Shown here: positions 1 through 64,000 of the stretch, in pieces | Layout of the letters: the number at the start of each line of letters is the position of its first letter | Position numbering within the stretch: position 1 is the stretch's first letter | Assembly: GCF_010365805.1 (NCBI RefSeq) | Contig: NZ_CP048386.1 | Coordinates: forward strand, 248,001 to 312,000 | DNA: 64,000 nt | Source: Spiroplasma sp. BIUS-1 | GTDB taxonomy: Bacteria > Bacillota_I > Bacilli_A > Mycoplasmatales > Mycoplasmataceae | Reading direction: 5' to 3' | The notes under the pieces: model-generated | Database searches by the model: none | Told to the model about the DNA's origin: nothing | Seen by the model: the letters and a program-made list of their open reading frames with translations, nothing else | Translations under genes and position numbers: made by a program

Positions 1-354
1 ACTGATCAATTTGAAAAAGGATTGGTATCAAATTTAAAAAAGGAAATAAAAATAAAAGATATAAATATTAGTAATTTAGATTTTTCTAATGGTAAATCTT
101 ATATGACAAATAATTTTAACAAAGAAGAGATTTATTTTGAAAATGGAAAAGTTAATTTCAATATTATGGCAAATGATTTTAAAGATTTGGTTATTTGAAG
201 AGAAAGTAACGAATGTGATTTTATTTGTATAGAAAATTGAAATGGTATACCAGACCTATTAAACAAAGAATCTTTTGAATTAAAAGATAAAGAGGGAATA
301 ATGAAATTACAAAAAGATGAACAAAAAGATTTTTTGTTTGAAATTAAATTTTAA
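1..354 (+). CDS. Aldose 1-epimerase family protein, C-terminal part (5' end outside window)
   Basis: Open from base 1 to TAA at 352-354 (117 residues visible) when TGA is read as Trp. The visible part resembles the C-terminus of galactose-mutarotase-like sugar epimerases of the LacX/YeaD type: a segment reading CIENWNGIPD, close to the family's E-x-W-x-G-x-PD element, followed by a Glu/Lys-rich strand pattern and a short final beta strand. Family members interconvert anomers of hexoses in the cytoplasm. The start and catalytic His are upstream of the window, so the assignment rests on the C-terminal pattern only. It converges on ispG across a shared hairpin terminator. Confidence 0.6.
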
Positions 355-378
355 AAAAAGTGCTATTGCACTTTTTTT
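353..378. terminator. Bidirectional terminator between epimerase gene and ispG
   Basis: Eleven-base-pair stem (353-363 with 368-378) with a 4-nt loop. A run of A on the left and T on the right lets it work on both strands. The ispG stop codon lies inside the stem. Confidence 0.85.
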
Positions 379-1436
379 CATTCTTCATAATATTCTAATA
401 TCAATTCTTTTAATTCTGGAACTAATTGGTTTTGCTCAACAGTTTTAAAGATCTTACCTTTTTTAAAAATTATTCCACCTTTATTACCACCAGCAATACC
501 TATATCTGCTTGACTTGCTTCTCCTGGTCCGTTAACAACACAACCAAGTATTGCAACTTTTAAAGGGAACTGAAGCTCTTCGACAAATTCTTCAACTTCT
601 CTAACCACATCTCTTAGACCAAATTCAAGTCTACCACATGTTGGACAAGCAATAACTTCTACCATATTGTGGAATAGTCCTAGAGAGTTTAATAATCTTT
701 TGGCAACTTTTATTTCCTCAACTGGATCTTCACTCAAACTAATTCTTATTGTACTTCCAATTCCTTTTTGAAGTAAGTAACCTAAACCAAAACTTGATTT
801 TATAGCCCCGTTTAACAAACTACCAGCTTCAGTTATACCTAAGTGAGCTGGATAATCTCAGTTTTCGCTTGCCAATTCATAAGCTTCAATTGCCATCAAA
901 GGATCTGTTGCTTTTAGAGAATAAATTATATTTTTAAAATCATACTTTTCTAATATTTCTATGTGTTCTCTTAATGATTCAACCATAGCCTTTGCTGTTC
1001 AACCATATTGTGCAACCATTTTTTTTGGCAAACTTCCTGAGTTGACACCAATTCTTATTGGAATATTTTTTTCTTTACACTTTTCTACAACAGCTATTGT
1101 ATTTTCTTCAATACCAATATTTCCTGGATTAATTCTGATTTTTGAACATCCAGCATCGGCTGCTATTAAAGCGAACTTGTAATTAAAATGTATATCTGCA
1201 ACTATTGGTACAGGAGAATTATCTACAATTTCTTTTAAAGAATTTGCATCATCAATACCCAGAACAGCAACTCTAACTATTTGACATCCTTCTTTATAAA
1301 GTGAATTAATTTGTTCTAAAGTTTCTTTTACATTATGGGTTTTTGTTGTAGTCATTGATTGTATAACAACTTCGTTATTTCCACCAATTTCAATATTACC
1401 AACCATTACTTTTCTAGTGTTAATTCTATTTATCAT
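363..1436 (-). CDS. ispG: 4-hydroxy-3-methylbut-2-enyl diphosphate synthase (IspG/GcpE)
   Basis: 357 residues, the usual size of the short bacterial IspG. It converts methylerythritol cyclodiphosphate to HMBPP in the MEP isoprenoid pathway. The N-terminal TIM-barrel part carries the family opening ([19 protein letters not shown]). The C-terminal part has the cysteine motifs CPTCGR and GCVVNGPGE that bind the 4Fe-4S cluster. The gene is interrupted by TGA codons that must be Trp, and the true stop is TAG at 363-365, five codons past a TGA. The start ATG at 1434-1436 is followed upstream by an aggtgaa ribosome site. No other MEP genes are in the window, but a ferredoxin that could supply electrons is encoded at 13.7-13.9 kb. 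Confidence 0.95.
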
Positions 1437-1567
1437 AAATTCACCTTTAGAATATCGCTTTCATAAAATATTATACACTTCTTTTTATATAACTACTTTT
1501 TTAGAACTCAAAAATAGGGGTATAAATTTTTTTTATGTATAATCAATATAGTAAGAGGTGTATAAAT

Positions 1568-2413
1568 ATGTCAGAAAAAACTACATTAAAAGATATAGTT
1601 CAAATAAATAAAATACTTGCCTCAAAAGAATATAATACAATAAAAGAATTTAGTGCTTATAGTGATGTAATTCAAGAATATATTGACGATACTTTTTTTA
1701 GAAATGATGCAATAATACAAAAGTTAGTAGAATATTGTGAAAATAGCGGAAGATACTTAGATATTAAATTTAGACAACCAAGTTCAATAGAATTAAAAGT
1801 GGAAAACATTCACGATTATTTATCAAATACAAAGAGAGCTATTGAAAAGGCAATGTTTATTGAAGAAGATACTTTAAATCAGTCAATTTTTGTAGAGGTA
1901 AAAAGTATCTTTAGATATTTTTTAGAAAAAACATATGAATTTGATTCTTTAACTGATTATGAAACTTTATATGGAATCAATACTGTTGAGTTTCATCAAC
2001 AAAATGAAAGTTTTAAATATCTTTATACAATATTTGATAAATTAACTTATATTGCAAGACACTTAAATGACAAATATTGTAAAAAAGAGTTAAGTGTTTA
2101 TAATGGAGAACCATTAAAGTTTGCTAACGACTTTTTAAGAGATATTTCATTTTTGGCTAGCAGCGCTATTGAATATCAAAAACTAAGTGATGTAATTGAA
2201 CAAATCACTTACTCAAAAGCATGACACTATATAAGAAGATTGAGAAATTCTATTGAACATGATTTTGTAGATCCATCATTTAAATATAATATTTGTTTTT
2301 CTTTAGAGTTATTATTCATAATTATTGGTAGAATAATGCTAGCGTTAAATAAATATTTACAATCAGAGATGGAAATAAGAAAAACACTAGAAAACTTGAA
2401 AAAAGAGAAATAG
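1568..2413 (+). CDS. Unknown protein with a HEPN-like C-terminal motif
   Basis: 281 residues, soluble, mainly helical by composition. The start ATG at 1568 follows an aagaggtg ribosome site; an upstream in-frame ATG at 1535 has none. I do not recognise the family. Near the C-terminus, residues 226-231 read RNSIEH, which fits the R-x4-H active-site motif of HEPN ribonuclease domains, with the polar Asn that often follows the Arg. It lies between helices rich in hydrophobics (FSLELLFIIIGRIM), as in HEPN folds. It is followed 18 nt later by scpA, so the two are probably cotranscribed. HEPN proteins can be RNases, toxins or nucleic-acid-binding accessory proteins; which applies here cannot be told. 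Confidence 0.7.
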
Positions 2414-2431
2414 GAATTTAAGGGGTACATT

Positions 2432-3172
2432 ATGAATAAATGAAATGAAATACAATTGAATAACTTTAATGGACCTTTAGACTTGTTATTACATTTAATA
2501 AAAGAAAAAGAAATGGATATAATGGATATCAATCTTTTAGAGTTATCATCTCAATACATTTCTTATATTAAAGAGTATGAAATGTTAGATATTGAAATAG
2601 CAAGTGAATACCTTGTTATGGCAGCTTATTTAATTGAGTTAAAATCAAAACTTTTAATACCAAAAGAAGAAGTTGAAGTTGATTCAAACTACGAACAACA
2701 AGAAAGAGATGAATTAATCAGAAGATTAATGGAATATCACAAAATTAAAGAGGTTACAAACTTCTTTAAAACAAAACAAGAAGACTTTTTAAAAACATTT
2801 AGTAAATCAAAAAGTATTATTAAAATTGCCAAAATTGATGATGATAAACTACCATTGGCAGAAAACACAATTGATATAGAAAAATTTTCAAATATATTCT
2901 TGAGAGCTATTGAAAAAAACAAGTTCAAGAAAATGGAAGTAAACACAATAACTTCAGAAGAAGTTTCTCCTGAAGAAGTTGCTGAAGAAATTAAACTATT
3001 TTTAAAAAATAATAATATTGATGAAATTGAACTTGGAAAACTTATTGAAATAAAAGAATTTTCAATAAGAATGATGGTAGCTACATTTTTAGCGGTTTTA
3101 GATCTTGCTGCAAAAAAATTTATCACACTTTCTCAAAAGAATGAAGAAGTTATTGTAAAATATTTAGGTTAG
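2432..3172 (+). CDS. scpA: Segregation and condensation protein A
   Basis: 246 residues. ScpA is the kleisin subunit that bridges the SMC heads and works with ScpB in chromosome condensation and segregation. The N-terminus has the kleisin signature FNGPLDLLLHLIKEKEMDI, and the C-terminal winged-helix region (VATFLAVLDLAAKKFI) matches the part that contacts SMC. The start ATG at 2432 is preceded by aggggt; the fourth codon is TGA (Trp), so standard-code reading would begin too late. scpB follows after 18 nt, the usual pairing. Confidence 0.95.
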
Positions 3173-3190
3173 CAAATTTGGAGGTAAATT

Positions 3191-3751
3191 ATGGATAATA
3201 ATAAAAAAATGGCAATTGCTGAAGGTTTACTTTTTGTAAATGGTGATGAGGGTACAACAGTAGAGGATTTACAGTTTATTTTAGGTGATGTCAGTCAAGA
3301 TGAAATTGAAGTTTTAATTGATGATTTAATCCAAAAATATAATAATGATAATGCTTCTGGATTGAGCATTCAAAAATTTGCAAAAAATAAATACAGAATG
3401 ATAACTAAAAAAGAGAATTCTGAATTTTATACAAAACTTGCAAATGTTAAAACAGAATCAAAATTATCTACAGCAAGCATTGAGACTTTATCTATAATTG
3501 CTTACAAAGGTCCAATTTCAAGAGCTAATGTTGAAGACATTAGAGGAGTAAATTGTGAAACAATATTTTATAAATTAAAGTTAAGAAATTTAATTGAAGA
3601 AGCTGGTAAATCTGAAGAGGTTGGAAAACCAATGCTTTATAAAGTTACAGAAGACTTCTTGAAGTATTTCAATTTAAATAGTTTAGATGAACTTCCTAAA
3701 CTAAAAGAGTCAATAGAAGAAGAAAAAGATATTTTCAATAGAGGTGAATAA
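3191..3751 (+). CDS. scpB: Segregation and condensation protein B
   Basis: 186 residues, typical for ScpB. It dimerises through tandem winged-helix domains and binds the ScpA kleisin linker in the SMC complex. Recognisable elements are the N-terminal AEGLLFVNGDEG, the central ETLSIIAYKGPISRANVE and the second winged-helix segment beginning RGVNCE. A good ggaggt ribosome site precedes ATG 3191. The last base of its TAA is the first base of the rluB ATG, so translation of the two is probably coupled. Confidence 0.95.
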   Translation: MDNNKKMAIAEGLLFVNGDEGTTVEDLQFILGDVSQDEIEVLIDDLIQKYNNDNASGLSIQKFAKNKYRMITKKENSEFYTKLANVKTESKLSTASIETLSIIAYKGPISRANVEDIRGVNCETIFYKLKLRNLIEEAGKSEEVGKPMLYKVTEDFLKYFNLNSLDELPKLKESIEEEKDIFNRGE

Positions 3752-4500
3752 TGGAAGAAAGATTGCAAAAAATTATCGCCACTAGGGGATATTGTTCAAG
3801 AAGAAGAGCAGAAGAGTTAATAGCTCAAGGTAGAGTTAAAGTTAATGGTCAAGTAATTACAGAATTAGGTTCAAAATTTGATACTAATGTAAACATTGAT
3901 ATTAACAATAAAACAGTAAGTGAAGTAAAAGAAAAAGTTTATTACTTGTTTAATAAACCAAGATTGGTTTTAACAACAATGCATGATCCAAAGGATAGAA
4001 AAACAGTTGCAGAATACTTTAAAGGTTCTAAACTTAGAGTTTATCCAGTAGGAAGGTTAGACTATGATGTTTCTGGAGCGCTTATTATGACAAATGATGG
4101 TGAATTTGCAAACTTTGTAATGCATCCAAAATATGAATTTAGAAAAACTTATCAAGCGCTTTGTAACGGTAAAGTTCACAAGTATCAAATAAAAGAACTT
4201 GTGGATGGAGTTATAATTGATGATGACTATAAAACAAAAGCAATACAAGCTAGATTATTAAAATATGATGAAGAATACGATGAATCTGTAATTGAATTAA
4301 CAATTGCAGAAGGTAGAAAACACCATGTTAAAAAAATGCTGATTGCAGCAGATATTTATTTAAAAAAATTAAAAAGAACTCAAATTGAGTTCTTAACAAT
4401 TGATGACTTACCAATAGGTAAATTCAGAGAACTAAAAGCACATGAAATAAAACAATTTTATGGAATATATAATTCATTGAAAGTTAAAAGGGGTAAATAA
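3751..4500 (+). CDS. rluB: Ribosomal large-subunit pseudouridine synthase (RluB/RsuA family)
   Basis: 249 residues. The N-terminal S4 RNA-binding domain (RLQKIIATRGYCSRRRAEELI) is followed by the RsuA/RluB catalytic domain with the motif GRLDYDVSGALIMTNDGE, where the Asp after LDYD... is the expected nucleophile region. It isomerises uridine in 23S rRNA. Start overlaps the scpB stop by one base. scpA-scpB-rluB is the same order as in Bacillus. Family membership is firm; the exact target nucleotide is not determinable from sequence. Confidence 0.92.
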   Translation: MEERLQKIIATRGYCSRRRAEELIAQGRVKVNGQVITELGSKFDTNVNIDINNKTVSEVKEKVYYLFNKPRLVLTTMHDPKDRKTVAEYFKGSKLRVYPVGRLDYDVSGALIMTNDGEFANFVMHPKYEFRKTYQALCNGKVHKYQIKELVDGVIIDDDYKTKAIQARLLKYDEEYDESVIELTIAEGRKHHVKKMLIAADIYLKKLKRTQIEFLTIDDLPIGKFRELKAHEIKQFYGIYNSLKVKRGK

Positions 4501-4504
4501 ATAA

Positions 4505-5122
4505 ATGAGAATAGCTATTTTTGGAACAGTAGGAGCAGGAAAATCTACTGTAAGTGAAGAGATATCAAAAAAATTGGGATATGAAATATTTCCTGAACCA
4601 ATAGATAATAATCCATATTTTGATGATTATTATAAAGATATGGAAGCAAATGTATTTAAAATGCAAATCTATATGCTAACAGCAAGAAGTCAACAATTAA
4701 TTGAAGCTAGAACTTTAGAAAATGTAATTTTTGACAGAACAATTTTGGAAGATCCAATATTCGTTGCTGTTAACCATGAATTAAAAACAATGAATGATGT
4801 GGATTACAAAACATATACAGATTTTTATGAACATGTTGTAATTCCAAATTTATCACATAGAGCAAAATTTGATTTAGTAATATATTTAAAAGTTTCAACA
4901 GATAAAGCTATTGAAAGAATAAAAGAAAGAGGAAGAAACCAAGAGTTAGATACTCCAAGAGAATATTGAGAAACTCTAAATCAAAAATATGATGATTTCT
5001 TTGAAAGAAGAAAACATATGTTTGACTTCCTTGTAGTTGATGCAGAAACTGACAACTTAGAAGAAAAAATGGAAATAATTATGGATAAAATTTATGATTT
5101 AGATCCTACATTGAAAAAATAA
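4505..5122 (+). CDS. Deoxynucleoside kinase (dAK/dGK/dCK family)
   Basis: 205 residues, the usual length of the mycoplasmal deoxyadenosine/deoxyguanosine kinase group. It phosphorylates salvaged deoxynucleosides. Visible motifs are the P-loop GTVGAGKST at residues 7-15, the DRTILEDPIF segment (equivalent to the DRS/ERS motif of the family) and the arginine-rich lid RIKERGRNQE. One TGA near residue 155 must be Trp, since the family conserves the downstream helices. It starts four bases after rluB and probably belongs to that operon. Substrate preference (dA, dG or dC) cannot be assigned. Confidence 0.9.
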
Positions 5123-5139
5123 GCAATTGCTTATTTTTT
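5114..5139 (+). terminator. Terminator of the scpA-scpB-rluB-kinase operon
   Basis: Palindrome aagcaattgctt flanked by A on the left and T on the right, overlapping the kinase stop codon. Confidence 0.85.
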
Positions 5140-5207
5140 ATTTTGTCATAATTAAAAATGGTGTAAAATCTTAAAGTAATGTTTTTTACTAACAAGGAGA
5201 TTTAAAA

Positions 5208-5924
5208 ATGGGAAGAGCACATGAAGTTAGAAAAGCAAGTATGGAAAAAACTGCTGCAATGAAGTCAGCAATTTATGGAAGAGCTTCAAAAGAAATTTAT
5301 ATGGCTGCAAAAGCTGGAAGTAAAGATCCTGAAGCAAATCTAGCACTAAGAAGTGCAATTGATAAAGCAAAGTCTAAACAAGTTCCTGCAGATGTTATCC
5401 AAAGAGCTATTAAAAAAGCTGAAGGTGGAGATGCAGATAACTATACTTCAAACAGATATGAAGGATATGGTCCAGGAAACTCAATGATAATTGTAGATTC
5501 ATTAACAAATAATGTTAATAGAGCAATTGCAGAAATTAGAGATGCATTTAATAAAAATGGTGGGAAAATTGCAAACAGTGGAGCTGTTTCACATTCATTC
5601 CAAGCATCAAGTGTTTTTGTTTTTGAAGGAAAATCAGTGGAAGAAGTTTTAGAATTATTAATGGAAACAGATTGTGAAGTAAATGACGTTGTTGAAGAAA
5701 ATGGTTTAACAGTTGTTTATGCTCCATTCCAAGCTTTCAATGCTGTTAAAACAGCTTTAGATAATGCTGGTATAAAAGAATACAAAATGGCTGAAACTAC
5801 AATGTTGGCAGATGAAATGATGACAATTACTGACGCTGAAGAAAAAGCTAAATTTGATAAATTAATGGATAAACTAAATGAACTAGAAGATGTTCAAGAC
5901 GTTTATCACAACGTTGAAGATTAA
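5208..5924 (+). CDS. YebC/PmpR/TACO1 family translation factor
   Basis: 238 residues. The N-terminus MGRAHEVRKASMEKTAAMKSAIYGRASKEIYMAA matches the YebC opening. Further on are the family elements VPADVIQRAIKKAEGG and YEGYGPG, with the acidic C-terminal domain (DLEDVQDVYHN-like). Members bind DNA or, as now thought for many, help ribosomes through proline stretches; the older name is transcriptional regulator. Start ATG has a good aaggag site. It is a single-gene unit between two terminators, with a probable -10 (taaaat) about 45 bases upstream. Confidence 0.93.
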   Translation: MGRAHEVRKASMEKTAAMKSAIYGRASKEIYMAAKAGSKDPEANLALRSAIDKAKSKQVPADVIQRAIKKAEGGDADNYTSNRYEGYGPGNSMIIVDSLTNNVNRAIAEIRDAFNKNGGKIANSGAVSHSFQASSVFVFEGKSVEEVLELLMETDCEVNDVVEENGLTVVYAPFQAFNAVKTALDNAGIKEYKMAETTMLADEMMTITDAEEKAKFDKLMDKLNELEDVQDVYHNVED

Positions 5925-5951
5925 AAAAAGTACTAAATTAGTACTTTTTTT
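5924..5951. terminator. Bidirectional terminator between yebC and pepO
   Basis: Thirteen-base-pair A/T-flanked stem around agtactaaattagtact. It lies between convergent genes, so it likely serves both. Confidence 0.88.
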
Positions 5952-5952
5952 A

Positions 5953-7854
5953 TTATCAAATTTTAATTCTTTTTTCTTTTTCTAAATACATTCCATCTCC
6001 AGGTTGAGTTTCGTAAACATCATGGAATTCATCTATATTAATTAAAACTCCATTACATCTGAACTCTTCTGGTGAATGAGGATCAATTAATAATCTTGTA
6101 TTTTTTAACTCATCTGTAGATTTTCTCATTCAAACAGTTGCATAATTTTCAAAGAATAATTTAATATCTTCTGGACATTGTTCTTTACAAATATCTAAAG
6201 CAGCTGCAACTCCACTTAAGTCCCCAATATTTTCTCCTAATGTTAATTTACCATTTACATTAGTTCCGTTTATTTCATACTTGTTGTATTGTTCCACTAA
6301 TTTTTCTGTTCTTAAACTATATTGTTTATAGTCATCTTCAGTTCATCAATTTTCGAAGTTTCCATTTTTATCAAATTTACTTCCTTCATCGTCAAAACCA
6401 TGACTTACTTCATGACCAATTACAGCACCAATACCACCTAAATTTTTAGCTCTTGGTTCATTAATGTCATAAAATGGTTTTTGAAGAATCCCAGCAGGGA
6501 AACAAATTTCATTTGAAGTAGGGTTGTAATATGCATTCACAGTTTGTGGATCCATATATCATTTTGTTTTATCAACTGGTAAGTTAATTTCTCTTAATTC
6601 TTTTTCTAAGAAATATTTAGATAGATTTTTCATATTTTCATATAAACTTCCACCTTGCTCGTAACTTCTTATTTCAATTTTAGAGTAATCTTCAAATTTG
6701 TCTGGATAACCAATTTTAACTGTAAATGAATTTAGTTTATCAATTGCTTTATCTTTTGTTGTTTGACTCATTCATTCTAAATTTTTAATTCTATTTGAAT
6801 AAATTCTTATTAAGTCATTAACCATTGATAAAACATCTTCTTTAGCTTCTTTTGAGAAATGTTTTTTAACATATTCTTGTCCTAAAAGTTCACCAAGTCT
6901 TGAGTTTGTAAATTCTACAGCTCTATCAATTTCTGGTTTCATTTCTTTTACACCACTAAATACACTAGAGTAGTTAAAGTTAATTTGGTAAAGATCTAAA
7001 CTTAAAATTGAAGAGTAAGCAACTACTGTTTTTATTTTCATAAAGTCTTTTAAGTCATCCAAGCTTATTGCTGTTAGCATTTCGTTTAATTTTTCCATAA
7101 ACTTAGGTTCTGAAAGAATTAAAACTTCTGCTTTAGAATATCCTGTTTGTGTTAAATAACTATCTCAGTTTATGAAAGAACAATAATTATTTAAATCTTT
7201 AATAGAAACTACGTTATATATGTTTTCTGGACTTCTTAATTCTTCTTGTTTTAACATACTTTGAGAAATTTCTTTTTCAAAGTTATAAACTAAATCAAAA
7301 ATTTTATTTGTATAAAATTCAATTTTTGAAGTTTTTGCAATATCTTCTAAATAAACTTTATATGCTTCTTTAATTTCTTTGTGTCTTGGGTGAGATTCAT
7401 CATAAAAATCTCTATCTGACATCCCTAAACCCATTGATCCAATCATTAACGCTCTTACATTACTGTTTTTAAAATCAGAATCAATTCCTTTAGAATGGAA
7501 ATAAGAAATATTAAACTTTTTAAATACATCAATTAAAAATTGTGTAAACTCATTTTTATCTTTTAAAGAATCAATTTCTGAAATAATCTCTTTAATTGGT
7601 TCTATTCCTTGTTTGTTTCTTTCTTCTTGGTTTAAATAGTTATTAAATAAATTAACTATTTTCTCTTGATCTGAGTTTAAATCATTAGTTTTTACTTTAA
7701 ACTCCATTATCATTTCTTTGATATCGTCAATTGATTTTTTATGTAGCATTTCAAAACTACCTCATGAAGGATATCCACTTGGTAATTCTGTACTATCAAT
7801 TCAATCTTTATTAATGTGATCAAAAAAATTATCTTGTGCTCTTATTTTTGACAT
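5953..7854 (-). CDS. pepO: M13 family zinc metallopeptidase (oligoendopeptidase PepO)
   Basis: 633 residues, the normal PepO/neprilysin length. It cleaves oligopeptides after uptake. The HExxH zinc motif appears as [14 protein letters not shown], the third ligand motif as GENIGDLSG, and the substrate-side element as [18 protein letters not shown]. The N-terminus starts directly with the soluble domain ([13 protein letters not shown]), with no signal peptide, so it is cytoplasmic as in lactic acid bacteria. Several TGA Trp codons split it under the standard code. Start ATG at 7852-7854 is preceded by aaagaggagtg. It is divergent from glpX across about 115 bases. Confidence 0.95.
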
Positions 7855-7940
7855 ACAATTCACTCCTCTTTATAAAGTAGATTATAGAACTAATAATTAA
7901 ATAAACAATAGCAAAGACCAAAAGAACAAGGTAATTATTT

Positions 7941-7949
7941 TGTTATAAT
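7941..7949 (+). promoter_or_regulatory. Extended -10 promoter for glpX
   Basis: TGTTATAAT, a perfect extended -10 element, about 22 bases before the glpX ATG and ahead of a gaggt ribosome site at 7961. Confidence 0.7.
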
Positions 7950-7970
7950 TAAAATAACATGAGGTAAAAA

Positions 7971-8990
7971 ATGAACAGAGATATCGTCTTATTAAGAACT
8001 GTAGAAGTTGCTGCCATAGCTTCTTATAAATATATTGGTAAAAAAGATAAAGATTTAGTTGATAAAGCTGCAGTAGAAGCTTTTGAAGTAATGTTAAAAA
8101 ATGAAAAAGGTTTTAAACTTAAAGTTGTTAATGGAGAAGGTGAATTAGACCAAGCTCCAATGTTATTTGTTGGACAACTTTTAGGAGACTTAGAAGACCC
8201 AAGTGTTATGACTTATGATGTAAGTGTAGATCCAGTAGAAGGGACCCATCCAGCTGCCTACAACTTTGCTGGAAGTATTTCAACAATTGCTTTTTCAAAA
8301 GAAAACACTATGTTACAACTTCCGGAAATGTATATGGAAAAACTTTTTGTAAGTACAGAATTTAAAGATCAAATAGATTTAAAAAAAGGAATAATTCATT
8401 GTATTAAAACAATGCAAGAATATTCAAAAAGAAAAGATTTAAAATGTATTATTCTTGATAAACAAAGACACAAAGATATCATTCAAAAAATGAATGATAT
8501 GGGAATTATTGTTAGACTTATTCAAGATGGAGATGTTTTAGCAGCAATTGATGTTGTAAATGGAGATGCTGATTTTGTTTACGGTATTGGTGGAGCGCCT
8601 GAAGGTTCTTTAATGGCAGCTCTTGCAATTTCTGCTGAGTGCAAAATGCAATCTAAACTAGTTAGATATGAAGAAATATGACCAAATGAACAAGAAACCG
8701 AATCAAGAAAAGAAAAAGAAAAAGCTTGATTAGATAAATATAATTTGGATTTTGATTCAATATTAGAAGATCTTGATTTAGTTGCAGATCACAGAGCTAG
8801 ATTCTTTGCGGCAGGTTTAACTGCTGGTGGTAGTTTAAAACCTGTAGATTATAAAAATGGGAAGTTTTATGTAAATGCATTTATGTCTTCACATGGAATA
8901 GTTAGAAATTTCAATTCTGTTTATGATGTTAAAAAAGTTAATGATTTAAAACCAGAAATTAAGTTTTTATTTGATAAATACAAAAGATAG
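7971..8990 (+). CDS. glpX: Class II fructose-1,6-bisphosphatase (GlpX type)
   Basis: 339 residues, usual for GlpX. It removes the 1-phosphate of fructose-1,6-bisphosphate. Family motifs visible are VEVAAIASYKYIG at the N-terminus, NGEGELDQAPMLF, the metal site VDPVEGT, the RHKDII/GDVLAAID region, and GIGGAPEGSLMAAL. Both halves are joined through two TGA Trp codons after residue 230. A fructose bisphosphatase in a glycolytic mollicute suggests sugar-phosphate balancing or synthesis of surface sugars rather than full gluconeogenesis; that is inference. It is followed 44 bases later by a membrane-protein gene and may be cotranscribed with it. Confidence 0.93.
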
Positions 8991-9034
8991 TTAATTATTA
9001 AAGATATATAATAATGAGTAGAGAAGGTGAGTTT

Positions 9035-9823
9035 ATGGATTCTTTAGAAAAGGTTTTGCTAATTGCTTTAGGTCTTTCTTTGATTTCACTAATAACAATA
9101 AGAATTTATAATACATTTAGTTTAAATAAAGTGGTAGTCCATGAAATAAATTCTGCAGATAGTAATATATCAAGTGCAAAGATTGAAACCATTATCTCTA
9201 AATTTAAAATCTATTTAAGAGCTGAAGAGTTAGAAGTCACTTATGGAGAAAATGAAGGTTATAGTAGAATAAATCAAATGCTAAACAAGAGAAAGAAACA
9301 AATCAACATACCAAAGTGAATAATGCCAAGTGTTGGTTATGAACTTGATTATATTTTGGCAAGCATTTGATTTAATACAAAGTTATTTCAAAAAGATAAA
9401 GATTTAGTTAAGTTAAATGTAATAATCAAATGATTTCCTTTATTGTTAAAATTAATCTATGCATTATGCTTTATAGCTTCTTTTGTTATTTATTTTATAA
9501 ACAAAGAAGCATTAATAACTTCAAGTGGATCTAAATTTTTAATTTTTATATTCAACAGACCTGTTTTCCAATTAACTGGATTAATGGCTTTTCTGGCGAT
9601 GACAATACTTTCTTTTACAACTAATTCTTTAAAAGAAAAGTTAGAAGAAAAATATGAAAGAGAAATTATACAGTTTGTTAAAAATGAATGTGAAAGCTAT
9701 AAACAAGATATTTCAGCTGCAAGGATATATTCAAAAGAATTTAACAAGTTAGACTTTAAAATATTTAGATTTAACGCTAAAACTTCAAACTTAAAATTTG
9801 TAGGACCATTTACAATACTTTAG
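9035..9823 (+). CDS. Unknown membrane protein
   Basis: 262 residues. I chose ATG 9035, which follows the ribosome site gaaggtgag; an earlier ATG at 9014 precedes that site and has none of its own. Residues 5-20 form one membrane segment (VLLIALGLSLISLITI). Two more lie near the middle (LLKLIYALCFIASFVIYFI and LTGLMAFLAMTILSF), with a basic cytoplasmic part between. The C-terminal 75 residues are charged and probably helical (LKEKLEEKYEREII). No metal site or catalytic motif is apparent and I do not recognise a family. Located between glpX and a shared terminator. Confidence 0.75.
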
Positions 9824-9826
9824 AAT

Positions 9827-9856
9827 AAAAAAAATTGAGTTAACTCAATTTTTTTT
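9827..9856. terminator. Bidirectional terminator between the membrane-protein gene and ppa
   Basis: Fifteen-base-pair palindrome around attgagttaactcaat with A and T flanks. The genes converge on it. Confidence 0.9.
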
Positions 9857-9857
9857 A

Positions 9858-10421
9858 TTATCCTTGACCTAATCCTTTTTCTTTTCATTCGGCCATTATT
9901 TCTTCTTTTCCACCAGGTTTAGAATATCTTTCTTTGTATTCAGCATATCTTTCTGTACATTCTTTTAATTCATGCATAGCTTCTTCAGCTGATCCTCAAC
10001 CATTAATCTTAACTTCTTTTTTTTGTAATGCTTTGTATTGTAAGAAGAAGTTTTCGATTTCATCTTTTAAATGTTGTGGTACATCATTTAAAGTTTTGTA
10101 GTCATCAAATCTTCTATCATCTGCAAAAACTCCAAATAGTTTTGTATCTATTTCTCCTGCATCGATCATTTTGATTGAACCTAAGATTCTTACGTTAACT
10201 CCAACTCCTGGAAGAGTAGGGTAAGTTACAAGACTTATAACATCTAATGGATCTCCATCTCAGTCAAGAGTGTTTGGTACAAAACCATATTCTCCTGGAT
10301 AAAAGTTTGCTCCATATAATACTCTGTCTAAACTAATTTCGTTAGTATTGATATCGTATTCGTATTTGTTTGAACTACCTTTTGGTATTTCAACTATCAT
10401 TTTAATTACGTTGTTTTCCAT
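9858..10421 (-). CDS. ppa: Inorganic pyrophosphatase (family I)
   Basis: 187 residues. It hydrolyses pyrophosphate to drive biosynthetic reactions. Seen motifs are VEIPKGSSNKYEYD at the N-terminus, RVLYGANFYPGEYGFVPNT, and the metal-binding DWDGDPLDVI signature with its Asp cluster; a second Asp pair follows in FADDRRFDDY. TGA codons encode Trp in the signature and at the C-terminus. Start ATG 10419-10421 is preceded by a gaggag site. It is downstream of the riboflavin-transporter unit, separated by a terminator. Confidence 0.96.
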
Positions 10422-10461
10422 TAATAAAATCTCCTCTACAAAATTATTTTATATTAAAAAA

Positions 10462-10485
10462 TAGAAACTAAAAGATTAGTTTCTA
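10462..10485 (-). terminator. Terminator of the ribU-like gene
   Basis: Nine-base-pair stem (tagaaacta paired with tagtttcta) followed on the minus strand by a T run. The ribU-like stop codon is within the stem. Confidence 0.8.
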
Positions 10486-11178
10486 AATTAAATGTTTATT
10501 TATTAAGTTAACCAATGGTTTTATACAAAATGAAAATAAAATAATACTAAATGCAAATTTAGCAATAGTAACACCCATTGAAGCTAATAATAGAGAATAT
10601 CACTCTGTTGTGTTCTTTTGGGGTATTACATCACCATATAATTTTCTGTACATTTCAAATATAAAAGTATCATTGTAAAGCAATGCAAAGCCAGATGTAA
10701 TAAATGTAGCTATTAAACCTGTTATAACAATTATTGCAATGTAATACTTTATTTGATTTTTACTTTTAACTTTCAAAAGCCAATACTTTTTCAAAAAAAA
10801 GAATATTGTTGCAAAGAAAATTAAAAATGTAACATCTAGCAAACTCATTATTAGAATACCAACTGGATCTGATCCTAAAGCTAATCTTAAACAATTTGCC
10901 AAAACTCCTAATAAAGAAGCATATAAAATATTTGACGATAAATAGATGAACAAAACACCTACAAAGGACACTTCGATTGTGAAAAAGCCCAAAGTAAGAA
11001 AACCTAATGTGTATTTGTTTATTACTGTTAAAACAATTTCTAAAGCAAATAACATTGCTAAAATTGAAACTCTTTTAATATCTAATTTAAATGTATCTTT
11101 CAAAACCTCTTTATAGTTATATTTATTAAGTTCTGAAAAGTCGTATTTGTGATTTCAAAAACCATATACATTTTCCAT
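10483..11178 (-). CDS. Riboflavin ECF transporter substrate-binding protein (RibU-like)
   Basis: 231 residues with about six membrane segments, the size and layout of ECF S components. The stretch from LDIKRVSILAMLFALEIVLTVI onwards resembles the S-component N-terminal helices that contact the shared EcfT. The gene lies directly downstream of an FMN riboswitch, which is the main reason to assign riboflavin as ligand. It would work with a general EcfA-EcfA'-EcfT module encoded elsewhere. The first 25 residues are a soluble, aromatic-rich extension. TGA Trp codons occur near both ends. Start ATG 11176-11178 lies just below the riboswitch terminator. Confidence 0.85.
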
Positions 11179-11192
11179 GATTTAATCCTTTC

Positions 11193-11221
11193 AAAAAAAA
11201 GCCCCATTATAAAATGGGGCT
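11193..11221 (-). terminator. Terminator hairpin of the FMN riboswitch
   Basis: GC-rich stem agccccatt/aatggggct with a 4-nt loop, followed on the minus strand by eight T. It is placed between the aptamer and the ribU-like start, as expected for transcription attenuation by FMN. Confidence 0.92.
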
Positions 11222-11270
11222 GAATAACAAAAAAATGTAAACCAAAAAAAGGTTTATAAAAATTTGTTAG

Positions 11271-11384
11271 GTATTTTCTCTCATCCGGACTTTACCGTCG
11301 GTTTCAGAATTTCACTGAATCATGCTCTTTCGAGCTCATAGACTTTCACTATCGGTAAGGAATCACACCTTGCCCCGAAAATAC
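11271..11384 (-). promoter_or_regulatory. FMN riboswitch (RFN element)
   Basis: On the minus strand the order of conserved blocks is CGGGGCAAGGTG, ATTCC-ACCGA, AGTGAAAGTC, a variable arm with a GAAA-type loop, GATTCAGTGAAATTCTGAAACCGACGGT, and AAGTCCGGATG, which together match the RFN consensus. The closing P1 stem is perfect over eight pairs (11271-11278 with 11377-11384). Binding of FMN should favour the downstream terminator and switch off the riboflavin transporter gene. Confidence 0.97.
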
Positions 11385-11512
11385 TCACAAATTTATTATA
11401 AACTAACAGATGAAAAATTAATATAACCTAATTTATAAAAATTATAATTTATATTTATAATTTTTATAAATTGATATATAATATTTTTGAGCAAATAAAT
11501 AAGGAGAAAAAT

Positions 11513-12340
11513 ATGGAAAATAAAAATCACGATATACCAGAGCACGATGATCATTTAGAAGAAAAAAAAGATCATTATCATGAAGAACACCACTTTGATG
11601 CTCTAGGAAATCACGATGATATAAATGATGAAGATTTTCATTGAAAAAATAGTTTATTTACAAGTAGAAGAAATTTAACTTTTAAAATTACATTAACAGG
11701 AGTGTTTTTAGCATTAGCAATAGCTATTTCAGCTTTTGAAATGTCAATGGAAGCTGTTTTGGATAAAATTCAGTTTCAAGGAGTTTCAATACCATTTAGA
11801 ATATTGGATTTAATGGTAATAACTTTATCTTTATCTGCACTAGGACCAATATTTGCAAGTTTAATAGGTTTTATAGCACCTTTTATTCATCTTGCAGATG
11901 GTTTTCATAACCCGTTATCAGTTGTAATAGATTGTGGTGGATATTTTGTATCTATATGAGTAATTTGATTTTTCTATTACTTTGTATTTAGAAATTCAAG
12001 TATTCATAAACACCCAATAAAGAGTGTTGATAGATTTAAAAGATGAACACCAATGGTTGCATATGTTCCAATTATGACAATAGTTTATACTGTTATTGTT
12101 TTTGGAATAATTTACCTAAATTCATTAGTGGGTCATGATCACGATACATTCATGAAAAGTGTTTCTATGTATCATGCAGACCATGATCATGGACATGAAA
12201 GTTGAAATGAAGTAATTGAACATATGGGATTATTTATTGGAATCATTTCTGCAATTGAACTTGCAAGATTTTCAATTTGTTATTCACTGTTTGCAGTAAT
12301 TGAACCTAAAGTTAAACAATTAAATCACTATTATAAGTAA
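11513..12340 (+). CDS. Histidine-rich ECF-transporter S-component-like membrane protein
   Basis: 275 residues. The first 44 residues are charged and hold about nine histidines alternating with Asp/Glu (EHDDH, DHYHEEHH). The membrane part begins near residue 58 and resembles an ECF S component: LTGVFLALAIAISAFE, then IPFRILDLMVITLSLSALGPIFASLIGF, a pattern seen in vitamin S proteins. A second His/Asp patch (GHDHD, HADHDHGH) lies in a loop near residue 215, between membrane segments. The histidine clusters suggest metal binding, perhaps a divalent cation substrate, but no ligand can be assigned. Start has a strong aaggag site; a likely -10 (tataat) is about 30 bases upstream. Divergent from the riboswitch unit. 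Confidence 0.75.
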
Positions 12341-12417
12341 TAATAATTTAATAATTTTTTTCTATCATAATTTGATAAAATCTAAGTATAAATTATAGAT
12401 TAGCGAGGAATCGAAAA

Positions 12418-13440
12418 ATGGCAGGAAAAAAACCAGTATATGTTTCTATGGATTTAGGAACAGCTTATACTTTAGTGTACATTGAAGGTCAAGGAATTGT
12501 ATATAACGAACCTTCAATCGTAGCATACAGAATTAAAGAAAATAAAATTGTTGCAGTTGGAGCAGAAGCTTACAAAATGATAGGTAAAGGTAATAAAAAC
12601 CTAAGAATTGTTAGACCAATGGTTGACGGAGTTATTACTGATATCAAAGCTACTCAAGCACAATTAAACTACATCTTTGCAAAATTAAGATTAGAAAAAG
12701 CTTTAAGAGGATGTGTTATGTTATTAGCTTGTCCTTCAGCAATTACAGAATTAGAAAAATCAGCACTTAAAAAAATCGCACTTAACTTAGGTGCTTCAAG
12801 TGTATTTATTGAAGAAGAAGTAAAAATGGCGGCTTTAGGTGGTGGAGTTAATATCTACGCACCAACAGGAAACTTAATCGTTGACATGGGTGGGGGAACA
12901 ACAGACGTTGCTGTTATCTCATCAGGAGATATAGTTCTTTCAAAATCAGTTAAAATAGCTGGTAACTACTTAAACGAAGAAATCTTAAAATTCGTAAGAG
13001 CACAATATGGTATGGAAATCGGTATCAAAACAGCTGAAACAATTAAAATCAGCATTGGATCATTGGCAAAACATTCAGATGAAAAATCAATGAAAGTTTA
13101 CGGACGTGACGTTGTTTCTGGATTACCAAGAGAAATCGAAATTACACCAGAAGAAATGAGAGAAGTATTAAAAGTTCCTTTATCAAGAATTATTGAATTA
13201 GTAGTTCAAGTTCTTGAAGCAACACCAGCTGAATTAGCTGGAGATATCTTCAGAAATGGAGTTATCTTATGTGGTGGAACAGCATTGATTAAAGGTATTG
13301 CAAAATACTTCGGTGATACTTTACAATTACCAACAAAAGTTGGAGAATCACCTTTATTAGCTGTTATTAACGGAACAAAAAAATATGAATCAGAAGTTTT
13401 TGAGCAATTAAGAGCTGAAAAAAACGAATTAGATTACTAG
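12418..13440 (+). CDS. mreB: Actin-like cytoskeletal protein MreB
   Basis: 340 residues, standard MreB length. MreB polymerises with ATP; in wall-less Spiroplasma several MreB paralogues with fibril protein shape the helical cell and drive swimming. Seen motifs are the phosphate-1 loop MDLGTAYT at residues 11-18, the phosphate-2 loop VDMGGGTTDVAV near residue 158, and the adenosine motif GVILCGGTALIKG near residue 280. There is no Trp/TGA in the gene and codons are more C-ending than neighbours, fitting high expression. It is a single-gene unit with gaggaa site and terminator. No mreC or mreD neighbours are seen. Which of the Spiroplasma MreB paralogues it is cannot be told by eye. Confidence 0.95.
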   Translation: MAGKKPVYVSMDLGTAYTLVYIEGQGIVYNEPSIVAYRIKENKIVAVGAEAYKMIGKGNKNLRIVRPMVDGVITDIKATQAQLNYIFAKLRLEKALRGCVMLLACPSAITELEKSALKKIALNLGASSVFIEEEVKMAALGGGVNIYAPTGNLIVDMGGGTTDVAVISSGDIVLSKSVKIAGNYLNEEILKFVRAQYGMEIGIKTAETIKISIGSLAKHSDEKSMKVYGRDVVSGLPREIEITPEEMREVLKVPLSRIIELVVQVLEATPAELAGDIFRNGVILCGGTALIKGIAKYFGDTLQLPTKVGESPLLAVINGTKKYESEVFEQLRAEKNELDY

Positions 13441-13463
13441 AAAATGCTTTAGGCATTTTTTTT
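13441..13463 (+). terminator. Terminator of mreB
   Basis: Stem aaaatgc/gcatttt with a 5-nt loop followed by T residues, directly after the stop codon. Confidence 0.8.
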
Positions 13464-13527
13464 TGGAAAATTTATGGAAAAAAATTCTAAAAAAAATTGA
13501 ATTTTTTATAACTTTTTTTAGATGCTA

Positions 13528-13536
13528 TGCTATAAT
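13528..13536 (+). promoter_or_regulatory. Extended -10 promoter without an obvious gene
   Basis: TGCTATAAT is a perfect extended -10 element. No long reading frame follows on the plus strand before the convergent ferredoxin gene. Confidence 0.55.
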
Positions 13537-13541
13537 GAAAA

Positions 13542-13715
13542 TGAAATTACAAGATGTTGTAGTTTTACATGTATCAACCCAAGGATGTTAGTGTTCAAAA
13601 GAAAAACTGATTATCTTTTTAAAAAAAGTATTATCGAAATTGCTATTTTGAATGAGTGAAGCACTTTCAATTATATTTTTTTCTAAAGATACAAAAAATT
13701 CTCTTTCGAGAATTT
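13542..13715 (+). ncRNA. Candidate small RNA or leader between mreB and ferredoxin
   Basis: The stretch follows a strong extended -10 and ends at the hairpin shared with the ferredoxin gene. It has no long open frame; the only short one (17 codons from 13536) lacks a ribosome site. It contains short inverted repeats such as agtg-aag-cact near 13656 but no motif of SRP RNA, tmRNA or 6S RNA that I recognise. It may be a small RNA, or simply an intergenic remnant. Confidence 0.3.
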
Positions 13716-13720
13716 TTTTT
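13693..13720. terminator. Terminator of the ferredoxin gene, possibly bidirectional
   Basis: Stem attctc/gagaat with a tttc loop, extended by A on the left and T on the right. It sits just after the ferredoxin stop on the minus strand. Confidence 0.75.
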
Positions 13721-13725
13721 ATTTT

Positions 13726-13908
13726 CTATTCATCACCGATTTTAACAGCACCAGTAGGACACACCATTTGTGCTTCTACTAATTCTAAATCGTTTTCGTT
13801 TGCTTCTGCAAATCCATCATCATCCATGAAAAGAGTACCAGTTTCATCGACTTGTACACAGGCCATACATCCAATGCACATTGATTTATCTATTCAAGTT
13901 TTTTTCAT
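13726..13908 (-). CDS. Ferredoxin, single [4Fe-4S] type
   Basis: 60 residues, the size of Bacillus-type 4Fe ferredoxins. The cluster ligands are seen as CIGCMAC near residue 11 and the remote CPTGA near residue 50, giving CxxCxxC...CP. The protein is acidic with a short central hairpin (TLFMDDDGFAE). It is an electron carrier in the cytoplasm; a candidate partner in this window is IspG, which needs reduced ferredoxin or flavodoxin. Start ATG 13906-13908 follows a gagatgg site. The gene is short and easily missed; it stands alone on the minus strand. Confidence 0.95.
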
Positions 13909-13999
13909 AAAAACCATCTCCATTTCATTAATATAATAACAATAATTTTAAATATTTACATATTTAATTTATAATATATAGGTTAATGGGGTGAAAAAT

Positions 14000-14677
14000 A
14001 TGAACCTAACAAGAATGGAAAGAAATAAACCTATTCACGACAAGGTAAGAAAAGAAATTGCTTACAAAAAGAACATTCAAGACGAAAAATCAGTAGTTCA
14101 TTCTACTTTTGAAAAACTAAAAAGAATTGACTTAGAATTTTTTAAAGAAAAGTTAGCTATTTTTGATGCAAAGCATGAATTTGAAAAACCATATTTAGAT
14201 AGAGATAGATCATCGAGTTTATTTCCTGAAGAAATAAAGTATGAAATGAAATTAGAGATTTCAGAACTTAAAAAATTAGGAAATCAAGAGGTTGTTAATG
14301 CTCCTGTTGAAGAAGTTGAAGAAGAAGTTTTTGAACTTAGAAGTGAAAAGTATCAAAACTTATTCAAAAGTTTACAAGCAAACGAAAAGAACTTTCAAAG
14401 AAACATTGATAAATTAAAAGAAAAACAAGCTGGTTTAAAAAATGCACCCCAAGATATATCTATGACAACTGTTCAACAGTTTAGAAGTAAAGATAATAGA
14501 AGCACTCAACAAATGATTTTAGAAGTGGCAGAAAAAAATGAAAAAGGCCAAAATAAAGTTGTTAAAACATGAAAACTATATGAGAAAAAATATAGATTTA
14601 AGTGAGCGATTCCTGTTTTGATAATTTTAGCTTTTGTTATGTTTTTATGCATAATAATACCTATTTTTGTTGTATAG
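14000..14677 (+). CDS. Unknown coiled-coil protein with C-terminal membrane anchor
   Basis: 225 residues. I chose ATG 14000, which follows the ribosome site atggggtg; a GTG at 13991 overlaps that site and is unlikely. The first 190 residues are highly charged with heptad-like segments (FEKLKRIDLEFFKEKLAIF, NFQRNIDKLKEKQAGL). A single membrane segment closes the protein (IPVLIILAFVMFLCIIIPIFVV), preceded by TGA-coded Trp residues. This is a tail-anchored layout with the coiled coil in the cytoplasm. I do not recognise a family. It is just upstream of cmk and probably cotranscribed, which in other Firmicutes-derived genomes is not a conserved neighbour. Confidence 0.75.
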
Positions 14678-14691
14678 AAGGGTAATTTAAT

Positions 14692-15354
14692 ATGAAAAAA
14701 ATTAATATTGCAGTTGATGGTACTGCAGGTTCTGGTAAGAGTTCTGTAATGTTAAAGGTTGCAGAAAAACTTAATATGAATTTCATAGATACAGGTGTTA
14801 TGTACAGAGCTTTTACAAAACTTTGTATAGATAACAAAGTTGATTTTCAATCAGATAATGAAATAAAAGATCAAATTAAAAACTTTAAGTTTGAATATAT
14901 AAATGAAGGTTCGATATTGGTAAATGGTATTGATTATGGAAAAAATATATTTGATTATGAAGTGGCTGAAAACATAAAGTATGTTGCTAAAAACAATGAT
15001 GTCAGATCATTTATGGTGGAAGCTCAAAGAAAGATGTCTGAAAGCAAAAACAACATAGTTATAGGAAGAGACATAACAACTGTTGTTCTTCCAGAAGCAG
15101 AGTTAAAAATTTATTTTGACTGTTCTGTAGAATCAAGAGCAAAAAGAAGATTTGAACAAAACAAAAGAAAAAATGTTACTCCAAATGTATATGAAGACAT
15201 TTTAAGACAAATACAACAAAGAGATGATTATGATAAAAATAGAGAAATGGGAGCTTTAAAAATTGCTCCTGATTCATGATATTTAGATACAAGTGATTTA
15301 GATATTGAACAAGTAATTGATCTAGTTTTAAAAAAAATAGAAGAAATTAAATAA
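14692..15354 (+). CDS. cmk: Cytidylate kinase
   Basis: 220 residues. It phosphorylates CMP and dCMP. The P-loop reads [13 protein letters not shown] at residues 7-19; further family elements are [23 protein letters not shown] and the Arg-rich RAKRRFEQN and [11 protein letters not shown] lid/binding segments. A TGA codes Trp in the final SWYLDTS-like segment, as in other Cmk proteins (SxxLDTS). It begins the ancestral order cmk-der-gpsA-hup, with the ribosomal protein S1-like gene that separates cmk and der in Bacillus missing. Confidence 0.95.
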
Positions 15355-15382
15355 TTTTATAAATAAGTGGAGGTGTAGAATT

Positions 15383-16696
15383 ATGGCAAGAAAAGGAATA
15401 GTGGCAGTGGTTGGTAGACCTAATGTTGGTAAATCTACACTTTTTAATAGAATAATTAGAGAAAAAAAAGCTATTGTAGAAGATAAACCTGGAGTTACAA
15501 GAGATAGAATGTATGGTAGAGCTGAATGATTAACTCTGCCATTCATAGTTGTAGATACAGGTGGTATTACACTACAAGACAGTCCATTTTCAAAAGAAAT
15601 AAGAATGCAAGCTGAAATCGCTATTAAAGAAGCAGATGTAATTGTTTTTGTAATTAATTACAAAGATGGTATTACACAAGAAGACGAAGCGGTTGCAAAA
15701 ATACTTTATAAAACTCATAAACCAGTAATATTGGCTGTTAATAAATATGATAAAAAAGAACAATTTGATGAATCATTTACTTTTATGACTTTAGGTTTTG
15801 GAGAACCTTGTTTAATTTCTTCAACTCATGGTATTGGTGTTGGAGATTTACTAGATAAAGTAATTGAAAGTATGCCTAAATTTGATGAAGATCAAAAAGA
15901 TGATGAACTTAAATTGGCAATTGTTGGTAGACCTAATGTTGGTAAATCAAGTTTAGTAAATGCATTGGTTGGAGAAGAAAGAATGATTGTTTCTGATATA
16001 GCGGGAACTACAATCGATGCAGTTGACAGCAAAATAAAACACAATGGAAATGAATATACGATAATTGATACGGCAGGTATGAGGAAAAAAGGTAAAATCT
16101 ATGAAAACCTTGAAAAATACAGTTACCTTAGATCAATTACTAGTATAAATAAAGCAGATATAGTTCTTTTGGTTTTAGATTCAAGTGAAAAAGTAGCTGA
16201 TCATGATACAAATATTGGTGGGGTTGCATTTGAGGAAAATAAACCTATAATAATTATTGGTAACAAATGGGACTTAGTTTCTAACAAAGAAACTAATACT
16301 ATGAAAAGAAAAGAAGAAGAGATAAAAGCTTATTTTAAATATTTAAATTATGCAAAAGTTTTATTCTTATCTGCAAAAGAAAACAAAAGGGTAAATAAAA
16401 TATTTGAAGTTGTTGACTTAGTTCAAAAAAATATTAAAAAAAGAATTAGAACAAGTTTATTAAATGAAATATTCAATAAAGCACAACTTATTAACCCAGC
16501 TCCAAATCATAACGGAGGAAGATTAAAGATATTTTATGCATCACAAGTAGAGGCTTACTTGCCAACATTTGTTTTGTTTGTTAACAATCCAGAGTTTGTA
16601 CACTTCTCATATAAGAGATTTTTAGAAAATCAAATTAGATCACAATTTGATTTTAGTGGTGTGCCAATAACAATAATCTTTAGGGAAAGGAAATAG
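15383..16696 (+). CDS. der: Ribosome-assembly GTPase Der (EngA)
   Basis: 437 residues. Two tandem GTPase domains with P-loops GRPNVGKST (residue 12 region) and GRPNVGKSS (residue 180 region) are unique to Der. Each domain has its DxxG and NKxD motifs ([24 protein letters not shown]). The KH-like C-terminal domain ([18 protein letters not shown]) follows. It matures the 50S subunit. A TGA Trp in the first domain hides the start in standard-code reading; ATG 15383 follows a ggaggtg site 8 bases earlier. gpsA starts 4 bases after its stop. Confidence 0.97.
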
Positions 16697-16700
16697 GAAA

Positions 16701-17705
16701 ATGTCAAAGGAAAAAATAGCAATAATAGGTACAGGAGCATATGGTACAGTTTTAGCTAACGTATTAGCTGATAACGGTCATGATGTTTTAATGTATGGAA
16801 TAGAAGAGGCTGAAGTGGATGATATTAATAACAACCACTTAAACTCAAAGTTTTTTCAAGATTTATTGATAAATACAAACATAAGAGCAACAACTGATTT
16901 TGCAGTTGCAATGGAAAAAGCAAATATTGTAATTTTAAGTGTTCCAACTTTTGCTTTAAACAATGCAATTGAAAATGTAATTAAATATGGAAAAAGAGAA
17001 ATGCACATAATAAACGTTGCAAAAGGTTTAGATGAAGAAAATCTTGATGTTTTAAGTAAAAAAATCAAGAAACAATTTGAAGGAACTGGAGTTATGAAGT
17101 CTTACGGGGCTATTTATGGACCTTCAGTTGCAATTGAAGTTATTATGAGAAAACCAACTTGTGTTATGAGTTGTAATGAAGATGAAAAAGTTGCAGAATA
17201 CATTGCAAAAATATTCTCAAATGAGTATTTTGTTGTTAAAGTTTCAACAGATGTAGTTGGTTGTGAAATAGCAGCTGCACTTAAAAATTCAGTTGCCATT
17301 GCAGCAGGAATATTACATGGATTTGCAGCAGCAGATAATGCAAAGGCTTCATTAATAACTATTGGTAATGCAGAAATTTATAATGTAGCTAAATATTTTG
17401 GAGCTAGAATTGAAACATTTATGAATTTTGCTACATTAGGAGATCTTATCCTAACTGCATCTTCATTGAAATCAAGAAACTTCTCATTAGGGGTTCAAAT
17501 TGCTCAAAAAGACGATGCTCAAAAGGTTTTAAAGTCTCACAAAAATACAGTTGAAGGTGTATTGTCTTGTAAATTAGCATACGAAATTTGCAAAAAATAT
17601 AAAATAAATGCACCAATGTTTGAAATACTATATAAAATACTATACAATAATCATAAGCCTAGTGGGTTAGTTAATGACTTTTTCCAACACGCTAAGGTAG
17701 TATAG
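16701..17705 (+). CDS. gpsA: Glycerol-3-phosphate dehydrogenase [NAD(P)+]
   Basis: 334 residues. It reduces dihydroxyacetone phosphate to sn-glycerol-3-phosphate for phospholipid synthesis. The N-terminal Rossmann motif is IGTGAYGTVLANVLADNGHD, close to GxGxxG. The active-site lysine region reads CEIAAALKNSVAIAAGI. The C-terminal helical half contains FMNFATLGDLILTASSLKSRNFSLG, which matches the family G-D-L..T..S..SRN..G signature. It sits four bases after der and twenty before hup, the Bacillus order. Confidence 0.95.
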   Translation: MSKEKIAIIGTGAYGTVLANVLADNGHDVLMYGIEEAEVDDINNNHLNSKFFQDLLINTNIRATTDFAVAMEKANIVILSVPTFALNNAIENVIKYGKREMHIINVAKGLDEENLDVLSKKIKKQFEGTGVMKSYGAIYGPSVAIEVIMRKPTCVMSCNEDEKVAEYIAKIFSNEYFVVKVSTDVVGCEIAAALKNSVAIAAGILHGFAAADNAKASLITIGNAEIYNVAKYFGARIETFMNFATLGDLILTASSLKSRNFSLGVQIAQKDDAQKVLKSHKNTVEGVLSCKLAYEICKKYKINAPMFEILYKILYNNHKPSGLVNDFFQHAKVV

Positions 17706-17725
17706 ATATAAGGGGTGGATTAACC

Positions 17726-18001
17726 ATGACAAAAAAAGAATTATCAGAAAAATTATCAGCTGAATTTGGTAGCACTAAAGCAGAAGCTGAAAGAATGGTA
17801 AACTTTGTATTTGACGAAATTTCAAATGCATTAGTTAAAAAAGAAGAAGTTGCAATCGCAGGATTCGGAAAATTCGTTACTGCTGATAGAGCAGCTCGTG
17901 AAGGTGTAAACCCAGCAACTGGAGCAAAAATTAAAATTGCTGCAACTACTGTAGCAAAATTTAAAGTAGCTAAACAATTAAAAGAAGCAGTTGCTAAATA
18001 A
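17726..18001 (+). CDS. hup: DNA-binding protein HU
   Basis: 91 residues. HU dimers bend and compact DNA. It starts MTKKELSEKLSAEFG and contains the DNA-binding arm GFGKFVTADRAAREGVNPATGAKIKIAA, which holds the conserved R-x-G-x-NP-x-TG element. The codon usage is richer in C-ending and CGT codons than surrounding genes, as expected of an abundant protein. It ends the cmk-der-gpsA-hup run before a terminator. Confidence 0.97.
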   Translation: MTKKELSEKLSAEFGSTKAEAERMVNFVFDEISNALVKKEEVAIAGFGKFVTADRAAREGVNPATGAKIKIAATTVAKFKVAKQLKEAVAK

Positions 18002-18018
18002 TTAACCTATACATCGTA

Positions 18019-18041
18019 AAAACTTGCTTATAGCAAGTTTT
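18019..18041 (+). terminator. Terminator after hup
   Basis: Ten-base-pair stem aaaacttgct/agcaagtttt with a 3-nt loop followed by T-rich sequence. The dnaD ATG begins only 18 bases later. Confidence 0.85.
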
Positions 18042-18058
18042 CATTTTGTAAAATAAAT

Positions 18059-18610
18059 ATGTTTGAATTATTTAAATCGGGACTAATAAGCAAGAAAGCT
18101 CTTTTAATTTTAAATTACTCTAAAATAAATATTAATGAAAACCAGTTAGCTATATTGTTGATAATCATGGAATTATCAAATGAAGATCAAAAAAATTTCA
18201 CACCATCAGAAATAGCAGAACATATGATGATTTCAAAAGAAGAAATTGAAAAAGAAATCTCAAATTTATTAAAGAATAGAATTATAAAACTTGAACAAAA
18301 GGGTAAAAAGACTATTCTTGATTTAACCCCTTTATTTAATAGACTACTTGTTAATTTGGAAGAAGAACACTCTAAATTAAAAACAGATAATACATATACA
18401 TTTATCGAGAAAATCTTAAACTGCAAACTTACTCAAGAACATATTGATAAGATTGAGGATTTTATCGAGTTAGGTATTTCAAAACCAAAAATTATGTCTA
18501 TAATTGATGAATATAAAATTAATAATATAAATGATTTATTTAAAAAATTAGAAGAACAGTCAAAAAAAACATCAGTAAAAATTACAATGTATAACTGACT
18601 AAATGATTAA
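18059..18610 (+). CDS. dnaD: DnaD-like replication initiation protein
   Basis: 183 residues. DnaD helps load the helicase at the origin and at restart forks. The N-terminal winged helix (NEDQKNFTPSEIAEHMMISKEEIEKEISNLLKNRIIKLE) and the C-terminal DDBH2-type domain (IEDFIELGISKPKIMSIIDEY) match the DnaD layout. No ribosome site precedes ATG 18059, and a possible -10 (taaaat, 18049-18054) ends a few bases before it, so the mRNA may be leaderless. A TGA Trp lies four codons before the true TAA. Its last 29 bases overlap the convergent recU gene. Confidence 0.85.
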
Positions 18611-19070
18611 ATATTTCATTAAAATCAAAATTAATACCATTTAAATTTATTTCAAGAAAGTTATCTTGGAAATATGAAAATGGTATTTTTTTATTTTTTA
18701 ATTCCTTTAATTCTCTAATATTTAATAAAAATAGTTTTTCATATAAATGAAAGTATATTAAAATGAACCCACAACCTGAGTTTTTATCTACTAAAAGTAA
18801 CTTCTCTAACTGATTTTTCTTTATGTTATTTAGGTTAAAAAATTCCTTTTCAGTTTCTTTGGCTTCAAATTCTAAATAAACTCCATTTCAAAGTCCTATA
18901 TAATCACAAAAATAGTTTTTATTAAGTCTTGCAGTAACTATATTATCTTCTATAGAAATTATGCTATTGTTTACAGGCATTTTATAAATAAATCCCTGAT
19001 TATCATTTAACAAAGAAATGCTGTTGTTGATCAAGGTTTCTAAAAACATGCCTTTGTTTTTTATAATCAT
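18582..19070 (-). CDS. recU: Holliday junction resolvase RecU
   Basis: 162 residues, shorter than the 200-residue Bacillus protein. The family opening is clear (KNKGMFLETLINNSI, cf. N+GM-LE--I). The catalytic core is present in part: DYIGLWNGVYLEFEAKETEKEFFNLNNIKKNQLEKL retains the D...E-A-K-E motif. It is followed by GCGFILIYF and KNKKIPFSYF. The lost residues correspond mostly to the N-terminal DNA-binding extension. Start ATG 19068-19070 follows gggtga; a GTG three codons upstream overlaps that site. It overlaps the end of dnaD by 29 bases. It resolves recombination intermediates and probably works with RecA from this window. Confidence 0.88.
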
Positions 19071-19154
19071 AAAAATCACCCAATATATTAATCGTCATAT
19101 ATTTACAAAAAATTGTAAAATAAGATACAATAAACTTAAATGGGGGCTAGAAAA

Positions 19155-19484
19155 ATGGCAGATTACATAAAATTATCAAAACAAGATATTTTAGACAAAG
19201 ACTTTGAAGTTGAATACAAGGGTTATAAAGTAGAAGAAGTAGATGCTTTTTTAGACATGATAGCAGAAGATTATAAAACTTTTACTGACAGAGAAATTAA
19301 AAAAGATGAAAAAATAGCTCTTTTAGAAAAAGAAGTTAATAGAGTAACAAACAATTTAAATCAAGTGGCAGCTACATTGAAACTTACAGAAAGTCAAATG
19401 GAAGATCTTGCAAGAAAAGGTTTAAATAGTGCAGACATTATTAAACGTATATCTAATTTAGAAAAAGACACATATAATAAATAA
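19155..19484 (+). CDS. gpsB: GpsB/DivIVA-domain protein
   Basis: 109 residues. The N-terminal domain LSKQDILDKDFEVEYKGYKVEEVDAFLDMIAEDY matches the DivIVA/GpsB membrane-targeting domain (DI-K-F--++GY---EVD-FLD). A coiled coil follows up to residue 80. ATG 19155 was chosen because ggggg ends 8 bases before it; an ATG at 19140 lies upstream of that site. In walled relatives GpsB links division to wall synthesis; in a wall-less cell it may act in cell division only. It lies next to rnpB, exactly as in Bacillus. Confidence 0.88.
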   Translation: MADYIKLSKQDILDKDFEVEYKGYKVEEVDAFLDMIAEDYKTFTDREIKKDEKIALLEKEVNRVTNNLNQVAATLKLTESQMEDLARKGLNSADIIKRISNLEKDTYNK

Positions 19485-19501
19485 TTTTGGTATAAAATAA
19501 T

Positions 19502-19878
19502 GATTGAGATTAAATCTGAATCAACTGCTATATTTGAAAAATAATATAGAGGAAACTCCACGCTTGCACATTCTGAGATGAATGTAGTGATTGTGCTAGG
19601 GGAAAAAATAACTCTAGGTACCAATTTTAATTGGTAACGACTTAAGTATAGTCTAAGGGTACTTGTACCTATGATGAGCTTTTTAAAGTGCCACAGAGAC
19701 GATTAGCTAGAAATAGTGAAATGGAACGGGTAAACTCCACAAGCAAGAAACTCAAATTTTGGTAGAGGAGCTTAAGGGTGAGGAACTGAACAAGCCTTTG
19801 GGATCGCTTATGCGATAGATAGATAGTTGATGCACGAAAGTGTTACAAAACGTGGGTTATGAAGATTCAATCTCACTA
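19502..19878 (+). ncRNA. rnpB: RNase P RNA, Bacillus (B) type
   Basis: The 5' end (from 19502) and 3' end pair in a P1 helix (19505-19517 with 19863-19875). Conserved blocks visible are GAGGAAA near 19549, a CACAGAGACGA block near 19691 (cf. ACAGAAA), AAATGGAACGGGTAAACTCC near 19719, and GTGGGTTATG near 19853. Length about 377 nt fits mollicute RNase P RNA. A probable -10 (tataaa) lies at 19491-19496. It is the catalytic subunit that matures tRNA 5' ends. Confidence 0.95.
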
Positions 19879-19898
19879 TATTTTTTAAGGACTTGTAT

Positions 19899-20351
19899 AT
19901 GAAAGAATTATTTGAATATTTAAAATTAAATAATTTAACAATATCTAGTTGTGAATCTTTCACTGGTGGTTATTTTTCAAATGAAATAACCAATATAACT
20001 GGAGCTAGCAATTACTATAAGGGTGGTTTTGTTTGTTACAGTGATGAATTTAAAACAAAAGTTTTAGGTGTAGATATAGAAGTAATTAAAAAATATGGTG
20101 TAGTTTCTTTTGAAACACTAAATGAAATGTTGGACAAAACACATGAAATGTTGAAAACAGATATTGTTTTTGCTTTTACTGGTTTTGCAACTCCGATTGA
20201 TAATAATCCTCAATCAGGAATTAGTTATGTGGGGTTTAAAATTAAAAATAAAAACTATATTTTTGAATTTAAAGAAACAAAAAATTTAACAAGAGAAGAG
20301 TATAAAAAAAATAGTTGTGAATTTATAATAAATAAACTTTTAAATTTATAA
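19899..20351 (+). CDS. CinA C-terminal-domain protein (PncC-like nicotinamide-nucleotide amidase)
   Basis: 150 residues, a stand-alone C-terminal domain of CinA. Motifs are [31 protein letters not shown], the family's SAESCTGG.....T..PG.S..F.GG...Y in slightly diverged form, and the later [10 protein letters not shown], equivalent to the ..GIAGP segment but with FTGFATP. The catalytic Ser/Lys region (SCES, YSDEFK) is present. Such domains deamidate NMN to nicotinate mononucleotide for NAD recycling. ATG 19899 follows aagga; a TTG at 19893 is less likely. It precedes recA, the ancestral cinA-recA order. Confidence 0.85.
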
Positions 20352-20394
20352 TTTTTCTTTTTTAATTGTCGATAAAGCAATTGAGGAGGAAATT

Positions 20395-21435
20395 ATGATA
20401 GAAAAGACTTTAGAAAAAAATAAAAATGAGGTACTTTTAAATATGAGCAATAACAATATTTATGATGATCCAGCTTTTAAAAATGTTTTAAAAGATATCG
20501 AAAAAACATTCGGTAAAGGTTCAATAATGCAATTAGGAGATGTTGCAAACTCTTCAATTGATGTAATTCCAAGTGGTAGCTTTTTATTGGATAGAGCAAT
20601 TGGGGCTGGAGGTTATCCAAAGGGAAGAATAATAGAAATTTATGGACCTGAATCAAGTGGAAAAACTACTCTTTCTTTACATGCTATTTGTGAAGCGCAA
20701 AAAAACAATGGTAGAGCAGCTTTTATAGATGCTGAACATGCATTAGATCCAAGATATGCACAAAATATTGGTGTTGATATTAAAAATCTGGTTGTTGCAC
20801 AACCGGATTCTGGAGAACAAGCTTTAGATATTTTAGAAATGCTAGTAAAATCAAATACAATTGATATTGTTGTAGTTGATTCTGTTGCCGCTTTAGTTCC
20901 TAAAGCAGAGTTGGATGGAGAAATGTCAGACCAACAAATAGGTTTACAAGCAAGACTTATGTCAAAAGCTTTAAGAAAATTAAATGGTATTGTTTCTAAA
21001 ACAAACACAACAGTTATTTTCATTAACCAATTAAGAGAAAAAGTTGGAGTTATCTTTGGTAATCCAGAAACAACACCCGGGGGAAGAGCTCTTAGATTCT
21101 ATTCTTCTTTAAGATTAGAGGTTAGAAAAGGTGAAACTATTTCTACAAATGGTGAAGCAACTGCAAATAAAGTGAAAATTAAAGTTGTAAAAAACAAAGT
21201 TGCTCCACCATTTAAAACATGTCAAATAACTATTGCTTATAATAAAGGTGTGGAAAAAGATTTAGAAGTTGTTGAAATGGCAACAATTTATAACATACTT
21301 ACAAAAGCTGGTGTTTGATATTCTTATGGAGAAGAAAAAATTGGTCAAGGAAAAGAAGCTGTTAGAGAATGATTTGCAGCAAATCCAGATAAGTACCAAG
21401 AAATTCAAGATAAATTAAAAGAATGTATAGAATAA
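20395..21435 (+). CDS. recA: Recombinase RecA
   Basis: 346 residues. The core has Walker [10 protein letters not shown] near residue 83, the Walker B region [15 protein letters not shown], the loop L1 [19 protein letters not shown] and L2 [23 protein letters not shown]. Two TGA Trp codons occur in the C-terminal domain. The start at ATG 20395, set by a strong gaggagga site, adds about 20 residues before the usual [15 protein letters not shown]-type beginning; an internal ATG at 20443 would give the normal N-terminus but lacks a ribosome site. The acidic C-terminal tail is short. It likely forms an operon with the CinA-domain gene. Confidence 0.97.
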
Positions 21436-21464
21436 AAAAATCGAGTTATTAACTCGATTTTTTT
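21434..21464. terminator. Bidirectional terminator between recA and the YhgE/Pip gene
   Basis: Fourteen-base-pair stem around tcgagttattaactcga with A and T flanks, between convergent genes. Confidence 0.9.
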
Positions 21465-23289
21465 AAACCTCTTTTGTATCGTTTCTACTTATAGTTTCTT
21501 GATCACTTTCATTTGGTTTTAAAATAATTCCTTTTTCTTGTTTCTCAAATCACTTAAATTGTTTTTCTGAAGGATAAATTTCTTTAACTTTTAATATAAC
21601 TTCAGGATAGTAACTTTGACTCATTTTATTTCAATTATAGTGTCTTTGTTTTTCTAATTTAAATTCATTAACTTCTGATTGCATATTTAATTCCTCAAAA
21701 GCTTTTAAAACTTTTTTACCTTTGTAAGAACCAAATCTGATTTGTTTATTTCTTTTTGAACTTGAATATAAACCTAAAGCAAACATTATTACTCCAAATA
21801 TTGCAAGATATCCAGCTTCTTGTAATATATACAATGAATCATAGCTGTTAAATCCATATTCACCAATTCCATATACTATCGATCCAATGGCGTGGATTGA
21901 ATATCTAAATTCTGATAAATAACTTATTGCATTAAAGAAATCAAATTGCATAAAGTTAGGGAAAGTTCCAGAACCTGCAGCTATATTTATTACTAAATAA
22001 ATTACCACTACAAATTTAGAAATCATTTCATCTGTAAATAAATATCAAAGTGATTGGATGGTTATTACAAATATTAAATCAATATATAAAAGTCATAATC
22101 ACAACGAGAACATTGCAGCAGAACCTATTGCTGAATAGCCAGTTAGAGAAAGAGCTATTACAAGAAATGTTACTTGAACTATTCCTGTTGTAAACATTAA
22201 CATTGATTTTGTTATATACCATTTTGTTGAACTTAAGTTATGACTTCTTTTTCCTCTATCATAAATAAATGTTTGCATAAAAGTACCAACAAACAATCCA
22301 ATACAAATAAAGAATTCTCCTAAACCAATACCATAAACTCCGTTTTTAGAACCTTGTTGATCAAAGTTTATTAAACTTAATTCTTCTTTTGAAGAACTGT
22401 AAATATATTTCACAATTTTTAGTATCAAATCATCTTTTCAGCCTTTTGTTGAAATACCTTGGTTTTGATTGTTTATTTCTTTTTGTAATTCATCTTTTAT
22501 ATTTTTAGCTGCTTCATTATCAAAAAGTTTATCTATTAAACCAAAAATAATTGATGATCTATATTCATACATTGATTTCATATAATAACCAAATATAAAG
22601 TTTCTTTCATATGTAGTTCAAACATCCATTTTTACTTTTGGTGTTGGAGTTAAGCCTGGATGTATATGAATTAGTGTTCCTATTTTGTAGATTAAATACT
22701 CAAGTGTTCCTTCATGTATTTTTAAATCCAAATAGTATTTTTTACCTTTTCATTGTTTTTCTATTTCTTTTTTGTCAGAAATATAATGTATGTTTGTTAA
22801 AGCCAAACCTTCTTTTAGTTCTGGAGATGAAAAGGTATTTTCTTCATCTTTTTTATCACTGTGTTTTGGAGTTAAATAATCTTTAAAAAGAGTTCATATG
22901 TTTAAATCTGAAATTTGTTCTTCATTAAATTTGTAATCACCAGTATTGGTGTGTATTTTCCCGTTAATAGTAGCTTTTTCAATAGCTTCTTCTCTACTGG
23001 TTGTATTTTTTGTATTTAAACTATTTCCATCTTTGTCTTTTAAAACTCCGATATTGAAATCACTGAAGTTATCTCCAGTTTTCTTATAAATTCAAACCGT
23101 TGCATCTTCATTCATTATTGCAACTGGTGCTTTTCCTATATTATTTATTGGGTTTCAAAAACCCAATATACAAGTAATAGCATATATGATTGGCACTATA
23201 GCAATTCCAAAAAATTTAAGTAATCTTTTTTTGGATGATAAAACTCTTGAAGATAATTCGGTTCAATAACCTTTTAATATATCTTTCAT
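21463..23289 (-). CDS. YhgE/Pip family membrane protein
   Basis: 608 residues. A membrane helix near residues 25-45 (IAIVPIIYAITCILGFWNP) is followed by NNIGKAPVAIMNEDAT, the typical YhgE/Pip N-terminal pattern (..W.P....PVAVVN.D). A long extracytoplasmic part of about 270 residues follows, then a cluster of about five membrane helices in the C-terminal half (GLGEFFICIGLFVGTFM, IVQVTFLVIALSLTGY and others), resembling an ABC-2 type permease core. Six or more TGA Trp codons are needed. Relatives include the lactococcal phage infection protein Pip and the Bacillus YhgE; the physiological role is not settled. No ATPase gene is adjacent. Confidence 0.85.
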
Positions 23290-23436
23290 TTTTTCGTCTT
23301 CTTTTCTAATAAATATTTAAAAATTAATTTAATTGACATCATTTAATAATTTTTTATGTTTATAACTAAACTTAATTATTGTAAAATAATATAGTTGTAA
23401 AAGCAACACCACACTTTTCTAGGATTGGAGAAAACA

Positions 23437-24969
23437 ATGCTAGTTACAAAAATACAAGAACACATATATATTGCGATTTTATCGGTAGTAATTATATTAT
23501 TAATACTTTCATTAGCAGTAATAGTATATCTACTAAAATCTCGTCAACGCAAATATATCTTACAAAAAACAAATGATGAGGCAAAAAATATAAAAATGAA
23601 TATCATTGCAGAGGCAAAACAACAAGCAGCTTCGCTTAGGCTTAATGCTGAAAATGATGTTAAATATATTCAAGAAGAAATAGCTATTGAACAAAAAAAC
23701 TTAAAGGTTAAAAAAGATAAGTTTTATGAAGATTTAGATGTTTTGAATGAAAAAGAACAAACTCTTTTAAAAGAGAAAATAAGAATAAATGAATTAAAAA
23801 AAGAACTTGAAATAGAGAGAAAGAAAATTCAATCAATATTAGAAGATAGTTCAAAACTTACTGAAAAAGAAGTTAAAGAAGAATTATTCAATATTGTTGA
23901 AAAGAAATATCTAGGAGAGTTGAATTCTAAGATCAAAGATTTTGAAGAGACTCTTAAAAAGAATTCTCAACAAAAAGCAACAAAAATATTAATTGATGCG
24001 ATGCAAAGTTGTAGTGTAGAAGTAACAACAGAAAAAAACACTACTTTCTTTGAAATTGAAAACGATTCTTGAAAAGGAAAAATAATTGGTAAAGAAGGTA
24101 GAAATATTAAAACCTTCCAAGCTTATGGAGGGGTGGATATTCTAATTGATGAAACTCCTAACAGAATAACTATTTCATCTTTTAATCCAATTAGAAGAGA
24201 AATTGCTTATTTAACTTTACAAGAACTTACAAAAACTGCAAGAATACATCCCGCTTCAATTGAAGAACAATTAATTATACAAGCAGAAAAACTAGAAAAA
24301 CATTGCTATGATTTAGGTTTAAAAACTTTAACTGATCTAAATATTGATGATTTACCAGATGAGATAATAACATTACTTGGTAAATTAAAATTTAGACACA
24401 GTTATGGTCAAAATGCTCTACAACACTCTATTGAAGTTGGGACAATATCTAAAAGAATAGCTCATGAATTAGGTTTAGATGAAAAAATAGCACTTAAATC
24501 AGGACTGTTACATGACATTGGAAAAGCTGTGGACTTCGAACAAGAAGGAAGTCATGTAACTTTGGGAGTTAACATATTAAAAAAATATGATATAGAAAAT
24601 ATTGTTATTAATGCTGTAGAGTCACATCACAATGATGTTCAAAAAGAAACTTATTATGCTGAAATTGTAGCCATTGCTGATGCAATGAGTGCTGCAAGAC
24701 CTGGGGCAAGAAATAATGACGCTGAAGAATATTTCGCAAGAATGCAAGAACTTGAAGATCTTTGTTTAGAACAAGAAGGTGTTACAAAAGCTTATGTTCT
24801 AAAAGCTGGAAGAGAAATAAGGGTTATGGTAAATCCAAGTGTTGTTGATGATTACAATATGAAAAAACTTTCATATACCTTAAAAGAAGAAATTCAAAAA
24901 ATCAACAAAACACCAGGAGATGTCTATATAACAATAATTCGTGAAAAACGTGAAACTATAAGATTATAA
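23437..24969 (+). CDS. rny: Ribonuclease Y
   Basis: 510 residues, the standard size. An N-terminal membrane helix (AILSVVIILLILSLAVIVYL) anchors it, followed by a long coiled coil (residues 45-190), a KH RNA-binding domain (KGKIIGKEGRNIKTFQAYGGVDILID, with GKEG), and an HD nuclease domain with HSIEVG, LLHDIGKAVD and SHHNDVQ. It initiates mRNA decay at the membrane. One TGA Trp lies just before the KH domain. ATG 23437 follows ggattggag; a TTG at 23425 overlaps that site. The recA-rny neighbourhood is conserved, though the YhgE gene intervenes on the other strand. Confidence 0.97.
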
Positions 24970-24994
24970 AAACACCAAGCAAAAGGTGTTTTTT
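24968..24994 (+). terminator. Terminator of rny
   Basis: Stem aaaacacc/ggtgtttt with an 8-nt loop and T tract. The ffh promoter starts immediately inside the T tract. Confidence 0.82.
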
Positions 24995-25002
24995 GTTATA
25001 AT
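24994..25002 (+). promoter_or_regulatory. Extended -10 promoter for ffh
   Basis: TGTTATAAT, identical to the glpX and trmFO promoter cores, 23 bases before the ffh ATG. Confidence 0.7.
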
Positions 25003-25025
25003 TATTTGTGATTGGAGTGAAACAC

Positions 25026-26369
25026 ATGGGATTTGGAGATTTTTTAACAGGTAGAATGAAAAAGTCTATCGAAAAGAACTTAAAGAAAAGTACTTTAAAC
25101 AGTGAAAACATAAAAGAAGTATTAAGAGAAATTAGACTAGCTCTTTTAGAAGCTGACGTAAACGTTGATGTTGTAAAGAAATTTATAACAAATGTTGAAA
25201 AAAAAGCTGAAGGAGCATTTATTGAACAAGGTGTAAGAGCAGATCAACAAATGATCAAAATAGTTCATGAAGAGTTAATTGAAATACTTGGAAAAACTAA
25301 CAAGCCTTTAGAAATTGATAAAAAACCATCAATTATAATGATGGTTGGATTACAAGGTGCTGGTAAAACAACAACAGTTGGTAAACTTTCACATTTAATA
25401 AGCAAAAAAAATAAGAAAAAAACTTTAATGGTTGGTCTTGATATTTACAGACCAGGGGCCATTGATCAATTAGTAGAATTAGGACAAAAAAATAACTTAG
25501 ATGTTTTTGAACAAGGAAAACAAGACCCTGTAAAAACAGCAAAACAAGCAATTGATTTTGCTCAAAAAAACGGTTATGAAGTAATAATTTTAGATACTGC
25601 TGGTCGTTTGCAAATTGATAAAGAATTAATGAAAGAGTTAAATGAAATTAGAAAAGCAGTTTCGCCTCAAGAAATTATTCTTACAGTTGATGGTATGACT
25701 GGACAAGATATCATAAATGTTTCACAAGAATTTAATAGTTTATTAAAACTAACTGGAGTAATTGTTACAAAACTTGATGGGGATGCTCGTGGGGGAGCTA
25801 CCTTATCAATTACAGATATTACAAAATTACCAATTAAATTTATTGGGGAAGGTGAGGGTATTGGTGCTCTTGCTGAATTCCACCCAAAAAGAATGGCTGA
25901 CAGAATCCTTGGTATGGGAGATGTTGAGACATTATTCGAAAAAGCAGCTGATGTTATTGATGAGCGAACAATGGAAAAAACCATGAAAAGAATGTTTGCT
26001 GGTCAGTTTGATTTAGAGGATTTAAGAAACCAAATGGAACAAGTTGCTAAAATGGGAAACTTAGGAGGTATTATGAAAATGATGCCTGGGATGAGTGGAA
26101 AAATTAGCGAAACTCAAATCAATCAAGCTCAAGAAAAACTTTGAGTTGCAAAAATCTTAATGAGTTCTATGACTTTAAAAGAAAGAAGAGAACCAAGACT
26201 TTTAAAAGCCATTACCAGAAAACAAAGAATTTTAAAAGGATCTGGTAGAAGCGAAAAAGAATACAATGAACTTTTAAACCAATTTGATAAAGGTAAAAAA
26301 CAAGTCCTTGAAATGTCTAAAGCTTTAAAATCAGGAAGAATGCCTAATATGGGTGGGTTGAAATTTTAA
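25026..26369 (+). CDS. ffh: Signal recognition particle protein Ffh
   Basis: 447 residues. The N and G domains carry the P-loop GLQGAGKTT near residue 107, DTAGRLQID, and TKLDGDARGGATLS. The methionine-rich M domain (FDLEDLRNQMEQVAKMGNLGGIMKMMPGMSG, then SGRSEKEYNELLNQF) binds SRP RNA and signal peptides. A TGA Trp separates the two parts of the M domain under standard code. ATG 25026 follows ggagtga; GTG 25008 upstream is rejected because it precedes that site. It targets membrane proteins to the translocon with FtsY. The SRP RNA gene is not recognised in this window. Confidence 0.97.
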
Positions 26370-26423
26370 TATATAGAATAACAACTTTTAAGTCTATAAT
26401 TTAATGATAAGGAGTAAAAAGAA

Positions 26424-26741
26424 ATGGAAAATACAAAAAAAGAATTTATGAATCAACAAATGAAAATAGGGTATGCATTTATGATAGTGGGAACTGTTTT
26501 ATCAAGTTTTCTACTAATACCATTACTGTGAACAATACCGATGACTTTAAAAACAAAGTCATTAATAACTGTTTATAGAGATGCAACTGTATTGGGTGTT
26601 TGTGCTATATTATTTGTTAGCACTTTAGGTGGTATTTTTATATTATTGGCAAATAATCCACAAAACTACAAAGAAGTTGTTCAACCAAACCAATTTAATG
26701 CAGCAAATGAGTTTCAACCAAACTCAGAAGTTCAACATTAA
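26424..26741 (+). CDS. Small membrane protein, unknown
   Basis: 105 residues. Start ATG 26424 follows an aaggag site; a TGA Trp at residue 36 hides it in standard code. Two membrane segments (IGYAFMIVGTVLSSFLLIPLLWTIPM and VLGVCAILFVSTLGGIFILLA) enclose a short basic loop. A polar Asn/Gln-rich tail of about 30 residues (NPQNYKEVVQPNQFNAANEFQPNSEVQH) follows. I do not recognise a family. It follows ffh after 54 bases and shares its terminator, so may be cotranscribed. Confidence 0.78.
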
Positions 26742-26766
26742 AAAAACAAGCAAAGCTTGTTTTTTT
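26741..26766 (+). terminator. Terminator of the ffh unit
   Basis: Eleven-base-pair stem aaaaaacaagc/gcttgtttttt with a 3-nt loop. Confidence 0.88.
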
Positions 26767-27102
26767 AATTTCTATTAAATAATAAAAAGCCATTTATGTG
26801 TGAGTATTAAAAATAAATTACAAACCTTAATGTGAAAGGTTACTGCCGCTCAAAATTCAAAAAAATTTAAAAGTGTTATTTTATGATAAAATTAATAATA
26901 AAGAAAAAAGAACTAAAATAGGTTAAGCAAAATATTATATAAAGTAATTTTTATTCAATCGATTTTAAATATAGATTCGCTTTCCTTTTGCTAAAAAAAA
27001 TAATGAATAAAAAATTAAAAGATTCTTCTATGAAATGAGAAAAACATTGCTTAACATGAAAGGTTATTAAATCTATTTGGATTCAATACATAGGTTGATA
27101 GT
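26767..27102 (+). other. AT-rich intergenic stretch with two related short segments
   Basis: No convincing gene fills these 336 bases. Two segments, near 26829 (ttaatgtgaaaggttact) and 27051 (ttaacatgaaaggttatt), are similar in the same direction, and ggttaagcaaaat near 26918 is partly mirrored by attgcttaac at 27048. It may hold the promoter of the following ABC operon and a short open frame (27003-27101). It may also be the remnant of a lost gene. Confidence 0.4.
27003..27101 (+). CDS. Possible 32-residue peptide upstream of ABC transporter genes
   Basis: ATG 27003 to TAG 27099-27101, read with TGA as Trp, gives a 32-residue basic peptide beginning MNKKLKDSSMKWEKHC, with several Trp and one Cys. 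It ends one base before the ATG of the ABC ATPase. It has no clear ribosome site, so it may be chance. If real it could be a leader peptide or a small exported peptide handled by the adjacent transporter. Confidence 0.2.
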
Positions 27103-27834
27103 ATGATAAAAGTAAATAAAATTGTAAAAATTTTTAAAGAATTTAATTTATCAGATATAAATTTGACGATTGAGAAAGGTGACTTGATTGCCTTGGTTGG
27201 AGATAATGGGGCTGGTAAAACAACCTTAATAAAATCTATTTTTGGTATGGTTGAATTAAATTCTGGGAAAATAACTTTAAATGGTGAAAATATATTTGAT
27301 AATAATAACTTAAGTAAAATAGCTTTTTTCCCTGATTCAAATAATATCCCTTTAAATATAAGTGTAGAAAACTATATGAAGTACATTTCTATTGTTGCTG
27401 GTGTCGGTGAAAAAGAATTTAAATCAAGAGTGGATAAAATAATTGATATGTTAGAAATCAGAAGTTACAAAAATAAAACCATTAAAAAATTATCTGCTGG
27501 TATGAAAAAAAGAGCAATAATGGCAGGGGTTTTAATAACAAAACCTGAATTTATAATTTTTGATGAACCAACAGCCAATTTGGATGTTGAAGGAAAAAAT
27601 GAATTCTTAGCAATAATAAAAAAACTTCATGAAAGTAAAGTTGGAATAATGATTACAAGTCACATAATTGAAGAATTACAAGATATTTGTAATAAGTTAA
27701 TAATAATTAAAGAAGGAAGCATAGTTTATAATAGTAAATTTGATAATAAAAAAGAGAAAATCAAAGATATTTATTTTAAATTTATTGATAAAAAAGAAAA
27801 TAAATATGAAGAGGTTAAGGTAATTTATGAATAA
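27103..27834 (+). CDS. ABC transporter ATP-binding protein
   Basis: 243 residues. It has Walker A GDNGAGKTT near residue 33, signature LSAGMKKR, Walker B FIIFDEPTANLD, and the switch His in TSHIIEE, so it should be an active ATPase. The overall sequence is of the BcrA/CcmA-like type that pairs with ABC-2 permeases. The last 25 residues are charged. Its 3' end overlaps the permease gene by 8 bases, showing tight coupling. It resembles the ATPase at 44824-45564 (both have TANLD and H-I-I-[ED]-E elements). The substrate is unknown; exporters of lipids, peptides or antibiotics are typical of the family. Confidence 0.9.
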   Translation: MIKVNKIVKIFKEFNLSDINLTIEKGDLIALVGDNGAGKTTLIKSIFGMVELNSGKITLNGENIFDNNNLSKIAFFPDSNNIPLNISVENYMKYISIVAGVGEKEFKSRVDKIIDMLEIRSYKNKTIKKLSAGMKKRAIMAGVLITKPEFIIFDEPTANLDVEGKNEFLAIIKKLHESKVGIMITSHIIEELQDICNKLIIIKEGSIVYNSKFDNKKEKIKDIYFKFIDKKENKYEEVKVIYE

Positions 27835-29539
27835 GACAAATTTAAGTAGATTAATAAAATTGAATATTAGTTCTATTTTTAAAAATAAAAGTTTGCTAGT
27901 AAATATATCTTTAATATTCTTAAGTTTATTGGTATTTACAATAATATATTCAATAAAAGCGAATGATTATATTTATAAGAAAACTGTTATTGTTAACTTA
28001 GAATCTATGATATCAATATGTCTCTTTGGCGTTCTATCAATTATTATGGTTGGTCATTTACTTTCATCTAATGAAGCAAAAAGTTTTCAACAGTTAGAGC
28101 AAAGATATGGTGTTAAAGCAAAATTTTCTTTTTTCTTTAGAATTATTATGATGATTACTTTGACAACAACATTAGCTTTTGTTTATTTTTTGATCCAAAC
28201 TTTGGCAATTTCATTCCAAGATAAGCATCAAGAGGTTTTGAAAATTATATGTTTACCTAAATTAAATTTAATTTTATATAATTTATTAATATTAACTTTA
28301 ACAACTTTTGTTGGAGTTATATTAAAAGCTAGTCTTGGAAATATTCTTGCGACATTATTTTTGGTATCAATAGCAGTGGGTCCATTTTTTAGTTTCTTAG
28401 CAAATGAATATTCACAAAAAGATAATAAAATATCTGAAACAATCAGTGAACAAAACTTTAAAATTATAATTGGAAAAGAATTTCATGATTCAATACTAAA
28501 AGATAAAATAGATTTATATAATGGTAATCTTAATTTATTTGGTGATTTACATACCAATGGTTTTTATAAAAACGCTAAAAATTTTGACTCTATTTTTAAA
28601 TATTATGATAATCAATACAGTAAGAGTATGTATTTTTCTTATTATATGGGTCAAACTTTAAATCAAATTGTAGATGAATCAAAAAATGAACCAAAGAATG
28701 TTTTTGAATTTGATAAAAATTATTATGAAATGATCACAACTTTAAAAAGTTCAATTATAAAAATAGGTAATGAGAATTATTACAAACTTCAACAAATTCC
28801 TTTTTATTCTGATCCAAATAAAGAAAAACAAAAATTAAATTTGGATAAAACTTTAAAAGATCTAGAATTAACTGATTTTGGTAAAAAATATCCAAATATT
28901 CTTAGTTATGTTTCAAATAATTATTATAGTATTTATAATCAAATAGACTATACTTTTAATACAACTCCTTTGTTTGGAAAAAATATACCGTTTGAGGAAT
29001 CAAAAGTTTATTCAAACGAATATAGCTTTTATGAAGAATATCCTGAATTTTTAGCTATTTCTCAAATCTTGAATATTGGGCTAATGAATTCTTTTAATAC
29101 AACTATTTTTTATCAAACTATTTCTACTAATGATAAATATTATTATTTAGATATTAGAGATTACAATGACTATTATAAAAAAATAAAGGCAAGACAGTTT
29201 TTAAATTTCTTTAATTTTGTTTCTTATCAAAACCTTGCATTTGCAGATATAAAATACTCAAAATTTATGATTTTTTCAGAACCATCTTTAAATTATATTG
29301 ATGAAGTTTATCAAATTAATTTAAGTTCTTTACAAAACCTTTATAAGCCTATAGAGGGTGATACTCCAAATAACCCTAAATGAAACCCGATGAATACAAA
29401 ATTATCTATATATGATAAAAATAAAGTCAAAGTCAAACAAACTGGAATAATTGTCTATTCATATATTGTAGAGATTTTATTAACTGCAGCTTTTATTTAT
29501 ATAGGCTTTATTGTTTTCAAAAAAAATCAAAAAATTTAA
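27827..29539 (+). CDS. ABC transporter permease with a large extracytoplasmic domain
   Basis: 570 residues. Two N-terminal helices (SLLVNISLIFLSLLVFTIIYSI, then ISICLFGVLSIIMVGHLLS) and four more up to residue 200 form the membrane part. About 330 residues rich in Tyr, Asn, Lys and Phe follow, predicted outside, and one C-terminal helix (IIVYSYIVEILLTAAFIYIGFIVF) closes the protein. One TGA Trp is needed near the end. The layout is shared with the two permeases at 41.3-44.8 kb, though sequence similarity is low by eye. It pairs with the overlapping ATPase gene. A hairpin terminator follows. Confidence 0.82.
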
Positions 29540-29548
29540 AAATAAAAT

Positions 29549-29580
29549 AAAAAACTAGTTATATAACTAGTTTTATTTTT
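29549..29580. terminator. Bidirectional terminator after the ABC permease
   Basis: Eleven-base-pair stem aaaactagtta/taactagtttt followed by T-rich sequence; the convergent gene on the minus strand ends inside it. Confidence 0.88.
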
Positions 29581-30475
29581 TTGCTTCAATTTTCTTGATG
29601 TCTTTTTCTTGTTGAGAAATGGCTTGTAATCTTCTGTTTGCTTCTTCGATAGTTTTTTGAGTAACTTCCATTTCAATTCTGCGTTTTTCAGCATCTTTGA
29701 TTTTTTTTCAAACTCCAGCTTTCATTGCATCTGACATTAATAAAACAGATACAATTGCAATATTGAATAAATCTCCAATAACTTTTTCTACATGTTTTTT
29801 TTCTTTTGCAGATAAGTTTTCTGATTTATATTTTTCTAAAGTTTCAACTTCTTTGAAATAGTTTGTTGCAAATTCAGTTCCGAATTTTTGGAAAATTAAA
29901 GCGTTTCCTTCATGTACGAAAAGAGCAATGTTTTTAAATAGATTTAGTTTTAATTCTACTTCATCATTTCCAGCAGCTCTAAATTGACCAATAACATTGT
30001 TTAATCTGTCATCGTGGTATTGATCCACTAGTTCTTCAACTACAATTCTTGTAGGTTGACCAACTAATTTTAAGATTGGTTTTTTTGTTGCTGTTTCTGA
30101 TTCTACAAACTTATAGTTCATTGCATTTATGTATTTTTTAATACGTAAAGGTAAAATGTACATATCGTATGCAATATATTCAGAATATCTTCATTTTCTT
30201 GCAACTATTTGTGAAATTATATTGTAAACCATTTCTAAAATAGTAAGGTTTAAAGTTCTTTCATTTAATTTAAATTCTAATTTGTTCAATCTTAATAATT
30301 GGTAGTATTCAAAACCATAGTACTCAAGAGCTATCATATTAAAGTAAGTTTGAACTGTTGAGTTGTTCATAATTGCAGAATATGAAAATTGAATATCTGG
30401 AACTAGAGCATCAATTATATTTTCAAATTGAGGTCTAAAATCCAAAATAGATTGAAATTGTTTTTTTTCAGCCAT
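29573..30475 (-). CDS. Unknown soluble protein
   Basis: 300 residues, no membrane segment. Start ATG 30473-30475 follows ggaggag. A TGA Trp at residue 95 and another near residue 247 join three blocks. The N-terminal half is rich in aromatic residues (YFNMIALEYYGFEYYQLLRLNKLEF, YSEYIAYDMYILPLRI). A middle part (ETATKKPILKLVGQPTRIVVEEL) follows, and the last 45 residues form a basic coiled coil (KDAEKRRIEMEVTQKTIEEANRRLQAISQQEK). I do not recognise a family. It is divergent from rlmH and stands alone. Confidence 0.75.
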
Positions 30476-30568
30476 AATATCTCCTCCAAAATCATATAGA
30501 TATTTTATCATATATTTTTTTGAATAAATATGATAAGTGTATAATATTAGTGGTTTTTAGGAGAAATT

Positions 30569-31033
30569 ATGAAAATAAAATTAATATGTTTTAACAAAGT
30601 AAATAAAGAATTTAAAGAAGTTCATCAAGCATATGTTGATAAACTAAAAAATCATTGTGACCTAGAAATCATAGAAATTAATGAATTTGATCATGGTGAT
30701 ATCAAATCAAATATGGTCAAAAATGAACAAAATATTGATCTAAAATTAAAAGATTTAAAAGATTATGAAATATTTTTATTAGATATAAATTCAAAACAAT
30801 ATAGTTCAGAGCAAATAGCTCAAACATTAACAGAAAATCAAAATTATAAAGGTGGAAAAGCTTGTTTTATAATTGGTCCAAGTGATGGATTTGGTCAAGA
30901 ATTTAGAAAACAACACCAAAATAAAATTAGTTTTGGTCTGATAACTTTGCCATATAACCTAGTTAGAATAGTGTTGTTAGAACAAATTTATAGAGGATTT
31001 AAAATATCAAAAAATCAAAAGTACCATAAATAA
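30569..31033 (+). CDS. rlmH: 23S rRNA pseudouridine-1915 N3-methyltransferase RlmH
   Basis: 154 residues, the size of RlmH. It is a SPOUT methyltransferase that modifies helix 69 of 23S rRNA. The SAM-binding segment ACFIIGPSDGFGQEF corresponds to the family FxIGGxxGxxxx with Gly partly replaced. The C-terminus ISKNQKYHK keeps the conserved YHK end. The start follows aggaga. It begins a run with rbgA, rnhB and pgm but is separated from rbgA by an 80-base gap containing an inverted repeat. Confidence 0.92.
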   Translation: MKIKLICFNKVNKEFKEVHQAYVDKLKNHCDLEIIEINEFDHGDIKSNMVKNEQNIDLKLKDLKDYEIFLLDINSKQYSSEQIAQTLTENQNYKGGKACFIIGPSDGFGQEFRKQHQNKISFGLITLPYNLVRIVLLEQIYRGFKISKNQKYHK

Positions 31034-31042
31034 AAGGTTGTT

Positions 31043-31078
31043 ATTAATTTTAAAAGAATAGACTTTTTTAAAATTAAT
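31043..31078. repeat. Inverted repeat between rlmH and rbgA
   Basis: Thirteen-base-pair A/T-only stem (attaattttaaaa with ttttaaaattaat). There is no U tract after it on the plus strand, so a terminator role is uncertain; it may be an RNA processing or stability element. Confidence 0.45.
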
Positions 31079-31113
31079 CTATAAAATGATACTATCGCTA
31101 AGGAGGTAATCCT

Positions 31114-32073
31114 ATGTTTGACGAAAAATCAACTTTTAATTGATTTCCAGGTCACATGAACAAAAGTATTAAAGAAATTGAAGAAAAAGTTTCAATAGTT
31201 GATTTAGTTATTGAAATAGTAGATGCAAGAGCTCCTTTTTCTACTCAAAATCCTTTACTTAGAAAAATTCTAAACAAAAGACCAAGATTAATTATTATGA
31301 CTAAGTTTGACTTATCTGATAAGGAAATCACAAACCAATGAACAGAATATTTTAAATCAGCAGGACACAGAACTTTTATTGTTAAAGATAAACAAACAGA
31401 TATTTATAATGATGTTTTAAAACTTATAAATGAAATGACAAGAGAAAGTCAATTAAAACAAAAAAGCAGAGGGATAGAAAATCCTCAATTAAATGTTTTA
31501 GTTGTGGGTATACCAAACGTTGGTAAATCAACAGTTATCTCTAAACTTTCAAAAGGTAAGAATTTAAAAATTGGAAATAAACCTGGTGTTACTAGAGGGA
31601 TGCAAAGAATTGTTATGACAAATAACATAACATTAATTGATACTCCTGGAATATTGCCAGCAAGATTTGAAAATGAAACAGTTGCATGTAATTGTGCAGC
31701 TACAAATTCAATTAGATTGGATGTTGTTCCAAAAGAAAGAATGGCAACTAAATTAATGAGATATATTTATAACTCATATCCATCATTAATTGAAAATACT
31801 TATAAAATTAACAAAAACGTATTAAGACCAATAAATTATGATGATACTTTTACAATTTTTGAAGAAATTGCAAAAAGAAATAAATTCACAATCCTAGATG
31901 AAATTGCAGATGTTGAAAGAGCAATAGAGTTATTTGTTCACGACATTATAAATAACAACTTAGGAAAGATTTCTTTTGAAAAACCAATAGAAATCAAAGA
32001 AATTTCTAAACAAGCAATTGAAGAAGATGATTTGGATTCAACAGTAGTAAGTGATTTAACAGTAGAATGATAG
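31114..32073 (+). CDS. rbgA: Ribosome biogenesis GTPase RbgA (YlqF)
   Basis: 319 residues. It assembles the late 50S subunit. The GTPase is circularly permuted, as required: G4 TKFDL near residue 65 comes before G1 GIPNVGKST near residue 130 and G3 DTPGIL. The N-terminus FNWFPGHMNKSIKEI is the family signature; its Trp is TGA-coded, as are others. An unusually strong aaggaggt ribosome site precedes ATG 31114. The reading frame ends GTAGAA-TGA-TAG: the TGA is Trp and TAG is the stop, giving a 7-base overlap with rnhB. Confidence 0.95.
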
Positions 32074-32699
32074 AAAATTTAAGATATTTATTTGATCAAA
32101 ATATACGAAAAGAACATAATGTAACTTTAATTGCGGGAAGTGATGAAGTTGGAAGAGGAGCTATGGCAGGACCAATCGTGGTTGCATCAGCAATTCTAAA
32201 ACCTGAATACAATAATCCTAAAATTAAGGATTCAAAATTACTTAATGAAAAACAAAGAGAAGAACTTTATGAAGAAATAAAAGCAAATTGTATTGCTTAT
32301 AGTATTTGTGAATATGATTCTAAGTTTGTTGATCAAAACAATCCAAAAAAAACTAGTCAAATAGGAATGATTGATTCTATAAAAAAATTAGAAGTTAAGC
32401 CAGATGTTTGCTTAATTGATGGAGAAAATATAGAATTAAGTGGGTACAAGTGTTTGCAAATAATTAAGGGCGACAACCTAAGCATGACTATCGGAGCTGC
32501 AAGTATTCTTGCAAAAGTTTATAGAGATAGAATTATGAATAAGTATGATTTAGAATATCCACAATATAACTTTATAAAACATAAAGGATATTGTACAAAA
32601 GATCACCAAGAAAGAGTAAAACAATTTGGTGTTCTTGATATTCATAGATTTTCTTATAAACCCATAAAATTTCTAAAGGAGAAACAAAATGAACTTTAA
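32067..32699 (+). CDS. rnhB: Ribonuclease HII
   Basis: 210 residues. It removes ribonucleotides and RNA from DNA-RNA hybrids. The active-site segment GSDEVGRGAMAGPIVVA holds the first Asp-Glu pair. Further elements are KDSKLLNEKQRE, the DG in CLIDGENIEL and IGAASILAKVYRD, and the C-terminal HKGYCTKDHQE. The start overlaps the end of rbgA by 7 bases and its own end overlaps pgm by 11 bases, so the three are translationally coupled. rbgA-rnhB is the Bacillus order. Confidence 0.96.
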   Translation: MIENLRYLFDQNIRKEHNVTLIAGSDEVGRGAMAGPIVVASAILKPEYNNPKIKDSKLLNEKQREELYEEIKANCIAYSICEYDSKFVDQNNPKKTSQIGMIDSIKKLEVKPDVCLIDGENIELSGYKCLQIIKGDNLSMTIGAASILAKVYRDRIMNKYDLEYPQYNFIKHKGYCTKDHQERVKQFGVLDIHRFSYKPIKFLKEKQNEL

Positions 32700-34368
32700 C
32701 AAAAGTAACGAACTATACCAAGAGTGAATTAACTCAAACCATTTAGATGAAAACCTAAAAGAAGAACTTTTAAATGCAACAGATGAAGAATTAAATGCTG
32801 CTTTTAATATTCAATTAGAGTTTGGAACAGCTGGAATAAGAGGTATTCTTGGTGCGGGTCCTGGAAGATTTAACTTATATACAATAAAAAAAGTAACTAT
32901 GAGTTATGCAAAACTTCTAATGTCAAAATATGGTGAAGAATTAAACAGAGGAGTTGTTATTGGTCACGATAACAGAAAATTCTCAAAAGAATTCTCACAG
33001 TTAGCAGCAGAAATATTAACAAGTTTTGGTATTAAAGCTTATCTTTTCGAAGATAACATTATGAAACCAACTCCGGTTGTTTCATATGCTACAAAAGATT
33101 TAAATGCAATCGGTGGAATTGTTATTACAGCAAGTCACAACCCTGCAATTTATAACGGTTATAAAATATATGATGAATTTGGTTGTCAATTAATTGATGA
33201 AGACACTAAAGTTATTGCTGAATATATGGAAGAAATTCAAGATATCTTGAATTGAAACTATAAAACAGATGAATCACTTTTAGAAGTTGTTCCTCAAAAA
33301 GTTTTAGATAATTATAAAGAAATGATTTCTAACTTACAGTTTTATAAAAACCAACCAAGAGATGGATTTAAAATGATTTATTCAGCTGTTAATGGAACAG
33401 GAACTGAATTTACACCACCATTACTAAGAAGTTTTGGTTATGATGTAGTTGAAGTTGAAGAACATGCTTTTGAAGATTCTACATTTAAAAACGTAGGAAA
33501 TCCAAATCCTGAATTCGAACCAGCATGAAGAATTCCATTTGAATATGGTCAAAAAAATCAAGATGCTTCAATAATGATAATTCAAGATCCAGATGCTGAT
33601 AGAATTGGTTGTGCAATTAATCATAATGGAGAATGAATAAGAATTGATGGAAATCAAACAGGACCATTATTGATTGAATGAAAATTAAGTCAAATGAAAG
33701 AACATAATTTAACTCCAGAAAACCCAGCAATGTATTCAAGTTTTGTAACAAGTGACTTGGGAGATAGAATTGCAAATGAAACTTATGGAGTAAAAGTTAT
33801 TAAAACTCTTACCGGGTTTAAATGAATGGGTTCTGAAATACTAAAAGAACCAGAAAGAAACTTAAACTTTGTATTTGCTTATGAAGAAAGTTATGGGTAT
33901 GTTCTTGATTCATCAACAAGAGATAAAGATGGTATTCAAGCAACAACAATGTTAGTTGAAGCTGCATGATACTATAAAAAACAAGGTAAAACTCTAATTG
34001 ATGTTTTAAATGAATTGTATGAAAAATATGGTTATTACTATACATATACAGAAAATTTAAATTTCAAACCAGAAGAAATTAAATCAAAAGTAGAACCAAT
34101 TATGAAAAAACTTAGAGAAGAAGAATTTACTACTTTAGGTGGATTAGAATTGAGTTATGCTGAAGATTACATTGATGGTTTATTCAATATGCCAGGTCAA
34201 AACTTAATCAAATTCTACTTTAATGATGGAAGTTGATTTGCAGTTAGACCATCAGGTACTGAACCTAAAATAAAAATCTATTTTATAAGTGTTGGTGAAA
34301 ATGAAGAAGCAGCAAAAGAGAAGTGCGAAGCTATTTTCAAAGACTTAAAAGACTTTTTAGAAATTTAA
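32689..34368 (+). CDS. Phosphoglucomutase/phosphomannomutase
   Basis: 559 residues, the length of the long bacterial alpha-D-phosphohexomutase group. It interconverts hexose-1- and hexose-6-phosphates (or phosphopentoses for the DeoB-like subgroup). The sugar-ring pattern is complete: LEFGTAGIRG at the start, catalytic serine TASHNP near residue 146, metal loop DPDADR near 305, sugar loop YEESYGY near 400 and phosphate-binding RPSGTEPK near 520. Many TGA Trp codons break it in the standard code. A substrate of glucose-1-phosphate for glycolipid or capsule precursor formation is likely; exact specificity is open. aaggagaa precedes the ATG within the rnhB end. Confidence 0.93.
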
Positions 34369-34370
34369 TT

Positions 34371-34399
34371 AAAAAAATAATGCATATGCATTATTTTTT
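34371..34399 (+). terminator. Terminator of the rbgA-rnhB-pgm unit
   Basis: Palindrome taatgcatatgcatta with A and T flanks, just after the stop codon. Confidence 0.85.
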
Positions 34400-34479
34400 A
34401 TTTTTAAAACAAAATTACTTTTCCTACAATATAATTATATTGGCAATATATTTTTTGCTAATTAAATTAAGGAGTAAGA

Positions 34480-35811
34480 ATGAAGACTTTAATTATTGGT
34501 GGTAGTGCAACTGGAATGGGAGTTGCAGCTAGATTAAGAAGAAATGATCCAAATATGGAAATTACAGTAATTCAAGACAAAGATTATGTTTCTCTTGGTG
34601 CTTGTGGTCTTCCATATTTTGTTGCGAATAACTTTGACAATAAAAATAATTTAATTGCAAGAACAATAGAGGAATTTAAAAACAACGAAATAAAAGTTAT
34701 TTCAAATTCAAAAGTAAAATCAATAGATTTTAAATCTAAAAAAGCTTTCTACAATGATCAATTTGAACAATATGATAATTTAGTAATAGCTGTTGGGGCA
34801 AAACCTATAGTGCCAAACATAAAGGGTGTTGAAGCAGACAATGTCTTTACTCTTACAACACTTGAAGATGGAGTTAATTTAAAAGAAAAAATGATGAATG
34901 ATAAAAACATCAATAAGGTTGCAATTATTGGTGCTGGATTCATTGGTCTTGAAATGAGTGAAACTTTTTCTGAGTTAAACAAAGAAGTTTATTTATTAGA
35001 AATGGAGTCAAAAGTTATGATTAAAACTTTTGATGAAGAGATTTCTGAATTATTAGAATCAAAATTAAAAGAGAAAAAAATAAATACACTTCTTGGAGAA
35101 CAATTAGTAGAGATAAAAAGTAAAGATAACAAAGTTTCTTCAATTGTTTTAAAAAGTGGAAAAGAAATTGAAGTAGATGCAGTTCTTTTATCTGTTGGTT
35201 TCCAACCAAATACACAATTTTTAAAAGATAGTGAATTGGAAATGAATGAAAGAGGAACAATCATTGTGAATTTTAAAGGTGAAACAAACATTGAAAATGT
35301 TTATTCAGCTGGAGATTGTGCAGTTTCAAAAAGTTATATAGATAATCAAGATATTTATTCTCCACTTGCAACTGTTGCAAGTAAGTTTTCAAAAGTTATT
35401 GCAGATAATATATCTGGAAAAGAAAATGAATATGTTGGTTCAATCCAAAGTGCTATTTTAAGATTGTTTGATCTTGAAGTTGCAAGAACAGGTTTAACTG
35501 AAAAAATGGCTCAAGATAAAAACATTAAGTTCAAATCGGTTTTTATAAAAGATAAAGATCATACAAACTATACTCCAAATCAAAAAGACATATATCTGAA
35601 ATTGATAATGAATAGCGAAACAAGAGAAATAATAGGGGCTCAAATGGCTGGAAGTAACAATTCTGTATTAAGAATTTATGGACTTGCAGCATTAATTTGA
35701 CAAAAAGCAAAAGTAAATAACAGTTTAGAACAAATTGATTTACCTTATGCTCCACCTTTCTCAAGAAGTGTGGATATTATTCACATTGCTTTATCAAAAT
35801 TAAACAAATAA
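34480..35811 (+). CDS. FAD-dependent NADH oxidase / CoA-disulfide reductase family protein
   Basis: 443 residues. The FAD-binding GGSATGMGVAARLRR starts at residue 7. The redox cysteine sits in LGACGLPYFV (residue 43 region), the SxxCG(L/I)PY form used by NADH oxidases and CoA-disulfide reductases. A second Rossmann motif, IIGAGFIGLEMSE, binds NAD(P)H, and NVYSAGDCA marks the second FAD site. The C-terminal dimerisation domain follows through one TGA Trp. It oxidises NADH with O2 or reduces a disulfide; which one cannot be decided, since both share this architecture. It likely keeps glycolysis redox-balanced. Start follows aaggag; the symporter gene follows 17 bases later. Confidence 0.9.
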
Positions 35812-35828
35812 AAAGAGAGGGAAATAAT

Positions 35829-37493
35829 ATGACATTCTTAGCAGAAGATAGTGGTCATAACTTGCTTAGAGATTTTCTAGCAATAAGTACATGACAATCG
35901 TTAGTTGCAATTACTATATTTTTATCTTTACAAGTAGGTTTATGATTCTTTTTAAAGAAATATAAATTTGCATTTATGTATAGAGTTATTTTAGGTATGG
36001 GAATTGGTCTAGTTTATGGTATTGTACTACAATCAATTATTGGATTTCCTGGTGAAGAAGATTTTAAAGAAATGCTTAAACCGGGAAATAAATTATATTG
36101 AGTAGCGGAATTAAATATTTGAGCATCATTCTTTAAAAATATATTTATAAATGGTGTTTACTTACTTACTGTTCCAATCGTTTTTATAGCGATATTTAAA
36201 ATTACTTCTAAACCAGGAGAAACTGGTTTAGGGAGAATAACTGCAAAAGGAATAGCTTTACTATTATTTAATGTTGCAGTTATGTTTACAATAACATTCT
36301 TTTTGGGATTGTTATTTAAAGTTGGTAATGGAATTAGCTTAAATCCAAGTGAAGATGTACCTGGAAGAGAAAACATGCCTTTACCACAAATAATATGACA
36401 ATATATTCCAAACAACTTTGTTGGTGCATTGGCTGCTCAGGCAATTATACCTGTAATGGTAGTTGGGGCTTTAGCTGGTGGAAGTGTTAAAATACTTTCA
36501 AAAAGAAAATCAGTAGAAATGGAAGCGATCAGAAAATCTATGAATACTGGTTGAGATATAATCATGTCAATGCTGATGACTTTTATGAAAATAATGCCAC
36601 TAGCTGTTATGTCGATGATAACTGTTTCTATTACATCAAGACCAATAGGCGCTTTAGTAGTAGTTGGTAAAGTCATTGGTGTTGGATATTTAGGAGTGGC
36701 TTTAGCATTAGGACTGTTAAGTTTAGAAGTTTTCTTGAGTGGTGTAAGAATAGGCGCTTGATGAAAAAAAGCTTGAAGACCTTTAATTCAAGGTTTTGCA
36801 ACTCAATCCTCTAACGCATCTTTACCTATAGCTATAGAGACTTTAACCGAAGATATGAAAGTAAATGGTAAGTCTGCAAATACAATTCAACCAATCTCGA
36901 CAACAATGGGTTTAATTGCTTGTGCTGGTGTTCAATCTGGTTTAGCAACAAGTATCTTATGAACAGGAAACACAGGTGGTGTTGTCCAAGAGATGGGATT
37001 ATTTACATTTTTTATAATGGCTCTATTTGTAACAGTTATTGCTTCATTGGGTATAGCTGGGGTTCCTGGAACTGCAACTGTTGTTACTGTTGGGGTTTTA
37101 GGTGGAATCGGTTTTGGAGTTTATGCCGGAAGTGTTCTTGGAGTAATCGCTCCATTAGATGGTCTCTTTGATATGGGAAGAACTGGAGCAAATGTTGTCG
37201 GAGGTGTAGCTACTGCAACAATTGTTGCAAAGTCCGAGGGTTTAATTGACGAGGATTCAGAATTGTTAACCGAAAAAGGGTTAAAAAAACAAAAATTAAT
37301 TAAGGAAAAACATCTATTAAAAGATAACTTAATTAAAAATATTGGCTTATTAAATTCTAAAGCTAATAAAGAAATTAAAAACAAAGATTTATCCCAAGAA
37401 CAAAAAAATATTATTAAAAATAATTTAAAACAAGACATAAAAAATGAAAAAATTACTTTTAAAAATAAACTAGAAGAAATTAATAAAAAATAA
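35829..37493 (+). CDS. Dicarboxylate/amino acid:cation symporter (SDF family) with charged C-terminal tail
   Basis: 554 residues. About ten membrane segments with the family signatures TQSSNASLPIAIETL (serine-rich hairpin near residue 325), GVPGTATVVTVG and MGRTGANVVGGVATA (substrate site, NxxxD/N region). It imports acidic amino acids or C4-dicarboxylates with Na+ or H+. The region before the first signature holds several TGA Trp codons. After residue 465 comes a roughly 85-residue Lys/Asn/Leu-rich tail, which is not part of the usual transporter; it may be a cytoplasmic coiled coil. ATG 35829 follows agagagggaaa. A terminator follows. Confidence 0.93.
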
Positions 37494-37518
37494 TTACTAA
37501 AAAGTAATTATTTTTTTT
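37485..37518 (+). terminator. Terminator of the symporter gene
   Basis: Fourteen-base-pair stem aaaaaataattact/agtaattatttttt with a short loop and extra T. Confidence 0.87.
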
Positions 37519-37554
37519 ATTTCTATCGATATTAATATTTGGGAGGAATAATAA

Positions 37555-37860
37555 ATGAACAATGTAACAATAATCGGACAAATAGAGGGAAATCCTCAAT
37601 TAGTTTTTAATTCAAAAGAAGGGGATAAAAAACTATACAAATTAACTTTAAGAGTACCAAGAAACTATAAAACTAAATCTGGAGAGTCAATTGATGACTT
37701 TATAAATGTCAAAGTATGATCAAATGTATTGGGAGATGAATACGAATACTTTGATCAATCTTATATTGGTGTTGAGGGTAGATTAGTATCATTTGGTAAC
37801 TCAGAAAATAACAACTATGGAAATGAGCTTGTAGCCAATAAGTTAGTGAACTTGAATTAA
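37555..37860 (+). CDS. ssb: Short single-stranded DNA-binding protein
   Basis: 101 residues: the OB fold only, without the acidic tail that usually recruits partners. It begins MNNVTIIGQIEGNPQL, the family's N-terminal beta strand, and continues with LRVPRNYKTKSGESIDDFINVKVW and GVEGRLVSF, which match the OB core. One TGA Trp is in the core. A good ggagga site precedes ATG 37555. It overlaps dprA by one base, which suggests a DNA-uptake or recombination role rather than the main replication SSB, which is normally with rpsF and rpsR elsewhere. Confidence 0.85.
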
Positions 37861-38615
37861 TGGAAAACGTACTTTTATATTTTTCAATCAAATACAAAGG
37901 TGATTGAGACAAAATTTACCATGCTTTAGATACAAAAGAAAAGATTACACACAAAGATCTTGATGAAGTTTCTAAAAAAATAGATTCAAACTTTATAACT
38001 ATATTAAGTCCTTTATATCCAAGTTATTTAAAAAATACTCATAAACCACCATTTGTTATATTTTATAAAGGAGATATCACTTTACTTTCTAAATATCACA
38101 AAACAATAGCTTTGGTTGGCGGGATAGAGACAAATGAATATGGAATTAAAAATATAGATTTTTTAATGAATGATTTAAACTCTGAAAATGTTATATTTTC
38201 AACTATAGAAAATGAAGGTATAAACAATGAGGTTTTTGATAATGCTTTAAAAAATGAGTTTAATTTAATAAATGTAATTCAAGAACCTATGAAAGATTAT
38301 CTTAAAAAAACCATAGATCTTCCGGAAAGAAATAATCTACTTGTTATAACAGAAGTATATGAATCAGATAATAATATGGGTAATATGGTTCAAGAATATT
38401 CAAATAGAATGCTTTGTGGAATTTCTAAAGGAATAGTTTTCATTCATTTTAAAGCAAATGATTTAGTTAATAAGTTATTTTCCTTTGCAGTTAATGAAGG
38501 TAAAGAAATTTTTGCAATTCCAGACGAAACATTTTCTAAAAACTCAACAAATAAGCTAATTAAAAATGGTGCCAAGTTAGTTGAAAATGCAAAAGATATA
38601 CTAAATGAAATTTAA
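37860..38615 (+). CDS. Degenerate DprA-like DNA processing protein
   Basis: 251 residues. DprA loads RecA onto incoming single-stranded DNA in transformation. Similarity is clear in the middle and end: ILSPLYPSYLKNTHKPPFVIFYKGDI, IALVGGIETNEYG (cf. AIVGTRKPTxYG), and the C-terminal block QEYSNRMLCGISKGIVFI...KEIFAIPD (cf. RNRIIAGLS...VFAVPG). The family's SGLAxGIDxxAH element is reduced to a diverged STIENEGINNEVFDNAL, so the nucleotide/DNA pocket is probably altered. The N-terminal SAM-like domain is short. A TGA Trp is at residue 16. Likely a decayed or repurposed copy. Confidence 0.78.
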
Positions 38616-38618
38616 TAA

Positions 38619-38627
38619 TGATATAAT
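38619..38627 (+). promoter_or_regulatory. Extended -10 promoter of the 38.6-kb RNA
   Basis: TGATATAAT, a perfect extended -10 placed just after the dprA stop codon and a few bases before the first hairpin of the structured RNA. Confidence 0.65.
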
Positions 38628-38631
38628 GAGT

Positions 38632-38761
38632 TTGTGATAGAGATATCACACTTGTAAGGCGAAAGCCAAAACTAAGTATAAATTAAACTAATCATTTTAT
38701 TCCCGACACACAAATGATAAGAGTAATTTTAATTTAAGAGAGATTTTATCTCTCTTTTTTT
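38632..38761 (+). ncRNA. Structured small RNA or riboswitch-like leader, unidentified
   Basis: About 130 nt with its own promoter and terminator. It contains a 7-bp hairpin with a GAGA loop (38633-38650), a 3-bp GC hairpin with a GAAA loop (38658-38667), and a long imperfect stem (38679-38697 paired with 38712-38736). The apical loop of that stem contains cccgacacac and could pair with the 5' tttgtg segment. It ends in a strong terminator. It has no open frame of note. None of the RNAs I know (SRP RNA, tmRNA, RNase P, T-box, purine, preQ1, FMN) fits. It could be a free small RNA or an attenuator ahead of the ABC exporter gene. Confidence 0.6.
38737..38761 (+). terminator. Terminator of the structured RNA
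   Basis: Stem agagaga/tctctct with a short loop and a T run. Confidence 0.9.
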
Positions 38762-38771
38762 GTTTTTGATG

Positions 38772-38777
38772 TATAAT
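38772..38777 (+). promoter_or_regulatory. -10 element of the ABC exporter gene
   Basis: tataat 34 bases before ATG 38811, inside T-rich sequence just after the terminator. No clear -35 element is seen. Confidence 0.55.
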
Positions 38778-38810
38778 TTTTAAGATATTTAGAGAAAAAG
38801 AGTGATAAAA

Positions 38811-40805
38811 ATGGCAGAAAATATTAAATTGGACAGTACCCAAGAGGTTAATGCCCAAAATGAAAACAAAAATATCAAACCTGAATTTAAAACAAAAAGA
38901 AGTGGAAAATCATTCTTTGCAATAATTTTCCATTATATAAAAAGACACCCATTTTTAGGGGTTTTCTTAGTGCTACTTACACTAGCTTCATCAGTAACAA
39001 GTGTTTTAAGTCCTAAAATTATTGAAAATATTATGACAGTTTTAACTGCTCCAACAATTTTGGCATCAATACTTGGAAATAAATGACAAGATAGTCCTAT
39101 TGATAAAATCAACGAAGCATTATCAGCAACACACCAACAAAAAGGTACCATGCTTATTACAGCTCATGGTGATGCTGGAAATTATCATTTCACAACAAAT
39201 CTTTTTGGATTTGATTTGCAATGACAACATTGAATTTATGTTCAATTAGGTTTATTTGCAGCTTTAGCAATATTCACTTTTGCTTCTAACTTTATAGCTG
39301 GAATTATGGGTAAAAATATTGAAATTGAGCTAAGAAATAAAGCTCTTGAAAGATTAGTAAAACAAGATATGAGTTACTACTCTGACAAAAAAATTGGAGA
39401 AATTTTAACAAAAATAGTTTCTGATACTCAAATAGTAGGTGACCAAGCTCAACAAGTTCCTGTAACTATGATGAGTGCTGCATTTACTTTCTTTGGAGCA
39501 TTAATTATGATGTTTACAATTAATACTTACTTAACTGTTGTTGTAATTATTACAATGGCAATAATTGTTACATCAATTTTCTCAACTTTTGGAATAGTTA
39601 AAAAAGCTGCTTTCAAAACAAGAGATTCTATTACAGATATTAATGGAGATGTAACAGATAGAATTGCTACTGTTAGACTTATTAAAGCGTCTGGAACAGA
39701 AAACTATGAAACAGAAAGATTTAAAGAAATTCACAAAGATTACTTTAAAAAATCAAGTAGTTTAATTAAACTACAATCAACTGTTATTACAGTTTTAGTA
39801 GCTGGTGTAAGTTCAATTCAAATGATCATTGTTATTGCAGCTGCAATGAAATGACATAATGATCCAGGAACATTATCAGTTGTTTTAACAGCATTTATTT
39901 CATCTGTTGGAACAATGGTTGGTCCAATTATGCAAGTTGCAAGACTACAAGCAGGATTAATTATGGCATCTACATCAGCTGTTAGAATTAATGAAATTCT
40001 TGGAGCAAAATCAAGAATTAATCCTCATTATGATCCTGCTGAAGGTGTTCATATCGAAAGTATTGATAAAGATATTATCTTTAAAAATATTGAATTTAGA
40101 TATCCAGAAAAACCTGAAAAAGTAATTATTCCAGAATTTGATTTCACATTTGAACATGGAAAATCATATGCCTTTGTTGGTGAAACTGGAGCTGGTAAAT
40201 CAACTATTGCTAAATTATTATTAAGATTCTATGATCCTTTCAAAGGACAAATCTTAATTAATGGTGAACATGACTTAAGAGATGTAAACTTAGCAAGTTA
40301 CTTAGACAAAGTTGGGTATGTTGAACAAGAACCTCAAATCTTATTTGGTAATGTTTTAGATAACATTAAATATGGAAGATTTGAAGCAACTGACGAACAA
40401 GCAATTGAAGCTGCAAAATTAGCAGAATTACACGACTTAGTTATGACTTGACCAGAAGGATACAACACAGTTCTTGGTGAACGTGGATTTATGTTAAGTG
40501 GTGGCCAAAAACAAAGACTTGTTATTGCAAGAATGTTCTTAAAAGATCCACAATTATTAATATTAGATGAAGCAACAAGTGCTTTAGATAATATTGTTGA
40601 AAAAGAAATTCAATCAAAATTAGATAGCTTAATGAAAGGTAGAACTACAGTTACTATCGCTCACAGATTAAGTACTATTAAAAATGTTGATCAAATAATA
40701 GTTTTAGCTCCTGAAAAAGGAATAGCACAAGTTGGAACTTTCAATGAATTAAAAAACAAAGAAGGTCACTTCAAAAAACTATATGATGCCGGACTTATGG
40801 CTTAA
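38811..40805 (+). CDS. ABC transporter, fused transmembrane and ATP-binding domains (MdlB/BmrA type)
   Basis: 664 residues. The N-terminal 45 residues are hydrophilic; a membrane segment ([18 protein letters not shown]) and an unusually long soluble insertion of about 85 residues (NKWQDSP to FGFDLQWQ) follow before the next membrane helix. The rest is a standard six-helix exporter domain. The ATPase domain has GETGAGKST near residue 460, [21 protein letters not shown] and the His switch IAHRLST. It acts as a homodimer or heterodimer; the substrate is unknown (lipid, drug or peptide). ATG 38811 follows aaagagtga; a GTG at 38802 overlaps that site. TGA codons supply several Trp, mostly in the insertion. 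Confidence 0.93.
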
Positions 40806-40831
40806 AAAAACAGAATCTAATTCTGTTTTTT
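40804..40831 (+). terminator. Terminator of the ABC exporter; left copy of a duplicated hairpin
   Basis: Stem acagaat/attctgt with A and T flanks. The same sequence, over at least 27 bases, recurs at 45582-45609, so the two copies bracket the intervening ABC cassette. Confidence 0.92.
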
Positions 40832-40894
40832 TTATTTTTTAACACTTAAATGTCTCTTTCTAGTAAAATAATATTGAAAGAAAAAGGGTATGAT

Positions 40895-41269
40895 ATGAAA
40901 GTTTTTATAAAAGCACTATATTTTGTGCTACCGATTTCAATTATATGGTCTAACCCAGTTATAAGTGAAATTGTTAATTTTAGGGATGTTAAAGAAATTA
41001 TAAGAGATTTTGATAGAGAAGTTTCTGTAATTAAGGTTTTGAGTTTTGGAGAATATCGACAGGGACAAATAATTGGAAAAATTTCAGAGTATTTGTCAAA
41101 TAAAAATCAGTTAAAAGAAAAAGAGTTATTTATAAATAATCAATATTATGAACAAGAGAATTTTTTTATAGGTGGTAATATTTTTTTTATTAAAAAAGCA
41201 GAAAATTATAATAAGTATAAATTAAATTTGAACTCATTAAACTGGTTAAAACAAAATGATTCTATATAA
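40895..41269 (+). CDS. Small protein with N-terminal signal or membrane segment, first gene of ABC cassette
   Basis: 124 residues. ATG 40895 follows aaagggta. The first 26 residues (MKVFIKALYFVLPISIIWSNP) form a hydrophobic segment that could be a signal peptide or anchor; the rest is a charged soluble domain ending in tyrosine/asparagine-rich sequence. Both Trp residues are TGG-coded, in contrast to the mostly TGA-coded Trp of its neighbours. Its end overlaps the first permease by 14 bases, so it is part of the same operon. No family recognised. It could be a lipoprotein-like substrate binder, an exported cargo or a regulator of the transporter. Confidence 0.7.
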   Translation: MKVFIKALYFVLPISIIWSNPVISEIVNFRDVKEIIRDFDREVSVIKVLSFGEYRQGQIIGKISEYLSNKNQLKEKELFINNQYYEQENFFIGGNIFFIKKAENYNKYKLNLNSLNWLKQNDSI

Positions 41270-43076
41270 AATAACAATTAAAGAGTATTTTTCAAGACCA
41301 AAAAACATAATAACAAATTCTATTTACTTAATTATACATTTAATTCTTATATGTATAATTGCTACTTTAGACAATAATAGAAATTATTCGGATGATATGT
41401 TTCCTATATATTCAATGGTTTCTTTCTTGCTTATACTTTTTCTTACCACATTAATAATGATTGATTTTCTTTATCATGAATTTGTTTACAAAAGAAAGAA
41501 CAACATTATAAATCAAGAGTTAAGACATAAAATAAATTCTAGAGATATTTTTATAAGAAAAATATCTCTAGCTATCTTACTAGTTGTGTTTATTAACTTA
41601 ATTTATTTTTGCATAGAAATTATTTTTTGAGCCATTTTAAATCCTTATGCGAGTTTGTATTTCTCTTTCTTCTTTTTTAAATACCTAGCTATATTTATGG
41701 TTGAAATTTTATTAATAAGCATAATTGCAATGTTATTTATAAAGAAACAAGAGATATTAGCTATTATTTTAAGTATTTTTCTAGTTATAGGTCTTGGACT
41801 AAAATCAGAATTAGCAAATCCTCTATTAAGTAAAGTTATAGAAAATAAAGGCGTTCCATTTAAAGAGTTAACTTATGGTAATGTTGGTAAATCAAATTAT
41901 AGATTAAACAAACTTTATGAATACTCATTAAAAATAAACTCTTTGAAAAAAACTAATAGTTTATTTTCGAAAATGATTGAAAACCCAAAGGATTTTGTTG
42001 ACCTTTATCAAGATGATTTTTATCTAGATGATTACGGACAGAATGGAAGTTCTGACAGGGTAGTCACAAAAAATACAAAAAATTATGAAAACATAGTATG
42101 ATGCTTTTTAATTGATTCAAACTTATCAACTAATGCTCAAACAATTGGGGATGAAAGATATAGATTTGATCTTAAACATGTAAATGATATTAAAGAATCA
42201 AACAATTATAAATGAATGGTTGATTTACAAAATATAATAAATGATGTAATTAATTTCACACCAAACGAAATCATTGAGAATACATATTATCCCACTGACT
42301 CAAAGTTCGGTCCTAAAGGTTATAATGTAAATGATATTTTTAAAATAATTAAAAAAAATATAAACCTACTAAAACAAGTGAATTACGGAAGTTATGATGA
42401 AAAAGAAATAGATGAAATTATGGAAATATTATCTCTTGCAAATTATATTTTTTGAGAAGAATTTTCCTCAAACATGAGAATTGTTGAAGTTAATGATTAT
42501 GGTAAGTTATTTGAACAAGTTGAGATACCCGAAAATGGCTTTTATGGAGTTAACATAAATAATAAAATTTATGCAAATCAAACAAATATAAGTTATGGAA
42601 ATAGCGTTCTATACTCAATAGTTTTAGAATCAATAGCAATATCAAGAATGGCACCCAATCTATATGAGTTGGATTCCTATAATAGTTATAATGTTTTTTC
42701 TGAAAGTACTTCAGACAAATATATTAAAGATACAAGAATAAATTACTATTTAAATCCATTTGCCTCATTAAATTACATTTCAAGCTTCGGATTTTATCAA
42801 AATTTAAATAATACAAATGTTATAAATAGAGGTATTTCTTCAAATTTTGGTTGCAAAAACTTCCTATATAATGAGTATTCTTATTTTGAATATAAAAATA
42901 ACGAAGAAACAAAATACTTTGATTTATATAGAGATGATTGAAATGAAGGAGTAATTAAAATAACAAAAACAACAAAAATAATTAGTCCATGAATAATTTA
43001 TTTAGAATGATCTTCTTTGAATTTAGGTTTATTATTCTTGAGTTTTTATATTTTTAAAAAAAATCTGTTAGATTAA
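41256..43076 (+). CDS. ABC permease-like membrane protein with large extracytoplasmic domain (copy 1)
   Basis: 606 residues. A membrane part of about 190 residues (ITNSIYLIIHLILICIIATL, YSMVSFLLILFLTTLIMID, LAILLVVFINLIYFCIEIIF and two more) is followed by a soluble domain of roughly 380 residues and a final C-terminal helix (LNLGLLFLSFYIF). Shared elements with the next gene are HEFVYKRKNN...LRHKI and INYYLNPFAS, so the two are paralogues from a duplication. Many TGA Trp codons are required. Start overlaps the 124-residue gene. The ATPase partner is encoded two genes downstream. Confidence 0.82.
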
Positions 43077-43088
43077 GGAGAATTTATC

Positions 43089-44813
43089 ATGAGAATTTAT
43101 TTATATAGTTTAAAAGAGATATATTTCAAAAAAAGTTCAATCATTACAATGATAAGTTTTTTCTTTTTCGTCATATTTTTTTCTCTAATAGATTTATTTT
43201 TAGGCTTGGATAGTGATCAAAGTGTACAATTAATTGTAATGATAATGGGTAATATATCAGCATCTTTTTGTATCTGAATATTTCTTGTTATGCACTTTCA
43301 TGAAGAGTTTGTAAATAAAAGAGAAAATGGATCATTAAACTTAGAAGTTAGGCTAAAGATAAAACCATTTAATATCTTTTTAAGAAGAGTTGTTGTGGCT
43401 ATGGTATGGCTGCTATCTTTATATTTATTTGCTATGTCTTTTGAGTTGATAATAAAAGCTTCATTTAGTTTTAGTTTTTGATACTACTATTCATTAATTA
43501 TTTCAAAATATATAGCTGGTTTTTTTATTAATTTATTTATAATTTGTTTAATGATAGTATTTTTCTCTCACGGAAAAACAGTGTTATCTATAATATCTAC
43601 TTTTCTTATAAATGGTTTATATTTAAGTTGTGAAACTTTTTCTAATCCAACCCTTTTAAAAGAAATAGAAAAAGAAGATGGTTTTCATAGAAACCTTTCC
43701 TTTGTAGCTTCGCAAGAGTTAAATATAAATTATAGGATAAATTTTACAGAACGAGCACTTGAACTAAAAAATACAAATAATATGTTTAATGTCATGTGTA
43801 ATGAACCTGAAATGTTATTGAACTTATACAAAAAAATTCAGGTAAACTATAACGACAGCCATAACGATGAAATAGTTAATTGAAATAAAACAAGTGATTT
43901 GGATAACAATAATAAAACTTTTTATTACTTATGAAAATCTGGATTTATAATTAATGCAGAAGATTTAAAAGTATACGACTATTTAAAAGTTAATATAGAA
44001 CCAAGCGATTCAAAAGAAGTGTTTTCTAATCCTTTTGCTTGAATGAAAGACTTAAGTTATCATTTAGAAAAAAGTTTAATAGGAAAAAATAATTTTGTTT
44101 CCGTATATGATGTAATTGATAAAAACATAAAAGGAATGAAAAAAAGTGACAATACTTTTTATTCAGATAAAGAAATAAAAGAAATAAAAGAAATTATTGA
44201 TCTTACAAAATATTATTTTGAATTAAAAACTTATATTGATGAGAATTTTGTATATGCTAAATATGATGGTGTTAGTGCTGAGCCGATATATGAAAGAGAG
44301 AGAATTCGAGATTCAGGATATTCACTTGAAATTAATTGGTATTTATCAGAAATATTTGAAAATGTTATAGAAAGTATTATGTCTACAAGAACTTTCACAT
44401 TGAATTCTCAAACAAGTGGCCGTTTTATAAAAATATATCCAGAAGGATTAGTCAATGAGTACTATAGAAATACAAAAATAAATTATTACTTAAATCCGCT
44501 TGCAAGTACTGCTTACTTTAAAAACTACTCAGTTTTAAACTATAAGGACCAATCATTTTCAGACCAATACGGACATTTAAGTGGTGCTGGTTTAACAAAG
44601 GCAGGATTAAGAAAAAAATTAATTATAAAAGATAAAGATAGTTTAATTGACAAAAATCTTGACCTATATGGCAATGATTTAGAAGATAATGTTTCTTTTG
44701 AGGATGGAGATATTCTTGTTAACAGATGAATAATTTTCATTGAACAAATATCATGAGTATCAATAATGTTTTATATAACAGCTAAAAATTGAAAAAGAAA
44801 GTTAATAATATAG
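43089..44813 (+). CDS. ABC permease-like membrane protein with large extracytoplasmic domain (copy 2)
   Basis: 574 residues. It has the same plan as the preceding gene: about five helices in the first 185 residues (IITMISFFFFVIFFSLIDLFL and others), a soluble domain of about 360 residues, and a C-terminal helix. Matching elements are HEEFVNKREN...RLKIKPFNIFLRR and TKINYYLNPLAS. It starts 12 bases after copy 1 with an aaggag site. Two paralogous permeases and one ATPase suggest a heterodimeric membrane part. Copy 2 has diverged well beyond allelic variation. Confidence 0.82.
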
Positions 44814-44823
44814 GGGGAAAATT

Positions 44824-45564
44824 ATGAACTTTAATATAAATAATGTAACTAAAAAATTCAAAAACAATGGAATAGAAAATATATCAATTACTTTTGATTC
44901 TAAAGATATAGTTGGTTTTGTAGGTCCTAATGGAGCTGGTAAAACTACAACTATGAAATCGATATTTGGAGAATATATATTAGATTCTGGTGAAATAAGA
45001 TATGGAGAAAAATCATTCTCTGAATGTGAACCTTCAAAAGTTATTTTTCTTACAGATCAAACACAACTCCCTCAATTTTATAAAGTTAAGGACTACATTC
45101 TTTGAACTGGAGCTCTATATAAACTTTCTAAATATCAAACTATAGAAAGAAGCGATTTCTTATTAGAATCATTCAATCTAAAGGAAACTAAAAATAAAAG
45201 AATCAAAGAACTTTCATTGGGAATGCAAAAAAAATTAAGTATTGTTTTAGCTTTAATGGCAAAACCAGAAATTATATTTATGGATGAACCTACAGCAAAC
45301 CTAGATGTAGATGCTAGACAAGAAATTTTAGAAATTATTAGAAATTTAAACAAAAAAGGAATTGGGTTTTTTATAACAACACATATAATTGATGAACTAG
45401 AAGAAATAATAAATAAATTAGTCATCATACAAGAAGGTAAAATTGTTTACAATGATGATTATGACAAAAATGATAAAAAAATATTTGATATTTATAAAGA
45501 GAAAACCAAAAAAAATATAAACTCAATTAATACAAATCTTGATGAATTATTTAAAATGAAATAA
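44824..45564 (+). CDS. ABC transporter ATP-binding protein of the cassette
   Basis: 246 residues. Walker A GPNGAGKTT (residue 35 region), signature LSLGMQKKLS, Walker B EIIFMDEPTANLD and switch His TTHIIDEL are all intact. One TGA Trp lies in the middle (ILWTGALY). It is related in sequence to the ATPase at 27103-27834, sharing the short, BcrA-like form and the NLDV segment. It follows copy 2 with an aggggg site and ends at the second copy of the flanking terminator. It should energise the two permeases above. Confidence 0.9.
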
Positions 45565-45581
45565 GAAAGTAAAATTAATTT

Positions 45582-45609
45582 AAAAAACAGAATCTAATTC
45601 TGTTTTTTT
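45582..45609 (+). terminator. Terminator of the ABC cassette; right copy of the duplicated hairpin
   Basis: Same acagaat/attctgt hairpin and flanks as at 40804-40831, here after the cassette ATPase. Confidence 0.92.
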
Positions 45610-45663
45610 ATTTAATATAAATGAAAACCATAATGTTAAAATAAAACAGAAAGGATAATAATT

Positions 45664-46239
45664 ATGAGAATAAATTACAAACACGATGTTTTTAAAAGAG
45701 ATAAAAACATGGAATGAATAAAACCAACAGATGACGGTGCTGAAAATATAATAAAAGCTATTTTTAAAACTCAAAAAAAATTAAAAAAGATTAACTATGC
45801 TAATATATCTACAAAAAGAAGAAACAAACTTTTTTCTAAGTTATCTAATTATGAATTGGGAAAGGATTTTATGTTTTTAACCCCGATAAATATAGACTTA
45901 GGCCTTAATTTAAAAATTGGAAATAATGTATTTATAAATTTTGGCTGTACCTTTTTGGATAGGGGTGGAATATCTATTGGAGATAATACAATGATTGGCC
46001 CAAATTGTTCATTTTACACTTCAAATCATCCATTAGATCCAGAAAAGAGAAGACATATTATTTCAAAACCTATAGTTATTGAAAATGATGTTTGATTTGG
46101 TGGTAATGTAATAGTTTTACCTGGAGTTACTATTGGTGCAAATTCTACTATTGGAGCAGGAAGTATAATAAGAAAAGATGTACCAAAAAATAGTTTGGTT
46201 ATTGGAGATGAAATCAAGCCCTTAGTTATAAAAAAATAA
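45664..46239 (+). CDS. Hexapeptide-repeat O-acetyltransferase (maltose/galactoside acetyltransferase type)
   Basis: 191 residues. The second half is a left-handed beta helix of hexapeptide repeats ([33 protein letters not shown], then [32 protein letters not shown]). The catalytic His is in the segment [13 protein letters not shown]. Members acetylate sugars or sugar derivatives with acetyl-CoA. The N-terminal 55 residues resemble the capping helix of the Maa/LacA group but are more basic. A TGA Trp occurs in the helix. Start follows aaagga. It may modify surface glycolipid sugars, an inference. Confidence 0.9.
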
Positions 46240-46257
46240 ATCTAAAAATATTTACTA

Positions 46258-46303
46258 ATCTAAAAATATTTTTAGATTTTTTTTTTTTTTTTTTTTTTTT
46301 TTT
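46258..46303 (+). terminator. Hairpin followed by a 27-nt T tract
   Basis: Stem atctaaaaat/atttttagat (46259-46278 region) followed by an uninterrupted run of 27 T (46277-46303). It terminates the acetyltransferase gene; the T run is far longer than any other in the window. Confidence 0.85.
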
Positions 46304-46304
46304 G

Positions 46305-46326
46305 TTGAAAATCTGTATCATATAAT
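46305..46326 (+). promoter_or_regulatory. Promoter region of the fused ABC transporter, abutting the T tract
   Basis: tataat at 46321-46326 is the probable -10, and ttgaaa at 46305-46310 would be a -35 only with a short 10-base spacer. The T tract lies where a -35 region with normal 17-base spacing would fall, so its length may influence promoter strength. Confidence 0.5.
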
Positions 46327-46374
46327 ATCAATTATGGAACTTATTTTGGCTTATCAAATAGAAAGTAATTAATT

Positions 46375-47973
46375 ATGAAAAATGAACAAACAGAAAAATT
46401 CATCTCAAAAATAGATGAAAAAAGCCCACTGATTAAAATTGAAAACATTTCTAAATTATATAAAAATAAAAAAGCTTTAGATGATGTAAGTTTAATTATT
46501 AATCCTGGAGATAGAATTGGTGTAATAGGTCCTAATGGTGGGGGTAAATCAACACTAAGTGAAATTATTGGTGGAATAAGAAAACCAACTTTAGGTAAAG
46601 TTATAAGACAAGAAAATATGACGATAGGATTACAATTTCAAGAATCAAAATATCCAATTGGTATTACAGTTTTAGACATGATTAAATATTATCTTGAAAC
46701 TTTTAATATCCCTATGACAGAAAAAGAACTTACTGATATTTTAAGAAAATTCCAAATTGATAATTTTAAAAACAAATTTTTAGAAGGTTTAAGTGGAGGA
46801 CAACAGCAAAGAGTTAATATCCTTTTAAGTTTAATTCATAATCCGGATTTAGTTATTTTTGATGAAATATCAACAGGACTTGATATTGAAGTTAGAAGTG
46901 AAATTTTTGACACCATCAAAGAAAACGTTGTAAACAAAAACAAAGCAATGATTTTAGTTACTCATATGATGAGTGAAATTGAAGAATTATGTGAGAAGTA
47001 TATTTATATTCATAACGGAAAAATAAGAGAACAAGGTCTTGTAAAAGATCTTGTAAAAGAATATGGATCAGTACATAACTTTACTTGAAAAAAATTCAAA
47101 GAAGAAAAAGCTGCAGATCTTAAAAAGGAAAACTTACAAGCTGATAAAGAGAATAAAAATAAGTTAGATAGAATTATAAATAGTGAAAAAAATAAAGGTA
47201 AAAATATACCTTTAATAAAACTTTTGTTAAAGTACTACTATAAAGGTTTTGCAGTGCCATTTTTCTTATTCTTTTTCCCTTTGATTCTTTTATTCTTAGA
47301 AGGATTTGTATTTAAAAATATGCAAGATGCTTCGGGAAAACCTGGAGGATTATTGCATAACCTAATTGGTTCTCTAGCTATTATGCAAATAATCGCTGTG
47401 GGAATATTTATTATCCCTCAAACTATTTTAGAATTTAAAAATAGTGTTCTTATGAAAAGAATTGGAGCAACAAATATTAAACCGATATTTTTCGTTTTAA
47501 CAGTAGTTGTTATGGGGATTTTCTTCATGATAGTAGGTTTCTTTTGAACATTACTTTGAGCGGGAATAATGTTTGGTGGGGATTTGGGTTGAGAAAATGT
47601 TGCCCTTCCAAAACAGTTTGGACCATCAATACCTTTCTTAATGTTAACTTTAGTTCAATCAGTATCAATGGGGATGATGTTGGCTAGTGTATTTAGATCA
47701 ACAACAGCATACATAGCTGTTTCAAACGTAATCTACATGCCAATTGCCTTTTTGGGTGGATCATTTTTACCAATAGATTTAATAATGGACAGTCCAGTAT
47801 TGAGATATGCAACATATATTAACGTATTTAAATATTGTATGGAACCATTCTCAAATGCTTGAGGTGGAACATTTAGTTTTGATTTAGCTACAGGAATATA
47901 TCTTGGTGTTTCTATATCTATGATTGCAGCATTTACCACTACATCTGCAATGAAGCTTAAATGAGAATCTTAA
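46375..47973 (+). CDS. ABC transporter, ATPase fused to ABC-2 permease
   Basis: 532 residues. The N-terminal ATPase has Walker A GPNGGGKST near residue 51, signature LSGGQQQR, Walker B LVIFDEISTGLD (Ile-Ser in place of the usual Pro-Thr) and switch His VTHMMSE. A basic linker of about 45 residues (residues 238-282) leads into a six-helix ABC-2 permease (LFFFPLILLFLEGFVF, IMQIIAVGIFIIPQ, IFFVLTVVVMGIFFMIVGFF and three more). Fusion of both parts in one chain is typical of some drug and lipid exporters in mollicutes. Start ATG 46375 has only a weak ribosome site. TGA Trp codons are in the linker and permease. Confidence 0.88.
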
Positions 47974-47980
47974 AAAACAA

Positions 47981-48010
47981 TAAAGCACAATTTGAATGTG
48001 CTTTTTTTAT
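47981..48010 (+). terminator. Terminator of the fused ABC transporter
   Basis: Stem aaagcaca/tgtgcttt with a 7-nt loop and T run. The trmFO promoter is inside the following T-rich sequence. Confidence 0.85.
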
Positions 48011-48019
48011 ATTGTTTTT

Positions 48020-48028
48020 TGTTATAAT
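48020..48028 (+). promoter_or_regulatory. Extended -10 promoter of trmFO, leaderless
   Basis: TGTTATAAT ends 6 bases before the trmFO ATG at 48035, so transcription should begin at or within a base or two of the start codon. No ribosome site exists between them. Confidence 0.75.
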
Positions 48029-48034
48029 TAAGCA

Positions 48035-49351
48035 ATGGAAAAACTAGTTAATATAATTGGAGCAGGACTTTCAGGTTGTGAAGCGGCTTATCAATTATCA
48101 AAAAGAAATATTAAAGTTAAATTATATGAGAAGAAAACCATTGAAAGGAATCCTGTACAAAAGTTAGATTATTTTGCTGAATTAGTATGTTCAAACACTT
48201 TAAGATCAACTGATTTAAAAAATGCAGTAGGTACTTTAAAAGAAGAAATGAGGATGTTTGACTCTTTAATAATAAAAGCAGCAGAACACGCTCAAATACC
48301 TGCCGGAGGAAGTTTGGCAGTTGACAGAGATGTATTTTCTAAATATATTACTGACGCAATGCACAATGATCCAAATATTGAAGTTATTGAGAAAGAATTT
48401 GAGAAAATCAATGATAATGAAATAAATTTAATAGCTTCAGGACCACTAACAAGTGAAAAGTTACAAGAGGAAATAGCAAATTTAATTGGACAAGACTACT
48501 TTTATTTTTTCGATGCAGTAGCACCAATAATAACAAAAGATTCAATTAATATGGATATTGCTTTTAGAAAAAACAGATATGAGAAAGGTGAAACTCAAGA
48601 TTATATAAATTGTCCAATGAACAGAGAACAATATGAAATATTTTATAACGAGCTTGTAAATGCACAATTAGCACCAGTTCATCTGGAATCTGAAAAAAAC
48701 TTAAAATATTTTGAAGGTTGTATGCCAGTTGAAGTTATGGCAAAAAGAGGTTTTGACACTTTAACTTATGGTCCTTTAAAACCAGCTGGTTTAAGAAATT
48801 TAGATGGAACAAATAATTTTGCAGTTGTTCAGTTAAGACAAGATAATGCAGCAGATGATTTATATAATTTTGTTGGTTTTCAAACCAATTTAACTTGACC
48901 TGAACAAAAGAGGGTTTTTAGACTTATACCAGGTTTAGAAAATGCTAATTTTGTAAGATATGGAGTTATGCATCAAAACAATTTCATAAACTCTCCAACT
49001 GTTTTAAATGAGTTTAATCAACTTAAAAGCAATAACAACATATTTTTTGCCGGACAAATAACAGGTGTGGAGGGATATGTTGAATCAACTTCTTCAGGTA
49101 TCATAGCTGCAATAAACATTGCTAGAATGATTAACGAAGAAGAATTAAGAAAATTCCCAAAAGATACAGTAATGGGTGGTTTGCAAAATTACATAATATC
49201 AACAGACTCAAAAAACTTCCAACCAATGAAAGCTAATTGAAGTATTGTTGAAAATTTAGAAATTAAGTCTAAAATTAAAAAAGAAGAAAAAAAAGAACTT
49301 TATTCAAATAGAGCAATAAATTCAATGAAAGAATTCATTAAAACATTGTAA
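48035..49351 (+). CDS. trmFO: tRNA (uracil-5-)-methyltransferase TrmFO, folate/FAD-dependent
   Basis: 438 residues. It makes ribothymidine at position 54 of tRNA from methylenetetrahydrofolate. The N-terminal FAD motif is [19 protein letters not shown]. The family motif [30 protein letters not shown], the [18 protein letters not shown] and GPLKPAGL segments and the C-terminal [18 protein letters not shown] are all clear. Trp residues are TGA-coded. No ribosome site precedes ATG 48035 and a promoter abuts it, so the mRNA is probably leaderless. Confidence 0.96.
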
Positions 49352-49370
49352 TAATAAATGAAAGGCAATT

Positions 49371-50969
49371 ATGAGAGAAATTGATAAACAAAGTATTTTT
49401 TGATTTGGTTTACACAACTTAGCTCAAGAAAATGCTCAGTTAAAATACTATATTACAACTCAAAAAGAATTGATTTACAATCTATATCCTGTTGTTTATC
49501 TTGGAGTCATTCAATATTCTTTATATAGAGGTATTGTTATAGATGAAATTCCATTAGAGGAAAGCAATTCATATACTGACTACATATTGGAAAGATATGA
49601 TGAAATTTATAAGATAAGATACAGGTTCGTAAAAGAAAAACCTAAAAAAGCTAATTTAAAAGATGAAGAAACATATGAGTTATGCGAAGAAATTATTTCT
49701 AATTTACTTTTACCTTATATAAATGAGTACTGTTTTAGAACTTATGATATGTGAAAAAATTTAGCTCAAGCATACATCAGAGAATCTGTAATAAATTATG
49801 AATATGATATTAACCATGAAGCAGACGATGGAAAAATCAAAACTTCAATGTTATATCCATTCTTTTTCACACTTAGTTTAATAGTTGTTCAAGAAAAACA
49901 AGGTTTATATCAAAGAATAGAAAAATGTTATCAAAAAGATGTTCTTTTAAGAAAATTCAACTCTGGAAGAGAATGAAAAGAAAAAGAATTAGACTATTTG
50001 AATGAAACTTATGAGCTAATTAAAAACGATGAAGAGTGACTATTATTTTTAAGTAATTTTTCATCTTCAAAATGAGATAACTTTGATTTAAAAGAAAGAT
50101 TTAAAGCTTTATTTCAACTAACAAAAGTAACAACAATTTTGATGAAAGATGAAATAAGTGCAGTTACAATGTTAGATGACGGAGAAGAGTTATTCGATCA
50201 AGTAAAAAACTACTTACCATTATTTATTTGTGAAGATAAGATCTTTAATGATAAAAATGAATTAAAAAGGGACTTTAAAAAATCAAGCATAAAAATTCTT
50301 TCTCCATTTGCTAATCAAAATATAAATGTACAAGTTCTAGAACCTTATATCATTTCTAAAGGTGAGAGATTCATAAATTACAACAAAGAAACTTTATTGA
50401 CAACTTCAGAAATAATTTATACAGTTCTTGCTAAGTTAAGATTAATATTATTAATTCATGAGTATTTACCAAATCTAATTGATTCAAGAATATTGCCAAA
50501 GAAAAAGTTGTTTGTTGATGTTCTTAAATTATTTGAAGAAATCAAAGAAGGTAAATTCAAAAGAATGTTAGATGTAGAAAATCTTCTTGAATCTGATTTT
50601 ATTATTTCAGAAGATGATATAAATGAAATTTTAGAACATGAATATACAAATATAGATGATTTTTACAATAAAAATTGTTTCTTTAAAATAGGTAAAATAA
50701 TGAGTTTGGTGTTGGGAGTAGAAAACAAAACTGCTTCAAAAATGAACTATGATTTATTCGAATTATTTAAAAATATTATAATTTTAATGGGTCCTCATCC
50801 ATTAGATCACACCGTTCAAACAACTGAAACAATTGAAAAATTGTATTCTAAATTTGAACTAATGTGTAATGACTATGAAAAAATTATTAAAAAAGACTTT
50901 GAAAAATCAAAAAAATACATTTCTAATTTGGAATTACCTTTAAAGTTATTAAGATGAAAAAAAGACTAA
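49371..50969 (+). CDS. Unknown large soluble protein
   Basis: 532 residues with no strong membrane segment and mostly charged helical sequence. ATG 49371 follows aaaggca; eight or so TGA Trp codons break it in standard code (first at residue 11). Segments of note are a hydrophobic stretch LLTTSEIIYTVLAKLRLILLIHEYL near residue 345 and an acidic region near residue 235. Neither gives a family. It lies 19 bases after trmFO and may be cotranscribed with it. The nearest downstream feature is a tRNA gene. Confidence 0.72.
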
Positions 50970-51020
50970 ATTTAATAGTAATCTACAAAAAAATTTGCTA
51001 TTATTATTTTGTCTTATTTT

Positions 51021-51097
51021 GCCCACGTAGCTCAGTAGGATAGAGCATGCGCCTTCTAAGCGTAGGGTCAGAAGTTCGAATCTTCTCGTGGGCGCCA
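51021..51097 (+). tRNA. tRNA-Arg (anticodon UCU)
   Basis: 77 nt including the encoded CCA. The acceptor stem GCCCACG/CGTGGGC is perfect. The D arm (ctcagtaggatagag), a 5-bp anticodon stem (tgcgc/gcgta) enclosing the loop cttctaa with anticodon TCT, and a T arm (gaagttcgaatcttc) are all present. It reads AGA/AGG, the main Arg codons here. Confidence 0.97.
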
Positions 51098-51102
51098 TTA
51101 AG

Positions 51103-51135
51103 AAAATAGGTACTAGTTATGCTAGTATTTTTTTT
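51103..51135 (+). terminator. Terminator after the tRNA gene
   Basis: Stem tactag/ctagta with T tract; it ends the tRNA transcript. Confidence 0.72.
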
Positions 51136-51180
51136 ATTTTTTTGTAAAATATTGAAGTGACAGTCGGGAGATGAAAGAAA

Positions 51181-51951
51181 ATGAAATTTAGATATAATGA
51201 ATCAGTTTCAAAAAATAAGAAATACGATATAGTTTCAAAACATTACATAAATTACTATACTGATCCAACAAATATAGAGTTGGAATCAAGAAAAGTAGAT
51301 AATTTTGAAATTTTATCTTATAAAAATCACTCAAACTTAATTATTACAAAAGAATGAGATTATAAATTTGAAAACTATGATGTGATTATGGAAAATAAAA
51401 TTAGAAATATAATTAACTTTACAGAACATAAATATGACGGAAGAGAAATTTCTAATAAGTTAAAGTTTAAAGATAGTTATAAATTCATGGCATTAAATTT
51501 ATCTGAGATAGATAAGTTTAAAAACCATGATTTAGAAGAAGTAGAACTTGTAAGATTTAAAACAAAAGAGGAGTTAGAAAAATTTATAGAAATTGTAAAC
51601 TCAGTTTTTTTAGAAGAATTTAGTGATGCAAAAAAATTCTATGGTATTTTTGATGAATATAAAGATTTTAGTGAACTCTATCTATTAAGATATAAAGGTG
51701 AATTTGTTGGAACAGGTCACTTAACTCACTTTGATAATAAAACAACTGTAATTGATGATATTACAGTTCTGGATAGCGTTAGAGGAAAAGGTCTAGCTAC
51801 TTTTTTAATGAAGTCTTTATTGAATATTTGTTTTGAAAGAAACCAAGAAGAGGTATATTTATTTGGTAGTGAAATGGCTATAAATATTTATAAAAAACTT
51901 GGTTTTAAAGATGAAGATTTCTGAATGGAACAATTAAAATTAGTTTATTAA
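51181..51951 (+). CDS. GNAT family N-acetyltransferase with an N-terminal extension
   Basis: 256 residues. The C-terminal 120 residues form a GNAT domain: GEFVGTGHLTHFDNKTTVIDDITVLDSVRGKGLATFLMKSLL includes motif A (R-x-x-G-x-G/A), here RGKGLA. It is followed by NIYKKLGFKDEDFW as motif B. The N-terminal 110 residues are of unknown type. TGA Trp occurs near the N-terminus and at the end. Start ATG 51181 follows cgggag. The acetyl acceptor is unknown. Confidence 0.87.
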
Positions 51952-51975
51952 TAGAAAAAAAGGTTAGGGAAAGAA

Positions 51976-53223
51976 ATGAAAAAATTTAGTATTCAACTAG
52001 TTTTTATATGTGTTTTATTCTTTATGTACTATTTTTATGGAGCATGAGTCAATAGTTTAAATAAAGAAGAGCTGACATTTCAATTATTTGATCCTTTTAA
52101 ATTAATTTTATTAGGAATGATATTCACAATAATATATGCAGCAATCAAAAAACTATTATTCTCTAGAATAGTAAATGTAAAGAAATATAGACAAAATTTA
52201 AGAAACAATATTTTATTTGAATTTGAAAATACAATTCACTATGTTAATAACTTAAAAGAAGTTATTAAATCAAATGATGTTAAGGGTGCAAAAAAAGCAC
52301 TAAAGGATTTCAAAACAGTTGTTTATAAACCTATTTATCTATCAGATTTTATGGAACTTATTGCAAATGAATTATTGTTAGAAAAAGATATTTCAGCTCA
52401 TATTGGTGCAGTTGAAGTTATTTTAGAAAATATTAAAACAAACTTTGAAAAAGAAAAACTAAGAGTTTTAAGCAAACAAAAAGGCATAGTGGAATTTCAA
52501 ATGTCAGAATCTTATTTTTCAAACACAAGTTGAGACTCTATAAAATATAATTTAGCACTTAATAATTTACAAGAAGATAAATCAAGTATGTGAAAAATAT
52601 CTAGCTTGTATATATCAAAATTTAAAAATTCCTTATTTTTTGCATTTTTAGCAAATATATTCATATTCGCTATTGTTGGAATTGTTATGTATGTTAATAA
52701 GGTAAGTGTAGATAATTATTTATTTGTAGGATTTATAGGATCAATGTTCATCATTTCTATAATTCACTACAATATCTCGATTTTTATTTCTTCTAAAAAG
52801 ATGAATATAAAAATTTATTGAAAACATTTAGTTGTTTATTATTTAATAATTGCATTAATATTTATGAATATAATATTAAATGTTGTATTTTTTCCAAATA
52901 TAAGTATTAAAGGGGATTCTTCAGAAGCTTGATATAATTCTCAATTACTTAACTTTTTGAAAAGCCTGTTATATATAGTTTTTTCTACAATGCTTTTAAC
53001 TTACGTTTTTGGAAGTTTTTTAGAGTTATTGGAAAACAATAGTTTAAATGTAAAAAACTCAATTCAAAGTTTTTTATTGCCTTTATTAGTATTTATAGCA
53101 ACATTGATTATTAACGTTATGTCTATTAATAAAAATGACAGTAGTTTATATATTATAAACTTTACAATATTGGTTATATTCTGGGTTTTTGTCGGAATAT
53201 GAAATAAAGTTTTTTCAAAATAG
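51976..53223 (+). CDS. Unknown multi-spanning membrane protein
   Basis: 415 residues. Helices occur at residues 5-24 (IQLVFICVLFFMYYFYG), 37-52, then after a long cytoplasmic stretch (residues 53-210, with repeated charged helices) at five or six further places to the C-terminus (FFAFLANIFIFAIVGIVMYV, LVVYYLIIALIFMNIILNVVFF and others). Many TGA Trp codons are needed. No motif identifies it. ATG 51976 follows aggttaggga, a weak ribosome site, 24 bases after the acetyltransferase, so the two may be cotranscribed. Confidence 0.7.
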
Positions 53224-53304
53224 ATTAAAAATATTTTTATAAATCTAAAATTTTATTTTTAATAAAAACATTTTAAATATAGCTTTTTCAGACCTTAATA
53301 TTAA

Positions 53305-53451
53305 ATGGTTATGAAAAGAAGTATACATACAAAAATTTGTTATAAATGTAAATTAAAAATTGAAGAAGGGGACAAGTATAAATATTTTGAAGAAGAGGAT
53401 ATATTTGCCAATAAGGTAATATTTTATGCTCATAATGAATGTTTAAAATAA
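53305..53451 (+). CDS. Tiny putative zinc-binding protein
   Basis: 48 residues from ATG 53305 (or 46 from ATG 53311). It begins MVMKRSIHTKICYKCKL and ends FYAHNECLK: a CxxC pair and a final H-x-x-C give a plausible four-ligand zinc site. The reading frame is compact and Lys/Glu-rich like the neighbours' genes and is directly followed by a strong terminator, which supports a real unit. The ribosome site is poor. It is too short for most gene finders. The function is unknown. Confidence 0.55.
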   Translation: MVMKRSIHTKICYKCKLKIEEGDKYKYFEEEDIFANKVIFYAHNECLK

Positions 53452-53490
53452 GTTTGTTAAGTAATTTAACTTGACAAACTTATTTTTTAG
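53446..53490 (+). terminator. Terminator after the tiny zinc-site gene
   Basis: Stem aataagtttgt/acaaacttatt with an 18-nt loop region and T tract. The rpsP ribosome site lies about 40 bases downstream. Confidence 0.8.
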
Positions 53491-53533
53491 TTTAATATTA
53501 ATAATGTTCTTAAATAGAAAAAAAGGAGGAAAC

Positions 53534-53923
53534 ATGGTTAAATTAAGATTAAAAAGAGCTGGTAAAAAAAGAGCTGCATTCTACAGAATTGTAGCATCTG
53601 ATGCTCGTGTTAAACGTGATGGAGAATACATCGAATTAATTGGAACATACAACCCAATTAATGGAGAAGTAAATGTTAAAAAAGAAATCGCTTTAAAATG
53701 ATTACAACAAGGAGCTCAACCAACTGATACAGTTAGAAATATTCTTTCAAAAGAAGGTGTAATGACTGATTTACACAATGTAAAATTAGAAAACAAAAAA
53801 AACCAACCAAAGAAAGAAAAAGTAGCTAAAAAACCAGCTGCTAAAAAAACTACAACAGCTGCTAAAAAACCAGCTGCTGCTAAAAAACCTGCAGCAACTG
53901 AAAAAGAAGCTTCAGCTGAGTAA
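53534..53923 (+). CDS. rpsP: 30S ribosomal protein S16 with a Lys/Ala-rich tail
   Basis: 129 residues; normal S16 is about 80-90. The first 88 residues match S16 ([40 protein letters not shown]). A tail of about 40 residues rich in Lys, Ala and Pro ([31 protein letters not shown]) follows, with short internal repeats. Start ATG 53534 follows a strong aaggagg. A TGA Trp is at residue 57. It leads the operon rpsP, a KhpA-like gene, rimM, trmD, rplS. Confidence 0.95.
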
Positions 53924-53925
53924 TT

Positions 53926-54186
53926 ATGCAAGATATTTTTAAAACATTTGAAAGATTGTTTGATAACGTTATTCCAAAAGACATTAAATATGTCTTTAAA
54001 GAAAAATACGAAACAGATCAAACTTACGAATTCATAATGATAGTAGAAGAAAAGGATCTAGATATTTTTAAATCTAAAAAATCTGGAGGCTTAATTAATT
54101 CTGTTATAAATATGTGTAATTCGGAAATATCAAATTTTTCTAAAAAAATAGTCATAGATTTAGAGGTATTAGAGTTATATGCTTAA
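53926..54186 (+). CDS. Degenerate KhpA-like KH-domain protein
   Basis: 86 residues, between rpsP and rimM, the place of khpA (ylqC) in Bacillus. The sequence can be laid on KhpA: YEFIMIVEEKDLDIF for the beta strand and first part, then SKKSGGLINSVINMCNSEIS and KKIVIDLE for the helix-strand end. The signature GKxG (GXXG) loop that contacts RNA is replaced by SKKSG, so the RNA-binding loop is altered. The start is 3 bases after rpsP stop, and it overlaps rimM by 8 bases. Function probably related to RNA binding but not established. Confidence 0.6.
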   Translation: MQDIFKTFERLFDNVIPKDIKYVFKEKYETDQTYEFIMIVEEKDLDIFKSKKSGGLINSVINMCNSEISNFSKKIVIDLEVLELYA

Positions 54187-54688
54187 TAATCTAAAAAAAA
54201 TAGGAAAAATTGTTGCAACTCATGGTTTAAAAGGTGAATTGAAGTTTAAAATTGAAGATAACTTAATTCTGGATGGAGAAATCCAAAAAGAACAGTTCTT
54301 TTTAGAAAATAGTTCAAAAAACCTTGATGTGTTTGAAGTTGAAAAATCATACTTTTTAAATAAAAAACACATTATAGCTTTAGAAGATATAGATACTATT
54401 GAAAAAGCTCAAAAGTTAGTTAATAACACAGTTTATGTTAAAAAAGATTCTGAATTCATTGTTGAAGAATTTAGTTATGTTGGATTTGAATGCTTTGTTA
54501 ATAACAAATCTTATGGAAAAGTTATTGAAGAAATGTTCAATGGAGCACATGATTTAATTAAAATTAAATATGAAAATGAAAATATATGAGTTCCTTGCGT
54601 TGATTTCTATATAAAAGAAATTGATGAAGAAAATGAAAAAATATATTTAAAAGAAATTGAGGTTTTATCAAATTGAAGTTCTCAATAA
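54179..54688 (+). CDS. rimM: Ribosome maturation factor RimM
   Basis: 169 residues. It helps 16S rRNA processing at S19. The N-terminal RimM domain ([19 protein letters not shown]) and the C-terminal PRC-type barrel ([30 protein letters not shown]) are both visible; the second part reads W-V-P-C-V-D through TGA Trp. It overlaps the KhpA-like gene by 8 bases and the following trmD by 16 bases. Confidence 0.92.
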
Positions 54689-55404
54689 TAACTTTATTTC
54701 CAAATTTAATTAATTCTTACATATCAGAGTCGATCATAAAAAGAGCTATAGATAAAAATAGTATAGAAGTTGAAGTTATAGATCTTAGAAATCACACTAA
54801 TCTAAAACACAATCAAGTTGATGATTATCAATTTGGTGGAGGAAAAGGTATGGTTCTAATGGTCGAACCAGTGGTTAATGCTATTGAGAGTTGCAAACAA
54901 CAAAACAGTTTAGTTGTTTTGACAAGTCCACAAGGTAAAACTTGGAATCAAAACTTGGCAAGAGAATATGCTATAAAATATGAGCACATAATATTAATTT
55001 GTGGTCATTATGAGGGTTTTGATGAGAGAATTCTAGACTATGTAGATTTAGAATTATCTATTGGAGATTATGTTCTTACTGGTGGAGAGATAGCAAGTAT
55101 TGTTGTACTAGATTCAATAACAAGGTTATTGGATGGAGTGATAGCAAAAGATTCTCATCTAAACGACAGTTTTGAAAATAACCTTCTAGATCATCCGGTT
55201 TACACAAAGCCAATAGAGTTTAGAGGTAAAACTGTGCCAGAAGTTTTAACAAGTGGTCATCATGCAAATGTTGAAAAATATCGCCAAGAAGGTAGATTAA
55301 GAAATACTTTTAATAAAAGACCAGATCTTTTAGAAAAAAGTAAATTATCAAACACAGATTTAGAATTTATTGAAAATTTAAAAAAAATGAAAGGAGATAA
55401 TTAA
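54673..55404 (+). CDS. trmD: tRNA (guanine-N1-)-methyltransferase TrmD
   Basis: 243 residues. It methylates G37 of tRNA. The SPOUT knot signature is clear: [19 protein letters not shown] near residue 57, [13 protein letters not shown] near 112 and [21 protein letters not shown] near 128. The first codon is TTG at 54673, within the end of rimM; no ATG is available before the conserved start ITLFPNL. A gagg site lies 10 bases earlier. The rimM-trmD-rplS order is ancestral. Confidence 0.95.
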
Positions 55405-55406
55405 TT

Positions 55407-55808
55407 ATGAATATGTTAACAAAAAACACAAAAGCTTTAATTGATGAACAATTAAACGATAGTCTTCCAAACTTTACATCAGGAGATACTATTAAAGTTA
55501 ATGTAAAAATTAAAGAGGGAGAAAAATACCGTATCCAAGCATTCGAGGGTGTTGTTATTAAAACTCAAGGAAGTGGAATTTCATACTCAGTTTGTGTAAG
55601 AAAAAACTCAAATGGTGTTTTTGTTGAAAGAACTTTCCCAGTTCATTCACCAATTATTGAATCAATTGAAATCATTAAACGTGGACGTGTAAGAAGAGCT
55701 AGAATTTACTACATTAGAAAATTATCAGGTAAAGCTGCACGTATTAAAGAAGTTATCAACAACAAAACAAAAGATGCTTCTTCAGTTAAAAAAGCAGTTA
55801 AAAAATAA
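55407..55808 (+). CDS. rplS: 50S ribosomal protein L19
   Basis: 133 residues. The SH3-like core has [79 protein letters not shown], typical of L19. An extra Lys-rich C-terminus of about 15 residues follows. It begins two bases after trmD, with an aaggag site, and closes the operon at a terminator. Confidence 0.97.
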
Positions 55809-55824
55809 TTTAACCAGCGTTTGA

Positions 55825-55850
55825 AAAAATCTCTCAAAAGAGAGATTTTT
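55825..55850 (+). terminator. Terminator of the rpsP-rplS operon
   Basis: Eleven-base-pair stem aaaaatctctc/gagagattttt with a 4-nt loop. Confidence 0.87.
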
Positions 55851-55915
55851 CTTTGTTTTGATTATAAATAAATTGCTAAAAAAAGGTAAAATATACTTTG
55901 TTAAGAGGTGTTTGT

Positions 55916-56659
55916 ATGAAAAATTATTATGAAGAAATAATGGAAAAGATTAATGAATCAATTAATAATAATGATTTTGAACAAGCATTAAAAATAGTTG
56001 GTGAAGAGTTGAGTGCTCCTTATGTTCCTCAAGATTTTGAAGATCAATTGGCAAATTTAGAAAAATCTTTAATGGAAAAACTTAACTTTAATGAGAACAA
56101 TTTTAATAATTGAAATACAGATAAAGTATTGGAGATAATGTCTAAAAAAATGGATCAAGATATTCATTTAATGGCTTTTGATGCTCTTAGGGGATTAAAT
56201 GCAAGATTAATAATAGAAGAACTAAAAGAATATTTAATAGATAAAGAAATAAAACCTGAATATAAAACATTTCTATTTATGGTTTTAATAGAACAAGGAA
56301 TTGATCAAGAAATAGTTATTGAAAAAAATGAGAAAAGTATTTCTTTAAATCCTTCTAAATATAAATTGAGTGAAGCTCAAGATATTCTAAAAGATATTGA
56401 ATTAAAAATAGAGCAACTAGTCTATGATGTAAATCCAAGCTTATTTGCTATTTGCCAACATATTGCGAGCACATATTTTTACTATAGTTTTCCAATCTTT
56501 AACTTTGAAACATATAGTTTAAATGATTTGGCAATTGCAATAATTATGAAAGCATCAAATTCACTTGGTATAGAATTTGATACTAACTTAGAATTAAAAT
56601 TAGATTTTAATAAAGATAATACAATGTTATTATTAAATGAGTTGAATAATATTATATAA
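55916..56659 (+). CDS. Unknown helical protein, possibly DUF3196 type
   Basis: 247 residues, helical, acidic, no membrane segment. ATG 55916 follows aagaggtg; TTG 55898 lies upstream of that site. The N-terminus (EEIMEKINESINNNDFEQALKIVGEELSAPYVPQDFEDQLANLEKSL) resembles a small repeat-like protein widespread in mycoplasmas and annotated DUF3196; I am not certain of this link. TGA Trp joins the first 70 residues to the rest. It starts a three-gene run with the zinc-ribbon gene and obgE. Confidence 0.7.
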
Positions 56660-56678
56660 AAGAAAAGGGGAAAAAATT

Positions 56679-57029
56679 ATGATAAAAACAACTTTCACAG
56701 AAGAAGATTTTGTAAAATACGTTGATCCTAAAAATGTAATGATGCAATTATTTGGAGTTACATGTTCGGTTTGTGGAATTGACGAAATAGATTTTGTTGA
56801 TGAAAAAGCACCAAAAACTTTAGGTCAAGTTGCAGAAGAAATTCTGGCAGAAGATCCTGAAATTGATGATGAAGAACTTAATGAAATGATAGAACCACAA
56901 ATAGATGCATGACAAGAATTAGATGATTACAACGCATCAATTGGTATGCCAACATTTTTATGTTATAACTGTCACGATCAATTGATTGAGGGAGAAATCT
57001 CAATTTCAGTATCTGGACAAGAAGAATAG
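56679..57029 (+). CDS. Unknown acidic protein with zinc-ribbon cysteines
   Basis: 116 residues, strongly acidic. Two CxxC pairs are seen, TCSVCGIDE near residue 28 and CYNCHD near residue 99, about 67 residues apart, which could form one zinc ribbon. One TGA Trp lies between them. No family recognised. It sits 21 bases before obgE with its own aggggaa site, so it is likely cotranscribed with it; the meaning of that association is unknown. Confidence 0.7.
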
Positions 57030-57050
57030 TTTTTAAGGAGTAAGAAGTTC

Positions 57051-58343
57051 ATGAAATTTGTAGACTTAGCACATTTTAATATTAAATCAGGTAAAGGTGG
57101 AGATGGAGCTGTCTCTTTTCGTCATGAACTTTATGTAGCTAATGGTGGACCCAATGGTGGAGATGGTGGTAAAGGTGGAGATGTTATCTTTATTGCTGAC
57201 GAAGGAAAGTCATCATTGCTAGATTTAAAATTACAAAAATTTTATAGTGCAGAAGATGGTTACAAAGGTGACATCAAAAACATGCACGGAAAAAATGGAA
57301 AAGACACATATATCAAAGTTCCTGTAGGAACTATAATATATGATGCAGACACAAATGAATTATTATATGATTTCATAACTGATGGCCAAGAAGAGGTTGT
57401 TGCTCGTGGAGGAAAAGGTGGAAGAGGTAATGCTAGATTTGCTAACTCTAGAAACAAAGCTCCAACAATTTTTGAAGCAGGAGATCCTGGTCAAGAAATA
57501 AACATTAAAGCTGAACTAAAAGTTTTAGCTGATGTTGGGTTCGTGGGTTTACCAAATGCTGGTAAGTCAACTCTTTTAAGAACAATTTCTAATTCAAAAC
57601 CTCAAGTTGCTGACTATCCATTTACAACTTTAAACCCACAACTTGGAGTTTCAAGAGATAAACAAGGAAGAACTTTTACTGTAGCAGATCTACCTGGTTT
57701 AATTGAAGGAGCTAGTTTAGGGAAAGGATTAGGACATGAGTTTTTAAGACATATTGAAAGATGTAAAATTATTTGTCATGTTATTGATATGTCAGGTAAC
57801 TATGCAACAGAAGATGTTATAAAAAACTATGAATTAATTAGAAAAGAATTAATAGAATATAACTATAATTTAGAAAAAAGAGTGGAAATTATAGTTGCAA
57901 ACAAAATGGATATTGATGAAGCTCAAATTAATGTTTTATATTTTAAAGAAAAATATAAAGATAGAAAAATAATTGAAGTTTCTGGATTAAATAAAATGAA
58001 CATTGACCAATTGCTTTTAGAAATTGGTTCAACTTTAGAAGAGGTTAAAGATATACCTCTTTGAGAAATAAAAGATGAAAATCCTCAAGATTATAAAGTT
58101 TATACATTTGAAAGTGACTTGAAAGATATTCAAGTTAAAAACCTTGGAAATGGTAGATGAAGAATCGAAGGAGAAGATGTCTATAAAGTTTATCAAAAAA
58201 CACCAATATCAACTTATGACAACTTACTTTTATTTAATGAAAAACTTAAACATTTAGGTGTTTATAATATTCTTAGAGAAAAAGGTGCTCAACAAGGAGA
58301 TATTGTAAAAGTATTCGATATAGAATTGGAGTGAATGGATTAA
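57051..58343 (+). CDS. obgE: GTPase ObgE/CgtA
   Basis: 430 residues, with all three parts. The glycine-rich Obg fold spans residues 1-158 (GKGGDGAVSFRHELYV, GGPNGGDGGKGGDV, ARGGKGGRGNARFA). The G domain has GLPNAGKST near residue 166, DLPGLIEGAS and NKMD. The C-terminal OCT domain (VYTFESDLKDIQVKNLGNGRWRIEGEDVYK) follows after TGA Trp codons. It links ribosome assembly to stress signalling. aaggag precedes ATG 57051. nadE starts two bases after the stop. Confidence 0.97.
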
Positions 58344-58344
58344 T

Positions 58345-59073
58345 ATGGAATTAAAAGAATATTTAGATTATTTAGTTGAATGACTAAGAGAAGAAGTTAA
58401 AAAATCAAATCAAAAAGGTTTAGTAGTTGGTATTAGTGGTGGAATTGATTCAGCGGTTGTAGCTGCACTTGCTAAAAGAGCTTTTCCAAATGACTATATA
58501 ACTGTTTGAATGCCATGTAAATCAAGTGAATTGGATGAAAAATGTAAAGCAGAATTAATTAATGATTTAGACTTAAAAAATGTAACAGTAGATTTAAGTC
58601 AAACATTTGAAGTTATTTCAAAATCATTAAATGACTCTGGTATTGAACAATCTAAATTAGCTCTGGCAAATACAAAAGCAAGACTTAGAATGTCTATTTT
58701 ATATTCAATGGCTCAAACTCACAACTACTTAGTTTTAGGAACTGATAATGCTGATGAATGACATATTGGTTACTTTACAAAATTTGGAGATGGTGGAGTT
58801 GACTTACTTCCGATAGTACATTTATTAAAAAGAGAAGTAAGAGAAGCTGCTAAAATATTAGGAGTTCCAGAATCAATCATAAACAGAGCTCCAACAGCTA
58901 GTTTATGAGAAGATCAAACAGATGAATCAGAAATAGGATTTAGCTATGATTTAATTGATGATTATATAAGCGGTAAACCTGTTGCTGATGAAGTAAAACA
59001 AAGAGTTGATCATTTACACAAAATTTCAGAACACAAAAGAAATGGCGCACCAATGCCAAAAAATATTAGATAA
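58345..59073 (+). CDS. nadE: NH3-dependent NAD synthetase
   Basis: 242 residues, the short ammonia-dependent form (no glutaminase domain). It amidates nicotinate adenine dinucleotide to NAD. The ATP-pyrophosphatase loop [14 protein letters not shown] is near residue 29, and [18 protein letters not shown] and the [21 protein letters not shown] and [14 protein letters not shown] segments are diagnostic. Several Trp are TGA. It begins two bases after obgE; a ggag site lies within the obgE end. With pncA and the CinA domain it belongs to NAD salvage. Confidence 0.96.
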
Positions 59074-59074
59074 A

Positions 59075-59106
59075 AGTTTAAATAATTTATTTAAATTTTT
59101 TTTTAT
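59075..59106 (+). terminator. Weak A/T terminator after nadE
   Basis: Nine-base-pair A/T stem (tttaaataa/ttatttaaa) followed by a T tract. The stem has no GC, so it may be inefficient. Confidence 0.6.
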
Positions 59107-59154
59107 TAATGGTCTTTTTTGTTAGATAATTAGAGAAATAAGGAGAATGTATAC

Positions 59155-59646
59155 ATGACAGAATTACAAGCAAATAAAATAAGTGAATTTATTGATAATT
59201 TACAAGACCAAACAGCAGATAAAATGTTTGAAGAACTAATAGCTGGAATGAGTTTATACTTTGCAGTTGTTTTATTTGGTGAAGAAATTGAAAAAAATTA
59301 CGAACCATTAAAATTAGATGGAAAGTCTCTTGAAGAAATTGCAAGAGTAGTTAAAGAAACTGAAATAGGAGAAGAAGAGGTTTATGCTGCATTGATGGGA
59401 TCATTGCAAGAAGAATCAGATGCTGAACTATTTGCCGAAGATTGTGTACAGTCAATTGCATTTAGTCCAGAATTTCCTGAAGAAGTTTTAGCAAAATTAA
59501 ATGAATTAGAAATTGATCAAAATGACTTTGCAATGAATTTAATAGTTACATTAAAAGATGAATTTATTGATTTCTTTGTAAATGACTTAGATATCGAAGA
59601 ATGAAAAAACGATATCATTGATGCATTAGTTGCAAGTTGAGATTAA
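59155..59646 (+). CDS. Unknown acidic soluble protein
   Basis: 163 residues, helical and highly acidic (about one residue in four is Asp or Glu). Start follows aaggag. It has no cysteine motif or membrane segment. Regular spacing such as LLAKLNELEIDQNDF-like helices is seen, but no family. Two TGA Trp codons lie in the final 15 residues. It is a single-gene unit between two terminators. Confidence 0.75.
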
Positions 59647-59653
59647 AAAAATT

Positions 59654-59684
59654 AAACTAGATTAAAAAAAATCTAGTTTTTTTT
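59654..59684 (+). terminator. Terminator after the acidic protein gene
   Basis: Stem aaactagat/atctagttt followed by T run. Confidence 0.85.
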
Positions 59685-59756
59685 ATAAATATGTTATTAT
59701 AAATATGATTGTAGATAGGGTAATTTACAGTTGGGCTAAAAATAAAGGTGATTTTT

Positions 59757-60029
59757 ATGAAAGCATTAATATTCAGTAAAACAGTTTTTAAGGTTTTAAA
59801 CGTTGAACTTCCTTTGATTGCAGTATTGATAGTTTTTGCTTTAATTGCAATTATCTCTTTGACTATATATTTTTTAATTCTCTTTAGAAAAAATAGAAAA
59901 TTCTATTTCGAAAAAGAAGAAGTATCTGCAAACGAATTCAAAAGGCTTGAAAAGTTTGAAGATCAAAGAAATGATTTTGAGCTAGAAATAGCTAAAGTTA
60001 GAAAAATACAAAGAGAACGCAAAAAATAA
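59757..60029 (+). CDS. Small single-span membrane protein
   Basis: 90 residues. ATG 59757 follows aaaggtga; a GTG at 59748 overlaps that site. A hydrophobic segment at residues 17-42 (LPLIAVLIVFALIAIISLTIYFLILF) is followed by a basic coiled-coil cytoplasmic tail (KRLEKFEDQRNDFELEIAKVRKIQRERKK). Type III-like topology is likely. No family recognised. It precedes the Asn/Gln-rich membrane protein by 36 bases. Confidence 0.75.
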   Translation: MKALIFSKTVFKVLNVELPLIAVLIVFALIAIISLTIYFLILFRKNRKFYFEKEEVSANEFKRLEKFEDQRNDFELEIAKVRKIQRERKK

Positions 60030-60065
60030 TACCTTTTTATGCTCGTAAAAAAGGGGGCTTTTTTT

Positions 60066-61592
60066 ATGAGTGGATTATTAAATCCTTTTAAAAAAGAAAA
60101 TTCGATAGAAAATCAAAACCAACAAAACGTTGGAAATTTTGCGTTCAATCCTAATGCTCAACAAAATGTAAATTACCAAAATGAAACAGCAATGTATCAA
60201 AAAAATCTAATTGAAAATAAAAATGAAGGTTACATAAAACCAAGACATAAAAACTTTGATAATAGTTATTACCAACAAGCACAGTCATTGCCTCAATATG
60301 GAAGAAGCGAAACAACAGGAGAAATAATGATGAAAGGTTACTTGGGAAATCAAACTAACTATCAAATGGCATATCAAAATCCACAACCAGTATCTAATCA
60401 TCACAATCAACCACAACAATATCAAAGACAAAATAACTTTAATAATTATCAAAACCAATACAATAATAATTTAAAACAAGAATATTTAGATTTTGACAAT
60501 AATGCATTCATTGACTATGGAAACTATAGAGATGAAAATGAATATAACAGAATGGTTTACCCACCAAATATGGCAAACAACAATATTCAAGTTAATCAAA
60601 ATTACAATAATAAACCATTATATGAAAATTACAGTGTACCAAACAACAATATGCAATATGGTTATAATGACTTTTCAAATAATAACCAATTCTATAACCA
60701 AAATGGTCCATATGGATACAATTCAGAAATAGATTATGCACCAGTTAGTTCGAATAACTATAACCCATACGAACAACGTTCTTATAATGAAAGAATGAGG
60801 GTAGCAAACATAATTCCTAGAGAAATAGGAAAAGAAATAAGAAGTGAAAAGTTAAGAATATTTTTAGTATTTTTAATTGGAGCGGTTGGTATTATCACAG
60901 CTTCTTTAATGTTGGCAATTTACTATAAAGCTGGTTCTGCAGGAACTTACATTGGAATTAAGAGAGAACAAGTAATGTACCCATTCTTTTCAATTCTAAT
61001 GCTTATAGTAGCTATTGGATTCTTTGGAACAAGCCTTACTGATTTTGGTTTCTTATATTCAAATGTTAAGAAATATGAAAGAGAATTAATGGTTGGTAAG
61101 GAAGCTGTTCCTTACTTTATAACAAGAAATTACAGAAGTTTAATTTCAAGATCTGTTTATGTTAATTGAGTTTCATTCTGTATATATATTTTTGGAGCAA
61201 TCACTTTAGGAATAATGTATGGATTACAAAGCCAAATCAGTGAAGGAGAACAAGAAACTCCAATTTACTTCTTGTTCTGACAAATTGGAAAACTAAAAAG
61301 ATTAGACTCAGAAATTCAAACTAACATAATAGTTTTATTTGTAACTTTAATTGCTCATGTTTTAAACATAGTAACTACAAGAACAAGAAAAAATAACATA
61401 ATAGGATATTATGGATATGAAATAATTCCTCAACAAGAAATTAAAGAAATTAGAAGAAAAGCAAATAAAGTTTGTATGATTATTTTCTTCACAGCAATGG
61501 CAATTCTATTATTTGTAATAGTAATACCTTGATTGATTATTAGAAAAAAAAGAGGTTTACCACTTAGACCATGAGGACCAGTAGTACAATAG
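60066..61592 (+). CDS. Asn/Gln-rich membrane protein (MSC_0882-like)
   Basis: 508 residues. Residues 1-245 are low complexity, dominated by Asn, Gln and Tyr with short repeats, a prion-like composition. Residues 265-500 hold four membrane helices (IFLVFLIGAVGIITASLMLAIY, PFFSILMLIVAIGFFGTSL and two more near 370 and 480). The segment DFGFLYSNVKKYERELMVGKEAVPYFI resembles proteins annotated in mollicutes as the MSC_0882 family, a link I hold with moderate confidence. ATG 60066 follows aaggggg; an ATG at 60039 would place the start upstream of this site. TGA Trp codons lie in the second half. Its end overlaps the HemW-like gene by 22 bases. Confidence 0.78.
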
Positions 61593-62683
61593 ATAGAAAA
61601 ATTAATAGCTTATATGTTCACATTCCATTTTGTGAACATATTTGCTTTTATTGTGATTTTGTAAAAGTTAAAAAGCCACAAGATCCTAATGTTATAGAAA
61701 AATATTTAGATAAATTAGAATTTGAACTAAATGAATATGAAGATAAATTAGATGAAATTCAAAGTATCTATATTGGAGGGGGAACTCCAAGTTGTTTGAA
61801 CGAAGAACAAACTACTAGAATGTGTTCTCTTTTACACAGATACTCAAACAAACCTAATTTTGAATATTCAATAGAGTTAAATCCAGAGTCAGTTACTAGA
61901 GAAAAATTAGAAATATATAAAAAATTTAATATAAACAGAATTAGTATGGGTGTTCAAACTTTTGATAATGAACTTCTAAAGAAAATTGGAAGAATTCATG
62001 ATAATTCTATAGCTATTAATGCATATAAATTAATTAGAGAAGTTGGTTTTGAAAATGTAAGTATTGATTTAATGTATAACTTATATGATCAAACTAAACA
62101 AAACATCCAAACTGATTTAAATTACATTAACGAACTTAAACCTGATCACATATCTTGATATTCATTGATAATGAAAGAAAAATCTGTTTGAGGAAGAAAA
62201 AATATGAAGGTTCCTGAAAATGATGAACTTTTTGACGAAATAGTAAATCAAGGTTTAAAAGAATTGGGCTATATTAGATATGAAATTTCAAACTACTCTT
62301 TAGGAGAAAAAAATAAATCAATTCATAATATGTCGTATTGAAATAACTCGTTATTTGCAGGTGTTGGAATAGGAGCAACTGGTTTTGAACAAATAGATGG
62401 TGAATATTATTTAACTAAAAATGAAGGTAATATATTAAATTACAAAAAAGAGTTTGAACACCTTTCAAAAGAAGATTATTACTTCCAAATAGTTATGATG
62501 GGACTTCGTTTAGTTGATGGAATAGATATATCTTTAGATATAAATAAAGAAATATATGATTTCTATAAACAAAAAATAGAAGAAAAAATAAAAGATAATC
62601 TTTTAGAAATAGTTGATAATAAAATTAGATGTACAGAAAGGGGATTTAATATCTTGAATGAGATATTAATAGATTTCTTATAG
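61571..62683 (+). CDS. hemW: Radical SAM protein of the HemN/HemW family
   Basis: 370 residues. The cluster motif CEHICFYCDF (CxxxCxxC) is near residue 23, preceded by YVHIPF. Further family elements are IYIGGGTPSCLN, ELNPESVTREKL, RISMGVQTFDNELLKKIGR and, near the C-terminus, WNNSLFAGVGIGATGF. It matches HemW, a heme chaperone-like radical SAM protein, rather than HemN. A heme role is unlikely in a mollicute, so its real function is open. Several TGA Trp codons are required. The start overlaps the previous gene by 22 bases and has no clear ribosome site. pncA begins one base after its stop. Confidence 0.88.
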
Positions 62684-62684
62684 A

Positions 62685-63170
62685 ATGAAAAAAGCACTAA
62701 TAGTTGTAGACTACCAATTTGATTTTGCAGATCCAAAAGGTAAGTTATATGTATCTCAAGGAGAAACAATAAAGCAAGGTATTTTAGAAAAAATTGAAGA
62801 ATACAAATTAAATCAAGATTATGTTATTTTTTCAGGAGATTTCCATCCAAGTAATCATGTTTCTTTTGCTGAGTGGGGAGAACATTGTCTTGTTGGAACT
62901 AGTGGAGTAGAATTTTATGTTGATAGTTCAAAAGCTGATTTAATAATTAAAAAAGGTACAGAACTAAAATATGATAGTTATTCTGCTTTCTATGTTGCTC
63001 AAGAATTAAATGTGGATTCAGGTCTTGACTCTTGATTAAAGCAAAGAGAAATAAAACAATTAGAAATATGTGGATTGGCGTTAGATGTTTGTGTTCAAGC
63101 AACTTATGATGATTCAATAAAAAAAGGATATGAAAGTTTTATAAATTATGATTTATCAAAAAAAATATAA
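62685..63170 (+). CDS. pncA: Nicotinamidase (PncA, isochorismatase fold)
   Basis: 161 residues. It deamidates nicotinamide to nicotinate in NAD recycling. Elements are VVDYQFDFADPKGKL with the catalytic Asp, the metal site in SGDFHPSNHVSFAEWG, and the nucleophile Cys in CGLALDVCVQATYDD. The Lys of the catalytic triad is likely in VIKKGTE (LIIKKGTELKYDSYSAF). TGA Trp is at residue 117. It is shorter than usual (180-210) at the C-terminus but keeps all key residues. It is translationally close to hemW. Confidence 0.92.
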
Positions 63171-63191
63171 CTATTTAGTTATATTTTTTTT
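63162..63191 (+). terminator. Terminator after pncA
   Basis: Eleven-base-pair stem aaaatataact/agttatatttt with T run, overlapping the pncA stop codon. Confidence 0.85.
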
Positions 63192-63225
63192 GTAAAAAAG
63201 CGATTAATAAAAAAGGAGGAAAATT

Positions 63226-63978
63226 ATGTTAAAACAAATTATTAATAAGGAAGAAAATAACCTAATCTTTTCACAAATTACAAATAGTGAAGAGTTCATA
63301 GATTTCAAAGATGTTATATATAACTTCTTAAATCAGCCTCAAATTAAAATAGAATCTGACTATGATAAACTTTTCACAAGTGCAATTAAGAAAAACTGTT
63401 TTAAAGAAGTTGTTAAAGAGCTTGAAAAAGACTTTAAAAATAACTATACACTATGAAAAATTACAGAGAGAATATGTTATCTAACAAACTCATTTTTCTC
63501 AAGTAAATTTAAAAATGGCGAAGGTCTTAAAATACTTCAAAAAATATTTATGCTAAAACAAGTATTCTTAGCACAATTAAGATATAACCATAACATTTGA
63601 CTAAAGTTAGATGCAAATCAAAGTCAAAAGATTACATCTAAAAAAATAGAAAGTCCAATTAATTACAAGTTACTATTGCTTTTGTTTGATTTTAAAGAAA
63701 ATGACGAAAACTTTATAACTTTAACTGCTGATCAAAAAGCAACTTTAAATTTAGTTTTAAAATCAAATAAAATTGAAGATTTTGTAAGTTTAAAAAACTC
63801 TATTAAAACAGATATCTTTAAATATCTACCTTTAAATATGATGTTATTACAATCTCAGATGATAAAAAGTAACTCAAAACTTAACTTAAAAGAAAAAGCT
63901 AAATTATCATATTCAACATTTATGCAATTATTTTGTATATTTGTAGAAGAAAATTTATCTAGAAAAAAACTAAATTAA
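63226..63978 (+). CDS. Unknown helical protein
   Basis: 250 residues, basic, mostly helical, no clear membrane segment. A strong aaggagga site precedes ATG 63226. TGA Trp codons lie near residues 78 and 126. Hydrophobic patches such as ILQKIFMLKQVFLAQLRY and YKLLLLLFDF occur but no motif. I do not recognise a family. It is the last complete gene; the 22 bases after its stop look like the start of a terminator (aaaagcacc). Confidence 0.7.
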
Positions 63979-64000
63979 TAATAAAAGCACCTATTTTAGG

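Follow-up and report, generated by a model that had tools for sequence, protein, structure and literature searches.

The spacer between dprA and the gene of an ABC exporter, in the 64,000-nucleotide stretch of Spiroplasma sp. BIUS-1 DNA analysed here (the window), has the appearance of a structured RNA, and it raises the question of whether that RNA is a free regulator, and of what, or the leader of the gene that follows it. A first-pass annotation of the window put forward both readings. We conclude that the RNA belongs to a real and previously uncatalogued family of a known functional kind and that, as far as comparison of genomes can tell, it is probably a switch that turns down lipoprotein and transporter genes.

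An RNA gene with its own promoter and terminator

The genes around the locus are an ssb-like gene, dprA (PF02481; last base 38615) and the gene of an MsbA-type ABC exporter (38811-40805), and TGA is read as tryptophan in the genes that flank the RNA. The RNA gene lies between the latter two and its features are collected in Table 1. The -10 hexamer is TATAAT in 19 of the 20 orthologs described below and TATATT in the other, and the gap between it and the G that opens hairpin P1 is 6 nt in all 21 copies of the RNA. No canonical -35/-10 pair is found at the locus, so that the predicted promoter consists of the extended -10 element alone. The commonest arrangement of mapped Mollicutes promoters is a TAWAAT -10 element with a TRTG extension, a 6-nt spacer and a start at G or A (PMC5138195). 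Since the 6-nt spacing is constant and matches that pattern, the 5' end of the RNA is most likely G38634, at P1.

The terminator is the sole terminator-like site within 400 bases (one found, 0.1 expected). In genomes of the distant group the terminators are unrelated in sequence (for example, GGAGCACTTCGAGTGCTC, AACTGGCGTAAGCCAGTT and AATAGATGCTTGCATCTATT) while hairpin and T run are kept; this is the pattern left by selection on termination alone. The predicted RNA lengths of the 20 orthologs fall between 114 and 134 nt. Any coding frame is broken by 1- and 2-base insertions and deletions in the core alignment of the 20 genomes. The extended -10 element, the strong terminator and the absence of a coding frame, all of them noted in the first-pass annotation, are thus found again, the first with hexamer and spacing conserved among orthologs. 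A promoter of its own, an intrinsic terminator and no open frame, as predicted here, are what one looks for in a trans-acting small RNA (sRNA).

Table 1. Features of the RNA locus, in coordinates of the window
Feature	Position	Strand	Basis or remark
Extended -10 element TGaTATAAT (TGATATAAT)	38619-38627	+	Sequence; shortly after the dprA stop codon
Predicted sRNA transcript, about 129 nt	about 38634-38762	+	Inferred from promoter spacing and terminator position; start at G38634, end in T run
Hairpin P1, GUGAUA-GAGA-UAUCAC	38634-38649	+	Covariation; extreme 5' end of the RNA
Hairpin P2, GGC-GAAA-GCC	38658-38667	+	Covariation
Hairpin P3, AUCAUUU/AAAUGAU, 14-nt loop	38691-38718 (38691-38697/38712-38718)	+	Covariation
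Proposed seed, exposed loop UUUUAUUCCCGACAC	38695-38709	+	Predicted pairing with target ribosome-binding sites
Intrinsic terminator AAGAGAGAUUUUAUCUCUCUU and T run	38736-38762 (stem 38736-38756)	+	Hairpin and T run in every ortholog
Second TATAAT, likely own promoter of the ABC exporter gene	38772-38777	+	After the terminator in the window

Three covarying hairpins and an invariant loop

The predicted folding energy of the 145-nt stretch is -30.0 kcal/mol (z = -3.0; one of 200 shuffles is as good). A DNA search finds the RNA in all 20 genomes of the source genus, at 75-100% identity, and covariation was tested on the alignment of these 20 orthologs. P1 has a double change from G-C to C-G in G006, G011 and G016 and a change from A-U to G-U in four genomes, with 100% of its cells paired. 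In P2, C-G becomes U-A in eight genomes and U-G in two. P3, likewise 100% paired, has a double change from C-G to U-A in G014 and a change from U-A to U-G in four genomes. Over the three hairpins together, 99.1% of cells are paired, the figure being 96.1% for shuffles and 26-51% for slid structures, and no column shuffle matches their covariation score. This comparison among relatives, proposed with the first-pass annotation, therefore yields double-sided changes in each hairpin. It bears out the GAGA-loop hairpin (originally placed at 38633-38650) and the GAAA-loop hairpin; the long imperfect stem that was described beyond them is present, with conservation limited to the inner 7 bp that we call P3. 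The annotation also suggested that the apical loop could pair back to the 5' tttgtg. That pseudoknot (UUUGUG/CACAAA) gains nothing from the covariation test: it has no double-sided change, it is broken in genomes with a changed P1, and shuffles equal it. With the start at G38634, most of its 5' stretch would probably be untranscribed.

The apical loop of P3, UAUUCCCGACA, is conserved among the 20 genomes, and its core, UUUUAUUCCCGACA, C-rich and mostly unpaired, is invariant in every one of them. A sceptical reading of the sequence would be a conserved DNA element or chance, with no functional RNA at all; covariation in three helices, the constant promoter spacing, the independent replacement of terminators and the relocation of the RNA in G014 together with its promoter and terminator make this hardly credible.

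Distribution of the family

A covariance model built from the 20 orthologs and searched over 298 genomes of the order retrieves those orthologs and one extra copy; its matches in other genera are at chance level, as are those in 40 other genomes of the family searched with laxer filters. The extra copy is a second, diverged one in G014 (G014:C1:1214129-1214217), with an identical P1, its own extended -10 element, P2, P3 and a shortened loop, AAUCCGACA. It adjoins lipoprotein genes. Five matches in genus g8, with ATTCCCGACAC or a close variant in common, fall within purB and were set aside as chance; another, in G021, was rejected as lying inside a trigger-factor-like coding sequence (both names were read from translations). 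A pattern scan of genome contigs gives six matches in unrelated phyla, none with covariance-model support. Rfam has no family that matches at its gathering score, as had been expected from motifs in the first-pass annotation, and a relaxed threshold brings up only chance-level microRNA and snoRNA matches.

Rfam does identify three other RNAs in the window: RNase P RNA (class B; 19513-19864), an FMN riboswitch (11269-11386) and a tRNA (51021-51094). In G033, of another genus, an intergenic stretch (L096, about 1460-1620) in which a closing stem GGGTGTT...AACACCC precedes a strong terminator has no Rfam match; it is possibly, judging by these features, another unlisted small RNA.

Genomic context and the exporter gene

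The alternative role suggested for the RNA, to act in cis as attenuator or leader of the downstream ABC exporter gene, derives its appeal from the same-strand exporter gene that follows the RNA in 18 of the 20 genomes. A cis attenuator should always lie upstream of, and co-directional with, the gene that it regulates. That arrangement breaks down in G014, where gatB and a convergent TrkA-type gene flank the RNA, and in G015, where the RNA is followed by an NCS2 permease gene and there is no exporter (these names were read from translations). The terminators are, moreover, all full intrinsic terminators, and no alternative fold is conserved among them. In the window the terminator is followed by a second TATAAT; TGTATAATTTTTAAGA or a close variant also follows the terminator in several relatives. 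The two contexts and the second TATAAT exclude attenuation as the general function, and we regard it as extremely unlikely to be the RNA's role. In G010 the upstream neighbour is a transposase gene. The other suggestion, a free small RNA with its own promoter and terminator, agrees with its presence in 20 of 20 genomes, its covarying hairpins, constant promoter spacing and unrelated terminators.

Predicted target: an FtsX-type permease

Start regions in 400-kb stretches of four genomes, with heuristic start codons, were ranked by their pairing with the loop. The combined four-genome ranking is no better than shuffles (83 of 160). At least part of the reason is that in two genomes the true orthologs fall beyond the stretches that were sampled, and that the permease scored in one was unrelated. 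In G000, the genome from which the window comes, the best loop match among 357 sampled genes is at the start of a gene for an FtsX-type permease of 1734 amino acids (about 1740 as a family). The site, GTCGGGAATGAAA / GTCGGGAATGAAAAAAATG, offers 13 consecutive pairs at -19.8 kcal/mol.

As a further test, copies of this permease were then gathered across the 20 genomes. Fourteen of them, in 13 genomes (not 13 independent tests, since orthologs share descent), have a start region whose pairing energy with the loop is between -10 and -20 kcal/mol, with a mean of -14.75; for other genes the value is about -6. Any C-rich loop will pair to some extent with G-rich ribosome-binding sites. Shuffled loops average -6.8 on the permease sites; none of 500 is as low as the real loop. 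When 16-nt windows are moved along the RNA, the loop segment alone is complementary in excess to the permease sites (-9 kcal/mol, about 0 elsewhere), and cofolding of the full RNA gives a mean of -10.2 as against -4.0 (sd 2.2) for other genes. GTCGG is retained in 10 of these 14 copies; the bases from there to the start codon vary and stay pairable, the variants GGGAAT, GGAGAAT, GGTGGAT and GGGGAAT all being able to pair with the loop. The site of G018 is weak (-10.1 for the permease, -5.6 for the lipoprotein gene described next). The G013 copy (G013:C1:417927-420413) looks broken, because it has five in-frame TAA codons and ATT at the position of the start.

The divergent lipoprotein gene

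Next to the permease, and transcribed divergently from it, is the gene of a MOLPALP lipoprotein (TIGR04547). These divergent genes have a loop match of their own, AGTCGGGAAAATG or TCGGGGGATAAAATG and similar, mostly at -11 to -15.6 kcal/mol; it is missing from the lipoprotein gene of G013. In G000, the two lipoprotein genes beside the permease rank third and fifth of 357, so that three of the top five matches are three adjacent genes, an outcome produced by none of 500 shuffled loops. In G005, TCGG occurs within 25 nt upstream of the start in only two of 396 genes, those of the lipoprotein and the permease. The site is selective, being absent from paralogous permeases and from most of the other MOLPALP lipoproteins. 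A conserved seed, predicted to be unpaired, is thus complementary, beyond chance and in several genomes, to distant ribosome-binding sites, as would be expected of a trans-acting sRNA.

The shared GTCGGG before both genes might instead be a protein site or an unusual variant of the Shine-Dalgarno sequence, its match to the loop being a coincidence. The GGGA or GGAG part does overlap the Shine-Dalgarno position, and a motif in common would be expected under any regulator shared by the two functionally linked genes. However, the 3' end of 16S rRNA has no complement to the GTC extension, the match extends over 8-14 bp and tolerates changes that preserve pairing, and 0 of 500 shuffled loops do as well; we consider this explanation very unlikely.

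Other candidate targets

The pair does not account for the whole distribution of the RNA. Five genomes (G006, G010, G011, G014 and G016) have the RNA and lack the gene pair, which means that the RNA has further targets or that pairing explains only part of its role; in G007 and G012 the pair is present and the site is absent from both genes. In G011 and G016 another FtsX-like permease carries GTCGGGAAATG / GTTGGGAGATT, a hint of different targets in these two genomes. For G014, 320 kb of sequence gave no convincing target for either the main loop or the loop of the second copy.

Evidence for a wider set of targets is mixed. Nine of the best 20 matches are lipoproteins, compared with 2.9 and 4.0 (one of 120 shuffles in each case); the mean rank of lipoproteins as a class is not enriched, which makes a general lipoprotein regulon only a hint. 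The exact 8-mer TCGGGAAT shows no genome-wide excess over the reversed pattern, and the other GTCGGGRA sites are for the most part internal to coding or tRNA genes. The second-best loop match among the sampled genes of G000 is GTCGGGAGATGAAA / AGTCGGGAGATGAAAG (window 51162-51180), before the start of a GNAT acetyltransferase gene (51181-51951). It is present in the window's genome only and absent from the orthologs, and is therefore either chance or lineage-specific.

Several further sites were noticed. An ABC ATPase gene that starts after GAAAGTCGGGGAATAGAAAAATG or GGAAGTCGGGGAATAGAAAGATG (G017:C1:516806 and G002:C1:463396) is a possible target, as is a gene for a secreted-like protein with GTCGGGGATGGAATG upstream of its start (G000:C1:633247). 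A perfect 10-nt complement of the loop, TGTCGGGAAT, lies inside what seems to be the same coding gene in two genomes (G006:C1:592225 and G016:C1:593509) and may be due to codon chance.

A proposed mode of action

We think it likely that the RNA is a trans-acting, base-pairing sRNA whose C-rich loop covers ribosome-binding sites and represses the lipoprotein/permease pair. Its transcription, its pairing in the cell and the repression that would result are what we infer from comparative analysis. The RNA would be transcribed from its own extended -10 promoter and ended at its own terminator, with P1 as a protective hairpin at its 5' end. The seed UUUUAUUCCCGACA would be displayed in the loop of P3, a weak, A+U-rich hairpin, and would pair over about 8-14 bp with GTCGGGAA / TCGGGGGATAAAA, a stretch that overlaps the ribosome-binding sites both of the permease and of the divergently transcribed MOLPALP-family lipoprotein gene or genes beside it. 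The P3 loop would most likely open onto, or kiss, these sites in both mRNAs, and pairing would cover about -20 to -4, blocking 30S loading, with coordinate repression of lipoprotein and permease as the outcome.

A competing possibility is that this is a stand-alone structured RNA with its main job elsewhere (in binding a protein, or in acting on other mRNAs), the match to the lipoprotein/permease locus being secondary. The RNA is, after all, unchanged in the five genomes that lack the gene pair and is also kept in G007 and G012, and its loop and ACUUGUA linker vary less than a single target would explain; the different FtsX permease of G011 and G016 allows that targets may vary by clade. The complementarity, on the other hand, is confined to the loop, lies exactly at the translation start, and is found on both partners of one locus, so that we judge a main job elsewhere unlikely. 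For the preferred reading, repression by the loop, a more specific version has somewhat better than even chances in our estimation: a new RNA family that couples synthesis of the lipoprotein and of the divergent giant FtsX permease through one loop, and that, in sister clades without the pair, turns to other permeases or lipoproteins as targets.

Relation to known small RNAs

RoxS and FsrA use C-rich regions against their mRNA targets, including Shine-Dalgarno sequences (PMC8216469). The RNA described here resembles RoxS/RsaE, FsrA and CsfG of Bacillus subtilis and Staphylococcus aureus in being a stand-alone sRNA with an unpaired UCCC-type region. It differs from them in having one C-rich loop rather than several, in its predicted targets (a lipoprotein and a permease, not central metabolism or iron genes), and in being confined to one Mollicutes genus with no match in Rfam. 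The Rfam covariance model of RoxS/RsaE does not match it at the gathering or at a relaxed threshold; the UUCCC of its loop and its predicted target sites do provide a C-rich, Shine-Dalgarno-targeting region of the RoxS/RsaE type, which is a likeness of working and not of membership. To our knowledge, the sRNAs with such C-rich regions (RoxS/RsaE, FsrA and CsfG) belong to bacteria that have no known RNA hub protein of the Hfq kind.

Closer to the source genus, trans-encoded intergenic sRNAs with predicted mRNA targets have been predicted in Mycoplasma hyopneumoniae and relatives (PMC5088518). The claim made here is of the same class; those candidates are species- or lineage-specific, whereas this RNA is genus-wide, with covariation, and its target sites are conserved too. 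The MCS4 RNA of Mycoplasma capricolum, about 125 nt long and abundant, has been likened to U6 snRNA. Compared by description, it is similar in length, in having its own promoter and terminator and in belonging to Mollicutes, but the covariance model of the present RNA matches nothing in any other genus of the family. Nor is this 6S RNA: instead of a long hairpin with a large central bubble there are three separate hairpins, P3 having 7 bp and a 14-nt apical loop, and there is no Rfam match. In Enterobacteria, MicA and RybB repress surface-protein mRNAs by covering the ribosome-binding site. The action proposed here is alike; the sequences are unrelated and the targets different.

The small regulatory RNAs of Mollicutes are, as far as we know, mostly species-specific predictions without comparatively supported targets. 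The target pair proposed here is, on comparative grounds, unusually well supported for a Mollicutes sRNA, and because RNA and predicted target sites are both conserved, the idea is directly testable by compensatory mutation. If it is true, C-rich-loop sRNAs would be known beyond Bacillus and Staphylococcus, and the genus, which belongs to a lineage with few transcription factors, would gain post-transcriptional control of a surface lipoprotein/permease locus.
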